From Planctomycetales bacterium (GTDB taxonomy: Bacteria; Planctomycetota; Phycisphaerae; SM23-33), in contig JAUWNJ010000021.1 of the NCBI GenBank assembly GCA_030612725.1, positions 1-53,686 of the forward strand: DNA of 53,686 nucleotides, written 5' to 3'. A program made the position numbers and the translations under genes. The notes below the pieces were generated by a model. The model was not told where the DNA came from. It saw nothing but the letters and a program-made list of their open reading frames with translations, and did no database searches. Positions within the stretch are counted from its first letter, which is position 1, and every line of letters begins with the position of its first letter. Shown here piece by piece: positions 1 to 53,686 of this stretch.

Positions 1-80
<80 letters not shown>

Positions 81-83
81 GAT

Positions 84-2339
84 TCATTTATTATTCTCGG
101 CGATCCATTTCTGCGTCTTCGCAAGGTCGCGTTTAAACTGGTCCATCGTACGCCACGCAACGTGGTAGTCCACGTACAGAACGTTCGTGCCCCTGTTCCC
201 GTTAAACTCAGGCCTCTCGTAGACCATAATGAGGCCTCCGGGAGCATTGGTCAGCCCATCGCCGAGATAGACATAATCGAACGGGGGCATGGGCTTGCCC
301 TTGGAATCCTTGCGGAGTTTCCGCCCGCTGCTGGGGCTTACCAGCAGTTGCGCCGGCTGACCAGACTCGATAAGTTTGACCAGGTCCGGCGGGAGTTGGT
401 CGTCATTCTCTGCCTGATAGATCAAGATGCCCTTTCCGATACCGTTGAGGTTGGCGCCGGAGAGGGCCTGTCTGGCGCTGCGTTTTGCCGACCAAAGCGC
501 CGGTAGGGCTATGCTGGTGCCGAGGCCTTGTCGCAGGGGGGAGAAGTTGGACGAGAGGAGGCCTCCTCCCGGCATCGAGCCGTAGGACTCGATGGTAATG
601 CCTTTTGCGTCGGAGGAGACAGCGGAGATATCGGGCCAGATGTACTTTTCGACTTTCGGCAGCGGCGGAAGCATTTCCGGCTTGAGGGCCGGTGCGAATT
701 GCCCCAGTGCGTTTATCCCCGCCGTTCCGCCTGCCAGCACCACGCCGTAGAACTGCCTGACCAGCGACGGTGTGTTGGTGTAGGTCAGGATTGAGGCGTT
801 TGGGCTGACGCGCTTGCGGAAGGCAGCGAAGGCGGGCGATTGCGTCAGTGGTTTTTCTTTGGTCCCGCCGACCGCTGCTGCGATTACCTGCGGGAACGCA
901 GCCAGGTATAACTTGCCCTTGTGCACCGCCCACGCCGGCGCGACCGGCATCGGATCGCGGCTTCCGGCCATAGAGACGTAATGCACTTCGACCTCGCCGG
1001 ATTTATATTTGCGGATGGTTCCCCTGAGTCCGCGTCGTCTATTGGGGTTTCCGGCTATCATTTTCCCGACCTGCTCCTCGATTTTCGCAAGCGAGGCTGA
1101 GAATTTCTCGGCGTCCTTCAGTTGGACCGTCAGGACTGTTCCCGTGATTGTCCCGCCCAGCGACGGCGCGCTGATAAGAGTCCACTGGTCGCCCATGTAG
1201 GCCAAGAGGTCTTTATCGACGTCCAGCCCGAGTTGTTCGCAGGCTTCGGACAACCCTTCTTCGAGTTCTTTCCTGGCGTTCGGGTCAATTGCCGAGGCAA
1301 TTTGTTTGATTTCAGCGAGGACTTTGGACGGATTGATGTTCATCGCGACGACGAGGTCGGCGTCGGCGGGGATGCCCGCCAGTGCGCCCGCCCCAAGTGG
1401 TTTACCGGCAGCGGCCATCAGCAGACCGCGATGCGGAGCCGGGCTGAAGATGCGGCATTTCTCGTAGAACCCTCTATCGACGATATTGCTCGCGCCGGCG
1501 ATGGCTGTTACGCCGTCGAAACCCACTGCCTTGACAATTTCGCGGAACTTGTTTTTCCCGTCCGGAGAATCTACCGGCGTCAGTTTCTCGGCGATTGTCA
1601 GCAGACGTGGTACGTCCACGTAATAGGCCATTTGTACGTTCTGTCCTGCGACTTCTTTCATGGCTGCGGCGAATTTCGCCGAGTTCGCCAGCGACCTGGA
1701 TTTACCGTTGACGACCGAAGCGATCTTCGTCGGTACGCCGTCGCCGATGGAGAGGAAGAAAAAGTTCCCGACGTATCCCATCGAGCAAGGACCGACGGGC
1801 GTGGAGGTATTATGATAAGAGAGGTTGCCGATGGTTACCCGGGAGAATTTGGCTTTTTCACCGATTAGCCCAAGTAGTTTCTGGAAGTGTACGTCGAAAG
1901 CGGCCTTGTCCTTTTGCAGGTCGATTAATATGAAGCCTTCGGGTGTGGGATCCTTTGGTCCGGCCGCTGGTGCAGCGTTTTTGCCGCCTTGTCGGGGGAT
2001 CTTGATGTCCAGCAGCGCTACAGCGGCGGGTTTCTGCCAGGCGATTGAACCCATTGCCCAGAGGCTCTCGAATATCGCCGGGGCGTCCTGGTCGTTAGTC
2101 ATCTTCGTAGCGTTCGTCGCGGCGGTCTTGATTGTACCGAACAGTTCCTTTACTCCCGGTTCGTCCAGTAGTTGCCCGAACATCGAGCCTTTGAACGTCA
2201 GGCTTTGTCCTGCCCATCCGACATAGACCAGTGCGTTTTCCGGTACTTTCTTGGCCATGGGCACAGCCGCCGGCGAGATACTCGCCAACATCGCAATGAT
2301 GGACAACGCAAAAATGGTTTTGGTAATTTTTGTATTCAT
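84..2339 (-). CDS. Secreted DUF3352-like protein with planctomycete pseudopilin-type C-terminal module
   Basis: A 751-residue protein with a signal peptide (positive start, then a hydrophobic stretch ending near residue 25 at SPAA). The long middle part has the look of DUF3352-type extracytoplasmic proteins (repeated 'ALVYVGW', 'ADLVVAMNINP' and 'ILTYTNTPSL' strands). No catalytic motif is visible. The last ~120 residues resemble the C-terminal part of planctomycete DUF1559/H-X9-DG pseudopilin-like proteins: a helix with 'LNGIGKGILIYQAENDDQLP' and a final 'NVLYVDYHVAW'. The usual N-terminal 'GFTLIELL' pilin signal is absent, so this module has been moved onto another secreted protein. The start is backed by AGGGAG about eight bases upstream. 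The gene stands alone; the next gene is divergent. Function unknown; the family assignment is moderate. Confidence 0.7.
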   Translation of the reverse strand: MNTKITKTIFALSIIAMLASISPAAVPMAKKVPENALVYVGWAGQSLTFKGSMFGQLLDEPGVKELFGTIKTAATNATKMTNDQDAPAIFESLWAMGSIAWQKPAAVALLDIKIPRQGGKNAAPAAGPKDPTPEGFILIDLQKDKAAFDVHFQKLLGLIGEKAKFSRVTIGNLSYHNTSTPVGPCSMGYVGNFFFLSIGDGVPTKIASVVNGKSRSLANSAKFAAAMKEVAGQNVQMAYYVDVPRLLTIAEKLTPVDSPDGKNKFREIVKAVGFDGVTAIAGASNIVDRGFYEKCRIFSPAPHRGLLMAAAGKPLGAGALAGIPADADLVVAMNINPSKVLAEIKQIASAIDPNARKELEEGLSEACEQLGLDVDKDLLAYMGDQWTLISAPSLGGTITGTVLTVQLKDAEKFSASLAKIEEQVGKMIAGNPNRRRGLRGTIRKYKSGEVEVHYVSMAGSRDPMPVAPAWAVHKGKLYLAAFPQVIAAAVGGTKEKPLTQSPAFAAFRKRVSPNASILTYTNTPSLVRQFYGVVLAGGTAGINALGQFAPALKPEMLPPLPKVEKYIWPDISAVSSDAKGITIESYGSMPGGGLLSSNFSPLRQGLGTSIALPALWSAKRSARQALSGANLNGIGKGILIYQAENDDQLPPDLVKLIESGQPAQLLVSPSSGRKLRKDSKGKPMPPFDYVYLGDGLTNAPGGLIMVYERPEFNGNRGTNVLYVDYHVAWRTMDQFKRDLAKTQKWIAENNK

Positions 2340-2461
2340 CGATAAATCTCCCTGACTTGTATAAGCAATTTCATGGCCCGGTTTTCCGAGCCCGCTTTCT
2401 CAAACATGGCAAAGCATTAACCTAACTCTTAACGAGGGGGAATAAAAGAAAAATTAGTCGG

Positions 2462-2489
2462 GTAGGCTGGGCCGATAGGCCCACCTTTT
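2462..2489 (+). repeat. GTAGGC...GCCCACC palindromic repeat, single half copy
   Basis: GTAGGCTGGGCCGATAGGCC followed by CACCTTTT. The same unit recurs at 16881-16909 and, as two inverted arms, at 18579-18646 inside pyrK. Here it lies in the noncoding gap between two divergent genes. The unit contains an internal GGGCC..GGCCC dyad, so each copy can fold by itself. Confidence 0.8.
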
Positions 2490-2503
2490 CCCTACTGCAT
2501 GGA

Positions 2504-2521
2504 ATCCGCAATCCGCAATCC
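2504..2521 (+). repeat. Short tandem repeat ATCCGCA
   Basis: Tandem ATCCGCA units (ATCCGCAATCCGCAATCC) in the gap before the cyclophilin gene. The reverse-complement pattern (GATTGCGGATTGCGG) occurs at 20117-20139, so this is a dispersed low-complexity repeat. The rest of the 2340-2607 gap shows nothing else that I can name. Confidence 0.7.
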
Positions 2522-2607
2522 ACATTTATCTATCCATTATTGCATTACGTCGTCCGGTGGCGCATAATCGGCGTCTTTCGCAAAGGCACTGAACAGGAGA
2601 AGCAAAC

Positions 2608-3303
2608 ATGAATCGGACAATGCAATTCATTGTAGCGTTGGCGATGTCGGCTGGACTCGTAACGCAGGCGGGCTGCGGGATGCAGAAGAAGGCGTCCGAC
2701 TCGTCGAAAAAAACAACCGCCGCCAAACCAGAACCCAAACCAGAACCCAAACCCGAAACAACGGAGAAACCTGTGACCGAAAAAGACCCGAACGCCGCAA
2801 AGAACCCCGTCGTGATAATCGAGACGTCCATGGGGACGATTAAGGCCGAACTCTTCGCCGACCAGGCCCCGAAAACCGTAACCAACTTCCTCCGCTATAC
2901 CGACGAGAAGTTTTTCGACGGCCTGATTTTCCACCGCGTCATTGCCGGATTCATGATCCAGGGCGGAGGTTTCACGCCGCAGATGCAGCAGAAGGCCACA
3001 CACGGGCAAATCGAAAACGAGGCGTCGGTCGAAACACCCAACGACCGCGGTACGCTGGCGATGGCCCGGACAAACGATGTCCACAGCGCAACTGCCCAGT
3101 TCTTCATTAACCTTAAAGACAACGGGTTCCTCAACCACAAGAACAAGACCGCCGCCGGCTTCGGTTATTGCGTCTTCGGTAAGGTTATCGACGGGATGAA
3201 AGTGGTCGATAAAATCGCCGCTGTCAAGACAGGCCAGGCTGGGCGTTTCAGCGACGTTCCCGTCGAACAGGTTATAATCAAGAGCGTCCGCCGGGAAAAA
3301 TAG
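2608..3303 (+). CDS. Cyclophilin-type peptidyl-prolyl cis-trans isomerase, lipoprotein
   Basis: A 231-residue protein that should catalyse cis-trans isomerisation of X-Pro bonds in exported proteins. The N-terminus is a lipoprotein signal with a likely lipobox ending at Cys22 (VTQAGC), so it is probably membrane-anchored outside the cytoplasm. A linker with the repeat PEPKPEPKPE follows. The cyclophilin domain runs from about residue 65 to the end. It shows the family landmarks: VIIETSMGTIKAELF, the catalytic-arginine motif FHRVIAGFMIQGG, and the AQFFINL stretch. Length and layout are normal for bacterial secreted cyclophilins. GGAGAAG lies a suitable distance upstream of the ATG. It is followed closely by the oxoprolinase fusion on the same strand. 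Confidence 0.93.
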   Translation: MNRTMQFIVALAMSAGLVTQAGCGMQKKASDSSKKTTAAKPEPKPEPKPETTEKPVTEKDPNAAKNPVVIIETSMGTIKAELFADQAPKTVTNFLRYTDEKFFDGLIFHRVIAGFMIQGGGFTPQMQQKATHGQIENEASVETPNDRGTLAMARTNDVHSATAQFFINLKDNGFLNHKNKTAAGFGYCVFGKVIDGMKVVDKIAAVKTGQAGRFSDVPVEQVIIKSVRREK

Positions 3304-3336
3304 ACCCCGAACGCCGAGTGGTTGCAGGGAATATCG

Positions 3337-6300
3337 ATGTCCGTTACTGAAAAGTGGGATTTTTGGATTGATCGCGGCGGAACGTTCACGGATGTTGTAG
3401 CCCGCAGCCCCGACGGCGAAATCCATGTCCATAAACTGCTCAGCGAGGACCCGGAACACTATGAAGACGCTCCGCTGGCCGGCATACGCAGACTGTTAGG
3501 CATCAAGCCAGGCGGATCAATCCCCGGTAAGTTGATTCGTTCAGTCAAGATGGGCACAACCGTCGCTACCAACGCACTGCTTGAGCGGCACGGCACGCCG
3601 GTGTGCCTGATTATTACTCGCGGCTTCGCCGATCTGCTGGAAATCGCATACCAGGACCGCCCCGACATCTTTGCACTTCATATCATCAAGCCTTCGCAGA
3701 TAACGGATGAGACGATTGAGGTTGACGAGCGGGTGCTGGCCGATGGCACGATTCGCCGCGCGCCGGACCTCGACGCCCTCCGGGCCGACCTTGAGGCTGT
3801 GTATGCTCGCGGTATTCGTTCTGCGGCTGTGGTGCTGATGCACTCCTACGCATATCCGGAGCACGAGCGGCTTGTGGGCGAAGTTGCCCGCGCGGTTGGT
3901 TTCGAGCATGTCAGTCTCAGTCACGAGGTTTCCGGGGAGATAAAGGCGGTTGCTCGCGGCAGCACGACGGCGGTTGATGCGTACCTGACGCCGATTCTCC
4001 GCGAGTACGTCGCCCGCGTTCGTGGCCCGATGGGGCTGGGGGTGGACTTGCGCTTTATGCAATCCCACGGCGGGCTGACCGATGCCGACCACTTCAGCGG
4101 CGCAGGTGCGATTCTCTCCGGCCCGGCCGGTGGAGTTGTCGCATGCGCACAGGCTGCCAAGTTGGCGGGATTGGATAAGGTCATCGGCTTCGACATGGGC
4201 GGAACCAGCACCGACGTGAGCCGATACGACGGTCAATACGAGCGGGTCTTCGAGACGATCACCGCCGGCGTGCGAATTCAGGCGCCGATGATGAACATCA
4301 ACACAGTCGCCGCCGGGGGCGGGTCGATATTGAATTTCATCGACGGAAGGATGCGCGTCGGTCCCGACAGCGCCGGGGCCAATCCGGGACCCGCCTGTTA
4401 CCGTCGTGGCGGCCCACCGGCAGTTACCGACGCGAACGCCGTCCTGGGGCGAATCCAACCCCGCCATTTCCCCGCTTGCTTCGGTCCTGGCGCAGATGAA
4501 CCGCTCGATACCGATGCCTCGCGGGCTTCCCTTACCGAAATTACCGAAAAAATCCGCGCCGAAACATGCAAGGATATGTCCGTCGAGGAAGTTGCCTCCG
4601 GGTTCATCCGCATCGCCAACGAGAACATGGTCAAGCCGATCCGCGAGATAAGCGTCGCGCGCGGGTACGACGTTCGGGAGTACGCCCTGGTGTGTTTCGG
4701 CGGGGCCGGCGCACAGCACGCCTGCGCCATCGCCGAAGCGTTGGGCGTCCGAACGATACTGCTTCACCCGCTTGCCGGCGTGCTCAGCGCCTATGGAATG
4801 GGTCTGGCCGATATGATCCACACCGACGTTGAAGCGACCCTGGAATCGCTCAATGCAGAGGTGCTTTCGAGGATCGAGGGGCGTTTCGTCGCAATCGAAT
4901 CGACCGGACGAAAAAAAGTGCTCGACGAAGGCGTCGCGGACGAGCGGATCAGCCACCTCCGCTCGCTCGATTTGCGATACGAGGGCGTCGATGCCTATCT
5001 CAACGTACCGTTGGTTGAAGGGGCTGACCCGCGCGAGGATTTCGAGACGCTTCATAAACAACTTTTCGGCTTCATCAAGCCCGGGCATCCGATCGAGGTG
5101 GTCAACATTCGCGTCGAGACCACAGGTAAAACGCCCAAGCCAGACGAACCGTCCGTCCATTCCGACGACTATGAGGTGAACCCATCATTGGCCGTTGACT
5201 CGGCTACGGTGCACTTTGACATTCTTGAGCCTGACGGCAAGCGGATACTGCGACCGGTCAGCACGCCGGTCTATCGACGAAGCGACTTGTCGCCCGGCGC
5301 ACACCTGACCGGACCGGCGATAATCGTTGAAGACGTCTCGACGATCGTGGTCGATCCCGGTTGGCAAGGGCGAGTGAATGAACGAGGCCACATCGTACTG
5401 ACCATAAAGGTCGATGAAAAACGGCGAGAGTGTGTTACATCTGAGCGGGACCCGGTGCTGCTGGAGATTTTCAATAACCTCTTTATGTCCATCGCAGAGC
5501 AGATGGGCCTGACGCTTCAAAATGTAAGCCACTCGACGAATATCAAGGAGCGGCTGGATTTTTCATGCGCGCTGTTCGACTCACGAGGCGACCTGATCGC
5601 CAACGCCCCGCATATTCCGGTCCATCTCGGCGCGATGGGCGAAAGCGTCCGCGCCATTGTCGGCGCTCGGGGCACAGAGATGCGCCCCGGAGACGTGTAC
5701 GCCACAAACGACCCGTACAACGGCGGTTCGCACCTTCCTGACATAACGATCATTACGCCCGTTTTTCCGCCTTCGGACGAGCGGGGCAGCCCTTTGTTCT
5801 TCGTCGCTACACGCGAGCACCACGCCGACATCGGAGGGATATTACCCGGTTCGATGCCACCGAACTCGCGGACTATCGAAGAGGAAGGGGTTTTGATACA
5901 CGATTTTACGCTGGTCGAGCAGGGGCGATTTCGTGAGAAGGAATTCACGGACCTGTTGACCGGTGGCGAGTATCCCGCCCGGAACATACCCGAACGGATC
6001 AGCGACATACGCGCCGCCATCGCCGCGAATACGGCGGGAATGAGACTACTGGAAGAACTGATCGACCGTTACGGCCTGAAGGTGGTGTCGTCCTACATGC
6101 AGCACGTCAAGGACAACGCCGAGCAGGCAATGCGAGCGGTTCTGCGCGAACTGCCCGACGGTGAACATCGCTTCGAGGGTTTTCTCGACGAGGGCGCGAG
6201 GATTGTCGCAACGGTTACTATCAGCGGCGACCGCGCTACGGTCGATTTCACCGGTACCGACTCGCAATTATCGAGCAACCTGAACGCCACGCGGGCCGTC

Positions 6301-7788
6301 GTTATCGCGGCGGTTCTGTACGTCTTTCGAACGCTGATTCCCCGCCCGGTCCCGCTGAACGCCGGATGCCTGCTTCCAATCGAGATAAAGACGCCGCCCG
6401 GTTCAATGCTCGACCCGAACCCGCCGGCGGCGGTTACCGGCGGAATCGTCGAGACCTCCATGCGTATCACCGACGTAATCTACGCCGCGCTGGGCAAACT
6501 GGCGGCAGGGCAAGGAACGATGAACAACCTGACTTTCGGAACCGGCGGATTCGGATACTACGAGACGATCTGCGGCGGCGCCGGCGCAGGTTTCGGATTC
6601 GACGGCGCAAACGCCGTCCACACCCACATGACCAACACGCGGATTACCGACCCGGAAGTTATCGAGCGACGCTATCCGGTCGTGTTGCGGGCCTTCGAGG
6701 TCAGGGGCGGTTCCGGCGGAGCGGGCGTCTGGCACGGTGGCGACGGCGTGCGACGCGAAATTGAATTTCTCGAACCGATGAGCGCAGCGATATTGAGCGA
6801 ACGTCGCATACGCGCGCCCTTCGGACTCAACGGCGCAGGCGACGGGGAAAAAGGACGAAACCTGCTGATTCGCCGGGGCATAGAAGAGGAATTATCGGGC
6901 AAGGCGCAGTTGTCTGTTGATGTCGGCGACGTGTTGATTATCGAAACGCCCGGCGGCGGGGCCTATAATCCGTCGCGGGATGAATGGGCCGACATGGTAC
7001 CGTCGGCGGCGCGACAACTGTTCCGCCAGGAGCGATACGCCGGACCTACCGCCGGCATATCGTCCGGTTATGTGCAGGCGAATTTAGTGGTTCTACCGGC
7101 GGCGGTTGCCGACGATTTCGAGACCTACTGCCGGGCCAATTCACGACCCTGCCCGCTCCTGGAGCGGCTCGAACCGGGCCGGACCGTAACACGGTTGCTG
7201 GCCAAAGCCGCCGACCTGCGGACCGACCTGCCGAAATACCGAGTGTTTTCCCCCGATGGCTCGTTCACCGAAACGCTCGATGTGTCGAAGTGGTACCGCG
7301 ACGACCTCGTAGCCTTCCTGCTGGGGTGCAGTTTCAGTTTCGATGAAGCCCTTGCCCTCACGGGCCTGACGCCGAGGCACGTCGAGGAGGCGAGCAACGT
7401 ACCGATGTACCGCACCACGCGAGATACGATCCCTGCCGGTCCCTTCGGCGGTAAACTGGTCGTTACAATGAGGCCCATCCCACGCAGCCGAGTGGATGAA
7501 GCATATGAAGTAACCAGGCCTTATGAAAAGGTCCACGGCGAGCCGATTCATCACGGCGATCCGTCAGTGTTGGGAATCGATAATCTGGATAAACCTGATT
7601 GGGGCGCCGCCGTTACTATCGGCAAGGATGAAGTTCCGGTATTCTGGGCATGTGGCGTTACCAGCCAGGTGGCGCTGGAGAGCGCCCTCAAAAGCGGCGC
7701 TATTGACCTGGCAATCACGCACGCGCCGGGGCACATGTTTATCGGCGACCGTCGCAACGTCGAGTTTGCAAAGGAGATTGCGGTATGA
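3337..7788 (+). CDS. 5-oxoprolinase (HyuA-HyuB) fused to a D-glutamate cyclase-like domain
   Basis: A 1483-residue protein. Residues 1 to ~690 match the hydantoinase A/oxoprolinase ATPase half (DRGGTFTDV at 12-20, SGPAGGVVA, GFDMGGTSTDVSRY). Residues ~700-1215 match the hydantoinase B half (NVSHSTNIKERLDFSCALFD, ATNDPYNGGSHLPD, GGRG-like Gly-rich end). This is the full eukaryotic-style 5-oxoprolinase, which hydrolyses 5-oxoproline to glutamate with ATP. From an internal Met at residue 1220 the protein continues with a complete DUF1445/YcsI-type domain (ARQLFRQ, GPTAGISSGYVQANLV, RTDLPKYRVF, FLLGCSFSF, NVPMYRT, FWACGVTSQ, ITHAPGHMFI). That family includes D-glutamate cyclase, which dehydrates D-glutamate to 5-oxo-D-proline. 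I chose the ATG at 3337, preceded by AGGGA, over a TTG five codons upstream. The fusion is seen directly; the activities are inferred from the families. Confidence 0.9.
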   Translation: MSVTEKWDFWIDRGGTFTDVVARSPDGEIHVHKLLSEDPEHYEDAPLAGIRRLLGIKPGGSIPGKLIRSVKMGTTVATNALLERHGTPVCLIITRGFADLLEIAYQDRPDIFALHIIKPSQITDETIEVDERVLADGTIRRAPDLDALRADLEAVYARGIRSAAVVLMHSYAYPEHERLVGEVARAVGFEHVSLSHEVSGEIKAVARGSTTAVDAYLTPILREYVARVRGPMGLGVDLRFMQSHGGLTDADHFSGAGAILSGPAGGVVACAQAAKLAGLDKVIGFDMGGTSTDVSRYDGQYERVFETITAGVRIQAPMMNINTVAAGGGSILNFIDGRMRVGPDSAGANPGPACYRRGGPPAVTDANAVLGRIQPRHFPACFGPGADEPLDTDASRASLTEITEKIRAETCKDMSVEEVASGFIRIANENMVKPIREISVARGYDVREYALVCFGGAGAQHACAIAEALGVRTILLHPLAGVLSAYGMGLADMIHTDVEATLESLNAEVLSRIEGRFVAIESTGRKKVLDEGVADERISHLRSLDLRYEGVDAYLNVPLVEGADPREDFETLHKQLFGFIKPGHPIEVVNIRVETTGKTPKPDEPSVHSDDYEVNPSLAVDSATVHFDILEPDGKRILRPVSTPVYRRSDLSPGAHLTGPAIIVEDVSTIVVDPGWQGRVNERGHIVLTIKVDEKRRECVTSERDPVLLEIFNNLFMSIAEQMGLTLQNVSHSTNIKERLDFSCALFDSRGDLIANAPHIPVHLGAMGESVRAIVGARGTEMRPGDVYATNDPYNGGSHLPDITIITPVFPPSDERGSPLFFVATREHHADIGGILPGSMPPNSRTIEEEGVLIHDFTLVEQGRFREKEFTDLLTGGEYPARNIPERISDIRAAIAANTAGMRLLEELIDRYGLKVVSSYMQHVKDNAEQAMRAVLRELPDGEHRFEGFLDEGARIVATVTISGDRATVDFTGTDSQLSSNLNATRAVVIAAVLYVFRTLIPRPVPLNAGCLLPIEIKTPPGSMLDPNPPAAVTGGIVETSMRITDVIYAALGKLAAGQGTMNNLTFGTGGFGYYETICGGAGAGFGFDGANAVHTHMTNTRITDPEVIERRYPVVLRAFEVRGGSGGAGVWHGGDGVRREIEFLEPMSAAILSERRIRAPFGLNGAGDGEKGRNLLIRRGIEEELSGKAQLSVDVGDVLIIETPGGGAYNPSRDEWADMVPSAARQLFRQERYAGPTAGISSGYVQANLVVLPAAVADDFETYCRANSRPCPLLERLEPGRTVTRLLAKAADLRTDLPKYRVFSPDGSFTETLDVSKWYRDDLVAFLLGCSFSFDEALALTGLTPRHVEEASNVPMYRTTRDTIPAGPFGGKLVVTMRPIPRSRVDEAYEVTRPYEKVHGEPIHHGDPSVLGIDNLDKPDWGAAVTIGKDEVPVFWACGVTSQVALESALKSGAIDLAITHAPGHMFIGDRRNVEFAKEIAV

Positions 7789-8684
7789 ATGTTAATGAAC
7801 TGAAAGAGCGGTTTGGTATCTCCGGCGTTGTGGAGTTTGGTCGCGGCGAAGGCGGTTTGACGAGGATGGCGATTACCACGCCCGGCGGCGAAGCGGAGGT
7901 CTATCGAAACGGAGCGCACGTAACGCATTTCAAACCCGCCGACGGTCAGCCATGCCTCTGGGTGAGCAAATCCAGCCGGTTTGAACAGGGAAGGGCGATT
8001 CGCGGCGGAGTGCCGGTATGCTTCCCGTGGTTCGGTTCGGCGGGACCGGACCCGGAATCTCCATTTCACGGCTTCGCCAGGCGGATGGATTGGGACGTCG
8101 AATCTACAGAAAAGACGGACACGGGCGCGGTCGTTACGCTGATTCTCCGATCCGACGAGCAGACGCAGCGACTCTGGCCCGGACAATTCGAGTTGCGAAT
8201 AACCGTAACGGTGGCCACGACGCTGACGATGGCGCTGGAGGCTCGCAACATCGGGGGCGAGGCGTTCACAATTACCGAGGCTTTGCACAGTTATTTCCGC
8301 GTCTCCGACGTGCGGAACGTAAAAATCGCCGGCCTGGAGAATACCGAATACTTCGTTACCGACGAACACGAACGGCAGGGCGACGAACCAATCACTTTCT
8401 CGGCCGAGACCGACCGGAAGTACATAAATACGACGTCCACGTGTATCCTGGACGACCCCGGAATGGCCCGGAGAATCACCGTGGAGAAATCCGGTTCGGA
8501 TTCGACGGTGGTGTGGAACCCGTGGATTACACGGGCGGCGGAAATGTCGGAATTCGGCGACGACGAATGGCCCGGGATGTTGTGCATTGAGACGGCCAAC
8601 CTTCCCGGAAACGCCGTTACGATTCCGCCCGGCGGCTCGCACGTCATGGAAGCCCGTATCGCCGCAGAACGAACAAATCAATAA
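7785..8684 (+). CDS. D-hexose-6-phosphate mutarotase (YeaD-like aldose 1-epimerase)
   Basis: A 299-residue protein of the aldose-1-epimerase fold, of the subgroup that interconverts alpha and beta anomers of glucose-6-phosphate and related sugar phosphates in the cytosol. Landmarks are RGGVPVCFPWFG, the catalytic-histidine motif FHGFARRMDW, EALHSYFRV and the end motif EFGDDEWPGMLCIE. Length is typical for YeaD. Its ATG overlaps the stop of the oxoprolinase fusion by four bases (ATGA), so the two are probably translationally coupled, although no metabolic link is obvious. About 220 bases of apparently gene-free DNA follow; they include several TAG-rich short repeats (GTAGTAGTAGT). Confidence 0.9.
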   Translation: MNVNELKERFGISGVVEFGRGEGGLTRMAITTPGGEAEVYRNGAHVTHFKPADGQPCLWVSKSSRFEQGRAIRGGVPVCFPWFGSAGPDPESPFHGFARRMDWDVESTEKTDTGAVVTLILRSDEQTQRLWPGQFELRITVTVATTLTMALEARNIGGEAFTITEALHSYFRVSDVRNVKIAGLENTEYFVTDEHERQGDEPITFSAETDRKYINTTSTCILDDPGMARRITVEKSGSDSTVVWNPWITRAAEMSEFGDDEWPGMLCIETANLPGNAVTIPPGGSHVMEARIAAERTNQ

Positions 8685-8906
8685 CGCGGTATTATACCAT
8701 CAAAGCAACAACGCCCGACGGCAAAAAAGGCTGGCGTCAAAGGCGTTAACCCCGACGCTTCGTGGCATCGTGCGGATGGACGCCAAAATGCAATGATAAT
8801 AAGGGCGCACCCCTGATCTGAAAAAGTAGTAGTAGTTTGCATCATCCGAGTGTAGTTTTCGTTACTATAGTAAAGCGTTCAGGGCGAAGTTTATTAGAGG
8901 ATGGTA

Positions 8907-10265
8907 ATGAAAGTTAAACCTCGGATATTATTGAACATAGCGATTGCGGTTGTGATTTTTGCCGGGGCGGGTTCTGTGGTGTGGTTGATGATGGCGCATC
9001 GTCGCCAGCCCGACCAACGCAAACGACAGAAAATAATACCGAAAGTCCTTGCCCCGAAAATCAAACCCCGAATGAACCACCCCGTCAAGATCGTCGGTTA
9101 CGGTTCGGCCGGGGCGTACGTCCAGCCGTTGATCACGCCGCAGGTGAAGGGCGTCGTTGTCGAAAAGACCGACAATTTCCTCTCCGGTAAATACGTTCGC
9201 AAGGGTCAGGTGCTCTTTCGCATCGACCCGACGGATTACACCCTGTCTGTCCAGAGGGCCCAAAGTCGCATCGACCTGCTCAAGGCACAGATGGCCAAAC
9301 TGGAGCAGGAGCAAAAAAACCTCGTCGAATTGAAAAGGATCGAAACCTCTCTGGTGAAACTCGCCTACGAGCAGCTCCGGAAGGTCAAAAGACTGCTGGA
9401 GGCCGACGCCGGAAGCGAAAACGAAGTCGATCTCGCCAGCGAGACGCTTCTGGGTCGAAAAAGGCAACTCCAGAGCGTCGTCAGCCAGTTGGCGTTAATC
9501 GGTCCTCAGCGCAAGCAGATTGCCGCTGAACTCGCTTCGGCCGGTGTGGAGTTGGCCCAGGCCAAAGTGAATCTCGACCGGTGCACAATTACAAGCCCTG
9601 TTGCCGGGCGCGTGCTCAATTGCCGGGTTGAGATCGGGCAGTTGGTCCAGGCCGGGGGAAACTGCGGCGAAATTACCGGTAGCGCCATTATGGAAGTGCC
9701 TGTCTCTGTTCCCGCGACCGAACTGAAGTGGCTCGACGAAGATGCGTTGGGTCTCTGCCGGTACGGTAACGTCGCACCCGGTGAGTCCGCGCCTATCAAG
9801 GCGGTTGTGAAATGGCAGCAGGACGGCAACGTTACCTGGTCGGGATGCCTCGACCGCATCGAAGCCGGACTCGACGCCAGGACGAGAAAATCTACGCTTG
9901 TGATAATAGTGAAAAACCCAAACCCCGGAACCGGTCCGGAACTCGGAGTGAACATGTTCTGCGAGGTTTCCATTGTCGGAAAGACAATATCACGGGTTTA
10001 TGTGCTTCCACGCGAAGCGATCCTTCCCGACGGTAGCGTGTATGTGGTCGTCGAAGGTCGGCTTCGGAAAAAATCGGTCAAGGTTGCGCGGTACACGGGC
10101 GGAAAGGCGTTAATCCTTCCGGGCAACGGTATCAGCGACGGCGACCGGGTGGTAACAGGCGCTATCGCCAAACCGGTAATCGGAATGGAAGTCAAGCCCG
10201 TCGGCAAGACGACGAAGGCCTCGCCCGTAACGACAAAACCGAAAAAAGCGGCACCCGCGTCATAG
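8907..10265 (+). CDS. RND efflux periplasmic adaptor (HlyD/MFP family)
   Basis: A 452-residue membrane fusion protein that should link the inner-membrane pump encoded next to an outer-membrane channel. There is one N-terminal membrane segment (about residues 7-27), then a lipoyl/barrel-sandwich half with GVVVEKTDNFLSGKYVRKGQ, a long coiled-coil hairpin rich in Lys, Glu and Leu (~85-190), the returning lipoyl half (TITSPVAGRVLNCRVEIGQLV), a beta-barrel domain, and a short Lys/Ala/Pro-rich tail. I chose the ATG at 8907, with AGAGG six bases upstream; an ATG two codons earlier is possible. The stop is 11 bases before the pump gene, so they form an operon. No outer-membrane TolC-like gene is nearby. 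Confidence 0.92.
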   Translation: MKVKPRILLNIAIAVVIFAGAGSVVWLMMAHRRQPDQRKRQKIIPKVLAPKIKPRMNHPVKIVGYGSAGAYVQPLITPQVKGVVVEKTDNFLSGKYVRKGQVLFRIDPTDYTLSVQRAQSRIDLLKAQMAKLEQEQKNLVELKRIETSLVKLAYEQLRKVKRLLEADAGSENEVDLASETLLGRKRQLQSVVSQLALIGPQRKQIAAELASAGVELAQAKVNLDRCTITSPVAGRVLNCRVEIGQLVQAGGNCGEITGSAIMEVPVSVPATELKWLDEDALGLCRYGNVAPGESAPIKAVVKWQQDGNVTWSGCLDRIEAGLDARTRKSTLVIIVKNPNPGTGPELGVNMFCEVSIVGKTISRVYVLPREAILPDGSVYVVVEGRLRKKSVKVARYTGGKALILPGNGISDGDRVVTGAIAKPVIGMEVKPVGKTTKASPVTTKPKKAAPAS

Positions 10266-10276
10266 GAGGTTTATCT

Positions 10277-13200
10277 GTGAGTATAATCCGCCGAATGGTG
10301 CTCAATCCGGTTGCCGGTAACATGATTATGCTGCTGATTCTTGGTGGTGGTCTGGCGGCGAGCTTCTTCATTCCACGCGAGATGTTCCCTGAATTCGACG
10401 TAAATTTCATAACCGTTGCGGTTCCCTATCCCGGCGCGGGTCCAGCCGATATCGAAAAAGGTATCTGCCTGAAGATCGAAGACGGTCTTTCCGGTGTGGA
10501 CGGGATTAAGGAGATTTCGTCGGCCAGCAGCGAAGGTGCCGGGGCGGTCTCACTGGAACTGAAGACCGGAGCCGACGTCCGCAAGGTGCTCGATGACGTT
10601 AAAAGCGAGGTCGATAAGATCGACTTCAAGGGCGCCGAAGACCCCATTGTCGCGGAAATAACGGTGCAAATACACGTGATTAACGTGGCTTTGGGCATCG
10701 GTGGCGACGAGAGGGGGCGTTTGCCGGATATTTCGGAGGAGCATACCCTCAAAGAACTGGCAGAAGACATCCGCGACGAGATTAACGACCTTCCGGAAAT
10801 CTCCCAGGTGAATATCTTCGGCGTTCGGGACTATGAGATTGTTATTGAGGTTTCCGAGGAATCCCTTCGTCATTACGCCCTTACGCTCGGGCAGATCGCT
10901 CATGCGATTCGCCAAAGCAGTTTCGACCTTCCTGTCGGAAGCGTCAAAACCCGTGGTGGTGATTTGACCATTCGCATTGCCGCACAGAAGGACACTGCCG
11001 AGGAGTACAAGAAGATCGTCCTGCTCTCCCAGCCCGACGGCGCGGTCGTCCGTCTGGGCGACATTGCCAAAGTCAGTGAGGGTTTCGAGGACGTCGATAT
11101 CGGCGGGTTGTTTAATGGCCGAAGCGCCGTCATGATCAGCGTCTATAAGACCAGCGACGAGGACAGTATCAAGATCGCCGAGGCGGTCCGCAGATACGTC
11201 GAGCGAAAAAAAAGCGACCTTCCCTACGGTGTTACGCTGGACACCTGGTCGGATTTATCCAAACCTATCCAGGACCGACTCGACATGCTCGTTCGCAACG
11301 GCCTGTGGGGTCTGGTTCTGGTGTTTCTTATTTTGTGGTTGTTCCTGAGCGCCCGTCTGTCGGTATGGGTGGCGATGGGTATCCCCGTTTCTCTTCTGGG
11401 GACGATCTTTGTGCTGCACATGTTTGGTCAGACGCTGAACATGATGAGCATGTTCGCGCTGATAATGGCGCTGGGCCTGATCGTCGATGACGCGATAGTC
11501 ATAGGTGAAAATGTCTATTCCGGCGTGGAGCGAGGCGAGTTGCCGCGTCTTGCCGCCGTTAACGGAACCCGTCGCGTGCTGATGCCGGTAATAGCGGCAG
11601 TGATGACAACGTGGCTTGCGTTTATACCGATGCTGTTCATTCCGGGTGTCATGGGGAAGTTCATTCAGATTTTCCCGATCGTGGTGATACTGGCGTTGGC
11701 GTTCTCGCTGGTCGAGTGCGTCCTGATACTCCCGCCTCACCTTGCCCACAGCCTGCGTGCGCAACGGCGACATCACACCGGCACCTCTGCGCCGACCCAC
11801 CTGGCCGGAGCAATCCGCGCCCGCATAGACAATGCTATACGCTGGTTCATCGACGGGCCGTTCATGCGGACCTATCGTCTGGCTACCCGGTATCGTTATG
11901 TAACCATAGCGGCTGCTTTGGGTGTGCTAACCCTTACGGTGGGCGCTCAGCAGGCGGGGTTTATTCCCTTCATTACTATGCCGAAGGACGTTGACAGCGA
12001 TATGATTCGCGCCCGCGTTACGCTTCAGACCGGTACGCCGTTCGAGCGGACCAGGGAGGTCGCCCGCCAGGTAACCGCCGCAGTGAAACGCATCAACGAG
12101 CAGGTCAAGGGCGAAGACGGCGAACCGATTATCCGACACGTCTATTCGCTTCTGGGACAGCATGGCAGGCGTAGCGGCGGAAGTTCGAAGGGGTCGCATC
12201 TCTGCCAGGTAATCGTCGAACTCTCGCCGACAGAGTGCAGGGGGCGATCTTTTACCAGTGAACAGATAATCCAGATGTGGCGGAAGAACACAGGACCGAT
12301 CCCCGATGCCGTCAGCCACAAATTCGGTTCGTTCCGCGGCGGGCCTGGTGGGGCTGCATTTGAAATCCGCCTTCTGGGTCCGAACACCGATTTCCTCAAA
12401 GAACCCGCCAAAGACCTCGGAGACCGCCTCGGCGAATTCACCGGTGTCAGCGACATCAGCGACGATGCAGTTCCTGGAAATATGGAGATGAAAATCGTAC
12501 GCCTCAAACCGGGCGCTGAAAACCTCGGCATCACGCTTGAGATGCTTTCGGCCCAACTCCGCGACGCATTCTACGGTAACGAGAGTGTCAAAATTCAGCG
12601 CGGAAGGGACGAGATCAAAGTGATGGTTCGCTACCCAGCCTCGCAACGACAGAACCTCGGCGACGTTGAAAACATGCGTGTCCGAACCGCCGCAGGCGAT
12701 GAAGTACCGTTCGGCGTCATAGCCGATGTCGTAATGGAACGCGGATACACTACGCTGCGGCGGGTTGGGCGAAACAGCGTGGTTACCGTCTCGGCAGACA
12801 TCGACGAAAAAACCGCGAACGCAAAAACAATTCTCGACAAACTCTCTTCCGAAAAAGGGTTCTTCGAAGAACTGAAGGGAGAATATCCGGGGCTTAAGAT
12901 TGAAAAGATCGGTCAGAGTCAGCAGATGGTCGAAACGTTCGACGCTCTGAAGATATGGTTTCCGATAGCGCTGATGGCGATTTATACGATACTGGCTGCG
13001 ATGTTCCGCAGTTACATCCAGCCGATTATTATAATGATTGCGATTCCGTTCGGATTGGTCGGTGCGGTTATCGGGCACTGGGTTCTCGGATTCGACGTAA
13101 CGATGTTGAGCGTGTTCGGGATGGTGGCATTGGCGGGGATTGTGGTCAACGATTCGCTGGTGCTGATTGATCAGATAAACAAAGGTGTCCGCGCCGGCGG

Positions 13201-13507
13201 GCGTGTATTCACATCTGTCGCCGAGGGCGCACGGACACGCTTCAGACCGATTGTGCTGACCACAATCACCACTGTCGCAGGCATTACGCCGCTACTGTTT
13301 GAACGGTCGAGCCAGGCGCAATTCCTCAAACCGATGGCCGTGTCGCTCGCCTCCGGATTGATGTTCGCAACGGTGCTGACGCTGCTGGTAGTGCCGAGTT
13401 TGTACCTTATCGGAAACGACCTCCGAAGGGTGTTCCGTTGGCAGCGAACCGGCGTCTGGCCAAGCCCCGAAGACGTCATAAAACGCGATGAACCAATGGG
13501 TGATTAG
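10277..13507 (+). CDS. RND efflux pump, inner-membrane permease (AcrB/HAE-like)
   Basis: A 1076-residue proton-driven exporter of the RND superfamily. The architecture is the usual duplicated one: one TM helix near the N-terminus, a large periplasmic porter domain, six TM helices (~335-540), a second TM/porter repeat, and six final TM helices (~890-1060). The proton-relay motif GLIVDDAIVIGENV in TM4 keeps both aspartates. The start is GTG with a perfect AGGAGG eight bases upstream. Substrate cannot be told from sequence; drugs, metals or lipophilic compounds are possible. It is the second gene of the adaptor-pump operon. Confidence 0.93.
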   Translation: MSIIRRMVLNPVAGNMIMLLILGGGLAASFFIPREMFPEFDVNFITVAVPYPGAGPADIEKGICLKIEDGLSGVDGIKEISSASSEGAGAVSLELKTGADVRKVLDDVKSEVDKIDFKGAEDPIVAEITVQIHVINVALGIGGDERGRLPDISEEHTLKELAEDIRDEINDLPEISQVNIFGVRDYEIVIEVSEESLRHYALTLGQIAHAIRQSSFDLPVGSVKTRGGDLTIRIAAQKDTAEEYKKIVLLSQPDGAVVRLGDIAKVSEGFEDVDIGGLFNGRSAVMISVYKTSDEDSIKIAEAVRRYVERKKSDLPYGVTLDTWSDLSKPIQDRLDMLVRNGLWGLVLVFLILWLFLSARLSVWVAMGIPVSLLGTIFVLHMFGQTLNMMSMFALIMALGLIVDDAIVIGENVYSGVERGELPRLAAVNGTRRVLMPVIAAVMTTWLAFIPMLFIPGVMGKFIQIFPIVVILALAFSLVECVLILPPHLAHSLRAQRRHHTGTSAPTHLAGAIRARIDNAIRWFIDGPFMRTYRLATRYRYVTIAAALGVLTLTVGAQQAGFIPFITMPKDVDSDMIRARVTLQTGTPFERTREVARQVTAAVKRINEQVKGEDGEPIIRHVYSLLGQHGRRSGGSSKGSHLCQVIVELSPTECRGRSFTSEQIIQMWRKNTGPIPDAVSHKFGSFRGGPGGAAFEIRLLGPNTDFLKEPAKDLGDRLGEFTGVSDISDDAVPGNMEMKIVRLKPGAENLGITLEMLSAQLRDAFYGNESVKIQRGRDEIKVMVRYPASQRQNLGDVENMRVRTAAGDEVPFGVIADVVMERGYTTLRRVGRNSVVTVSADIDEKTANAKTILDKLSSEKGFFEELKGEYPGLKIEKIGQSQQMVETFDALKIWFPIALMAIYTILAAMFRSYIQPIIIMIAIPFGLVGAVIGHWVLGFDVTMLSVFGMVALAGIVVNDSLVLIDQINKGVRAGGRVFTSVAEGARTRFRPIVLTTITTVAGITPLLFERSSQAQFLKPMAVSLASGLMFATVLTLLVVPSLYLIGNDLRRVFRWQRTGVWPSPEDVIKRDEPMGD

Positions 13508-13690
13508 TAGCCGGTAGTCGGTAGTCAGTAGTAAAATCCGAAATCCGAATCTCGAAATACGAAACAAATTCAAAATTCGAAATCCAAATGTCCCAAACGA
13601 TTCTGGCAAGGCTTGTCTGAAGGTGTTTTGGAAATTTGAATTTTGGTCATTCGATATTGTTTCGGATTTCGAGATTCGGATTTCGGATTT
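13508..13690. repeat. Dispersed repeat block with long imperfect inverted repeat
   Basis: The gap after the pump gene starts with TAGTAGCCGGTAGTCGGTAG, like the block at 17829. Then come arms AAATCCGAAATCCGAATCTC at 13534 and its exact reverse complement ending at 13690. The first 25 bases of the arms match exactly and the inner parts match loosely, enclosing about 45 bases that are not repeated. RNA from here could fold into a long hairpin. It runs almost to the start of the next gene, and the same AAT(C/T)CGAAAT style recurs at 21829-21986. Confidence 0.75.
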
Positions 13691-13726
13691 CACTCACCAC
13701 TACTGATCTACTATGTTAAAAAAGAG

Positions 13727-14410
13727 ATGATGCCAACTGAATTGCATATCAACGACGAATGGAAAGACGCTCTCGTCGCAGCCGGGCTTGATACGTTTGA
13801 CGCGGCGATGGGAAGCGAGGCCGGCAAATGCGTCTCGTGGCACACGAGAGGACAGACGTATCGCATTGAACTGCCTGGTGGCGAAGTTGTCTTTCTCAAA
13901 CGCGACACCTACACCAGCGCCAAAGACATCCTGACGGACCTGGTGAATCTGCGTCGCCCCCTGGCTCCATGTATTAATGAAATGCACGCCCTTCGTCTTG
14001 TCGCTGACCTGGGAATACCGGTGCCGGAGGTAATCGCCTGGGGCAGACGTGGCCGGGCGTCGCTGCCCCGGCAGGCGGCGATTATAATGACGGAACTTCC
14101 GGGCGCAGCGATGTCCGAATTTCTCAAGACCGACCATCTTTCCGAGAGCCGACGAATTGTGATGAGCGCCGCCGGCGCTGTCGCAGCCAAACTGTTCCGG
14201 GCGGGGCTTTGCTGGCCCGATATGGTTCCGAAACACTTCATTATCGACGGCGATACTGTTGGAATCCTCGACCTGGCGAGGATGCGAAAAACCGCCAGGC
14301 CTGTGGAAAAGTTCATGCCCAAACAGGTCCGTCGCTTCAGCGACAGGCTCAACAAACGCGGCGGAAGCGAAGACGACCTGAAAAACTTCCTCGATGCAAT
14401 CAGTATATAG
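13727..14410 (+). CDS. Lipopolysaccharide kinase-like protein (Kdo/WaaP family)
   Basis: A 227-residue protein kinase-fold protein of the WaaP/InaA type, which phosphorylates LPS heptose or core sugars on the cytoplasmic face of the membrane. Visible landmarks are a beta-strand lysine segment (GGEVVFLKRDTY), hinge-like IIMTELPGAAM, a catalytic-loop segment LFRAGLCWPDMVPKHFII, and the metal-binding GILDLARM. In WaaP relatives the loop usually reads HRDL; here the His-Arg pair is replaced by Trp-Pro while the Asp is kept, so activity may differ. An open frame extends 28 codons upstream, but that stretch is translated repeat DNA, so I start at the ATG at 13727 (another at 13730). No strong ribosome site is seen. 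Confidence 0.75.
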   Translation: MMPTELHINDEWKDALVAAGLDTFDAAMGSEAGKCVSWHTRGQTYRIELPGGEVVFLKRDTYTSAKDILTDLVNLRRPLAPCINEMHALRLVADLGIPVPEVIAWGRRGRASLPRQAAIIMTELPGAAMSEFLKTDHLSESRRIVMSAAGAVAAKLFRAGLCWPDMVPKHFIIDGDTVGILDLARMRKTARPVEKFMPKQVRRFSDRLNKRGGSEDDLKNFLDAISI

Positions 14411-14425
14411 TTACAATAACTCACA

Positions 14426-15070
14426 ATGCCTTCTTTGATTATCAACGAGATTTACCGCACGATTTCCGGTGAGGGAAGTTCTGCCGGCAGGACCTGCACG
14501 ATTGTCCGCCTGACCGGATGCAATCTGCGATGCACATGGTGCGATACTGCCTACGCTTACAACGAAGGGCGGGGAATGACCGTCGATGAGGTGCTCGCCG
14601 AAGTTCAGCGACTTGACGGGAAATTGGTGCTCGTAACCGGAGGTGAACCATTGGCCCAGGATGCGACGCCGGAACTACTGGAGCGGCTTTGCGACGCAGG
14701 TTGCGAAGTGTTCGTCGAAACCAACGGCTCGCTGGACATCGGCGGCCTCGACCGGCGCGTTGTGCGATGCGTTGACATTAAATGCCCCGGTTCGGGCCAG
14801 GGCGATTCGCTCCGTCGGAGCAATCTCGATTGCCTGCGGGCGACTGATGAGATAAAGTTTATCCTTGCCGACCGGGTTGATTACGAATTCGCACGCGAAC
14901 TTATCGAAAGTGGCGATTTGTCCTCCTGCCGCACTATATTTATGACACCGGCAAGCGGATTGCTGGAAGCGTCCGAATTGGCTGGGTGGATACTCGCCGA
15001 CAACCTGAACGTCCGCCTGGGGTTGCAGATTCATAAATACATCTGGCCCGAAGCCGAACGCGGAGTATGA
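14426..15070 (+). CDS. queE: 7-carboxy-7-deazaguanine synthase (QueE)
   Basis: A 214-residue radical SAM enzyme that converts 6-carboxy-tetrahydropterin into 7-carboxy-7-deazaguanine, the ring-forming step of queuosine/preQ0 synthesis. The N-terminus has YRTISGEGSSAGRTC, then the cluster motif CNLRCTWCDT (CX3CX2C, Cys32/36/39), and VTGGEPLAQ, the SAM-binding GGE segment. Length is normal for the family. Its stop is 3 bases before queD, which makes its substrate, so the pair forms an operon. queC and queF are not in the window. Confidence 0.93.
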   Translation: MPSLIINEIYRTISGEGSSAGRTCTIVRLTGCNLRCTWCDTAYAYNEGRGMTVDEVLAEVQRLDGKLVLVTGGEPLAQDATPELLERLCDAGCEVFVETNGSLDIGGLDRRVVRCVDIKCPGSGQGDSLRRSNLDCLRATDEIKFILADRVDYEFARELIESGDLSSCRTIFMTPASGLLEASELAGWILADNLNVRLGLQIHKYIWPEAERGV

Positions 15071-15073
15071 ATA

Positions 15074-15436
15074 ATGCAAGCCGAATTGAGCAAGACATTT
15101 AGATTTGACGCCGCTCATCGCCTTCCGAACGTCCCGGCCGGGCACAAGTGCGCCGCGATGCACGGGCACGGGTATCGCGTTACGGTTGTCGTAGCCGGTG
15201 AGGTGGACGAGCAGGCTGGATGGGTCATGGACTTCGGAAAGATAAAGGGCGCGGTTGATCCGCTGATAAAACAACTCGACCACACCACGCTGAACGAAAT
15301 CCCAAGCCTGGAAAACCCGACCAGCGAAATGCTCGCCAAATGGTTCTGGGACCGCATCACGCCGAATCTGCCGGAACTGTCAGCCATCACAGTAGCCGAG
15401 TCCGATACTTCACTCTGCACTTATCGGGGTCTTTAA
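15074..15436 (+). CDS. queD: 6-carboxy-5,6,7,8-tetrahydropterin synthase (QueD)
   Basis: A 120-residue homologue of 6-pyruvoyl-tetrahydropterin synthase. It converts dihydroneopterin triphosphate to 6-carboxy-tetrahydropterin, feeding QueE. The zinc-binding histidines (FDAAHRLP and MHGHGY) and the catalytic cysteine (KCAAMHGHG) are present, as are the WVMDFGKIK and LDHTTLNE motifs. Length is typical. It directly follows queE on the same strand. A short gap with a weak hairpin (CAGAA..TTCTG) and CCCTA-type repeats separates it from the convergent gene downstream. Confidence 0.94.
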   Translation: MQAELSKTFRFDAAHRLPNVPAGHKCAAMHGHGYRVTVVVAGEVDEQAGWVMDFGKIKGAVDPLIKQLDHTTLNEIPSLENPTSEMLAKWFWDRITPNLPELSAITVAESDTSLCTYRGL

Positions 15437-15498
15437 AAGGTTACAGAACCGGAGGCTTTTCTGTTTCTCCCTATGCCCTACGCCCTAAACCCTTCTTT

Positions 15499-16659
15499 TC
15501 ACCTTATCATTGATTTTTCCAGTAGTTTGAATCCCAGCGGCGTCTGGGAGATGATCATTTTATTGCGGAGGATCTTTATCGAGCCTTTTCCCGTGGGGGC
15601 CCACATATCTTCGCCGATGGAGAATTTGACTATTTCGATAAGAGTTCCCCTGATTTTCTTTCGCTGCTCTCTGGGGCTATCATCATCGTCGTCATCGTCA
15701 TCGTCGTCGTCATCGTCATCCCCCCACGTGTTATTGTTGTTTGAATTACTGCTGGGGCGTATGCTTATCTTCGGCCCTTTGAAGTTGGGGATAATCGTCA
15801 GCAGGTCGCCGACTTCGTAGGTTCTTACGCTGATGGTTTTGTCGAGCGATTCTCCGGTGGATATTTTCACGATTCCGCCCTGGACAAGCCAATAGACGCT
15901 GGAATAGCGGTCTCGCCCGGCATTGAGTTGTTCGGTTACCAGGTCCAGCGTGCGTGCGATGGAGATATTTTTGGCCTTGACGGTAACGGGGGTGTCCCTG
16001 GTGATTCCGGTAATCTCCAGCGCCCGCCAGTTGACGTGGAAGTTTTCGCCGGACGCTTCGCGCAGAAACGCAATGGCGTTCTTCAGTGCTATCTGCGAGA
16101 AGTTGATCTCGCGCAAATTGAGTCTCCGCTTCCTGGCCGGTTCCCTTCGCGTTCGCGTTCGCGTCGAGGGCCTGATATCCTTCAACGACAGCATGGAAAT
16201 ACGGTTGCGAAGCAGCACCCGCATCTGCGTACTGACTTTCACGACCTTTCTGTCCCGATACCACGACAGCGGGTGCCTCTTCGGCGCAATGGAGTTGAGC
16301 GTCAGGTCCAGCAGTTTGTCGAATCTTATCTTGCCGGTTTTGAGTGTTACCGGAGTGCCCTTTTTGATACCGATGTTCCTCAGCGCGTTCCAGTCTGCCC
16401 GGATGGTCAGGCCCGATAACTTCTCGTAATGCTTCAATACCCGCATCAGCGGCATCTTCGCCAGCGAAACAGCGGGTATCTCCTTGCGGAGTTTCTGTGC
16501 GGGCGTCGGATTGCGTACGGGCCTTTTCTTCTCAACAGCGGCTTTTTTCGCCTTGGCCGGTTTGGATTTGGACGATTTGGCGTTCTTGTCGGCCCCGAGG
16601 CCCTGCCCGGCGAACAACGATACAACCATCAATAACGCGATTGACCTGGAAATCTTCAT
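15499..16659 (-). CDS. Secreted protein with two STN-like domains and a poly-Asp run
   Basis: A 386-residue protein with a clear signal peptide (MKISRSIALLMVVSLFAGQGLGA). A Lys/Ala-rich linker follows. Two similar units of about 90 residues come next: 'LRKEIPAVSLAKMPLMRVL...GLTIRADW' and 'INFSQIALKNAIAFLREAS...NFHVNW'. Both look like the STN/N0 domain at the start of secretins and TonB receptors. Then comes 'VRTYEVGDLL', common after STN units in planctomycete proteins. A Ser/Asn run is followed by 14 consecutive Asp residues, which mix GAT and GAC codons. No secretin pore domain follows, so this is not a complete secretin. I start at the ATG at 16659, with TAGGAGA upstream, leaving out 31 codons of an upstream open frame. 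Function unknown; a calcium- or cell-wall-binding role is possible but unproven. Confidence 0.75.
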   Translation of the reverse strand: MKISRSIALLMVVSLFAGQGLGADKNAKSSKSKPAKAKKAAVEKKRPVRNPTPAQKLRKEIPAVSLAKMPLMRVLKHYEKLSGLTIRADWNALRNIGIKKGTPVTLKTGKIRFDKLLDLTLNSIAPKRHPLSWYRDRKVVKVSTQMRVLLRNRISMLSLKDIRPSTRTRTRREPARKRRLNLREINFSQIALKNAIAFLREASGENFHVNWRALEITGITRDTPVTVKAKNISIARTLDLVTEQLNAGRDRYSSVYWLVQGGIVKISTGESLDKTISVRTYEVGDLLTIIPNFKGPKISIRPSSNSNNNNTWGDDDDDDDDDDDDDDSPREQRKKIRGTLIEIVKFSIGEDMWAPTGKGSIKILRNKMIISQTPLGFKLLEKSMIR

Positions 16660-16756
16660 GGCGAGTCTCCTAATGGTTCGGAAAGACCTATCTTTTCCCA
16701 ATGGCACCGTTGGAGATATATATGAATGCCCGCCCGGAATGCCCGGTGCCACATAT

Positions 16757-16784
16757 ATTATATCGTCAATCGGACGATATACAA
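16757..16784 (-). promoter_or_regulatory. Candidate promoter with overlapping dyad operator
   Basis: On the minus strand TTGTAT (16784-16779), a 16-base spacer, then a perfect TATAAT (16762-16757), about 100 bases upstream of the STN-like gene. The spacer is covered by a nine-base inverted repeat, TATATCGTC and GACGATATA, with a five-base loop (16759-16781). A dyad across the -35/-10 spacer suggests a repressor site. Seen by eye only. Confidence 0.5.
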
Positions 16785-16800
16785 ATTTTTTTCTGAATAA

Positions 16801-16847
16801 TGAATATTGTGCGTAGTATCGCTACGCGGTGCTACGCACAATATTCA
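16801..16847. repeat. Perfect 16-base-pair hairpin
   Basis: TGAATATTGTGCGTAG at 16801-16816 and its exact reverse complement at 16832-16847 enclose a 15-base loop that itself holds GCTACGC. It lies downstream of pyrD and upstream of the STN-like gene, both on the minus strand. No T-run follows directly on the minus strand, so it is not a standard terminator; a REP-like element or attenuating hairpin fits better. Confidence 0.75.
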
Positions 16848-16880
16848 ATATTCTCTGTACCGCATTCTCTTTACCACGAT

Positions 16881-16909
16881 AAAGGTGGGCCTTCGTCCCA
16901 GCCTACCGG
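16881..16909 (-). repeat. GTAGGC...GCCCACC repeat overlapping the pyrD stop codon
   Basis: The minus-strand sequence is GGTAGGCTGGGACGAAGGCC followed by CACCTTTA, a copy of the unit at 2462 and 18579. The TAG inside GGTAGGC serves as the stop codon of pyrD (16905-16903), so the repeat supplies the end of that gene. Confidence 0.75.
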
Positions 16910-17826
16910 AGCGCGCCGATGATTTCCGTGACGCTGCTGTGGTTGTGGGTTTCGAGGTATTCGGCGATACCGTCGCGGATTTCGGTCAGGCAGGCGGGAT
17001 TGACGAACGTCGCCGTTCCGACAGCCAGTCCTGTCGCGCCGGCAAGGAGGAACTCTATCGCGTCGTGGGCCGACTGCAATCCGCCCATGCCGATTATCGG
17101 GACGCCCGCGCCTTTGGCTACCTCCGTCCAGACGCGATGAATCATATAAACGGCGATGGGTCTGATTGCTGGACCAGAAAGCCCGCCGGTGCGGTTGGCC
17201 AGCACAGGCCTGGCCGTTTCAATGTCGATGACCATCGCGGTAAAAGTGTTCACCAGCGAGAGAGCATCCGCGCCGGATTCGACGGCGGCACGGGCCGGTG
17301 CGGTGATGTCCGTTACATTCGGCGAAAGTTTGACAATCAGGATTTTGTTTCGGCAGGCTTTTCGCGCAGCGGCTGTGATCTTGGCGACCTGCTCGCGGTC
17401 GGTTCCGAACTGAATCCCGCCTTCTGCCACATTCGGGCAGGAGATGTTCAACTCGACGCCCGATACAACTTCGACATGATCAAGCCGCTCGATAACGGAT
17501 ACATATTCGGCGATGCTCGCCCCGGCTACATTGACGAACACCGGAACGCCAAGCCGCTCCAGAAGCGGGACCTTCTCATCCAGAAACGCCTCCAGCCCGA
17601 TATTGGCAAGGCCGATGGCGTTGAGCAGCCCTGCGCGGGTCTCGACGATGCGCGGATAATCGTTTCCGGGGCGCGGCGCGGGCGTGATGCTCTTGGTAAC
17701 GAACGCCCCCAGCCCGCTCAAATCAACGAAGTCGGCGTACTCGTCGGCGTACCCGCACGTCCCCGAAGCCGTCATCAACGGATTGGCCAACTTCACGCCC
17801 GCAATGTCAACGCTCAAATCAATCAT
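16903..17826 (-). CDS. pyrD: Dihydroorotate dehydrogenase B, catalytic subunit
   Basis: A 307-residue class 1B dihydroorotate dehydrogenase. It oxidises dihydroorotate to orotate with FMN in pyrimidine synthesis and passes electrons to NAD+ through PyrK. Landmarks are GVKLANPLMTASGTCGYADE, the catalytic-cysteine motif ELNISCPN, VKLSPNVTDI, SLVNTF and the FMN phosphate site GMGGLQSAHDA. Length is typical. It lies downstream of pyrK on the same strand, with about 60 bases between them that are made of TAGTAGCC-type repeats. Its stop codon lies inside a dispersed palindromic repeat, so the C-terminus has probably been slightly altered by that element. Confidence 0.94.
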   Translation of the reverse strand: MIDLSVDIAGVKLANPLMTASGTCGYADEYADFVDLSGLGAFVTKSITPAPRPGNDYPRIVETRAGLLNAIGLANIGLEAFLDEKVPLLERLGVPVFVNVAGASIAEYVSVIERLDHVEVVSGVELNISCPNVAEGGIQFGTDREQVAKITAAARKACRNKILIVKLSPNVTDITAPARAAVESGADALSLVNTFTAMVIDIETARPVLANRTGGLSGPAIRPIAVYMIHRVWTEVAKGAGVPIIGMGGLQSAHDAIEFLLAGATGLAVGTATFVNPACLTEIRDGIAEYLETHNHSSVTEIIGALR

Positions 17827-17828
17827 GG

Positions 17829-17862
17829 TTTAGTAGCCAGTAGCCAGTAGTCAGTAGTCGGG
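17829..17862 (+). repeat. Tandem AGTAGYC short repeat
   Basis: AGTAGCCAGTAGCCAGTAGT followed by CAGTAGTCGGG, directly upstream of pyrD. It is a close relative of the block at 13508-13533. It lies in the pyrK-pyrD gap and so would be part of the operon mRNA. Confidence 0.7.
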
Positions 17863-17887
17863 AATAAAAGCCCTTAATTCATGAACT

Positions 17888-18823
17888 CTATTCCCATAAT
17901 AATTCGCCCGCATTGAATACGGGGCCATCTTTGCAGGCGAGTTTGAACATCCATCCCGGCGGTTCGTCGGTTTTGACTTTTATTGCACATCCTTGGCAGA
18001 CGCCCATTCCGCAGGCCATGTGGCGTTCCATCGCCAGTTGACATTCTATCCCAGACGGGGCGCAAATGTCAGCAACGGCTTTCATCATAGGTTCAGGACC
18101 ACAGGCATAGACAGCCATCTCTGCCGTTCGACCCCGCTCTAGCCATTGGGCGAAGGCTTCGTGCACCATACCGGCCTGTCCGAGCGAGCCGTCGTCGGTA
18201 GTTATCTCGAAGAAGCCCTTTTGCTCTTCGGTCAGAGGCAATGCTGACGCTGATCGTGCGCCGACAAATGCCTTTACGTCCTTGTCGGCGGACGATAGCG
18301 ATTCAGCCAGGTATATCATTGGTCCGATGCCCGTTCCGCCGCCGATAACCACAGCCAACGGTTTAGAGTTATGGGTTTCGAAGCCATTGCCCAGCGGCCC
18401 AAGGATATTGACCTCGTCGCCGATTTCGCGTTCGGAAATCCAGTTTGAACCGGCTCCGACAACGCGATAGAGAATATCCAGTTCGACCGTCCCGGCAGGC
18501 ATATCGCGTCGCCCAGCCAGGCTGAAAGGTCGCCGCAATAGCGGAACGCGCCCGGCGGTCTCTGGTTGCGATAAATCCGTAGGCTGGGCCGGAGGCCCAC
18601 CTTTTTCGTTGGCGGATATAAAGGTGGGCCTATCGGCCCGGCCTACCGCCTTTCCACACAGAATGTTGATAAACTGCCCCGGATGCGTCGGCGGGAAATT
18701 CTCCATTCCCAGGCAAAGGAGATAATGTTCCGGGCAGAGCGGGTCATTGGACAGCACGCTGGCTGTGAATACTCCCCTTGCGCGGGGTTCGGCGAAAGAT
18801 TGCGTGTTATGCGACGACGACAT
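17888..18823 (-). CDS. pyrK: Dihydroorotate dehydrogenase B, electron transfer subunit, with repeat-coded insert
   Basis: A 311-residue FAD/[2Fe-2S] protein that moves electrons from PyrD to NAD+. It shows the FAD-binding LLRRPFSLAG, the NAD-binding GGGTGIGPMIYLAE and YACGPEPMM, and the iron-sulphur cysteines ACGMGVCQGCAIKV with a later LACKDGPVF. Homologues run almost directly from GQFINIL to PLLRRPFS; here about 33 residues are inserted. 24 of them (VGRADRPTFISANEK then GGPPAQPTD) are encoded by the inverted-repeat element at 18579-18646, read in frame with no stop. I start at the ATG at 18823, since the extra N-terminal codons of the open frame show no family similarity. It is followed by pyrD. 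pilT is divergent. Confidence 0.88.
   Translation of the reverse strand: MSSSHNTQSFAEPRARGVFTASVLSNDPLCPEHYLLCLGMENFPPTHPGQFINILCGKAVGRADRPTFISANEKGGPPAQPTDLSQPETAGRVPLLRRPFSLAGRRDMPAGTVELDILYRVVGAGSNWISEREIGDEVNILGPLGNGFETHNSKPLAVVIGGGTGIGPMIYLAESLSSADKDVKAFVGARSASALPLTEEQKGFFEITTDDGSLGQAGMVHEAFAQWLERGRTAEMAVYACGPEPMMKAVADICAPSGIECQLAMERHMACGMGVCQGCAIKVKTDEPPGWMFKLACKDGPVFNAGELLWE
18579..18646. repeat. Palindromic element inserted in frame in pyrK
   Basis: The left arm GTAGGCTGGGCCGGAGGCCC plus ACCTTT (18579-18604) and the right arm AAGGTGGGCCTATCGGCCCG plus GCCTAC (18621-18646) are inverted copies of the same unit, differing by one indel and a few bases. They flank a 16-base centre. Single copies are at 2462 and 16881. 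The whole element is open in the pyrK frame, so it contributes protein sequence. Confidence 0.9.
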
Positions 18824-18955
18824 CGCCACTATCCTAGAAGGCGCTGACTCTCGCGTCAATGTTCGGCAAAGCATCGGATGAATCGCGTCAGAGAAATCCT
18901 TGTGGTTTTCCGACGTGTACCGGTACAATACCCCGCAGGGTAAGAGGAGTGATAA

Positions 18956-20113
18956 TTGGACTCGACTCATTCTCAACCGATCGACCGGCACGGTGAGGCA
19001 GGGAAACGCGATAGCGGGAAACCGCGATTGCATGAATACTTCCGCGCAATGTCTAAAGAAGGCGCAAGCGACCTCCATCTCAAGGCCGGTACTGCAGCGC
19101 GTCTGCGGCTTGGAACAAGGATCATTCCCGTTAAGGGCAAGCCGTTGAGCGGCGACGAAATTGCCGCAATGGCCGAGGAAATTCTCGACGAACGTCAGCG
19201 AGCGTTCTTCGCCGAGATCGGTAGTATCGACGTGGCTGAAGAACTCGAAGGCGCAGACCGCTTCCGTATCAATATATACCGTCAGCGAGGAAAGGTGAGT
19301 ATCGCGGTACGCCGGGTATCCAGGCTGATACCGTCGTTCGGAGAATTGAACCTCCCGCCACAGATACGTCCAATCTCCGAGAATACTTCCGGCGTGGTGC
19401 TGGTGGCGGGGATTACCGGGTCGGGTAAATCAACCACCATCGCGGCAATGATCGAGCACATCAACCAGACCCGCCCTTGCCACGTAGTTACCATCGAAGA
19501 CCCTATCGAGTACCTGTACACCGATAAAAAAGCGCTGATAAACCAGCGCGAAGTCGGGATTGACGTTCCGGACTTCGCCTCGGCCCTGAAATACCTGATG
19601 CGCGAAGACCCGGACGTAGTGCTCATAGGCGAGATGCGGGACCGCGAGACGTTTGCAGCGGCGCTTCAGGCGGCGGAAACCGGGCATCTGGTATTCGGAA
19701 CCATTCACTCTTCCGGCGCTGCCCAGACTATCGGGCGAATCCTCGACCTTTTCGACGCGGACTCGCGGGACCTTGTGCGACAATCGCTTGGGTTCAATCT
19801 GCGGGCGATTATTTGCCAGAGGCTTCTTCCGTGCCTGGCGAAAGGCGTGGATCGCGTTCCGGCAGTGGAGATTCTCTTGAACAATCCCTCCGCAAGGCAG
19901 ATGATTGAAGAGAAGCGGGACGCCGAACTGGCTGAAGTGATTCGCTCAAGCGAGCATGAAGGTATGCAGGACTTCACCGCCAGCCTGCTCGAACTTATCG
20001 AAAAGGATTATGTGGACCCGAAGGTCGCGTACGAAGCGGCCCCGAACCCGGATGAACTGAAAATGCGGATGAAGGGTATTTCGGCATCACGCATGGGAAT
20101 GCGTGGGAGATAG
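18956..20113 (+). CDS. pilT: Type IV pilus retraction ATPase (PilT)
   Basis: A 385-residue hexameric secretion ATPase that powers pilus retraction and twitching at the inner membrane. Landmarks are SDLHLKAG near the N-terminus, Walker A GITGSGKST (about residues 151-159), Asp box VVTIEDPIEY, Walker B REDPDVVLIGEMRDRET (about 215-230), and the PilT-type AIICQRLLP segment. Everything needed for catalysis is present. I start at a TTG with AAGAGGAG just upstream; the first ~35 residues are outside the family domain, and a later ATG (MSKEGASDL) is an alternative. It is followed on the same strand by a degenerate PilB/GspE-like gene. No pilins or pilB proper are in the window. Confidence 0.9.
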   Translation: MDSTHSQPIDRHGEAGKRDSGKPRLHEYFRAMSKEGASDLHLKAGTAARLRLGTRIIPVKGKPLSGDEIAAMAEEILDERQRAFFAEIGSIDVAEELEGADRFRINIYRQRGKVSIAVRRVSRLIPSFGELNLPPQIRPISENTSGVVLVAGITGSGKSTTIAAMIEHINQTRPCHVVTIEDPIEYLYTDKKALINQREVGIDVPDFASALKYLMREDPDVVLIGEMRDRETFAAALQAAETGHLVFGTIHSSGAAQTIGRILDLFDADSRDLVRQSLGFNLRAIICQRLLPCLAKGVDRVPAVEILLNNPSARQMIEEKRDAELAEVIRSSEHEGMQDFTASLLELIEKDYVDPKVAYEAAPNPDELKMRMKGISASRMGMRGR

Positions 20114-20116
20114 CAG

Positions 20117-20139
20117 GAATTGCGGATTGCGGATTGTGG
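20117..20139 (+). repeat. Short tandem repeat GGATTGC
   Basis: GAATTGCGGATTGCGGATTG followed by TGG, just after the pilT stop. It is the reverse complement of the pattern at 2504-2521. An open frame reads through it into the next gene, but this stretch is unlikely to be the true start of that protein. Confidence 0.7.
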
Positions 20140-20180
20140 GTTTTTTCCTGGTCCCTGTTTTCGGATATTACTGGTTACGA

Positions 20181-21824
20181 ATGATGATGGACTTATTTGC
20201 CACAATTACGTTGGGGGCTGTTCCCGATCCGGGCGGATATTTTTTCGCAGTGAAGGTCATTGTCATTCTCGCCTTCATTCTACCCTGGCTTTGGGTGGCG
20301 ACATGGATTAACAAGGATACCGTTCGCGTACACACGTCGCAGTTACTCTGGAGCGTGCTGATTCTGCTTTTCGGTGCATTATCGGTGTTTATCTGGCTGA
20401 TGGTTCCGTTGTATGCGGTCGGTCTGATTGTGTACCTTTTGGTAACTTCTGCGGTAACGGCGGCGTATGTAGTCCATCGCAACAAGCGGGTAGTGGCGAC
20501 GGGGAAAGTGCTGACTGCCGAGCATCTGCGGAACTTCTTCGCTTCTGCCGGTAAACCCAAGGTCGTCGAAGTCGTTCAGCACATCAAGATTTACGATAGC
20601 CGCGGTCGCCCTGTTTTTGCTTCGTCTGAAGGACCTGCCGAGAAACTCGAAGCCTACAATCTGGCGCAGGATTTCCTGAACGACGTGATTCTTTTCCGGG
20701 CGGAAGATATTGATATGACCCCTGCCGGTGGGCAGGCGGCGGTGCGGTTCGTAGTAGATGGTGTGTTGCAGCGGCGTCCCGTCCTCGACCACGCCGAAGC
20801 CGAAGCCGTCATTGATTTCATAAAAGGGATTGCCGGAATGGACGTCGCCGACACTCGCCGCCCGCAGACCGGGAAGATAGGCGTCGAAGCCGGCGCCGTT
20901 ACGACCGACATGAACGTAACCACCGCCGGGACCACGCAAGGGCAGCGGATGCAAATCAAAGTGGTACTCGAAGCAGTCAGGACCGACCTTGGCGGTCTCG
21001 GCATGAATGAGGACATTCGTGCCCGGCTTGAGGAGATAAACGCCGCCGACAACGGGTTGACACTCGTATCGGGCGCCAAGGCCAGCGGCGTTACCAGCAC
21101 GTTATATTCCCTCCTCCGTCGCCACGACGCCTTCATCAAGCAACTCGTAACACTGGAATTGCAAAGCACGGTCGATCTGGAAAACGTCACGCAGTACCGA
21201 TGCAGGGACCAGGCGGAAGTTGCCGGGCGATTGGCGTCGATTCTTCGGCGAGACCCGGACGTAGTAATGGTCGGGGACTGCCGAACGAGCCAGGCTGCAG
21301 ACCTGATCTGTGAAGCGGCAATGGAAAAAAACGTGCTGCTCGGTTCCGCGGCGCCCTCGGCGCTGGCCGCACTGGCGAAATGGGTCAAGGTCGTCGGGAA
21401 TGCCGATAAGGCGATGACGCCGTTGAAGGTGGTTACTTGTCAGATGCTCCTGAGAAAACTCTGCCCAAACTGCAAAGAAGCATACGGGCCTCCGCGAGAT
21501 ATGTTGGCGAAGTTGAACTTACCGGCTGAAAAAATCAACAAGTTCTATCGTCCGCCGACCAAACCGCTGGTCGATGAGAAGGGTAATCCCTTTATTTGTC
21601 CCACTTGTCGCGGTACGGGTTACTACGGCAGGACCGGCGCGTTTGAATTACTGGAAGTAACCGACGAAATTCGTGAACTGGTAACGCAAAACGCGCCACT
21701 GTCGCGCATAAAAGCCGCTTGCCGGAAAAATAAAATGCTATACCTCCAGGAACAGGCCCTGCGAAAGGTAATCGCCGGCGTAACCAGTATCGAAGAGGTC
21801 ATTCGAGTATCGAAGAAGAAATAA
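20181..21824 (+). CDS. PilB/GspE-like protein with membrane anchor and degenerate ATP-binding site
   Basis: A 547-residue protein. The first ~95 residues hold about three hydrophobic segments, unusual for this family. A linker and a GspE/PilB-like ATPase domain follow (about 200-545). The Walker A position reads LVSGAKASGVTSTL (about residues 293-306), where active relatives have GPTGSGKTTTL; the essential lysine is replaced by valine. Walker B reads DPDVVMVGDCRT with Asp in place of the catalytic Glu. By contrast the tetracysteine zinc motif is intact (CPNCKEAYG near 427 and CPTCRGTGYYGRTGAFE near 473). It is probably a non-hydrolysing paralogue or regulator. I start at the ATG at 20181; the open frame extends to a GTG at 20103 through repeat DNA. 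Confidence 0.8.
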   Translation: MMMDLFATITLGAVPDPGGYFFAVKVIVILAFILPWLWVATWINKDTVRVHTSQLLWSVLILLFGALSVFIWLMVPLYAVGLIVYLLVTSAVTAAYVVHRNKRVVATGKVLTAEHLRNFFASAGKPKVVEVVQHIKIYDSRGRPVFASSEGPAEKLEAYNLAQDFLNDVILFRAEDIDMTPAGGQAAVRFVVDGVLQRRPVLDHAEAEAVIDFIKGIAGMDVADTRRPQTGKIGVEAGAVTTDMNVTTAGTTQGQRMQIKVVLEAVRTDLGGLGMNEDIRARLEEINAADNGLTLVSGAKASGVTSTLYSLLRRHDAFIKQLVTLELQSTVDLENVTQYRCRDQAEVAGRLASILRRDPDVVMVGDCRTSQAADLICEAAMEKNVLLGSAAPSALAALAKWVKVVGNADKAMTPLKVVTCQMLLRKLCPNCKEAYGPPRDMLAKLNLPAEKINKFYRPPTKPLVDEKGNPFICPTCRGTGYYGRTGAFELLEVTDEIRELVTQNAPLSRIKAACRKNKMLYLQEQALRKVIAGVTSIEEVIRVSKKK

Positions 21825-21828
21825 TTTC

Positions 21829-21986
21829 CGATTTCCAATTGAAAAAAACAGGAAATTGAAAATCGGAAATCGGAAATTGGAAACGAACAGGTACGGGTGT
21901 TGCGGTTACGGTGTTCTTTTTTTCTGTTCAATTGGAAATCCCGTAGGGATGCCTACGGCATTGGAAATCGCAAATCGGAAATTGAA
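21829..21986. repeat. Inverted and tandem GGAAATCGG-type repeats with a CCGTAGG hairpin
   Basis: The gap is almost entirely repeats. TTCCGATTTCCAATTG (21829-21844) faces CGGAAATCGGAAATTGGAAA (21862-21881), and further CGGAAATTG-like units run up to the next gene. Within it CCGTAGG-GATG-CCTACGG (21941-21958) is a perfect seven-pair hairpin. The type resembles the block at 13534-13690. The downstream gene starts directly after the last unit. Confidence 0.75.
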
Positions 21987-23801
21987 ATGGTTATAATCAT
22001 ATTCATCACACTACTGATCCTCGGGATAGCCTTTTATCAGGCGATACAAGGCTGCTTCAGCGCGATGATAATGGCGATCCTGACGGTGCTGACGTCAGCG
22101 GTCGCGCTGAACTATTACGAACCGTTGGGTGGTCTTCTCGCCGGCCGGCTCGGCGCTGTGGCGGATCCTTCGGCGCTTCTGGTGATGTTTGTTATCCCGC
22201 TGCTTCTGCTGCGGATACTCTTCGACCGTCTTATCGGCGGAAACGTTGTGCTTGGGATGTGGCCTGATCGTATCGGTGGGGGCCTGTTCGGGATTATTAC
22301 CGCGATGATCATGACAGGAATGTTTATGATTATCTTCCAGTTGCTCCCGATGCCCACATCGATTATCGGATGGCAACCATATAACAGCGGGCTTGGCGTC
22401 GAAGACGGCGGACCGCCCAGATGGGCGTCGAAATTTACGCTGGCAACGGCAAAACACCTCTCGGACGGACCCCTTCAGCCGATAATGTCCGGCGGGAACA
22501 AATTCAGCGCCGTCCACGACGACCTGATGCTGGAGAGTTTCTGCCTGCGCAACCGCCCCAAAGGCGCGCGGGCATCGACACCGGACGACGCGATAGAAAT
22601 AATCGGCGCTTATATCGTCCAACTCCCGGATGATGACTATCTTGCGAAACTTCCCGCCGTTGACAGGGCAAGGCTCAAAAAGGAAATACCGCAAATTAAT
22701 GATAAGGACTCGACCCCGGACTATCCGTTACTTTCGCAGCGGGAGAAAGACGACACGAAAGTCCTGTTGGTTCGTGTAAGTATTGACGAATCCGCCCGCA
22801 ACGAAGATGACAACTGGTGGCGTCTTCCGGCCACCCATTTCCGCATGGTTTGCGAGTCGGGAAGGAGTTTCTACCCGGTCGGATACCTGACCTACTCTGC
22901 ACGGTGGAACGTCAATACGTCCGTTTCCGATAAACTCATCACGCAGATAGGCGACATTACCGTCGCACGTCCCTGGCAGGCAAAGGGCGGACCGTCGAGG
23001 CTTGCTGTGGATTGGCTCTATCGCATCCCCAGCGACCAGAAGCCTCAATACATCGTCTTTAGACGGACGGCTAAAGTTACGATGCCGCCGGTAACCAAAA
23101 AAGGTCTGCCCAAAGCAATCGAGAAAGACAAAGAAGGTAAAAGAATCCAGATTGCCCTATCCGTCAAACCCGTTCAGGGGGAGACGAAACTGCTTCCGTT
23201 CGGTACGGGCAGAAGACCTTTCAATCCGGAGGTCGTTAAAGTAAGAGGACAACTTCCCGACGGGGTAAGGGTTCGCCTCGAAGAAGACCCTCGACCAGAA
23301 GCGATAAAACAGATACGGATTACCGACGGAAGATTGCAGAAGGCACTCATCGACGGGGCGGTGGCCGACTTGTTCCGCTCAAAGAAACGCGGCGTAAAGT
23401 ACGTTACGGGATTCTTTGTGCCGGGGCAGGATACCGTCATGATGTACGTACAATGCAAAATCGACCGTGGATCCAGAGGCGCTTCCATTATCAAAAACCT
23501 CAAACCAACACTGCTTCTGAGCACAGGAAGGAGCGTGTATCACAAGGGCGCGTACATCTTCTACAGCGTCGGCGGGAAAAAGCAGGTGTATTTCTATTAT
23601 GATTCCAAGGCATCGAAGAGCCGCATTGATTCCGAATTCTCACAGAAATTCCGGGACAATCTCGCCGAGACCGAAAGGTTCGGTATCATATTCTCCGTAC
23701 CGGTTTCGAAAAATGTTGCTGTCGTGGGCGTAACCTTCGGTGTCGGACCAAATTACAAATTCTATACCGTCAAGCCTCTGGAGTGCGGCAGAAGATGGTA
23801 A
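21987..23801 (+). CDS. CvpA-like membrane protein with large C-terminal domain
   Basis: A 604-residue protein. The N-terminus (about 1-125) holds four predicted membrane helices with a Gly-rich pattern like CvpA (colicin V production) family proteins: MVIIIFITLLILGIAFYQAI, then AMIMAILTVLTSAVALNYY, then LLVMFVIPLLLLRILFDRLI, then GLFGIITAMIMTGMFMIIF. The remaining ~480 residues are soluble, rich in basic residues, and I do not recognise them. 'FRMVCESGRSFYPVGYL' and 'QYIVFRRTAKVTMPP' look like beta-strands of an extracytoplasmic domain. I start at the ATG at 21987, because the extra 30 codons upstream are repeat-derived. There is no strong ribosome site. It may belong with pilT and the PilB-like gene, all on one strand. 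Confidence 0.65.
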   Translation: MVIIIFITLLILGIAFYQAIQGCFSAMIMAILTVLTSAVALNYYEPLGGLLAGRLGAVADPSALLVMFVIPLLLLRILFDRLIGGNVVLGMWPDRIGGGLFGIITAMIMTGMFMIIFQLLPMPTSIIGWQPYNSGLGVEDGGPPRWASKFTLATAKHLSDGPLQPIMSGGNKFSAVHDDLMLESFCLRNRPKGARASTPDDAIEIIGAYIVQLPDDDYLAKLPAVDRARLKKEIPQINDKDSTPDYPLLSQREKDDTKVLLVRVSIDESARNEDDNWWRLPATHFRMVCESGRSFYPVGYLTYSARWNVNTSVSDKLITQIGDITVARPWQAKGGPSRLAVDWLYRIPSDQKPQYIVFRRTAKVTMPPVTKKGLPKAIEKDKEGKRIQIALSVKPVQGETKLLPFGTGRRPFNPEVVKVRGQLPDGVRVRLEEDPRPEAIKQIRITDGRLQKALIDGAVADLFRSKKRGVKYVTGFFVPGQDTVMMYVQCKIDRGSRGASIIKNLKPTLLLSTGRSVYHKGAYIFYSVGGKKQVYFYYDSKASKSRIDSEFSQKFRDNLAETERFGIIFSVPVSKNVAVVGVTFGVGPNYKFYTVKPLECGRRW

Positions 23802-23838
23802 GTCAGGGACTTAGGATTTAGGGAACAGATAAAAGACA

Positions 23839-24022
23839 GAAACCAACCCCGCGGTTTCCTGTTTGGATTCCAGCCGGGCGCAATGCCGGGGCAGTACGAT
23901 GCAACCCAGGTTGCCTGACGGCGGAGTAGTTGTGCAGGGCATCCGGGAGAAATCCCGAACGAGAGTTGTCTGCATGACGGGCCGATGATGAAGAATGTGG
24001 GGGACGGGCGAGATGGCTCGCC
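23839..24022 (+). ncRNA. Candidate structured RNA leader before the polysaccharide locus
   Basis: The 250-base gap before the first aminotransferase gene holds several clean hairpins in a row: GAAACC/GGTTTC (23839-23858); GCAAC-CCAG-GTTGC (23901-23914); a long stem GTGCAG (23932) with CTGCAT (23975) that encloses CGGGA-GAAA-TCCCG (23944-23957, a GNRA tetraloop); and GGCGAG-ATGG-CTCGCC (24007-24022). The start codon is at 24055. The density of stems and the GNRA loop suggest a real RNA fold and not chance. I cannot match it to a known riboswitch, intron or other RNA family. Confidence 0.45.
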
Positions 24023-24054
24023 GGGAACAGTACTACAGTAGAGAGTGAGGTTAC

Positions 24055-25179
24055 ATGAGCGAAGCGGTACCCCTATCAGCACCGGACATCACGCACGCTG
24101 AAATCGACGCCGTCGTTGAGGTCATGAAATCCGACCGCCTGAGCATAGGCCCGCACACCGAGGCGTTCGAAGCCGCTGTGGCTGAACGGGCAGGGCGTAA
24201 GTTCGGCATCGCCGTCAACTCCGGAACGTCAGGCCTGCACTTGTGCGTCAAGTCCCTGGGAATCGGCGAAGGCGACGAAGTAATCACCACGCCGTTCTCG
24301 TTTATCTCCACGACCAATTGCATCCTCTTCGAGCGTGCCAGGCCGGTCTTTGTCGATATCGACCCGGAAACGTACAACATGGACCCCGCTGCAATCGAAG
24401 CCGCTATCACGCCGAAAACAAAGGCCATTTTACCGGTCGAAGTCTTCGGCAACATGGCCCACTTCGACGAATACGAGCGAATCGCCCGTAAGCACAATCT
24501 GTTGATGATTGAGGATTCCTGCGAGGCCCTCGGCGGAGTTTTGTCTGGTCGGCCTGCGGGGAATTTCGGCGATTGTGGAACGTTCGCGTTTTATCCGAAC
24601 AAGCAGATAACTACCGGTGAAGGCGGGATGATCGTTACCGATAATGAGGAAATGCGCGATTTGTGCGTCTCAATGCGCAATCAAGGAAGGGCGACCGAAG
24701 CGTGGCTTTCGCACGCCCGGCTGGGTTATAACTATCGAATGAGCGAGATTACCGCTGTGCTCGGCGAGGTGCAGATGCAGCGCCTGGATGAAATACTCCA
24801 AAAGCGCCGCCGGGCAGCGGAAATGTACAACGATGCCCTTTCCGACATCGAAGAAATCCATTTATCACCAATGGCTGAACGCGAAAACGCCAGTTGGTTC
24901 GTCTATGTCATTCGCCTTGCCGATAATTTCACCCAAGCCGACCGCGACGCGATAATCGAAAAACTCCGAGCCGCCGGCATCGGATGCAACAACTATTTCG
25001 TACCAATTCACCACCAACCATATATTATGGAAATGCTGGGCACGAAGGCCGGCGATTTCCCAATAACCGAGCGTATTGCCGCTCGCACCATCGCCCTTCC
25101 GTTCTTCGCAAACCTGACCCAAGAGCACGTCGCCCGCGTCAAAACTGAACTGATAAACGCCTTGCCAAGCGGAGGCTAA
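24055..25179 (+). CDS. DegT/DnrJ/EryC1/StrS sugar aminotransferase
   Basis: A 374-residue PLP enzyme that transfers an amino group to a nucleotide-linked keto-sugar, making amino sugars for surface polysaccharide. It has the family marks: NSGTSGLHLCVKSLGIGEGDEV, the PLP-phosphate region, VDIDPETYNMD, VEVFGNMAHFDEYERIA, IEDSCEALGG, and the lysine of the internal aldimine in FAFYPNKQITTGEGG. Length is normal. GAGTGAGG lies before the ATG. It sits four bases before a second aminotransferase gene, and behind a hairpin-rich leader. Confidence 0.93.
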   Translation: MSEAVPLSAPDITHAEIDAVVEVMKSDRLSIGPHTEAFEAAVAERAGRKFGIAVNSGTSGLHLCVKSLGIGEGDEVITTPFSFISTTNCILFERARPVFVDIDPETYNMDPAAIEAAITPKTKAILPVEVFGNMAHFDEYERIARKHNLLMIEDSCEALGGVLSGRPAGNFGDCGTFAFYPNKQITTGEGGMIVTDNEEMRDLCVSMRNQGRATEAWLSHARLGYNYRMSEITAVLGEVQMQRLDEILQKRRRAAEMYNDALSDIEEIHLSPMAERENASWFVYVIRLADNFTQADRDAIIEKLRAAGIGCNNYFVPIHHQPYIMEMLGTKAGDFPITERIAARTIALPFFANLTQEHVARVKTELINALPSGG

Positions 25180-25183
25180 CACA

Positions 25184-26365
25184 GTGTCAGCCGGAGCAGT
25201 TGCAAAATTTGAAGATTCCTTCGCCCAATGGCTTGGCGTAAAATCGGCATTCGCCTTCTGGAAAGGCCGGGTGGCGATGTATGCCATTCTCAAATCTATT
25301 GGCGTCGGCGAAGGCGACGAGGTTATCCTTCCTGGCTATACCTGCGTGATGGACGTCAACCCCATCAAATACCTCGGTGCAAAGCCCGTCTATGTTGATA
25401 TAGAGCCTGTTACCTACAACATGGACGTGAACCTGCTGGAAGAAAAGATTACCCCGAAAACAAAGGTTATCGTTGCCCAACACACCTACGGCTACCCGTG
25501 CGACATGGATGCAATCATGGATATTGCAGGCCGCCACGATATTCCGGTTGTGGAGGATTGCTGCCTGGCGTTGGGGTCGAAATACAAAGGCAAACTGTGT
25601 GGGACGTTCGGCGTGGCCTCTTATTGGTCATTCCAGTGGAACAAGCCATTCACCACCGGTATCGGCGGAATGATAACCACCGATGATAGCGGTCTGGCTG
25701 AGAAAATTGAAGCACTCTGCCGGGAAAGACTTCTCCAGCCATCAGCGAAGGCTTCGCTGATGCTCGCGGTTCAGCGAATGGTTTATCGTCTGTTTATCTT
25801 TCCCCGCACGACCGCTTTTGCGACCAGTATGTTCCGGTGGTTGACGAAGAGGGGCGTCGTCATCGGCTCGTCAACGACGTGCGAATTCGAACCGACAATG
25901 GCCGATGACTTTTTCATGGGTATAAGCGACCGTCAGGCCCGCGCGGGTCTGCGACAGATAAAGAAAATCAAAAAAAACATTTCACATCGGCGGAAAATGA
26001 AACCGATTTACGACAACCTTCTCAAGCAGGCTGGATGGGAAACCCCGGAGATTCCTGATTACATGGACCCGGTTTTGGTTCGTTATCCGGTACGTGTAGC
26101 CGACAAGGCCCGGGCAATCGCAGAGGCGCCGCGTCATTTCGTTGAACTCGGCACGTGGTTCGAGTGCCCCTTGCATCCCATTGAGACGCCGATGGGCATG
26201 TATGGGTATTACGACGGTATGTGCCCGGTGGCCGAGCAGGCCTGCCGGGAAGTAGTCAACCTGCCAACGCATCCGCGGGCAAAACAAGCTACAGCCGTTC
26301 GCAGTGCGAACTTCGTGCAATCCATCGGAGAAGCCTCACCCCCCAATGCGCATCGCTTACCATGA
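25184..26365 (+). CDS. Second DegT-family aminotransferase
   Basis: A 393-residue PLP-dependent aminotransferase, distinct from its neighbour (FWKGRVAMYAILKSIGVGEGDEV, VDIEPVTYNMDVN, VVEDCCLALGSKY). The aldimine lysine lies in FQWNKPFTTGIGG, so the active site is kept. The start is GTG with GGAGG overlapping the end of the first aminotransferase gene, so translation is probably coupled. The 3' end runs nine bases into the end of the convergent glycosyltransferase gene. It presumably acts on a different keto-sugar or at a different position than the first enzyme. Confidence 0.9.
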   Translation: MSAGAVAKFEDSFAQWLGVKSAFAFWKGRVAMYAILKSIGVGEGDEVILPGYTCVMDVNPIKYLGAKPVYVDIEPVTYNMDVNLLEEKITPKTKVIVAQHTYGYPCDMDAIMDIAGRHDIPVVEDCCLALGSKYKGKLCGTFGVASYWSFQWNKPFTTGIGGMITTDDSGLAEKIEALCRERLLQPSAKASLMLAVQRMVYRLFIFPRTTAFATSMFRWLTKRGVVIGSSTTCEFEPTMADDFFMGISDRQARAGLRQIKKIKKNISHRRKMKPIYDNLLKQAGWETPEIPDYMDPVLVRYPVRVADKARAIAEAPRHFVELGTWFECPLHPIETPMGMYGYYDGMCPVAEQACREVVNLPTHPRAKQATAVRSANFVQSIGEASPPNAHRLP

Positions 26366-27598
26366 AGCATCGCCCAGCGGACGCCGCTCGGCAACTGCGG
26401 CAAAAATCGCTTCGGTTCGTTTGGCGATAACGTCGCGGTCGAACCGTTTTGCCAGTTCCAGGCAGTTTCGGCGCACACGCTGCAACTCGGTGGGGTTTTC
26501 AGACAGGTCGAGAATGGCTTCGGACATCTCTTTACCGTCCAGTGGTTCGAATGTCCTCCCTGCGTTGAATTGCGTTACGAGGGCGTCGCCTTCGCATCCT
26601 CCGGCCACAATCGGCGGCGTTCCGGCTGCGAGGGCCTCATACACCTTTGAAGGCATGGTCCCCGGCAACTGCGTCATTAGTGGCACCAGGCTAACGTCAC
26701 ACGAAGCCAGAACGGCCGGCATTTCCTTCTTGGCCCTGCGATCGAAGAACTTCAGGTTGGTCAGGTTTTTCTCTTTCGCCATGACCACCAACTCTTCTTT
26801 CGTCGGACCATCTCCCACCATAACAAACTTGATTTCTGGATGATCTTTCAGTCGTTCCGCCGCTTCAACGGCAGCTTCAAGCCCCTGCGCCAACCCGTGC
26901 AGCCCGCAGTAACCGACGAGAAAATCATCAGGACCTGCTCCAAGACTCGCCCGAACTTCACCGCTGCGCAAATCGGGCCTGAAGAACTTTGTGTCCACTC
27001 CGTTGCTTATTACGGCCGTGCGGACACGGGGAAACCGCTCGTTAATCTGACCCGCCGCTCCGGGATTCGTCAGGGCCACAACATCCGAATGTTCGTAGCC
27101 GAACTTCTCAAGCCAGAACATCGCTTTCAGGAAAGGTCCACCAGTGGTGTGTCCCATGCGAACGATAATATCAGGCCAGATGTCGGAAACATTCATGATT
27201 ATCCGCGCTCCGGTCGCTCGCCCGATTATCAGACCCGACGGAACCAGAAACAGCGGCGGACTCTCGAAAAGCACAACGTCCTGCCTGCCCAGACCCCATA
27301 TTCCCAGCAATACGCTCGATAACACGAACGACATATAACTCAGCAGCCTCGGAAGCGTACGCGACGATTTCGACGGATATATCCACGTCCGTATGACGCG
27401 AATCCCGTCCATATCCTCCCGCGAGTATATCTTTCGTCGGTATCCGTCGAAAACCTTTCCGGTCGGATAATTCGGCATGGCCGTTAGAACTGTAATCGTA
27501 TGACCCTTGTCGCGTAGGCGTGTCGCCAGTTCATAAAGCCTCGCCTGCGGTGCGCCCATCTCCGGCGGAAAATATTGTGTGATAATCAGTAGTTTCAT
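26357..27598 (-). CDS. Glycosyltransferase family 4 (WbuB-like)
   Basis: A 413-residue GT-B glycosyltransferase that adds a sugar from a nucleotide donor to the growing lipid-linked repeat unit. The N-terminal MKLLIITQYFPPEMGAPQAR with LATRLRDKGHTITVLTAMPNYPTG is typical of WbuB/WcaI-like enzymes. The C-terminal donor domain has FVMVGDGPTKEELV and the E-x7-E-like SKVYEALAAGTPPIV. It is the last gene of a minus-strand run: the upstream acetyltransferase overlaps it by four bases (ATGA). Its 3' end overlaps the convergent aminotransferase gene by nine bases. Confidence 0.9.
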   Translation of the reverse strand: MKLLIITQYFPPEMGAPQARLYELATRLRDKGHTITVLTAMPNYPTGKVFDGYRRKIYSREDMDGIRVIRTWIYPSKSSRTLPRLLSYMSFVLSSVLLGIWGLGRQDVVLFESPPLFLVPSGLIIGRATGARIIMNVSDIWPDIIVRMGHTTGGPFLKAMFWLEKFGYEHSDVVALTNPGAAGQINERFPRVRTAVISNGVDTKFFRPDLRSGEVRASLGAGPDDFLVGYCGLHGLAQGLEAAVEAAERLKDHPEIKFVMVGDGPTKEELVVMAKEKNLTNLKFFDRRAKKEMPAVLASCDVSLVPLMTQLPGTMPSKVYEALAAGTPPIVAGGCEGDALVTQFNAGRTFEPLDGKEMSEAILDLSENPTELQRVRRNCLELAKRFDRDVIAKRTEAIFAAVAERRPLGDASW

Positions 27599-28275
27599 TG
27601 TTCATTTCCAACAGGGCGTTTGAAGTATGTACCGCTCGGTATGGTAAGAACCGGCGTCCACCCACTTTTTTTATACATGGCAATGGCTGCATCGTTATCG
27701 TTATGCACACTCAGGCGCATCGTCCTGTACCCGCGCCGACTGCTCTCGATACGGAATGCCTCCATGAGCATTTTTCCCACGCCGCAACCGCGATAGTCAG
27801 GATGTGTGCAGACCGAAAGCAGGTTGGACCACGTCCCTGACGGGTCTTCCGGTGCTGGCGGATATTTCTCCTGCGGCACGAGGTGAATCTTTCGCACGAT
27901 TTTCCGAAGAAGTCCGACAAAGTGTTCGGCCAGGCGGTGGCGAACCCGACAATGGATGAAGAACTTACAGAAAGACGTACTTATAAATCGCAGAATATGC
28001 CTTCTCATGAACGCTGCCCGCAACTCGGGTTTTCCACCGGCAACAAGCCCGACGACTCGCTTGTTTTTACGGTCGATCGCCATCATGCAAATACCGTCAG
28101 GATCGTCGATATAGAACCTGTAAAAGGTGCGCAGAAAACCCGACCCCAACAGGGTAAGGAACTCACCGGGGAATGCTGCCTCATGGCAACTCGCAATACC
28201 TTCGAGGTCTTCACGCCCTGCGGATGCGACAGTAACCAAAGGCGGGTTGTTCAGCAATTTTGTTGAAACACTCAC
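27595..28275 (-). CDS. GNAT family N-acetyltransferase
   Basis: A 226-residue acetyltransferase of the GNAT fold. The acetyl-CoA-binding motif is visible as LLSVCTHPDYRGCGVGKMLMEAF (written here as LSVCTHPDYRGCGVGK plus what follows), then MRLSVHNDNDAAIAMYKKSGW, a classic motif B. The likely role is acetylation of an amino sugar made by the DegT enzymes nearby, inferred from context only. The start is GTG, overlapping the upstream glycosyltransferase by four bases (GTGA), and the stop overlaps the downstream one. The three genes are a tightly coupled unit. Confidence 0.88.
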   Translation of the reverse strand: MSVSTKLLNNPPLVTVASAGREDLEGIASCHEAAFPGEFLTLLGSGFLRTFYRFYIDDPDGICMMAIDRKNKRVVGLVAGGKPELRAAFMRRHILRFISTSFCKFFIHCRVRHRLAEHFVGLLRKIVRKIHLVPQEKYPPAPEDPSGTWSNLLSVCTHPDYRGCGVGKMLMEAFRIESSRRGYRTMRLSVHNDNDAAIAMYKKSGWTPVLTIPSGTYFKRPVGNEQ

Positions 28276-29522
28276 GTTCGGAGATTTTCCTTTTTCACTA
28301 ACGTTTCAAGTACTACAAGATAACGGTCGGACAGATTCCTGCGATTATAACGCGAACCGACGTATCGAAAACCAGCCCCGGCCATCTTTTCAGTCCATTC
28401 GGGGGCATCTTTTATTTTCAGGATTGCAGAAGCGATTGATTCGGTGTTTTCCGGTTCGGCGTAAAGTCCCGCGCCAGCGTCTTCGACGAGGCTGCGCGCT
28501 ACGCCGTCAATGGCGATTATTATCGGACGTTTACAGGCCATATAATCGAAAACCTTGTTGGGATAGACGGTCTTAAACGTGTCGTTCTTCATCAGCACAG
28601 CAGTGCATACGTCCGAAGCATTGATGTAATCAGCCACCTGCTCTTTCGGTACGGCATCGACGAAGATCACATTATCCAACCCTCGCCGTTCGGCATCCTT
28701 GATGAGCATAGGCTTTTCCATCCCATCGCCGACCAGCATGATGCGGATGTCAGGATGGCTGTCTTTGATGCGTTCGGCCACATCCAGCAATTGCCCGACG
28801 CGGTTGGCTCGGCCATGAGCGCCGAAATAACTGACGACAAACTTGCCCTCAAGCCTCAGTCGGCGGCGGACCTCGTTGTCCTTAGGCCCCGGCTTCATTA
28901 TGTCAAGGTCCGCACCATTGGGGATCATACTTATCCGCTTCGGCGGGATTCGCTTTTTCTTTATAAGTGCCTGCTCAAACGCAGGCGTCAGGACGTTAAT
29001 CCACGAGGCGCGCCTGTAGGCCAGTTCCTCCAGACGGTAACTCATCCAAATTATGGGCTTGGATGTAAGCACGCCCGTGTCGATCGCACTTTCGGGCCAG
29101 AGGTCACGGACCTCGAAGACTGCCCGGACGCCGTAGAAGACCGACAGCAGCCACATCGTAATGGCCACTGTCAGCGGCGGGCTGGTCGCGATAATGACAT
29201 CGGGTCGGGGAGCGTGGGCGATTCCTGCCCATGTCGCCGAAAACGCGAAACACAGGTACGCCCAGAACCGACCGAAGAAACTGCGGTTGTACGCCTCGCT
29301 TACATGACAGCGATAGACCGTTACACCGGGGCCAGGCCGCTCGCGGACGACGAATTTGCCCTTGTATTCGGGTGCCTTCGTGCCTTTGGCGTAATGGACC
29401 ATACCGGCCAGGATCGTTACTTCGTGCCCGGCATCAGCCCAGTACTTTGCGAACTGGTTCCACCGCGACCCGCCGGCATCGCCTTTGCCCAGGAAATATT
29501 GATGTATTACCAGGATTCTCAT
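28272..29522 (-). CDS. Glycosyltransferase family 4
   Basis: A 416-residue GT-B enzyme of the same broad family as the gene at 26357 but clearly diverged. It has MRILVIHQYFLGKGDAGGSR, FEVRDLWPESAIDTG, the donor-domain IMLVGDGMEKPMLI, and YPNKVFDYMACKRPII. It begins four bases after the heparinase-like gene and overlaps the acetyltransferase gene. Donor and acceptor cannot be told from sequence. Confidence 0.9.
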   Translation of the reverse strand: MRILVIHQYFLGKGDAGGSRWNQFAKYWADAGHEVTILAGMVHYAKGTKAPEYKGKFVVRERPGPGVTVYRCHVSEAYNRSFFGRFWAYLCFAFSATWAGIAHAPRPDVIIATSPPLTVAITMWLLSVFYGVRAVFEVRDLWPESAIDTGVLTSKPIIWMSYRLEELAYRRASWINVLTPAFEQALIKKKRIPPKRISMIPNGADLDIMKPGPKDNEVRRRLRLEGKFVVSYFGAHGRANRVGQLLDVAERIKDSHPDIRIMLVGDGMEKPMLIKDAERRGLDNVIFVDAVPKEQVADYINASDVCTAVLMKNDTFKTVYPNKVFDYMACKRPIIIAIDGVARSLVEDAGAGLYAEPENTESIASAILKIKDAPEWTEKMAGAGFRYVGSRYNRRNLSDRYLVVLETLVKKENLRT

Positions 29523-29526
29523 GATT

Positions 29527-31704
29527 TTACGATTTAACTGATAGCAACGGTCGCCAACGATCGGAATCGAACTGAACCTCGCGGATTATCTGACCTTCAC
29601 CGCCCGGCGGGACAAGTTCGACACGCCCGACAGCCTCGTCGTGTTCAGACCAGGCAATCACGGAACCAACCGAACATTCCGTAATTACACAGTCCCGCCC
29701 AAGGCTCACCAGCGTAACAAAACGCACCGGCAGGATATCGTCCACGCTTGCACAGGTAGTCGGAGCGGACGTTCGCTGCCCGTAGTAAAGCGACTGCCAG
29801 CCCATGCGCCGCTGGTTGTCCAGCCCCCGTTCCAGGCGGACATCCATATTGCGGCTACTACTATCGACAAACAGACGTACCTCGTCGCCGTTGGCGTCCA
29901 TTTTTACCGTCTTATCCTCAAGCCGGCACGGGAAATCGGCCAGATGCCAGAACAACCGAACGTCCGCCTGTCCATGCCCGATAATATCGTCAACAATCAA
30001 CCAATAATCATTCCCAATTCGGCATATTGTCCGGCGGTGTGTCGCTTTACACGGCAGACGCCCGTATCCGTAATGCTCACCCTGCCACAATTCTATTTGC
30101 CCATGCTGAACGTGCCCGATGAAGCGGGACTCGACAAGGGAGAACCATCTGAACCTCGGCCCCTTGATCATCTGGTCCACGTTACCGACGACAACGGTAT
30201 TATGAGCCGACGTGGACAGGAAATACATGTTCCAGTGTTCGTCCGGGTCGAAGTAGATATACGAGCCGGAATCACGCAGCACATTTATGCCGCGCCACCA
30301 GAGGTCCATATGTAGCATGTCGGCCTGATTGGGGCGATTGCGATACGTATGACACCGCGTCATCGCCCACGACCTCCGCCCACGCAGGGTGAAATAACCC
30401 CCGGCGAGAAAATCGCTGCTTACCCGCTCGTCCGAACGCACATCAGACTTCATCGCCTCATGCCCAAACAACCACAGCAGGTCCTCCTGCCAGGGACCTT
30501 CCTGATACAACTGCTCGTGATGGAAGAGATAATGCATACTCTCGATAATCGGGCGGTAATCGAGATAATCGCAACTATCGAGCGGCAATATGTTCGCCCC
30601 GTCGTTCGGGCCATAGTTGGGAACTCCTCCGGTCTCCGAATCCTGCAACTGATAGAGAAATTCGTATGACTTTTTCAATCGCTCCATTGTCAGGTCGGAG
30701 AATGTCTGGCCGTTCATCTCGCCCAGCCGAAGGCACCATAAATAGTTGTGCAGCATCAGGCGCTGATAGTTCATCGAGTGTTGCGTATAGGATCCGTCAG
30801 ACCAATTGTGCTGACGCGCTTCGTCTTCCAGCACACGATGCCCAAGTTCGCGCCAGCGTTCGGCATTCTCTAATTCCGGGAAGAGAAGGCCGATTGTGTA
30901 CAAACCGGCGGCTTCACTGACGGCGTGGTTTCCCATCTGTGCCCGGGCGTAGTTGATATTTCCGGCGATACGTTCCGCCGAACCTGCCAGGAGAGTTACC
31001 AGACGCGCCACTCTCTCGTCGGTTGTAGCCGGGCTGTCCCAGAGAACGTGCATTGCAAAAATGCAGGCAAGCGACCGTATAGCGATTTCCTGACCGCACT
31101 GCCAGTTAGGCCCCATCTGCGGGGGGTTGGCAACCATCCAGGATTCTAACAGCTGCCAGAACGCTTCGGCATATTTATCGTCCCTATCTGCCGCATACGC
31201 CCGCGCCAGGGCATAGGCCCATCCGAACCGTGAAGGTTCCCATATGAACTTGATGTCACCGACAGATTCGTCAAAATCGCCGCGATCACACCAGTGCTGC
31301 TGTGCCGAGGTCTGCTGTCCGGTGAAAGGGTTTCTGTGCCAGTTAATATCCGGATATCCAACGGAGGCGACTTCGTTGAAAAAGTACCGCATCCTGCCTT
31401 CCATGAGCGCATCGGCCTCACCGATAGCGTCTGAAACCCATTCCGCACGCGGTTTTGGAGGCTGACCTAACGGGAAGAAGAATTTCACCGCAGATTTTTC
31501 ACGAAATGAGCGATATTCTGCCGCCCCGGACGGAGCGTCCCCGCCAAGCCAGTATGCCAGAGGGCGCTGGTCCCACTGCCAGGCGGGAAACTTCCGCTTC
31601 AATATCCCACAGTTTCTCTTAAGGTCGTGAGTGAGGCGAAAAAGACATCGCCTCAACCCATACTGTTGAATCAATACACGACACCTTTTGATTCTTTCTG
31701 TCAT
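29527..31704 (-). CDS. Heparinase II/III family polysaccharide lyase-like protein
   Basis: A 725-residue protein. The N-terminal alpha-helical toroid (about 80-400) has the heparinase N-domain pattern (INWHRNPFTGQQ, FIWEPSRFGWAYALARAY, GNHAVSEAAGLYTIG, GSYTQHSMNYQRLMLHNYLW). The C-terminal beta-sandwich (about 420-600) has AMTRCHTYRNRPNQADMLHM and INVLRDSGSY, typical of PF07940. No signal peptide is seen, which fits enzymes of this type found in polysaccharide gene clusters of many bacteria, often beside a bi-domain oxidoreductase. The remnant of exactly such an oxidoreductase lies just upstream (31741-31932). It probably trims or remodels a uronate-containing polymer; the substrate is unknown. 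Confidence 0.88.
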   Translation of the reverse strand: MTERIKRCRVLIQQYGLRRCLFRLTHDLKRNCGILKRKFPAWQWDQRPLAYWLGGDAPSGAAEYRSFREKSAVKFFFPLGQPPKPRAEWVSDAIGEADALMEGRMRYFFNEVASVGYPDINWHRNPFTGQQTSAQQHWCDRGDFDESVGDIKFIWEPSRFGWAYALARAYAADRDDKYAEAFWQLLESWMVANPPQMGPNWQCGQEIAIRSLACIFAMHVLWDSPATTDERVARLVTLLAGSAERIAGNINYARAQMGNHAVSEAAGLYTIGLLFPELENAERWRELGHRVLEDEARQHNWSDGSYTQHSMNYQRLMLHNYLWCLRLGEMNGQTFSDLTMERLKKSYEFLYQLQDSETGGVPNYGPNDGANILPLDSCDYLDYRPIIESMHYLFHHEQLYQEGPWQEDLLWLFGHEAMKSDVRSDERVSSDFLAGGYFTLRGRRSWAMTRCHTYRNRPNQADMLHMDLWWRGINVLRDSGSYIYFDPDEHWNMYFLSTSAHNTVVVGNVDQMIKGPRFRWFSLVESRFIGHVQHGQIELWQGEHYGYGRLPCKATHRRTICRIGNDYWLIVDDIIGHGQADVRLFWHLADFPCRLEDKTVKMDANGDEVRLFVDSSSRNMDVRLERGLDNQRRMGWQSLYYGQRTSAPTTCASVDDILPVRFVTLVSLGRDCVITECSVGSVIAWSEHDEAVGRVELVPPGGEGQIIREVQFDSDRWRPLLSVKS

Positions 31705-31740
31705 TTGGAAACCGGACCAAGGGCGGTTTTCGCCTCGGCA

Positions 31741-31932
31741 TTATAATCGTATGGCCTTGTCCGCCTTGGCGATGAAGGAGCCTTTACCTAACTCCACCAG
31801 CATCCGCTCGGACCCAGCCGAGATAAAAGAAGCCCGCGTCCGGATCAGCACACCGCTCCGCCTTAATCCTGGCGAGGAAACTTTTTCGACCTTGGTTTGG
31901 CCTATCCGCAAATTCCGCGAAACTTGTCGCAT
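31741..31932 (-). pseudogene. Truncated bi-domain oxidoreductase (zinc-dehydrogenase/Gfo-Idh type) N-terminus
   Basis: A 63-codon open frame whose product starts MRQVSRNLRIGQTKVEKV and ends GKGSFIAKADKAIRL. It matches the first ~60 residues of the bi-domain oxidoreductases (zinc-binding dehydrogenase plus Gfo/Idh/MocA) usually encoded next to heparinase genes in polysaccharide clusters, which run about 700 residues (for example 'GVLVRTAASLISAGTERMLVEFGK'). The rest is absent: the frame stops and the heparinase gene begins 36 bases later. It looks like a large deletion that left the 5' end in place. Confidence 0.7.
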
Positions 31933-31973
31933 GGATTTTTCTACATTGAATATATCGGCAGAAGAGGGATTGG

Positions 31974-33125
31974 CTATGCAGACATCAATGTTTTCTCCAT
32001 AACGTTCTTTAGGTTGCTCATGTCTATGATTAATTTGTCTTCCGGTACGTCAAGACATTTTGCCTTGGATTCCATCAGGTTCTCGATTGTCAGACTATCC
32101 AAAAATGCCCCGGAAAAGTTTGGCGAATGAGGGTCAATCGCATACCCAATACCCCATTTTGCTACGCGCTCGGCTAAAACGGTTCCGCTCGCGACCAGAA
32201 GCGGGATGCCAAAAAAAACATGCTCATAGAGTTTGTTTGGCAAGGCAACTCGAACATTGTAATCCCGATTATCATACACCGCAAATCCGAGATCTAAATC
32301 AGAATGTATCTTTTCCATATCCTCCGGATTCCGGTATTCTCCATGATAAAAGATGTTGGAGTATTTACGGCACACAGCGTGAATTTTATCCATCTCATAT
32401 CCATCGCCATGAATGTGAAACTCGTATAGATCGCTTCGCTGACCAATGGCCTCCAGGAAAGGGAGCATAACGTCAAGGTATCGAATCACGCCAATGTAGC
32501 CAATTCGAATTCGGTTGGGGACAGGTGTGGGTTCTGCCGGACGGGTTAGTTGATTGGCAACGGTTGGGGGTAATTGATTTTCCAGGAGGACCGCTTTGGC
32601 CGAGATGCCTGGAATCCGCTTATCAAGTTCTTCCAGAAAACCCTCGCTGGTAATGATTACCCCCAGGGCTTTTCGAAGAGTCCTGTTTTCTAATTTACAG
32701 CAAAGATCGGACAACACACCCTTGTGTCGTGTGGAAAATCGCAGGTCGCTGATTTCGTATAACAGACCATGACGACCGATTCCTATCAGAGGGGCGATCA
32801 ATGTGCTGTCAAATCCCATGAAGTAGGTGAAATCTTTTCTTCGGAACAGCTCGCGAAGAAAAATTTTCAAGAAACCAGTCACTTCTGTGAACAGACGCTT
32901 GAGAGTCAAACCGGATGTCATTTTCCCCACAATCCTGATATCCGCCTGGGACTCATTCAATTTGCCGGATTTTTCGTACAGGCAACGGTCAAAAGCATAA
33001 ACCGTCAGATCAAGCCCAAGCGATTCGAGATATAGGATGCGTCTCTGGATACGCGGACTGTTGATGCTCATGGCAACCATAACCAGGCGTTTCCCCTGCA
33101 ACAAATCGTTTTCACTTACTTTCAT
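31974..33125 (-). CDS. Glycosyltransferase family 4-like protein
   Basis: A 383-residue GT-B-fold protein. The start 'KRLVMVAMSINSPRIQRRIL' and 'LGLDLTVYAFDR' fit the acceptor-side Rossmann domain. 'RIGYIGVIRYLDVMLPFLEA', 'YEFHIHGDGYEMDKIHAV', 'NIFYHGEYRNPEDMEKI' and 'PNKLYEHVFFGIPLLVA' fit the donor domain. I begin at the ATG at 33125 with AGAGG upstream; the open frame extends another 36 codons through a decayed gene. Base composition looks more AT-rich than the housekeeping genes, in line with a later-acquired segment. Substrate unknown. Confidence 0.82.
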   Translation of the reverse strand: MKVSENDLLQGKRLVMVAMSINSPRIQRRILYLESLGLDLTVYAFDRCLYEKSGKLNESQADIRIVGKMTSGLTLKRLFTEVTGFLKIFLRELFRRKDFTYFMGFDSTLIAPLIGIGRHGLLYEISDLRFSTRHKGVLSDLCCKLENRTLRKALGVIITSEGFLEELDKRIPGISAKAVLLENQLPPTVANQLTRPAEPTPVPNRIRIGYIGVIRYLDVMLPFLEAIGQRSDLYEFHIHGDGYEMDKIHAVCRKYSNIFYHGEYRNPEDMEKIHSDLDLGFAVYDNRDYNVRVALPNKLYEHVFFGIPLLVASGTVLAERVAKWGIGYAIDPHSPNFSGAFLDSLTIENLMESKAKCLDVPEDKLIIDMSNLKNVMEKTLMSA

Positions 33126-33180
33126 TCGAGACCTCTTCCTTCGCGGAATACGGCGACTGCATCCACCAGCCACGAACGGA

Positions 33181-33438
33181 ATGCGATATTGTTGCCGCAA
33201 ATCTGTCCGGCACCGCTCTACCCTGTAAGGCATACGTTCGCAGTTGCTGGTGGAATATTCCGCCGAAGTTCCTGACGTTGATTAGTTTCGTTCCGGCAAT
33301 GTCCTATCCATGGAATATCTTAAGGCTGATGCCTTCGGCTTTGGCCAGGCGGGCAAAGATAGGCGCACGCCACCTCTGGCAGATCCGATAGGTAACGGCA
33401 ACCTTGATATCCCGCTGAATCTTATAAGGTTTTTGCAT
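33181..33438 (-). pseudogene. Remnant of a family 4 glycosyltransferase with premature stop
   Basis: From an ATG at 33438 the minus strand reads 'VAVTYRICQRWRAPIFARL' and 'AKAEGISLKIFHG', then a TAG (33306-33304), and continues in the same frame with 'DIAGTKLINVRNFGG' and 'IFHQQL'. Together these match the N-terminal ~55 residues of family 4 glycosyltransferases that start 'YRICQkWRvPfFerL...L.vyHG.d..GtK..n'. Recognisable similarity fades after about 33240; the frame stays open to 33112, into the start of the next gene. So a nonsense mutation plus loss of the rest of the gene is visible. Confidence 0.65.
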
Positions 33439-33846
33439 TTCGTTGAATCGTCGAAGACGACCCCTCTGACGGTCAAATTCCTGCACGATAAATGGTTGAT
33501 TCCGGGAGTGCCTCCCAGGGCCGCAACAAACAAACCCTCAGTTGGCATGACTGCAAGGCGTCGCACGTTTCACGAACAGCCACCATGTATCGCATTATAC
33601 TACTTTTACTATCGGCGCGACAATTCTACAACGTTAGGTTTATGCCGTTGGAAGCAACGGGCCCTTAAGAAGGCCTTGTGCGTGGGTTGTCTCGGCCATG
33701 GCAGGGACACGCTGTTATCGTCACGCCCGGCGGTCATCCCGAGTATCTCCAATCGGCTCGCTCAGTGCCTTGACATGTGGTGTGAGGCCACAGTAAAATC
33801 ACCGTTTCTTGGAAGACACCTTTTCAAACAGACGGGACATCAACCG
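33439..33846. other. Gap without a recognisable gene
   Basis: About 400 bases between the glycosyltransferase remnant and the deacetylase start. An open frame crosses it in phase with the deacetylase gene from 33310, but its product shows no family similarity, and it lies partly opposite the remnant. No RNA gene or repeat is evident. Probably decayed DNA plus the deacetylase promoter. Confidence 0.5.
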
Positions 33847-34890
33847 ATGGCATTGCCAAGTCAGCACCCCAAACGGATCCTTCTGACGTTCGACTACGAA
33901 CTCTTTCTTGGAACGGATAGCGGCACGGTAAGGGAATGCATCATAAGACCAGTTGATACGATATTGGACCTACTCGAAAGGTACCACGCAAGAGGCGTCT
34001 TTTTCGTCGATGCCACCTACCTCCTGACTCTGGCAAAACACAGGCACAACGATCTCTCACCGATCGAGGAGCAGTTGCATCGAATTATAGCCTCCGGCAG
34101 CAGAATCGAGTTGCATTTACACCCGCACTGGCTTGACGCAGTTCCTCTTGGTGGAAACAGATGGTCTTTCAGCAGTTTCGATAAATTCAGATTGCATGCG
34201 CTCAGCGACAACCAATTAAAGGACATCTTCAGGAGTGGCAAGGATGTATTGGAACAGATGATACGCAAAGTGCGCGCCGATTATACGGTTTCCGCATTCA
34301 GGGCCGGAGGTTGGTCCATCACGCCATTCGACAGAATTGGTCCACACCTTCTCGATAACGGAATACACATGGATTTCAGCGTGATTCCCGGAGCCTATCT
34401 CGACAGCCCGCCCAGGCATTGCTATGACTTCCGTGCCGCACCGACAGACTTGAGCTGTTGGAGATTCAGCTCAGACCCTTGCAAAGTGGATATTAACGGA
34501 TCTTTTCTCGAAGTTCCAATGACGACCTTCTCCATTTCAGGAATCCACTTGTTCTGGAACAGGCTGAAGATAAGGAATCAACAAAACAGCGGTAATGGCA
34601 AGGCTCTTTCAAGGCGCATTCAACGGCGCAAAATGCTGTTACGAGTGATAACAAAACAGTCGAGGTCCCTGACAATCGACGATACGTCGAGAAGGTTGCT
34701 ATCGAAGTCACTCAAAATCCTCAGTAAGAGGAACCTGAGTTTCTACACGATGGTATCCCACCCGAAAGCCCTCACCGATACCGGCGTTGCTAACCTGGTG
34801 CACCTTTTGGAGAACTTCAAAACCCTTGATTTGAACGATGTCAAAGAAAGTCTGTGCGCACTCGGCCCCGAAGATCTATCGGGAAAATAA
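33847..34890 (+). CDS. Polysaccharide deacetylase-family protein
   Basis: A 347-residue protein related to the NodB/polysaccharide deacetylase barrel. It has 'RILLTFDYELFLGTDSG' in the position of the metal-binding TFDD motif (here DYE), 'RIELHLHPHWLDA' in place of the HxxxH motif, and 'VSAFRAGGWSITPF' in place of the RxPxG motif. This set is shared by a divergent branch often found in capsule clusters, which may act as deacetylases or be altered in function. I start at the ATG at 33847, where similarity begins. It is the only plus-strand gene in the right half of the locus. The 206 bases after it, up to the convergent GT2 gene, show no gene that I can support. Confidence 0.75.
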   Translation: MALPSQHPKRILLTFDYELFLGTDSGTVRECIIRPVDTILDLLERYHARGVFFVDATYLLTLAKHRHNDLSPIEEQLHRIIASGSRIELHLHPHWLDAVPLGGNRWSFSSFDKFRLHALSDNQLKDIFRSGKDVLEQMIRKVRADYTVSAFRAGGWSITPFDRIGPHLLDNGIHMDFSVIPGAYLDSPPRHCYDFRAAPTDLSCWRFSSDPCKVDINGSFLEVPMTTFSISGIHLFWNRLKIRNQQNSGNGKALSRRIQRRKMLLRVITKQSRSLTIDDTSRRLLSKSLKILSKRNLSFYTMVSHPKALTDTGVANLVHLLENFKTLDLNDVKESLCALGPEDLSGK

Positions 34891-35096
34891 GAGCCGTCAG
34901 CAGGACCCAAAGACAACCAAAACGGGTACGTTGGGATTGCAACATATCATCGCCACAGAGGGCTTGCCCACGGACCAACGAGCCAATTGCTGTTAAAACT
35001 CATTCCGGCGCGTCCCGCTCATGCTTCTTTTGAAGCCGAGATCGAAATATCTCCAACAGTGAGTATCGCCACAATCGTCCATAGTATTATCGCGGT

Positions 35097-36092
35097 CTAT
35101 TTGGCTCCCAACAAGAGTTTCAATACATCTTTCCAATAAGGCGCATCGATCCTGAAAACTTCCTCCTCGCGCATCACATCTTTCCGTCGAAGCTTCCAGA
35201 TTGTTTGCATAGTCTCTCGACGAACCGGATGGCGCAACCGAGAAGCTGAACGGGCCACATGTGTCCAGAGGCGGGGCCGGTCACAAAGCCACGCCCAAAA
35301 GTATCCTGCTCGGAGGGCCGAGATTGGATCTATAACAAAGGCTCGCAATGTATAAATAATTGCCAATTCGATAGGCCAGAACTCCCAAACGTTAGCAAAG
35401 TCGTTGGATTGCCTCTGTAAATAGTCGTTGCATTTGTCTCGGGCAGTATCCGCCTTTCTGTGCCATAGGATTACTGCTGGATCATGAAGAATAAGGTGTC
35501 CCTTGTCCAGCATCCGATAGGCCATGTTGGTTTCTTCACCACTATACATATAGTCGTCAGGATATGTTCCTACTTCGTTATACATTTTCTTACGATGAAG
35601 CGAGACTCCACCTTGAAAGGTAGGGGCAAAGTAACATGTATCCATCGGGCCCACGTCGCATCTTGTATCAACTTCTTCTAACGTTGAGAAACTCTTGACC
35701 AATCCAGTGATTATACTGACGCGGTCGTATCGGCACATTGCCTGATACGCTCTTTCAACAGCTTCTCTATGTAGCAAACCATCGTTGTCGCAATAGAAAA
35801 TAAAATTCCCCCGAGCGTGCGGAATGGATCTGTTTCGTCCTCCGGGGCACCCATAGTTTCTGTCCAGTTGAACCACGCGTGCCTCGGGAAACTCCCTCTC
35901 AACCGCTTCGGCCGACCCGTCGGTTGAGGCATTATCCACCACCAACATCTCGATAGGACGGTAGGTTTGGCTCCTGATGCTCTTAAGCGCAAGCAGAAGA
36001 TCGTCTCTACGGTTCCAGTTCAGCACAGCCACCGTAATCAGAGGTCGGCACGAGGAGGTGGGCTCAAAGTTTTTTTGCTTTCTGACGCTCAT
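35097..36092 (-). CDS. Glycosyltransferase family 2
   Basis: A 331-residue GT-A glycosyltransferase. It shows the N-terminal 'LITVAVLNWNRRDDLLLALK', 'LVVDNASTDGSAEAVE', 'NYGCPGGRNRSIPHARG', and the metal-binding region 'FIFYCDNDGLL', where the DxD-like motif is DND. The later 'GGVSLHRKKMYNEVGTYPDD' and 'YSGEETNMAYRML' are typical acceptor-site motifs of this family. It should act on the cytoplasmic face of the membrane in building the repeat unit. It is downstream of the polymerase-like gene on the same strand. Confidence 0.9.
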   Translation of the reverse strand: MSVRKQKNFEPTSSCRPLITVAVLNWNRRDDLLLALKSIRSQTYRPIEMLVVDNASTDGSAEAVEREFPEARVVQLDRNYGCPGGRNRSIPHARGNFIFYCDNDGLLHREAVERAYQAMCRYDRVSIITGLVKSFSTLEEVDTRCDVGPMDTCYFAPTFQGGVSLHRKKMYNEVGTYPDDYMYSGEETNMAYRMLDKGHLILHDPAVILWHRKADTARDKCNDYLQRQSNDFANVWEFWPIELAIIYTLRAFVIDPISALRAGYFWAWLCDRPRLWTHVARSASRLRHPVRRETMQTIWKLRRKDVMREEEVFRIDAPYWKDVLKLLLGAK

Positions 36093-36149
36093 GGGCCTGT
36101 ACGCCGAATCTCCTTATTCCCCCCTTTCTTGCAAACCGCTGATGCAAAA

Positions 36150-37550
36150 TTACCCGTAAAGGCCGGCGGTTTCCAACTCGCTCCATTCGTTCTGTGAACA
36201 AAAGGCCTCTTCGTCATACCGGCGCATCTGTGCCATCACTAACCCATATATGAACAACATTACCATTCCATAAGTCGCCAGTCTTGCGTCAGTAATCATG
36301 AAATTCCCAATCGCCAAGGCAGCTATCATACCGGCAACAAAGGCGGACTGTACCGCAATGCCAAGAACGCTGCGGTAGCCAGGGGTGGCGGGCTTCATTC
36401 CAAAATATAGTTTCCACAAAAGTAATAAATAGAAAACCAATCCCAATATACCGGATTCCCACAGAACCTGGAGATACTCATTGTGGGGCTGGGACAGCCC
36501 CTCCACGGAAGCCTTGAACTGGATATGACCCGCTCCGCCACCCATTCCCATAGTGGCAGCCCGCGGGTTGGTTACTACGAATCGAATCGTGTTCAACTGT
36601 GTTCTGACCCGATCCTGAACCAATCCGGGCTGGAGCGTGCTAACGCCTTCCAGTCGGTCGAGAACCACTTTGGCGCCAGGCGCCACCAGGAAAAATAGTA
36701 ATGATATCCCAAGTATCCCAAAAGCCACTACACGGATCGCCTTGACGTACTTTAGCATCAGCATGGCACGAAGCCCCAGGAAGACAAGCGCGCCAACGGA
36801 GGCAAGCAGTCCAGTGCGGGAGCCGGAAAACAGTATAACCGCATAAGATAATGAAGCCGCCAGCGTGTAGATCACGAACCGCCGTACCCCCAGATTTGAA
36901 TCCAACACCAAGATCGCAACGCAGTACGTCGAGATCGTCGCGCCCCACAGACCCACTGCCCCGCGGTTTAATCCTAAAAATCCTTTCTGTGCAGCCGTGG
37001 ATTGCATGATCGTAGCGCCCAGGAATGTATCATCGCGGACCAAGTAGTCAACTTCGACGAATCCCAAAAACTGCATTAAGCCGACCGTTGCCATCCCGAT
37101 CCACAATACCACACACGTTTCCAGGAATTCATTGGCGCGAACTCCACGAAGTATCCCCGTTACCCCTAACAGCAAAAAGACCAGGCTTCCGAATCTTCTA
37201 TACAGAAATGTCACCCACCCGTACTTCACACCGAGGTTCAACCACGACCCTAACAATGTTCCCGGTAAATAGAGCAGGAAAATGGCGAAAGCCGCGAACA
37301 AAACGAACTTATTATCCGTTTTAGACAGGTGGAACAGCAGGTATATCAACAGAAAGGGAAGCAAAAAATCGTGAATGAACAGAGATGTTTCGAAGCCGGG
37401 CGGTTCGGCGATTTGAATGGAATTAAATAACAGCGCCGCAAGCACAGCTGTGCGAAAACGCACGTGCAAAACCAGCACGGCAACCACTACACCGATCACT
37501 GCAATGGCGATTTGAAATGTCAGGGCCAAAGCCCATTGAGGCGTACCCAT
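36150..37550 (-). CDS. O-antigen ligase/polymerase-like membrane protein (Wzy/WaaL type)
   Basis: A 466-residue integral membrane protein with about 11-12 hydrophobic segments. A large loop near residues 310-350 contains 'LNTIRFVVTNPRAATMGMGG' and 'GLSQPHNEYLQVLWESGILG', the characteristic PHNxYL motif of the O-antigen ligase/polymerase family. It could be the Wzy that polymerises flipped repeat units, or a ligase. With a Wzx-type flippase three genes away, Wzy is the more likely reading. It lies about 90 bases downstream of the pyruvyl transferase gene. Confidence 0.85.
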   Translation of the reverse strand: MGTPQWALALTFQIAIAVIGVVVAVLVLHVRFRTAVLAALLFNSIQIAEPPGFETSLFIHDFLLPFLLIYLLFHLSKTDNKFVLFAAFAIFLLYLPGTLLGSWLNLGVKYGWVTFLYRRFGSLVFLLLGVTGILRGVRANEFLETCVVLWIGMATVGLMQFLGFVEVDYLVRDDTFLGATIMQSTAAQKGFLGLNRGAVGLWGATISTYCVAILVLDSNLGVRRFVIYTLAASLSYAVILFSGSRTGLLASVGALVFLGLRAMLMLKYVKAIRVVAFGILGISLLFFLVAPGAKVVLDRLEGVSTLQPGLVQDRVRTQLNTIRFVVTNPRAATMGMGGGAGHIQFKASVEGLSQPHNEYLQVLWESGILGLVFYLLLLWKLYFGMKPATPGYRSVLGIAVQSAFVAGMIAALAIGNFMITDARLATYGMVMLFIYGLVMAQMRRYDEEAFCSQNEWSELETAGLYG

Positions 37551-37636
37551 AGGGCGCTATTTCCAAAAGATTTCCTAGATTCGTTTATCGCCGATATTCA
37601 AATTACGCCTTATTTCGAGTGCCGTTGAAAAAAAGG

Positions 37637-38656
37637 CTAATTGGACTTTAAGTGGTTGATCCGAATTTGTTCCACAATTTTCTGCCAGTTTTTCAAAAAG
37701 GAATCAACCAGATAATGATTGAAGTCAGGCGAGGCACGTTCCACAGCCTGGTCAAGTTCGCTATAGTCATGTATCGGTACACCCAAGTCGTCCAGCAACG
37801 AGGTCCGGCTGTCGCGTGTTCCAAAACAGAAAACGGGTTTGCCGTATGCCAGCGAGGGCAACGCTCCGTGCAACCGCCCCGTGACGACCACATGGGCGCG
37901 TTTGAAATAGGAAAGGTACAATTCTATGTCCCCGTCAAAGTTCACCAAGGGCAGTTTCCATCCAGCTGCCCGGCACTTTTGATATTCACTGGCCTCATGA
38001 CAAATGGTCACCACGGGATATTTGCGCCCCAGTTGATGCGAAGCCCATTTCTGCCGTCGAACATGACCGCGGCCAAGCGAAAAGAGGATGTATCCGTTAT
38101 CCGCTACGCCGTCGCGGGGCAACGTGACAGTTGGGCATCCGGTGTACAGGTAGTCAATGCCCGCCTGTTCCAATAACCGGCAGGTAAATGGGTCGCGGAC
38201 GCCCACCGGTTCGACCATCATCTTCACGACACTAAGGTCTGGACTGACGGGCTTGGAACGATAATGAATAATCCGATTGCGAACAAGGAATCCACGATTC
38301 GGTAGTGGTGCCCAAATGGCCCCAGCCAAGCAATAGGTTGGCCAAGGCAGTTTGCCCAGTCGCTCCTCCAGCCCCGGCCGCTTCCCCGCCGTAAGCATCG
38401 TTACACCTGGCGTAATCGTAAAATCATAGTTGCCTTCCGGGTATTCTCCACTTTTCCGATTGAGGATTCCCGCTGGCGCAGGCAGATGTGGCGCTAATAG
38501 CAACTGGGTTGCATAGTCAATGACGTAATCGCCAAAGTTGACCGAATTGGGCTTGGGATCCACATATAGCCAGCGGGTATGTACGTCCTCCCGCCATCGG
38601 ACATGACTGAGTTGTGTCGCTCGATAATGCACAATCACACAAATCCTCGTTGGCAC
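37637..38656 (-). CDS. Polysaccharide pyruvyl transferase (WcaK/CsaB family)
   Basis: A 339-residue protein that should add a pyruvate ketal from phosphoenolpyruvate to a sugar of the polymer, giving it negative charge. It has 'NFGDYVIDYATQLLLAP' near the N-terminus, 'VGVRDPFTCRLLEQAG' in the middle, and 'VVTGRLHGALPSLAYGKPVF' with the RLHG motif that defines the family. The start codon is GTG, one base after the flippase stop, so the two are probably co-translated. Confidence 0.88.
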   Translation of the reverse strand: MPTRICVIVHYRATQLSHVRWREDVHTRWLYVDPKPNSVNFGDYVIDYATQLLLAPHLPAPAGILNRKSGEYPEGNYDFTITPGVTMLTAGKRPGLEERLGKLPWPTYCLAGAIWAPLPNRGFLVRNRIIHYRSKPVSPDLSVVKMMVEPVGVRDPFTCRLLEQAGIDYLYTGCPTVTLPRDGVADNGYILFSLGRGHVRRQKWASHQLGRKYPVVTICHEASEYQKCRAAGWKLPLVNFDGDIELYLSYFKRAHVVVTGRLHGALPSLAYGKPVFCFGTRDSRTSLLDDLGVPIHDYSELDQAVERASPDFNHYLVDSFLKNWQKIVEQIRINHLKSN

Positions 38657-38657
38657 A

Positions 38658-40235
38658 TCATTTGTTTCCAGGCCTTATTGATGAGATAACATTTTTAATC
38701 GTCAACCGTTCCTGGCGACTGTACAAAAAAGCAAAGGAGAAAACAACAAAAATGACCAAGCTGACCGCGGCCATGCCGATCAAGTGCAGTATTGTTAAAA
38801 CACCGATGAATCTGGTCGCGACCCAAAGGGTCAGCAATACTGCTACCGCCGGTATGGCTGGCCTTACTACCATGTCCATCAGTACTTCCACCGGACGGAG
38901 TCGAATCGCTCGCGAAACAACAAAAACGCGAAGTATCTGATATGCCCCAAAAAAGACAAACAGGGTGATGCCGCAACGAACAAGCAGGTCGGTCTGGCTC
39001 CAACCGATCACCCAAAACATCGCCGCTATCATACCACCGGCCAGTGCCAATCCACCGAGGCCGGGGATGCGAAGGCGCTCCAGTGCTATGGTGAAGACTG
39101 CACTGGGCATCGCGGCGACACCAATAGAGGACGCTCCTATCAGCCAAGGTAAGGCACGAAGTAACTCGCTGACGTCTCTGTCAAGCCAGAATCTCAAGAG
39201 CGGCTCACCCAAAAAGGCAAAGCCCAGCCACATAAACATCGCTACGCAACTGTAGGTTTTCGTGGAGATACGATAAAGAGTTTTGAATTTTCTGACATCA
39301 CCTGTCGATACGAGCGAGATCGCCACCGGGGAAATTGCATTGAGACCGGCCAGTAGAAATGCACGGATGAAGGTGTTCAGTTGCAGCGCAATACCATACA
39401 GACCCGCCATGGCGAGACCGACCGACCTTTGCAAAATAATCGCTGGCGACTGGAGGAATAGAACATAGTTAAGGCTATTAAACAGCGTCAGTAGATTGAA
39501 CCCTGCCAGGTCTCGCAGCGTCGTCTTATTGAGCGAACTGAGATGGACTCTTGCCTCGGGGACATTGCGTCGAACCCACAGCACGCTTCCCAAAAAAACC
39601 AGGGCAACGGAAGCTGCGAGAATAAATGCGTAGATAGACGCCTTTGGGGCAATTATCTCGAAAAACAGCACTGATGAGCCTGTGCGCAACAACAGGCTAA
39701 CCGTGTTGAGTTTTGCAAAAACATCCACGCGATGTGACGCCTGCATACAGGCGGTCAGAGGCAACATGAAAGAGTTCAAAATGGCTGAAATACCAACCGC
39801 TCCGATGACCAGTTTTCCTTCGATTGCCAGGTCTGCTTCGACTTTCAAAGCCGGCCAGGCTACGGTCAATAAGATCACGATTCCCAACAGCATGAACACC
39901 GCCATTACCGAGCACAGGACCAATCCGGCAGTGAAGTATTGCTGAAAGGCTTCACTTTCGCCTCGGGCAAGAAACATGTTCAGCTTCTTGCCGATGCCTG
40001 CCGAGGCTCCCAGCTGAATCAATGACAGCATCGCTACCACACTGGTGGCTAAAACGACCAGGCCCCATTGCTCCTCCCCTAAGCGGCGAACCAGATACCC
40101 CAACAGGAACATGCTTACGAGCAGACGAACGGCCTGAGCCAACAAGCCGAAGAATACGTTGGATACGAATGTCCGTGCGTAATTCCGGTGCGGCGTCTTG
40201 TTTTGACCGGACGCTTTACTCGGTTCAACATTCAT
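38658..40235 (-). CDS. Oligosaccharide flippase (Wzx-like, MOP superfamily)
   Basis: A 525-residue membrane protein with 12-14 predicted helices, of the polysaccharide biosynthesis (PST/Wzx) branch of the MOP superfamily. It should flip undecaprenyl-linked repeat units to the outer face of the membrane. Landmarks are 'NVFFGLLAQAVRLLVSMFLL', 'LGEEQWGLVVLATSVVAML', and Arg-containing cytoplasmic loops. The start ATG overlaps the stop of a small upstream reading frame by four bases (ATGA). Confidence 0.9.
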   Translation of the reverse strand: MNVEPSKASGQNKTPHRNYARTFVSNVFFGLLAQAVRLLVSMFLLGYLVRRLGEEQWGLVVLATSVVAMLSLIQLGASAGIGKKLNMFLARGESEAFQQYFTAGLVLCSVMAVFMLLGIVILLTVAWPALKVEADLAIEGKLVIGAVGISAILNSFMLPLTACMQASHRVDVFAKLNTVSLLLRTGSSVLFFEIIAPKASIYAFILAASVALVFLGSVLWVRRNVPEARVHLSSLNKTTLRDLAGFNLLTLFNSLNYVLFLQSPAIILQRSVGLAMAGLYGIALQLNTFIRAFLLAGLNAISPVAISLVSTGDVRKFKTLYRISTKTYSCVAMFMWLGFAFLGEPLLRFWLDRDVSELLRALPWLIGASSIGVAAMPSAVFTIALERLRIPGLGGLALAGGMIAAMFWVIGWSQTDLLVRCGITLFVFFGAYQILRVFVVSRAIRLRPVEVLMDMVVRPAIPAVAVLLTLWVATRFIGVLTILHLIGMAAVSLVIFVVFSFAFLYSRQERLTIKNVISSIRPGNK

Positions 40236-40345
40236 GCAGGTATATCCATCAATACAGCAACCGAAATAGTAACCAGCAAACCTCTGCGCATCAAAATCGC
40301 TATGACGGCAAGGATACCGGTTGGGATGAAGAGAACCAAGTTCAT
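40232..40345 (-). CDS. Small membrane peptide upstream of the flippase gene
   Basis: A 37-codon frame: MNLVLFIPTGILAVIAILMR, then RGLLVTISVAVLMDIPA. It has one or two hydrophobic stretches and a central Arg-Arg. AGGACGGTGA lies in a suitable place before the ATG. Its stop overlaps the flippase ATG by four bases, the same ATGA coupling seen elsewhere in this locus. It may be a real small membrane protein, or simply a leader frame that couples translation to the flippase. No family recognised. The 155 bases between it and the deacetylase hold no clear gene. Confidence 0.45.
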   Translation of the reverse strand: MNLVLFIPTGILAVIAILMRRGLLVTISVAVLMDIPA

Positions 40346-40500
40346 TAATTCACCGTCCTCAATCGGGCGGGCACCCTGACGTGCCGAATCGAAACGTATC
40401 TCCGGGGCGCCACGACCTTATAAACACAGATGCAAAACCCATATCCATCATCTGCTCTACCCGACGAAATAGAATCCGTCGAGCCAATGCCAATAGCGAA

Positions 40501-41265
40501 TCACGATACCAAAATGGTATTTAGCGCCTGATCGACCGTCAATATCTGCGATCCGGAACGATCAGCAAGTTCCGCCACAGCCTCGAAATGCTGACGTGTA
40601 CATCCAAAGGGCGATGGTCTGTCGCACACGTCGTGAGTGTAAAAGATCAACCAGCCCCGAACTCGCTCATTCTCTCGAATGAGTTTTTCGACATTGTTGA
40701 TCGTGCTATTATCGTGGTAAAGACAATTTCGATGCAGTAGGTTCAAGTCCATCCGACCGGCGTTGATGCCGGCACGTATCCCACACATGCTTCTGAAGTG
40801 CCCGGATATTCTCTTCTTGCATATGGCAGACACACGCCCGCGGGGATAGGAGAAGTTCCGGAGCCTGTATCCGCGCAATACTTTCGCAACCTCCTCGGCG
40901 TTTCTGATAATGTTCCTCTCGTATTCCGCACACGTAACGGTCCCGCAGACAACATGGTTAAACGTGTGACACGCCAACTCATGGCCGTCTTTTATCAGTT
41001 CCTGCAAGTCCTCAATGTCGAATTGCCGTACAGATTCCGTTGTGGTATTCATCAACCCCAAGGCTGCGTAATAGGTTCCGCGAGCATTGTGCCCCTTCAA
41101 GATGGCCCCTGCCGTCCGATACGCCGAGTGGGGAAAATCATCGAACGTAAAGGAAATGATAGGGGCTTCCGGTTGCACCTTGACAACTCTCTTTTGCAGA
41201 TATTGACTCAGGTGGTACTGCGCCCTGGCAGTCAGCTTTTCCAGAACTCGAGCGGACGTATTCAT
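40501..41265 (-). CDS. NodB-type polysaccharide deacetylase
   Basis: A 254-residue deacetylase that removes N- or O-acetyl groups from a sugar polymer. It keeps the family motifs better than the other deacetylase in the window: 'ISFTFDDFPHSAY' (TFDD, metal and base), 'ELACHTFNHVVCG' (HxxxH-like) and 'RNFSYPRGRV' (RxPxG-like). No signal peptide is seen. I start at the ATG at 41265, which overlaps the stop of the upstream FemAB-like gene by four bases (ATGA), and drop seven codons of the open frame. Confidence 0.85.
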   Translation of the reverse strand: MNTSARVLEKLTARAQYHLSQYLQKRVVKVQPEAPIISFTFDDFPHSAYRTAGAILKGHNARGTYYAALGLMNTTTESVRQFDIEDLQELIKDGHELACHTFNHVVCGTVTCAEYERNIIRNAEEVAKVLRGYRLRNFSYPRGRVSAICKKRISGHFRSMCGIRAGINAGRMDLNLLHRNCLYHDNSTINNVEKLIRENERVRGWLIFYTHDVCDRPSPFGCTRQHFEAVAELADRSGSQILTVDQALNTILVS

Positions 41266-43025
41266 TCTACGCTTCCCTCGGAACACTCGCGCTGCGGCTC
41301 CACCGTTTTCATGCTTGACCAGCGTTTACCTTTGCCAAGGATCTTGCGCTCGAAAAGACTGTATTCATAAGTGAATCCGACTTTTTCGATGGTATGTCGC
41401 GAGGGGGCGTTGTTTGCGAGCACAAGGATGTATATTTTGTGGATTCCTGGTATGGCGGCAAGATCCTGAAGTATCTGTCGCAAAGACGATTGATACAGAC
41501 CGCGTCCTCGTGCATCGGGGACCGTATAGAAGTAACCCAAAACTGCGGACCCGGGCGGGAACTTGGCCGCCTGGTGGACCTTGGGCTGAAATGCTTCTTT
41601 CTGGTGCTCCGTAACCCAACCGTAGTGCAACAGTCGCCCATGTTCTGCATAAGTATATACATGATCACCATCTCGCAGATGAGTAAGTGATGCCGACAGG
41701 AACATCTTGCGATGCCAGGGTCTGTTTCGCAGATGCGCCAACAGATCGCTGAGAGAGTCTTTTGACATCAAATGCGGCTGTTCGTCTATTATTACATCTT
41801 CGGCCTTGTAGGAATATATTTGCAACTCACATCGGTGCCATATATTTCTGAATAACCATCTGACCGGCCAAGCCAGTCTCCGACAGACAGCATCTGCTAT
41901 GTTGATGCCTCGCATCTTTTGCAGAAATTCTTTGATCGCTCCTGTCCGGATGTGAATCATGCTAAATACCCGCCTGGCGAGCGATTCCAGCCGCAACATT
42001 GTCTTGTGCCTTATCAATGCACGACGGCTGGGAAAAACCCTCAGAATGCGGACTTCGTCACGAGTAGTTGCAAAGCGTTCCTTGTATGTTACGCGACCTG
42101 GCGACGGGGTCAGGTCCAGCAACGGACACCCCTCCTTCATCAGCGATTCGCTCATCAGTAGAAGACTTAACATTCCCGGCGACAAACGGTCATAAAACGG
42201 TGATTGCGCGTGACCAAACAAATGAACGCTGTTCTTTCCGCAGAGCACGCCGCGGGTGGCGATGATCTTACTTCCTGCTTTCAAGACGAAAAGACGGAAC
42301 AAGTCCGGCACCGCTATCAAAGCAAGGTTAAAGGCATTCTTCAGAAGGTCCTCTTCGTATCTCAGCCTCCCATGAACGGCGCCATGCCGAAAATCATGAT
42401 AGACTGCGATCTTATCCATTATCGGGGCGAACTCGTCAGGGTCGGTAACCCATTGACATTGGACATCCCCGAGTTTCTTCAGCCTGTTCAGTTTGAGGCG
42501 AAACTCCTTCTTACGCCGCATGCGTGAAAGGAACTCCGCAGCGTTCTCAGCCTCCAGCAAAGGACGGTCATGGCATGTCAATTGGCATCTGCCTCCCCAT
42601 GGACGATCGGAGGCCGTCCAGCCTACTGGGGTCAGGGGTGGCAGATACTCGAATACCAGGGAGTGAGTGGGAAAGGTTTCCCTGATTTTCTCCATGACCT
42701 TCTCAATAAAGGCGTCTCCATTGTCAGGATCAGATAACCAGACCTCGTACTCTGCATCGAGGTCTCCGGCGACAACAAGTTTGAGAGAATCGCTGGACAC
42801 CGCAAGTGTCAGCAGTCCCACCATCTCCCCCTCCGGAGAAAACTCGCTAAGTATGACGGGGCAGAAGCGTTCACGATAAACGCGGTACCAAGTTGTAACA
42901 AAACCAATACCTTGAGATGGAGTGGTCCAGGGACATTTTTCGCAAAGAAGCGCCCACTCTCGCAGGAAGGCATCGTTACTAAGCATGGAATATGCTTGGT
43001 CCCCTTGTGCGATATCAATCGTCAT
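41262..43025 (-). CDS. FemAB-like (CelD/BcsL) acyltransferase fused to a GNAT domain
   Basis: A 587-residue protein. Residues ~20-340 match the Acetyltransf_6/CelD-type fold of the FemAB group ('FLSRMRRKKEFRLKLNRLKK', 'FRLFVLKAGSKIIATRG', 'LSPGMLSLLLMSESLMKEG', 'DLTPSPGRVTYKERFA'). Residues ~420-580 form a second GNAT-type domain with 'AVLGYFYTVPDARGRGLYQS' and 'IYILVLANNAPSRHTIEKVG'. The two together suggest a dual acyltransferase that decorates the polysaccharide or its lipid carrier. I start at the ATG at 43025, which sits in an ATGA overlap with the frame of a decayed prepilin gene; an open frame extends 41 codons upstream without similarity. Confidence 0.8.
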   Translation of the reverse strand: MTIDIAQGDQAYSMLSNDAFLREWALLCEKCPWTTPSQGIGFVTTWYRVYRERFCPVILSEFSPEGEMVGLLTLAVSSDSLKLVVAGDLDAEYEVWLSDPDNGDAFIEKVMEKIRETFPTHSLVFEYLPPLTPVGWTASDRPWGGRCQLTCHDRPLLEAENAAEFLSRMRRKKEFRLKLNRLKKLGDVQCQWVTDPDEFAPIMDKIAVYHDFRHGAVHGRLRYEEDLLKNAFNLALIAVPDLFRLFVLKAGSKIIATRGVLCGKNSVHLFGHAQSPFYDRLSPGMLSLLLMSESLMKEGCPLLDLTPSPGRVTYKERFATTRDEVRILRVFPSRRALIRHKTMLRLESLARRVFSMIHIRTGAIKEFLQKMRGINIADAVCRRLAWPVRWLFRNIWHRCELQIYSYKAEDVIIDEQPHLMSKDSLSDLLAHLRNRPWHRKMFLSASLTHLRDGDHVYTYAEHGRLLHYGWVTEHQKEAFQPKVHQAAKFPPGSAVLGYFYTVPDARGRGLYQSSLRQILQDLAAIPGIHKIYILVLANNAPSRHTIEKVGFTYEYSLFERKILGKGKRWSSMKTVEPQRECSEGSVE

Positions 43026-43232
43026 AGAATTATCACGTCTGGCCTGACGCATCTTATGCAACCCATGCCATGAAGAGTCATCCCGCAAACCGCCTGTTTG
43101 GTTAGTTCCTTGGTCCGGCTGAGGGTGAGCAGCAGGATCGACACGCACTGGGCAATAATGGCAACAACGACAAGCAGTTCAGACCAGTGTAAAACCGTTT
43201 CTCCGTCCCGTTTCCTTTTCCTGTTTTAGCAC
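43022..43232 (-). pseudogene. Frameshifted short prepilin-like gene (DUF1559 type)
   Basis: From a GTG at 43232 the minus strand reads VLKQEKETGRRNGFTLV and then a stop (43181-43179). Moving one base restores the frame: ELLVVVAIIAQCVSILLL, then TLSRTKELTKQAVCGMTLHG. Joined, this is the prepilin signal GFTLV|ELLVVVAIIA followed by the 'LSRARELAKR.VC..NLHQIG' helix typical of planctomycete DUF1559 proteins. So one extra T right after the processing site breaks the gene. The shifted frame runs only to 43022, about 70 residues in all, so it is also truncated. The frame end overlaps the FemAB-like start codon. Confidence 0.7.
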
Positions 43233-43378
43233 ATTTCTCTCTGCCCGGCGTCCGGCGGCAATGGGCGTCCGCAGAAAAGCATTAATACGATGAGGTAATA
43301 ACAATCTCCAATCACGTTTCACTCTATGTTTTCTTCGGCATTTTGGAAAGGTTTATGGACAAATTTCTGTTAACTTGC

Positions 43379-43500
43379 GGGGACAGGTCGGTTTCGACAA
43401 CGGTAGCATTTGGCGAGCAGGGCGATTGCGCCAACGGTCGGTAGCGCAAGACTACCCGGGTTCGGGGGTAGTCACTCGATAATCGAAGTCGGACGGCCTG
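43379..43500 (+). ncRNA. Hairpin-rich noncoding segment with tmRNA-like 5' motif
   Basis: GGGGACAGGTCGGTTTCGAC at 43379 is like the 5' end of transfer-messenger RNA (GGGG...GGTTTCGAC). It is followed by a stem TTGGCG (43410) with CGCCAA (43429), an eight-pair hairpin GACTACCC/GGGTAGTC (43450-43473), and a TCGAT/ATCGA dyad. However, I find no matching 3' acceptor half (TGTCCCC), no T-arm and no tag ending in ALAA downstream, so it is either a truncated ssrA or another RNA. The rest of 43233-43718 holds a tandem GGTCTGATAT pair near 43600 and no gene that I can support. Confidence 0.35.
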
Positions 43501-43718
43501 GTTATATATAGAGTTGGGAATGCTGAATACCCAAGATGCTGCTGCAAGATTGGCAGGTCTCTCCTTGCTGGTGGCTGATGTGTGTTGAATTTTCGGTTCC
43601 GGTCTGATATTGGTCTGATATGCGGTAAAAAATCGAGAAAACGTCTGGTGGCGTAAGAGGAGCGTAAAGCATTGTGGAAGTGATTGTTATGACGCTATTT
43701 ACTGAAGAAAGATGCAAA

Positions 43719-43792
43719 TGGGCCGTACTGGACTTGAACCAGTGACCTCCTGCGTGTCGAGCAGGCGCTCTAGCCAACTGAGCTAACGGCCC
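43719..43792 (-). tRNA. tRNA-Val (GAC)
   Basis: A complete cloverleaf on the minus strand: acceptor GGGCCGT with ACGGCCC, D-arm GCTC..GAGC, anticodon stem CCTGC with GCAGG, and T-arm ACTGG-TTCAAGT-CCAGT, followed by A73. The CCA is not encoded. The anticodon loop is TCGACAC, giving anticodon GAC (valine). Position 33, almost always U, is C here. It lies between the polysaccharide locus and nfnA. Confidence 0.88.
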
Positions 43793-43952
43793 CCTGAAAT
43801 CAAAATTAAGTGTATGCCCACCCGGTCAGCCTGTCAAGAGAGCATAATACGATAATACGATTCGTCTCGATTTGTCATTGTGCTCGGAAACTCCAACAGA
43901 TAAACTACCAAACCCGTTTAACCTTACAAACATTCAAAGCAAGGTGGTGAAA

Positions 43953-44834
43953 GTGTTCAAGGTAATAAGCAACGACGAAGTCGGTCCAAACGTCCATCGC
44001 CTGGTGGTCGCTGCGCCGCGAGTGGCCAAGGCGCGCAAGCCCGGACAATTCGTGATTGTTCGCAAGTCAGACGGAGCCGAGCGAATCCCACTGACAATAG
44101 GCGACGCAGACGCCGCTGCAGGAACCATCACGCTGTTCATCCAGGCAGTCGGCGTAAGCACAAAGGAAATCGTCGCGACGCCGGCAGGCGAATCGCTCCG
44201 CGACGTTGCAGGCCCGCTGGGACTGCCGACGCACCTGCAAAAATGGGGAAACGTCGCCTGCATCGGCGGCGGGGTCGGAACAGCCGTCCTGTACCCGCTC
44301 GCCAAAGCACTGGCCCAAGCGGGAAACAAGGTCTATACCGTCATCGGCGCACGCTCGACTGAGCAGGTAATCCTGGCTGACGAACTGGGCGAGTTCTCCG
44401 AGGAAGTCTTCATCGCCACCGAAGACGGAAGCAGCGGACGCGAAGGACTCGTAACCGTAATCCTTGCCGACATGCTGGCCGGCGAACTTCCCAAACCGAA
44501 CGCGGTTTTCGCCGTCGGACCCGTTCCGATGATGGAGGCCGTCGCCGAGATGACTCGCCCCGCAGCCATTCCCACCATCGTCAGCCTCAACGCCATAATG
44601 ATCGACGGAACGGGCATGTGCGGCGGATGCCGGGTAACAGTCGGAGGAGAGGTGAAATTCACCTGCGTCGATGGGCCTGAATTCGATGCACACAAGGTCG
44701 ATTTCGCAGGCCTGCGAAACCGGCTCGGAATGTACCGCGAATATGAAACCGAGGCGCTGCACAAATGCAAACTGGATCAGCAACTCGACGAAATGAAGGA
44801 GGCTTCATTAAATGACAACGTCTGCGTCGAGTAA
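43953..44834 (+). CDS. nfnA: NfnA/SudB-type FAD and [2Fe-2S] subunit
   Basis: A 293-residue protein of the dihydroorotate-dehydrogenase electron-transfer fold that forms the small subunit of NADH-dependent ferredoxin:NADP+ oxidoreductase (or the closely related sulfide dehydrogenase). It has 'RVAKARKPGQFVIVRK', 'ERIPLTIGDAD' (FAD), 'GGGVGTAVLYPLAKAL' (NAD), 'AVGPVPMMEAVAEMTRP', and the cluster cysteines 'GTGMCGGCRVTVGG' with 'FTCVDGPEFDAH'. The open frame starts at a GTG at 43872, but family members begin near 'MFKVISNDEVGPNVH', so I place the start at the GTG at 43953; GTGs at 43944 and 43947 are possible. Its end overlaps nfnB by 23 bases. Confidence 0.88.
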   Translation: MFKVISNDEVGPNVHRLVVAAPRVAKARKPGQFVIVRKSDGAERIPLTIGDADAAAGTITLFIQAVGVSTKEIVATPAGESLRDVAGPLGLPTHLQKWGNVACIGGGVGTAVLYPLAKALAQAGNKVYTVIGARSTEQVILADELGEFSEEVFIATEDGSSGREGLVTVILADMLAGELPKPNAVFAVGPVPMMEAVAEMTRPAAIPTIVSLNAIMIDGTGMCGGCRVTVGGEVKFTCVDGPEFDAHKVDFAGLRNRLGMYREYETEALHKCKLDQQLDEMKEASLNDNVCVE

Positions 44835-46236
44835 CGAACTGACCGCCAAAGAGCGAATGGCTATCGAGCGTGTGAAAATGCCCGAACAGGACGCCGCACA
44901 GCGAGCGGGTAACTTTCTCGAAGTCAACCTCGGCCTGGGCGAAGCCGCTGCCGTCCGCGAGGCACAGCGCTGTCTCCAGTGCAAGAATCGCCAGTGCGTC
45001 CGTGGCTGCCCCGTCGAGGTGGATATCCCGGAGTTCATCGCCAAGGTCGCAGAAGGCGATTTCGCATCCGCCGCTGTGATACTCGGACGAACCAACGCCT
45101 TGCCCGCTATCTGCGGAAGGGTCTGCCCGCAGGAGATCCAATGCGAGGCCGAGTGCGTTCGAGGCCTGAAGGGCGAATCGGTGGCCATCGGACACCTTGA
45201 ACGATTCGTCGCTGACTGGGCAAGGGAAAATGGCGTACAGGCCGAAAAAATCAAGGTCGAACCGACCGGATTCAGGGTAGCCATCGTCGGGGCCGGTCCT
45301 GCCGGACTGACGGCAGCGGGCGAACTGGCGCGGATGGGACACGAAGTAACGATATTCGAGGCTTTGCACGCGCCCGGCGGGGTTTTGAGGTACGGGATTC
45401 CCGAATTCCGCCTGCCTGAGAACGTCATCGACTACGAAGTCGCACAGATAGAAGCACTCGGCGTACGCATCGAATGCAACGTCATCGTCGGAAGGACGAT
45501 TACGCTGGCCGAAATCCGCGATGAGTTCGACGCGGCCTTCATCGCCAACGGAGCGGGGCTTCCGGTGTTCCTGAATGTTCCCGGCGAAGACCTCAACGCC
45601 GTCTATTCAGCCAACGAGTTCCTCGTCCGCGTCAACCTTATGGGCGCGTATCGCGACGGGTATGAGCGGACGCCGATAATACGAGGCCGACGGGTAGTCG
45701 TAATCGGCGGCGGGAATACCGCAATGGACGCCGTGCGAACTTCCAGGCGGCTTGGGGCCCAAAAAGCGATGATCTTCTACCGTCGCACCGAGGCCGAGAT
45801 GCCCGCACGCGTCGAAGAAATCAAACATGCCAAGGAAGAAGGCGTCGATTTTCACCTGCTCGAAGCGCCGATTGAAATACTCGGCGAGAATGGCTGGGTG
45901 AGCGGGATTCGGATGCAGAAGATGGAACTGGGCGAGCCGGACGATTCCGGCCGGCGGCGTCCCGTGCCTATCCCCGGAAGCGAGCACGAGGTCGAATGCG
46001 ATGTCGTCGTTGTCGCCGTCGGCATCAACGCCAATCCGCTGCTGACTGCCACCGAGCCTGAACTCAAGACCAACAAATGGGGATACATCGAAGCCGACGA
46101 GTCGGGTCAGACCACTATTGAGGGCATCTTCGCCGGCGGGGACATTGTCCGCGGATCAGCGACGGTCATCCTGGCGATGGGCGACGGAAAACTCGCCGCG
46201 AAGGGAATCGACGAATATCTGCATGCAAAGAAGTAA
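44812..46236 (+). CDS. nfnB: NfnB/SudA-type NADPH subunit (glutamate synthase small-chain-like)
   Basis: A 474-residue flavoprotein, partner of the gene just upstream. With NfnA it should couple NADH and reduced ferredoxin to NADP+ reduction by electron bifurcation in anaerobes. N-terminal iron-sulphur cysteines lie in 'CLQCKNRQCVRGCPVEVDIP' and 'CGRVCPQEIQCEAECVRG'. FAD site: 'VAIVGAGPAGLTAAGEL'. NADPH site: 'VVVIGGGNTAMDAVRTSRRL'. A C-terminal FAD segment is 'GIFAGGDIVRGSATVILAMG'. AAGGAGG lies nine bases before the ATG. A stand-alone GltD-like role is the main alternative, but the nfnA partner argues against it. Confidence 0.9.
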   Translation: MTTSASSNELTAKERMAIERVKMPEQDAAQRAGNFLEVNLGLGEAAAVREAQRCLQCKNRQCVRGCPVEVDIPEFIAKVAEGDFASAAVILGRTNALPAICGRVCPQEIQCEAECVRGLKGESVAIGHLERFVADWARENGVQAEKIKVEPTGFRVAIVGAGPAGLTAAGELARMGHEVTIFEALHAPGGVLRYGIPEFRLPENVIDYEVAQIEALGVRIECNVIVGRTITLAEIRDEFDAAFIANGAGLPVFLNVPGEDLNAVYSANEFLVRVNLMGAYRDGYERTPIIRGRRVVVIGGGNTAMDAVRTSRRLGAQKAMIFYRRTEAEMPARVEEIKHAKEEGVDFHLLEAPIEILGENGWVSGIRMQKMELGEPDDSGRRRPVPIPGSEHEVECDVVVVAVGINANPLLTATEPELKTNKWGYIEADESGQTTIEGIFAGGDIVRGSATVILAMGDGKLAAKGIDEYLHAKK

Positions 46237-46240
46237 CCTA

Positions 46241-46513
46241 TCATGAGGGACTGTTGTCCCTGCGCGCCTTTTCGATCAGTTCCACAAGCGTTGCCATCTT
46301 ATCCTTGCGCGGAGCGAGAACACCGTCGATTTCGCCCTCGTCAAAGTGCTCACGAACGAAGCCTTCGACATCGACGACCTGCCGCCAGCAGTCGAATATC
46401 CTTCGGCAGGGAAGGTCGGTCCCTGCCGCCCGACAGTAGGCAAACGACACCTCGTGGCCCAGTATGGGGCAGTAGCGTTTATTATGGTCGTGTTCTTCGA
46501 TCGACCGGGCCAT
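46241..46513 (-). CDS. Small Cys-containing protein of unknown function
   Basis: A 90-residue protein with four cysteines in 'NKRYCPILGHEVSFAYCRAA' and 'DLPCRRIFDCWRQ', a spacing that could hold a metal or iron-sulphur centre. The C-terminal half is a charged helix ('KMATLVELIEKARRD'). I recognise no named family, though short CPxLGxxVxFxYCR proteins are found in other anaerobes. I chose the ATG at 46513 with AGGTG upstream, over a GTG two codons earlier. It lies downstream of the trpB-like gene, separated by a palindromic repeat, and is convergent with nfnB. Confidence 0.65.
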   Translation of the reverse strand: MARSIEEHDHNKRYCPILGHEVSFAYCRAAGTDLPCRRIFDCWRQVVDVEGFVREHFDEGEIDGVLAPRKDKMATLVELIEKARRDNSPS

Positions 46514-46542
46514 GTTCACCTGTTGATCACGAAGCGGATTTC

Positions 46543-46599
46543 AATACGCAGCACGGGCGTCTGCCTGCCGGCAGGTAGGTCCCGCCCATGCTGCGTATT
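46543..46599. repeat. Large nested palindrome, ACGGGCG family
   Basis: AATACGCAGCACGGGCG (46543-46559) and CGCCCATGCTGCGTATT (46583-46599) form a 17-pair stem with one mismatch. The loop contains the perfect palindrome CCTGCCGGCAGG. The CACGGGCG core is shared with the three copies inside iorB (51794-51890). It lies just downstream of trpB and could act as a 3' hairpin there, but no T-run follows. Confidence 0.85.
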
Positions 46600-46616
46600 T
46601 GGTCAGATTAAGGTTT

Positions 46617-48008
46617 TTACCATTTTCCCGTTTTGTGGACTTCCGGTTTGGGCAAGTCCTTGAGTTCTTCGACGCCCTTGTCGATTTCTTCCTGAGGCAG
46701 CGAGTAGTCGGTAAGTTTGCCCTGGAAGTATGCGTCATAACCAAGCAGGTCCATCAGCCCATGTCCCGACCAGTTGAAGACGATGACCTTTTCTTTGCCT
46801 TCTTCTTTGGCCTTGTTGGCTTCGTCGATGACTGCGGCGATGGCGTGGGAAGTTTCCGGAGCCGGGATGAATCCCTCGGTCCGCGCCCACGTAATGGCGG
46901 CTTCGTAGCATTTCAACTGATGATATGCCCTGGGCGTCATAAGTCCTTCGACGATGCATTGACTGATCATCGGGGACATTCCGTGGTATCTCAGTCCGCC
47001 TGCGTGGATCGGCGGAGGCACGAAACTGTGCCCGAGGGAGTGCATCGGAAGCAGGGGCGTCATTTTGGCCGTGTCGCCGTGGTCGTAGGCGAACGGAGCT
47101 CGGGTCATTGTCGGGCAACTCTCGGGTTCGACTGGAATTATGTCAATCTCGGCTCCGTTAATCTTGTCGTTCACGAACGGGAACGCCAGCCCGGCAAAGT
47201 TCGACCCGCCACCGCAGCAACCGATAACGGCATCGACTTTCTTCTCGCCGGCCTTGGCCAACTGCTTCTGCGCCTCCTGCCCGATGATGGTCTGGTGCAG
47301 CATCACGTGGTTGAGGACGCTTCCGAGGCTGTAGCGGGTCTTACCGGTCGGGTCGGTAACCGCCTGCTCGATTGCTTCGCTGATGGCGATACCGAGCGAA
47401 CCGGGCGTATTGGGCATCTTGGCGAGAATGTCCCGACCGGCCTGGGTTTCGTCGGAAGGGCTGGCGACGCAGTTGGCGCCCCAGGTCTGCATCATTAGTT
47501 TGCGGAACGGTTTCTGGTCGAAACTGATCCGCACCATGAAGACCTTGCACTCCAGCCCCAGCAAAGAGCAGGCAAATGCCAGCGCGCTGCCCCATTGTCC
47601 CGCGCCGGTCTCGGTGGTAAGTCGCTCGATGCCGAACTGTTTATTGTACCACGCCTGTGGGACGGCGGTGTTGGGCTTGTGGCTTCCGGGCGGGGAGACG
47701 CCCTCGTTTTTGTAGTAAATCCTTGCCGGCGTGCCCAGCGCCTTTTCCAGTCGGCGGGCGCGGTAGAGCGGGCTGGGACGCCACAGCGAGAGAATCTGCA
47801 AAATCTCGTCGGGTATGTCGATCCACCGCTCGGTGGAGACTTCCTGCTCGATGAGGTTCATCGGGAACACCGGCGCGAGCATGTCGGGGGTTATCGGTTT
47901 GCCATCAGGCCCCAACGGCGGGAGCGGCGGGTTCGGAAGATCGGCAAGAAGATTATACCACTGCCGTGGGATTTCGTTATCGTCCAACAGAATTTTAGTC
48001 GTTTCCAT
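46617..48008 (-). CDS. trpB: Tryptophan synthase beta chain, TrpB2 type
   Basis: A 463-residue PLP enzyme that makes tryptophan from indole and serine. Length and sequence ('[20 protein letters not shown]', '[13 protein letters not shown]', '[20 protein letters not shown]') put it in the TrpB2 branch, which usually acts without a TrpA partner and salvages indole. The PLP lysine is K111 in GSHKPNTA; the phosphate-binding [15 protein letters not shown] is intact. No trpA is nearby. GGGAGAAG precedes the ATG at 48008; the 21 extra codons upstream are not needed. The leader has a GTACCGG/CCGGTAC hairpin. Its position beside the indolepyruvate oxidoreductase operon suggests a role in aromatic salvage. 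Confidence 0.9.
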
Positions 48009-48171
48009 GTTCTTCTCCCAGGTACCGGCGGCCCGGATACGCTTCCGGTACTTACCGGGACCCTGTAACAATTCTTTGACTGCCGCAGTGTTCCTCTGCG
48101 ATGCGGCGCGACTATTTTATTATATGAACTATCGGCATAATGCGAAAGCACGATGAACTACCGTGCAATTA

Positions 48172-49497
48172 CTATGTTTCTGTGCGATGGTCCAACACTC
48201 TTTTTGCTTTTCCGACAAACCGTTCCAGTGTCTGGGGTTCCACGAGGTGGACATCGGCGTGGATACCGGTGATTGAATGGATTTCCTGGCCGATGCGGTC
48301 TCGAAGGGCCTGCATGTGGCTCATTTTGTCGGAGAGGTCTTTTGAGCGAACCTCCACGTGGACCTTTACTTCGTCCAGCGTTCCCGGCCTGCCAATCTCT
48401 ATAAGGTAATGCGGAGCAGTGCCTTCAACCCGCAGCAAGGCCTCCTCAATCTGCGAGGGGAACACATTTACGCCGCGAATGATCAGCATATCGTCGGTCC
48501 GTCCGACCACGCGGTTCATGCGAATACCCGTTCGTCCGCAGGGACAGGGCGCCGGGTCGAGTTGGGCGATGTCTCGCGTACGATAGCGAATAATCGGCAT
48601 GGCCTGTTTGGTCAAAGAGGTGAATACCAACTCGCCCTGATTCCCCGGCTGGACCGGTTCCAGCGTTTCGGGGTCCACGCATTCGACAATAAAGTGGTCT
48701 TCCTGGATGTGCATTCCGTTTCGTGCGGCGCATTCTCCGCTGACGCCCGGGCCGATGACTTCGCTGAGTCCGTAGTTGTTGAACGCCAGCAGGCCCATAT
48801 CGGCCTCGATCTGCGCTCGCATGTCCTCGGTCCATGGTTCCGCTCCGAAGTGCGCGAATTTCAACGAGAGTTCTTTCGGGTCGATGCCCATTGCTCCGAC
48901 GGCCTCGGCGATAGTCAGTGCGTAACTCGGAGTGCAGACCAGAACATCCGCCGCCAGGTCCTTCAGCAGCATAATCTGCCGCTGGGTGTTTCCGGCCGAT
49001 GCCGGTACGACAGCAGCGCCCACGCGCTCCACGCCGTAGTGCAGTCCGAAGCCGCCGGTGAACAGTCCATAACCGAAGGCTATATGCACCGTGTGTTCGG
49101 GGCGAAGCCCTCCGCTGACCAGGAAACGGGCGCAGAGATCCGCCCACGTGCTCAAATCTTCTTTGGTATAAGCGACAAAGGTGGGTTTCCCCGTCGTTCC
49201 CGACGAGCCATGGAAACGTGCGACACGATCCCGCCCCACGGCGAGAAATCCCAACGGATAATGATCGCGGAGGTCCGCCTTTGTGGTGAATGGAAGGCGT
49301 CGCAGGTCGTCGAGCGTTTTGATATTGTCGGGGCCTACCTTTGCCTTGGCAAAGGCTTCTTTATAGAACGGGACTTCGGCCACTCGCGCGAGGGTCTGGG
49401 TGAGTCGCTCCAGTTGCAGCGCCCGAAGTTCATCGTGCGGCATTGTTTCCGCCGAGTCCCAAATGCGATTTTCCGTAACGAATTCGCTCATTACCAT
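48172..49497 (-). CDS. paaK: Phenylacetate-CoA ligase-like enzyme (copy 1)
   Basis: A 441-residue adenylate-forming ligase that joins an aryl acid such as phenylacetate or indoleacetate to CoA, or runs in reverse. AMP-binding signature: '[20 protein letters not shown]'. Other marks are '[20 protein letters not shown]', 'NYGLSEVIGPGVSGEC', '[20 protein letters not shown]' and '[17 protein letters not shown]'. It is one of two paaK copies separated by an ACT-domain gene. The start is either of two ATGs six bases apart (49497, 49491). Confidence 0.9.
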   Translation of the reverse strand: MVMSEFVTENRIWDSAETMPHDELRALQLERLTQTLARVAEVPFYKEAFAKAKVGPDNIKTLDDLRRLPFTTKADLRDHYPLGFLAVGRDRVARFHGSSGTTGKPTFVAYTKEDLSTWADLCARFLVSGGLRPEHTVHIAFGYGLFTGGFGLHYGVERVGAAVVPASAGNTQRQIMLLKDLAADVLVCTPSYALTIAEAVGAMGIDPKELSLKFAHFGAEPWTEDMRAQIEADMGLLAFNNYGLSEVIGPGVSGECAARNGMHIQEDHFIVECVDPETLEPVQPGNQGELVFTSLTKQAMPIIRYRTRDIAQLDPAPCPCGRTGIRMNRVVGRTDDMLIIRGVNVFPSQIEEALLRVEGTAPHYLIEIGRPGTLDEVKVHVEVRSKDLSDKMSHMQALRDRIGQEIHSITGIHADVHLVEPQTLERFVGKAKRVLDHRTET

Positions 49498-49524
49498 TGA
49501 CCCTGGATAGTTGCAGGCCGACGA

Positions 49525-49962
49525 TCAGTCTGCGTTGTCGTACAGTTCCAATCCGCCGATTACGTTGACGCCTTTGTCCTGAAGCACGTCGATTGCTTTG
49601 TCGGGATCGTCAAAGCGGAACACGAGAGCGGCTTTGTCTTTCCGTCCGAACGTGAAGGCGTACATGTACTCGATGCTTATGTCGGCTGCCTCGATAATCT
49701 CGAGTATATCGGCCAGTCCGCCCGGACGGTCTTCGACCTCAACGGCCACTATTTCGGTTACCTTGACTACGCAACCGGCCTGGGTCAGTACGTCCCTGGC
49801 TTTCTCCGGTTCTTTGACGATCAGTCGCATGATGCCGAATTGCTGCGTGTCGGCCAGCGATAGCGTCAGGATGTTCACGCCGGCCTTGGACAGCGCATGG
49901 CACGGTTCGGAAAGTCGGCCTGGTTTGTTCTCCAGGAACACCGAAAGTTGCTTAATCTTCAT
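49525..49962 (-). CDS. ACT-domain amino-acid-binding protein
   Basis: A 145-residue protein made of two ACT domains: 'IKQLSVFLENKPGRLSEPCH' near the N-terminus and 'IVAVEVEDRPGGLADILEII' near residue 75. ACT pairs of this size bind amino acids and regulate partner enzymes. This family is regularly encoded between paaK and ior genes in anaerobes, so it probably senses an aromatic amino acid; that is inference. I start at the ATG at 49962 (MKIKQL) with AAAGGTCC upstream. It is 11 bases after the second paaK. Confidence 0.85.
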   Translation of the reverse strand: MKIKQLSVFLENKPGRLSEPCHALSKAGVNILTLSLADTQQFGIMRLIVKEPEKARDVLTQAGCVVKVTEIVAVEVEDRPGGLADILEIIEAADISIEYMYAFTFGRKDKAALVFRFDDPDKAIDVLQDKGVNVIGGLELYDNAD

Positions 49963-49973
49963 TGGTGGACCTT

Positions 49974-51305
49974 TCACATTTCTCGTTTGTCGATAATTCG
50001 CTTTGCCTTTCCCATGCTTCGCTCGATGGTGTGCGGTTCCACGAGCCGCACGCCGACTCGGATATTCAACGTTCTTTCGATAGATTGCGCCAGCACAGTC
50101 CGAAGTTTTTCCATCGACCTGACCTCGTCGCTGAAGACCTCTTCGGTAACTTCAACCTGGACCTCAATCTGGTCGAGTCCTTTTTCTCGCATGAGAATAA
50201 TCTGATAGTGCGGTAGTGTGCCCTCAACGGCCAGAAGCGCCTCTTCAATCTGTGATGGAAATACGTTAACGCCTCGAATGATGAACATATCATCCGTTCG
50301 TCTGCCGATGCGACGGATTTTCCGCACCGTTCGCCCGCACGGACAAGGCTCCTGGATTATCGACGTGATGTCTCGCGTACGATAGCGGATCATCGGCATT
50401 GCCTTTTTCGAGAGTGTCGTCAGAACCAGTTCGCCTTCGGCCCCGTCGGGTAGGGTGTCTCCCGTTTCAGGATCGATGATTTCCGGATAAAAGTGATCTT
50501 CGAAGATGTGCAAGCCGCTCTGGTCGGAACATTCCGAAGCCACCCCCGGACCGATAATCTCCGAAAGACCGTAAATGTCGTAGGCCTTGATATTACTCGC
50601 CGATTCGATGTACTTACGCATTGCCTCGGTCCACGGTTCAGCCCCGAAGACACCGGTCTTGATCGGTAAATCCTTGATGTCCACCCCCATATTCCCTGCC
50701 CGTTCAATCAGATGGAGAAAGTAGCTGGGAGTGCAGGCTATCGCCGTAACACCGAAGTCTTTCATCACCATGATTTGCCGGTCGGTGTTTCCACCGGAAA
50801 TGGGAATAACCGTCGCTCCGAGCGATTCAGCGCCGTAGTGCGCGCCCAGGCCGCCGGTGAACAACCCGTAGCCGTAAGCGTTCTGAATGATGTCGCCTTG
50901 CCCGCATCCGCAGGCGGCGAACGTGCGAACCATCACCGAAGTCCAGACGTCAATGTCTTCAGCCGTATATGCCACCACAATCGGCTTGCCCGTCGTTCCG
51001 CTCGATGCGTGCAGGCGAACCACTTCGTTGATGCCGCAGGCGAACAGGCCGAACGGATATGTGTCCCGGAGATCGGTTTTTACGGTGAAAGGAAGTTTCG
51101 CGATGTCGTCGAGGCTGCGAATATCATCGGGAGTAACCGACCTTTCGTCCATTCGTTTGCGATACATTTCAACGCGGTCATATACCCTGTGAACGACGGC
51201 GATGAGGCGCTGAGTCTGGAGGGTTCGAAGTTGATCGACGGGCAGATAATCACTGCTGCAAGCCGGATTGAATTTACCGCCTATGTCATTCCATAATATC
51301 GCCAC
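49974..51305 (-). CDS. paaK: Phenylacetate-CoA ligase-like enzyme (copy 2)
   Basis: A 443-residue ligase similar in layout to copy 1, but with its own sequence. It has '[20 protein letters not shown]' (AMP-binding), '[20 protein letters not shown]', '[20 protein letters not shown]', '[20 protein letters not shown]' and '[20 protein letters not shown]'. It starts five bases after iorB, so the aryl-CoA product of IorAB and this ligase are in the same operon. In this setting the ligase could convert aryl-CoA to the free acid with ATP gain. Confidence 0.9.
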
Positions 51306-51310
51306 TGTTA

Positions 51311-51919
51311 TTAATCTCCTGCGGCGTTTCGCCCTGTCTCGAATGCTTCGATATTCGCGTCGTGCAGTTTTTCAGGGAGATTGGCCTTTATTGAGTCTAA
51401 CCAAAACGGCAGATCGATTTCCAGATGATTACTTAAGATTCCCAGCATTGCAACGTTGAGGCTGCGACGATTACCAAGGGCATTTACGTCGATTTTGTCG
51501 GGGCCAATCAGGACGCCTCCTTCACGAAGCACATGACGATTGACATCGACCTGCTCGCCGTCGAGCACGACGAGGAAGTCCGCCCGGCCCGATGGAATCA
51601 TTGGGCTTAGGACGTTTTTTCCGAAGCGGACGTCGCTGGCTACTGATCCGCCGCGTTGACTCATTCCGTGAATCTCGCTTTTCTTTGTGTCAAGCCCCGC
51701 CCGAAAAGCCACCTCGGCCAGGATGTCCGACGCCTTCAGGACGCCCTGTCCGCCAAGTCCGGCAATTACGACATTTGTAACAGCAGTACGTAGCACGGGC
51801 GTCTCGCCCGTGAATTCCGTGGATTGTTTCCTGTGTTTCCGCACGGGCGAGACGCCCGTGTTACGTATTCGCACGGGCGAGACGCCCGTGTTACGTGTTC
51901 GGTTAGTTTGACTACTCAT
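51311..51919 (-). CDS. iorB: Indolepyruvate oxidoreductase subunit beta, with repeat-coded N-terminal extension
   Basis: A 202-residue protein. The catalytic-subunit partner fold runs from about residue 47 ('[20 protein letters not shown]', '[20 protein letters not shown]'), typical of IorB/2-oxoacid oxidoreductase gamma domains. The first 45 residues are unlike any IorB. They consist of repeated short peptides, NTGVSPVR twice and TGETPVLR once, encoded by three CACGGGCG..CGCCCGTG palindromes (51794-51890). The ATG overlaps the iorA stop by eight bases, so translation probably begins there and includes the extension. A start closer to residue 47 would be the alternative. Confidence 0.85.
51794..51890. 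repeat. Three CACGGGCG..CGCCCGTG palindromes inside iorB
   Basis: The 19-base hairpin CACGGGCGTCTCGCCCGTG is at 51794-51812, and its reverse form CACGGGCGAGACGCCCGTG at 51842-51860 and 51872-51890. Flanks also repeat (GTTACGTATTC, GTTACGTGTTC). They lie in the 5' part of iorB and are read in frame. A related palindrome is at 46543-46599. Confidence 0.92.
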
Positions 51920-53534
51920 GGGCGTTGGCCTCGGCGGCTTGCTGTTCGTATTCCCGAATCTTCTTTGCCGCCAGCAGGCAGGGACGACGGGCGATAATCA
52001 CGCATAATTCCCCGGATTTCAACGCTTCAGCCAGGGCACGCTCGAACTTCTCTGCCTCCTTTGTGGGGTCGAACACCTCGACGCGCTCAATGCCGAGCGA
52101 TTTGGCGAAATCCTCAAAGATGATTTGATTGGTCGGCTGGTGGTCGAGTTTTCGCCCCGTTCCGGGGTGCTCCTGCAGGCCTGTCATCGCCGTCGTACCG
52201 TTATCAAGGATGAGTACCACGTGCCCGGTTTTGGGCGGATTGTACACCATCTCTACCAGTCCGGTTATTCCGCTGTGAACGAACGTGCTGTCGCCGATGA
52301 CGCTCACGACGCGGCGGGCCTTCTCGTCCGGCAGCACGTGTCTCATTCCCAGGCCTACGCCGATGCTCGCGCCCATGCAGACACAGGTGTCCATTGCCTC
52401 GAACGGAGGCAGTACGCCGAGCGTATAGCAGCCTATGTCGCCCGGCACGATGCAGTTTAACTTCTTGAGGATTTTGAAACCGGTGCGGTGCGGACAACCC
52501 GGGCACAGTTGCGGGGGTTTGCCCTTCGCCGGAGCCGGTTCGGGGGACGTGTCCGCCGACAGAATTCGACGCACGCGCCCCACGTTGAGTTCGCCGAATC
52601 GGTACATCGGGTCTTTGCCTTCAACTTTCAGACCGGCTGCGAGCAGCGTTTCGACCAGGACGGGATCGCCTTCCTCGATTACAACGCAACGCGCGACGCT
52701 TTTGGTGAAGTTTTCGATTGTCTTTATCGGTATCGGCCAGGTCAGTCCTATCTTCAGGAAACTGGCTTCCGGAGCGGCCTCGCGCGCGTGGGCGTATGAG
52801 ATGCCTGTGGCGATGATACCGAGGTCGTCGTTGCCCTTGATGGTTTGGTTCAGGTCGCTACGTTCGTTCCAGTCGGTTATTTGGGTCAGTCTCTCTCGCA
52901 TACGCTTATGAGCGGGCCTGGCGTATGCGGGGATCATTACACGGGACTTGATATCTCGGACAAACTCCGGTTTTTGGGGTTCCGTCGCCGAGCGGGCGGG
53001 AATCACGACCGTCTTGGAGTGGCAGATGCGAGTGGTTACGCGAAGAAAGACCGGCGTGTGGAATTTTTCGGACAGTTCAATCGCCCGGAGCGTGAAATCG
53101 TAGGCTTCCTGGGAATCTGACGGCTCGAACATCGGTATTCCGGCTGCCCGGGCATAGTGGCGGTTGTCCTGCTCGTTCTGGCTCGACGCCATACCGGGAT
53201 CGTCGGCTGTAACTATCACCATCGCGCCGGTTACGCCGGTGTAGGCGGAAGTGAACAACGGGTCGGCGGCGACGTTCAGCCCGACGTGCTTCATCGTTAC
53301 AAGCGTTCGAGCGCCGGCGAAGGAGGCCCCCAGGGCGACTTCCATAGCGACTTTTTCATTCGGCGCCCATTGGGCCAAACCGCCTATCAGGGAAAAATTC
53401 TCCAGAATCTCCGTGGACGGCGTACCGGGATAACCGGTTCCCAACGCCACACCGGCATCCAGAGCGGCCTTGGCGACGGCTTCGTTTCCGCTCATAAGCA
53501 GGCGTCCAGCCGGAGTTGTCTCGTCAGAAACCAT
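51912..53534 (-). CDS. iorA: Indolepyruvate oxidoreductase subunit alpha lacking the ferredoxin domain
   Basis: A 540-residue thiamine-diphosphate enzyme subunit that oxidatively decarboxylates aryl pyruvates to aryl-acetyl-CoA. The N-terminal pyrimidine-binding half ('MSGNEAVAKAALDAGVALGT', 'VALGASFAGARTLVTMKHVG') and the C-terminal diphosphate-binding half ('QLCPGCPHRTGFKILKKL', 'VIGDSTFVHSGITGLVEM', 'LDNGTTAMTGLQEHPGTG') are complete. Standard IorA proteins then continue after 'IIARRPCLL' into a domain with two [4Fe-4S] clusters; here the protein ends about 20 residues later with no further cysteines. Electrons must therefore leave by another protein, or through a separate ferredoxin. It is the first gene of the operon. 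Confidence 0.9.
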   Translation of the reverse strand: MVSDETTPAGRLLMSGNEAVAKAALDAGVALGTGYPGTPSTEILENFSLIGGLAQWAPNEKVAMEVALGASFAGARTLVTMKHVGLNVAADPLFTSAYTGVTGAMVIVTADDPGMASSQNEQDNRHYARAAGIPMFEPSDSQEAYDFTLRAIELSEKFHTPVFLRVTTRICHSKTVVIPARSATEPQKPEFVRDIKSRVMIPAYARPAHKRMRERLTQITDWNERSDLNQTIKGNDDLGIIATGISYAHAREAAPEASFLKIGLTWPIPIKTIENFTKSVARCVVIEEGDPVLVETLLAAGLKVEGKDPMYRFGELNVGRVRRILSADTSPEPAPAKGKPPQLCPGCPHRTGFKILKKLNCIVPGDIGCYTLGVLPPFEAMDTCVCMGASIGVGLGMRHVLPDEKARRVVSVIGDSTFVHSGITGLVEMVYNPPKTGHVVLILDNGTTAMTGLQEHPGTGRKLDHQPTNQIIFEDFAKSLGIERVEVFDPTKEAEKFERALAEALKSGELCVIIARRPCLLAAKKIREYEQQAAEANAHE

Positions 53535-53606
53535 TAAATCAGAATAGTAACTTGTAACAGGAAAAACAATAGTCGCCGTACAATAAAAAGAGAAATACGT
53601 CGTGCG

Positions 53607-53686
<80 letters not shown>

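Follow-up and report, generated by a model that had tools for sequence, protein, structure and literature searches.

GTAG-tagged REPIN in frame within planctomycete pyrK, and unrelated palindromic repeats in the same PyrK loop of related species

Introduction

In an uncultured Phycisphaerae-like planctomycete, the gene for the dihydroorotate dehydrogenase B electron transfer subunit (pyrK) contains a palindromic sequence that is read through in frame. What is this sequence, and how might it have come to lie within a housekeeping enzyme? A first-pass annotation, made from the DNA letters, described it as an inverted repeat inserted at positions 18579-18646, reminiscent of the palindromic elements (RPEs) of Rickettsia. 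Here, we consider the identity of the element, its dispersal, the state of the same loop in related species and the explanations that could account for it.

Materials and Methods

The source genome (G000) is a MAG, and the window is the whole 53.7-kb contig (53,686 nt) that carries pyrK. It was compared with three congeners (G001, G002 and G003) and with a relative outside the genus, G025, which is the nearest outgroup for the PyrK loop. Every genome compared, G000 included, is a draft MAG. The close named relatives of PyrK all come from Planctomycetota/Phycisphaerae MAGs, which bears out the planctomycete host proposed initially. A small two-gene tree groups the genus as (((G000,G001),G002),G003), with support values of 59 and 95. 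Locus L207 is identical to G003 across 3672 shared bases and was not counted as an independent species. Both ends of the window (1-75 and about 53611-53686) are C or G runs of ~70 nt that look like contig-end assembly artefacts.

The palindromic families, unrelated to one another in sequence, are labelled A-E here. In-frame copies were surveyed extensively, by searches and in selected genome stretches; the cases listed are a lower bound, with families C-E sampled less than A and B. A copy was counted as in frame only if homology was present on both sides of the element. Apparent in-frame copies at loci L004, L026, L104, L114 and L142 were dropped as ORF read-through of GC-rich palindromes without recognisable homology. 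A loose family-B pattern was discarded because it matched by chance, and a pattern with wrong internal spacing yielded mostly noise.

Results

The element within pyrK is a GTAG-tagged REP/REPIN of family A. It consists of two inverted units of 26 and 27 nt, arranged as GTAGGCTGGGCCGGAGGCCCACCTTT, a 15-nt spacer and then AAAGGTGGGCCTATCGGCCCGGCCTAC (Table 1). GTAG stands at the outer end of both units, as it does in the other family-A units listed. The fold of the 68-nt strand has an energy of -29.4 kcal/mol versus -11.4 +/- 2.2 for shuffles (z -8.3). Single units (26-27 nt) are short imperfect palindromes that form hairpins, with z values of -2.4 to -2.9 for the two in pyrK, and the first two bases of GTAG are left unpaired. 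The coordinates initially proposed for the inverted repeat proved exact for this 68-bp dimer, and the pyrK frame indeed crosses it without a stop, from V60 to T82. The proposed gain of 24-33 residues did not hold: the insert contributes 23 residues, and the loop has become longer by a net 7 residues compared with that of G025 (33 residues by the same definition).

Table 1. Positions of pyrK, pyrD and family-A units in the window
Feature	Position	Strand	Remarks
pyrK, dihydroorotate dehydrogenase B electron transfer subunit	17888..18823	-	311 aa
PyrK loop between strand GQFINIL and motif LRRPFS	18539..18658	-	low pLDDT in AF2 model
Family-A REPIN within the pyrK frame (pair of inverted GTAG-tagged REP units)	18579..18646	-	encodes VGRADRPTFISANEKGGPPAQPT, residues 60-82
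REP unit 1	18620..18646	-	GTAGGCCGGGCCGATAGGCCCACCTTT
REP unit 2	18579..18604	+	GTAGGCTGGGCCGGAGGCCCACCTTT, opposite strand
pyrD	16903..17826	-	TAG stop codon (16905-16903) supplied by GTAG of the solo REP
Solo family-A REP, 3' end of pyrD	16876..16906	-	
Solo family-A REP	2462..2489	+	outside flanking ORFs 84-2339 and 2526-2885

On either side of the insert, PyrK matches the solved PyrK chains 5ksw and 1ep1 by both sequence and fold. In the AF2 model, mean pLDDT is 50-57 for residues 61-90 and above 90 in most of the remaining protein. Between the confident strands 51-55 and 100-107, the insert region is modelled with short helical turns of 3 residues only. The peptide encoded by the insert is presumably made in the cell, and PyrK would be expected to function unaffected by it. 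The predicted tryptic peptides of the insert are ADRPTFISANEK and GGPPAQPTDLSQPETAGR.

Family A is dispersed in G000. Single copies elsewhere in the window, already noticed in the first-pass annotation, correspond to the two solo units in Table 1. Genome-wide, GTAGGNNGGGNC has 118 matches compared with 55 for the reversed control, and 103 family-A units are readable. Their consensus is GTAG-GCTGGG(A/C)C-loop-G(T/G)CCCACCTT, with a variable loop that often holds nested palindromes. The units are single or form head-to-head dimers, many of the pairs having short spacers. Of 68 family-A loci, individual annotation showed about 6 to lie in frame within identifiable genes. The frames seen are V-G-x (PyrK and the LipB-LipA linker) and R-L-G (LipA, HypF and an M56-type peptidase), the two that avoid TAG.

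Two further repeats were observed in G000. Within 90 nt after 15 of 60 family-A units, at loci such as L003, L011 and L024, there is an AT-rich dispersed motif GAATATTGAATA..., which suggests that the two together form a composite repeat. Another palindrome, CACGGGCGAGACGCCCGTG, is present in the window at 51794-51890 in three copies, two of which form a 30-bp tandem, and a related sequence occurs at locus L050. It probably represents one more REP-like family.

In the congeners, the same PyrK loop is filled differently: by family A in G000, by family B in G001 (32-bp perfect arms) and by family C in G002 (39-bp perfect arms). Families B and C both recur as dispersed repeats across the G000-G003 set. 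The loop of G003 has only 10 residues, and its sequence matches the start of family B at 13 of 14 nt in the same frame. Simple arithmetic puts the probability of so good a match by chance at about 3e-4 when all of B and both strands are allowed for, and the loop probably contains a family-B remnant. Among ~65 distinct PyrK loops outside the genus, we found no palindrome with ungapped arms above 10. Within the family, nearly all of these outside loops are 33-35 residues long; most others have 25 or fewer. In G002, an in-frame TGA replaces the glycine codon after DDGSL, downstream of the insert, and homology continues to the end of the gene (L067). This TGA may be a recent stop or an assembly error, and one of the three decorated pyrK copies may thus be dead or misassembled.

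The comparison refines the initial view of the element as an insertion. A dispersed palindrome has been inserted in frame, as proposed, yet it is not a clean addition, since most of an ancestral loop of 33-35 residues has been replaced. The right flank of the G000 element, DLSQPETAGRVP, still resembles the outgroup sequence HITQPETAGRVP; about 19 ancestral residues have thus given way to the element. The first-pass annotation had also held that an unrelated sequence of equal length in close homologues would speak for an ancestral loop. Such homologues do exist, yet in two of them the sequence is itself a dispersed palindrome from another family, which strengthens the case for insertion. The occurrence of unrelated palindromes in the same loop of related species indicates that certain loops are repeated landing sites for such repeats.

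PyrK is one of several proteins of the genus and of G025 that have in-frame copies of families A-E; dispersed copies of all five families are found across G000-G003 and G025, with D and E being dispersed repeats in G025 and G003. LipA has family A in both G000 and G001, a single unit in G003 and an empty site in G002. Its linker to LipB likewise carries family-A REPINs in G000 and G001 and no REPIN in G002; in each of these three genomes, a single reading frame joins LipB to LipA (L051 in G000, contig C9, about 69-71 kb). The HypF site is occupied by A in G000, by E in G003 and by D in G025. In PduO, family B is present in G003 and G000 and absent from G001 and G002, the G000 gene being split across contigs C14 and C5 at its B copy. 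LipA, HypF and PduO all pass NCBIfam equivalog cut-offs despite their inserts. Family D lies in an MBL-fold protein of G001 (empty in G000) and in a DUF3604-like protein of G000, both proteins identified by eye, and one G000 protein without an assigned family has an in-frame B. The M56-type peptidase contains two tandem family-A REPINs in both G000 and G003, with a Pro/Glu/Ala-rich linker in G001. In the small two-gene tree, the G000-G003 pair spans the deepest split of the genus, and this common double insertion suggests long persistence in frame.

Y1_Tnp genes, the candidate RAYT transposases, are present in all five MAGs, with six above the cut-off in G000. Copies of family B flank one of these genes in G000 (C9) and one in G001 (C157), and copies of family D flank others in G002 (C232) and G025 (C305). 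A search of the five draft MAGs for a Y1_Tnp gene with family-A units on its flanks found none. Mobilisation by RAYTs is therefore supported for families B and D; for family A, we infer transposition of the same kind.

Discussion

The explanation that we consider best, with a probability of about 0.88, is that a GTAG-tagged selfish REPIN of the RAYT-mobilised kind occupies a permissive loop of PyrK, as part of a process acting throughout the genus, whereby five or more unrelated families refill a few loops. The family-A REPIN would be a non-autonomous selfish hairpin dimer, and such elements would insert at many places in the genome. Intragenic copies would survive only where three requirements coincide: a loop that tolerates 20-35 extra residues, a frame that avoids the TAG of GTAG and a net length change that is a multiple of three. 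The same permissive loop could then be refilled by different families in different species. Most insertions are accompanied by loss of neighbouring host residues, which is not expected from simple RAYT or IS200-type insertion.

The meeting of several families in one loop might also reflect active targeting beyond tolerance, with an older loop palindrome attracting later insertions and families replacing each other. RAYTs act on single-stranded hairpins, and nested palindromes are frequent in the hairpin loops of family-A REPs. The range of occupants would fit as well, both in HypF (A, E and D) and in PyrK, where G001 has B, G003 has a B remnant and the other two genomes have A and C. However, no B remnant lies beside the A element in G000 pyrK, the right flank in G000 retains more ancestral residues than that in G001, and permissive loops alone give the same pattern. 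We regard such attraction as unlikely and favour a small number of tolerant loops as the reason why the families meet. Quite unlikely, too, is that unrelated families preferentially enter or replace an existing loop palindrome, making the loop peptide a mobile-DNA cassette that is exchanged as species diverge.

Selection for function, whether of an mRNA hairpin regulating the pyrimidine genes or of a new property of the loop, would agree with the retention of in-frame M56 copies on both sides of the deepest split in the genus. It is nevertheless very improbable given three unrelated sequences in one PyrK loop, an almost loopless G003 and the presence of the same elements in unrelated genes. 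Misassembly, in which repeats glue unrelated contigs together, deserves attention because family-B repeats do break contigs, as at G000 PduO. Yet the PyrK frame is kept on both sides of the insert in separate MAGs whose repeats differ, the G000 element sits inside a long contig, and the M56 double insertion and the LipA insertion each recur in two or more MAGs; an artefact is accordingly hardly credible. The sequence of the PyrK loop varies within the family, as would be expected if it were an ancestral hypervariable loop with merely coincidental palindromes. We rejected this reading, the probability of which is close to nil, on the basis of dispersal and outgroup data: the inserts are multi-copy repeats dispersed in their own genomes, two of them with long perfect arms, and the loops outside the genus (about 65) have no such palindromes.

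Tolerance of a selfish REPIN by the PyrK loop thus remains the preferred reading. A single genus provides a comparative series of ancestral, differently filled and eroded loops for in-frame REPs in housekeeping enzymes. This series makes it testable whether repeats are merely tolerated or steer the next landing, and how selfish DNA turns into new protein segments.

Comparison with known systems

REPINs were reportedly described by Bertels and Rainey in 2011 as mobile units of two inverted REPs and a spacer, associated with RAYT transposases, and are said to be typically extragenic. The elements described here share the inverted REP pair with a spacer and, in families B and D, the Y1_Tnp genes flanked by elements. 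They differ in having intragenic in-frame copies and, for family A, in that no flanking RAYT was found.

The resemblance to Rickettsia suggested in the first-pass annotation holds insofar as palindromes lie in frame. Their tag, GTAG, sets them apart from the Rickettsia elements, and the closest counterparts are intragenic GTAG-tagged REP dimers (PMC3733652) rather than RPE-1. Like RPEs, the present elements are dispersed palindromes found in frame in unrelated protein genes (PyrK, LipA, HypF, PduO, M56 and others). RPE-4 and RPE-6 have a CGTC tag, and RPEs form the parallel on the CGTC side (PMC3733652); their length when first reported was ~150 bp (PMC10969869). The pyrK element is distinguished by both tag and length, being GTAG-tagged and 68 bp long.

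Di Nocera et al. (2013) described intragenic GTAG and CGTC REPs in frame, dimers included, that encode 20-30 aa (PMC3733652). The PVC superphylum has them as well, O. terrae being rich in intragenic GTAG REPs, and the GTAG of REPs often supplies TAG stops (PMC3733652). The planctomycete elements agree with those REPs in the GTAG tag, hairpin units, inverted dimers, in-frame copies and a REP-supplied stop, here that of pyrD. In-frame GTAG REPs inside genes are thus of an already known kind. In the open-access literature searched, we found no paper on in-frame REPINs in Phycisphaerae. The sequence families and the host differ from those described previously (PMC3733652), as do the empty, shared and eroded states and the presence of as many as three unrelated families (the GTAG tag being established for only some) in one loop across four congeneric genomes. 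Two Xanthomonas species have different REPs at about the same recB site (PMC3733652), a single brief precedent for the re-use of one site by unrelated families, which is unusually clear in the present genus.
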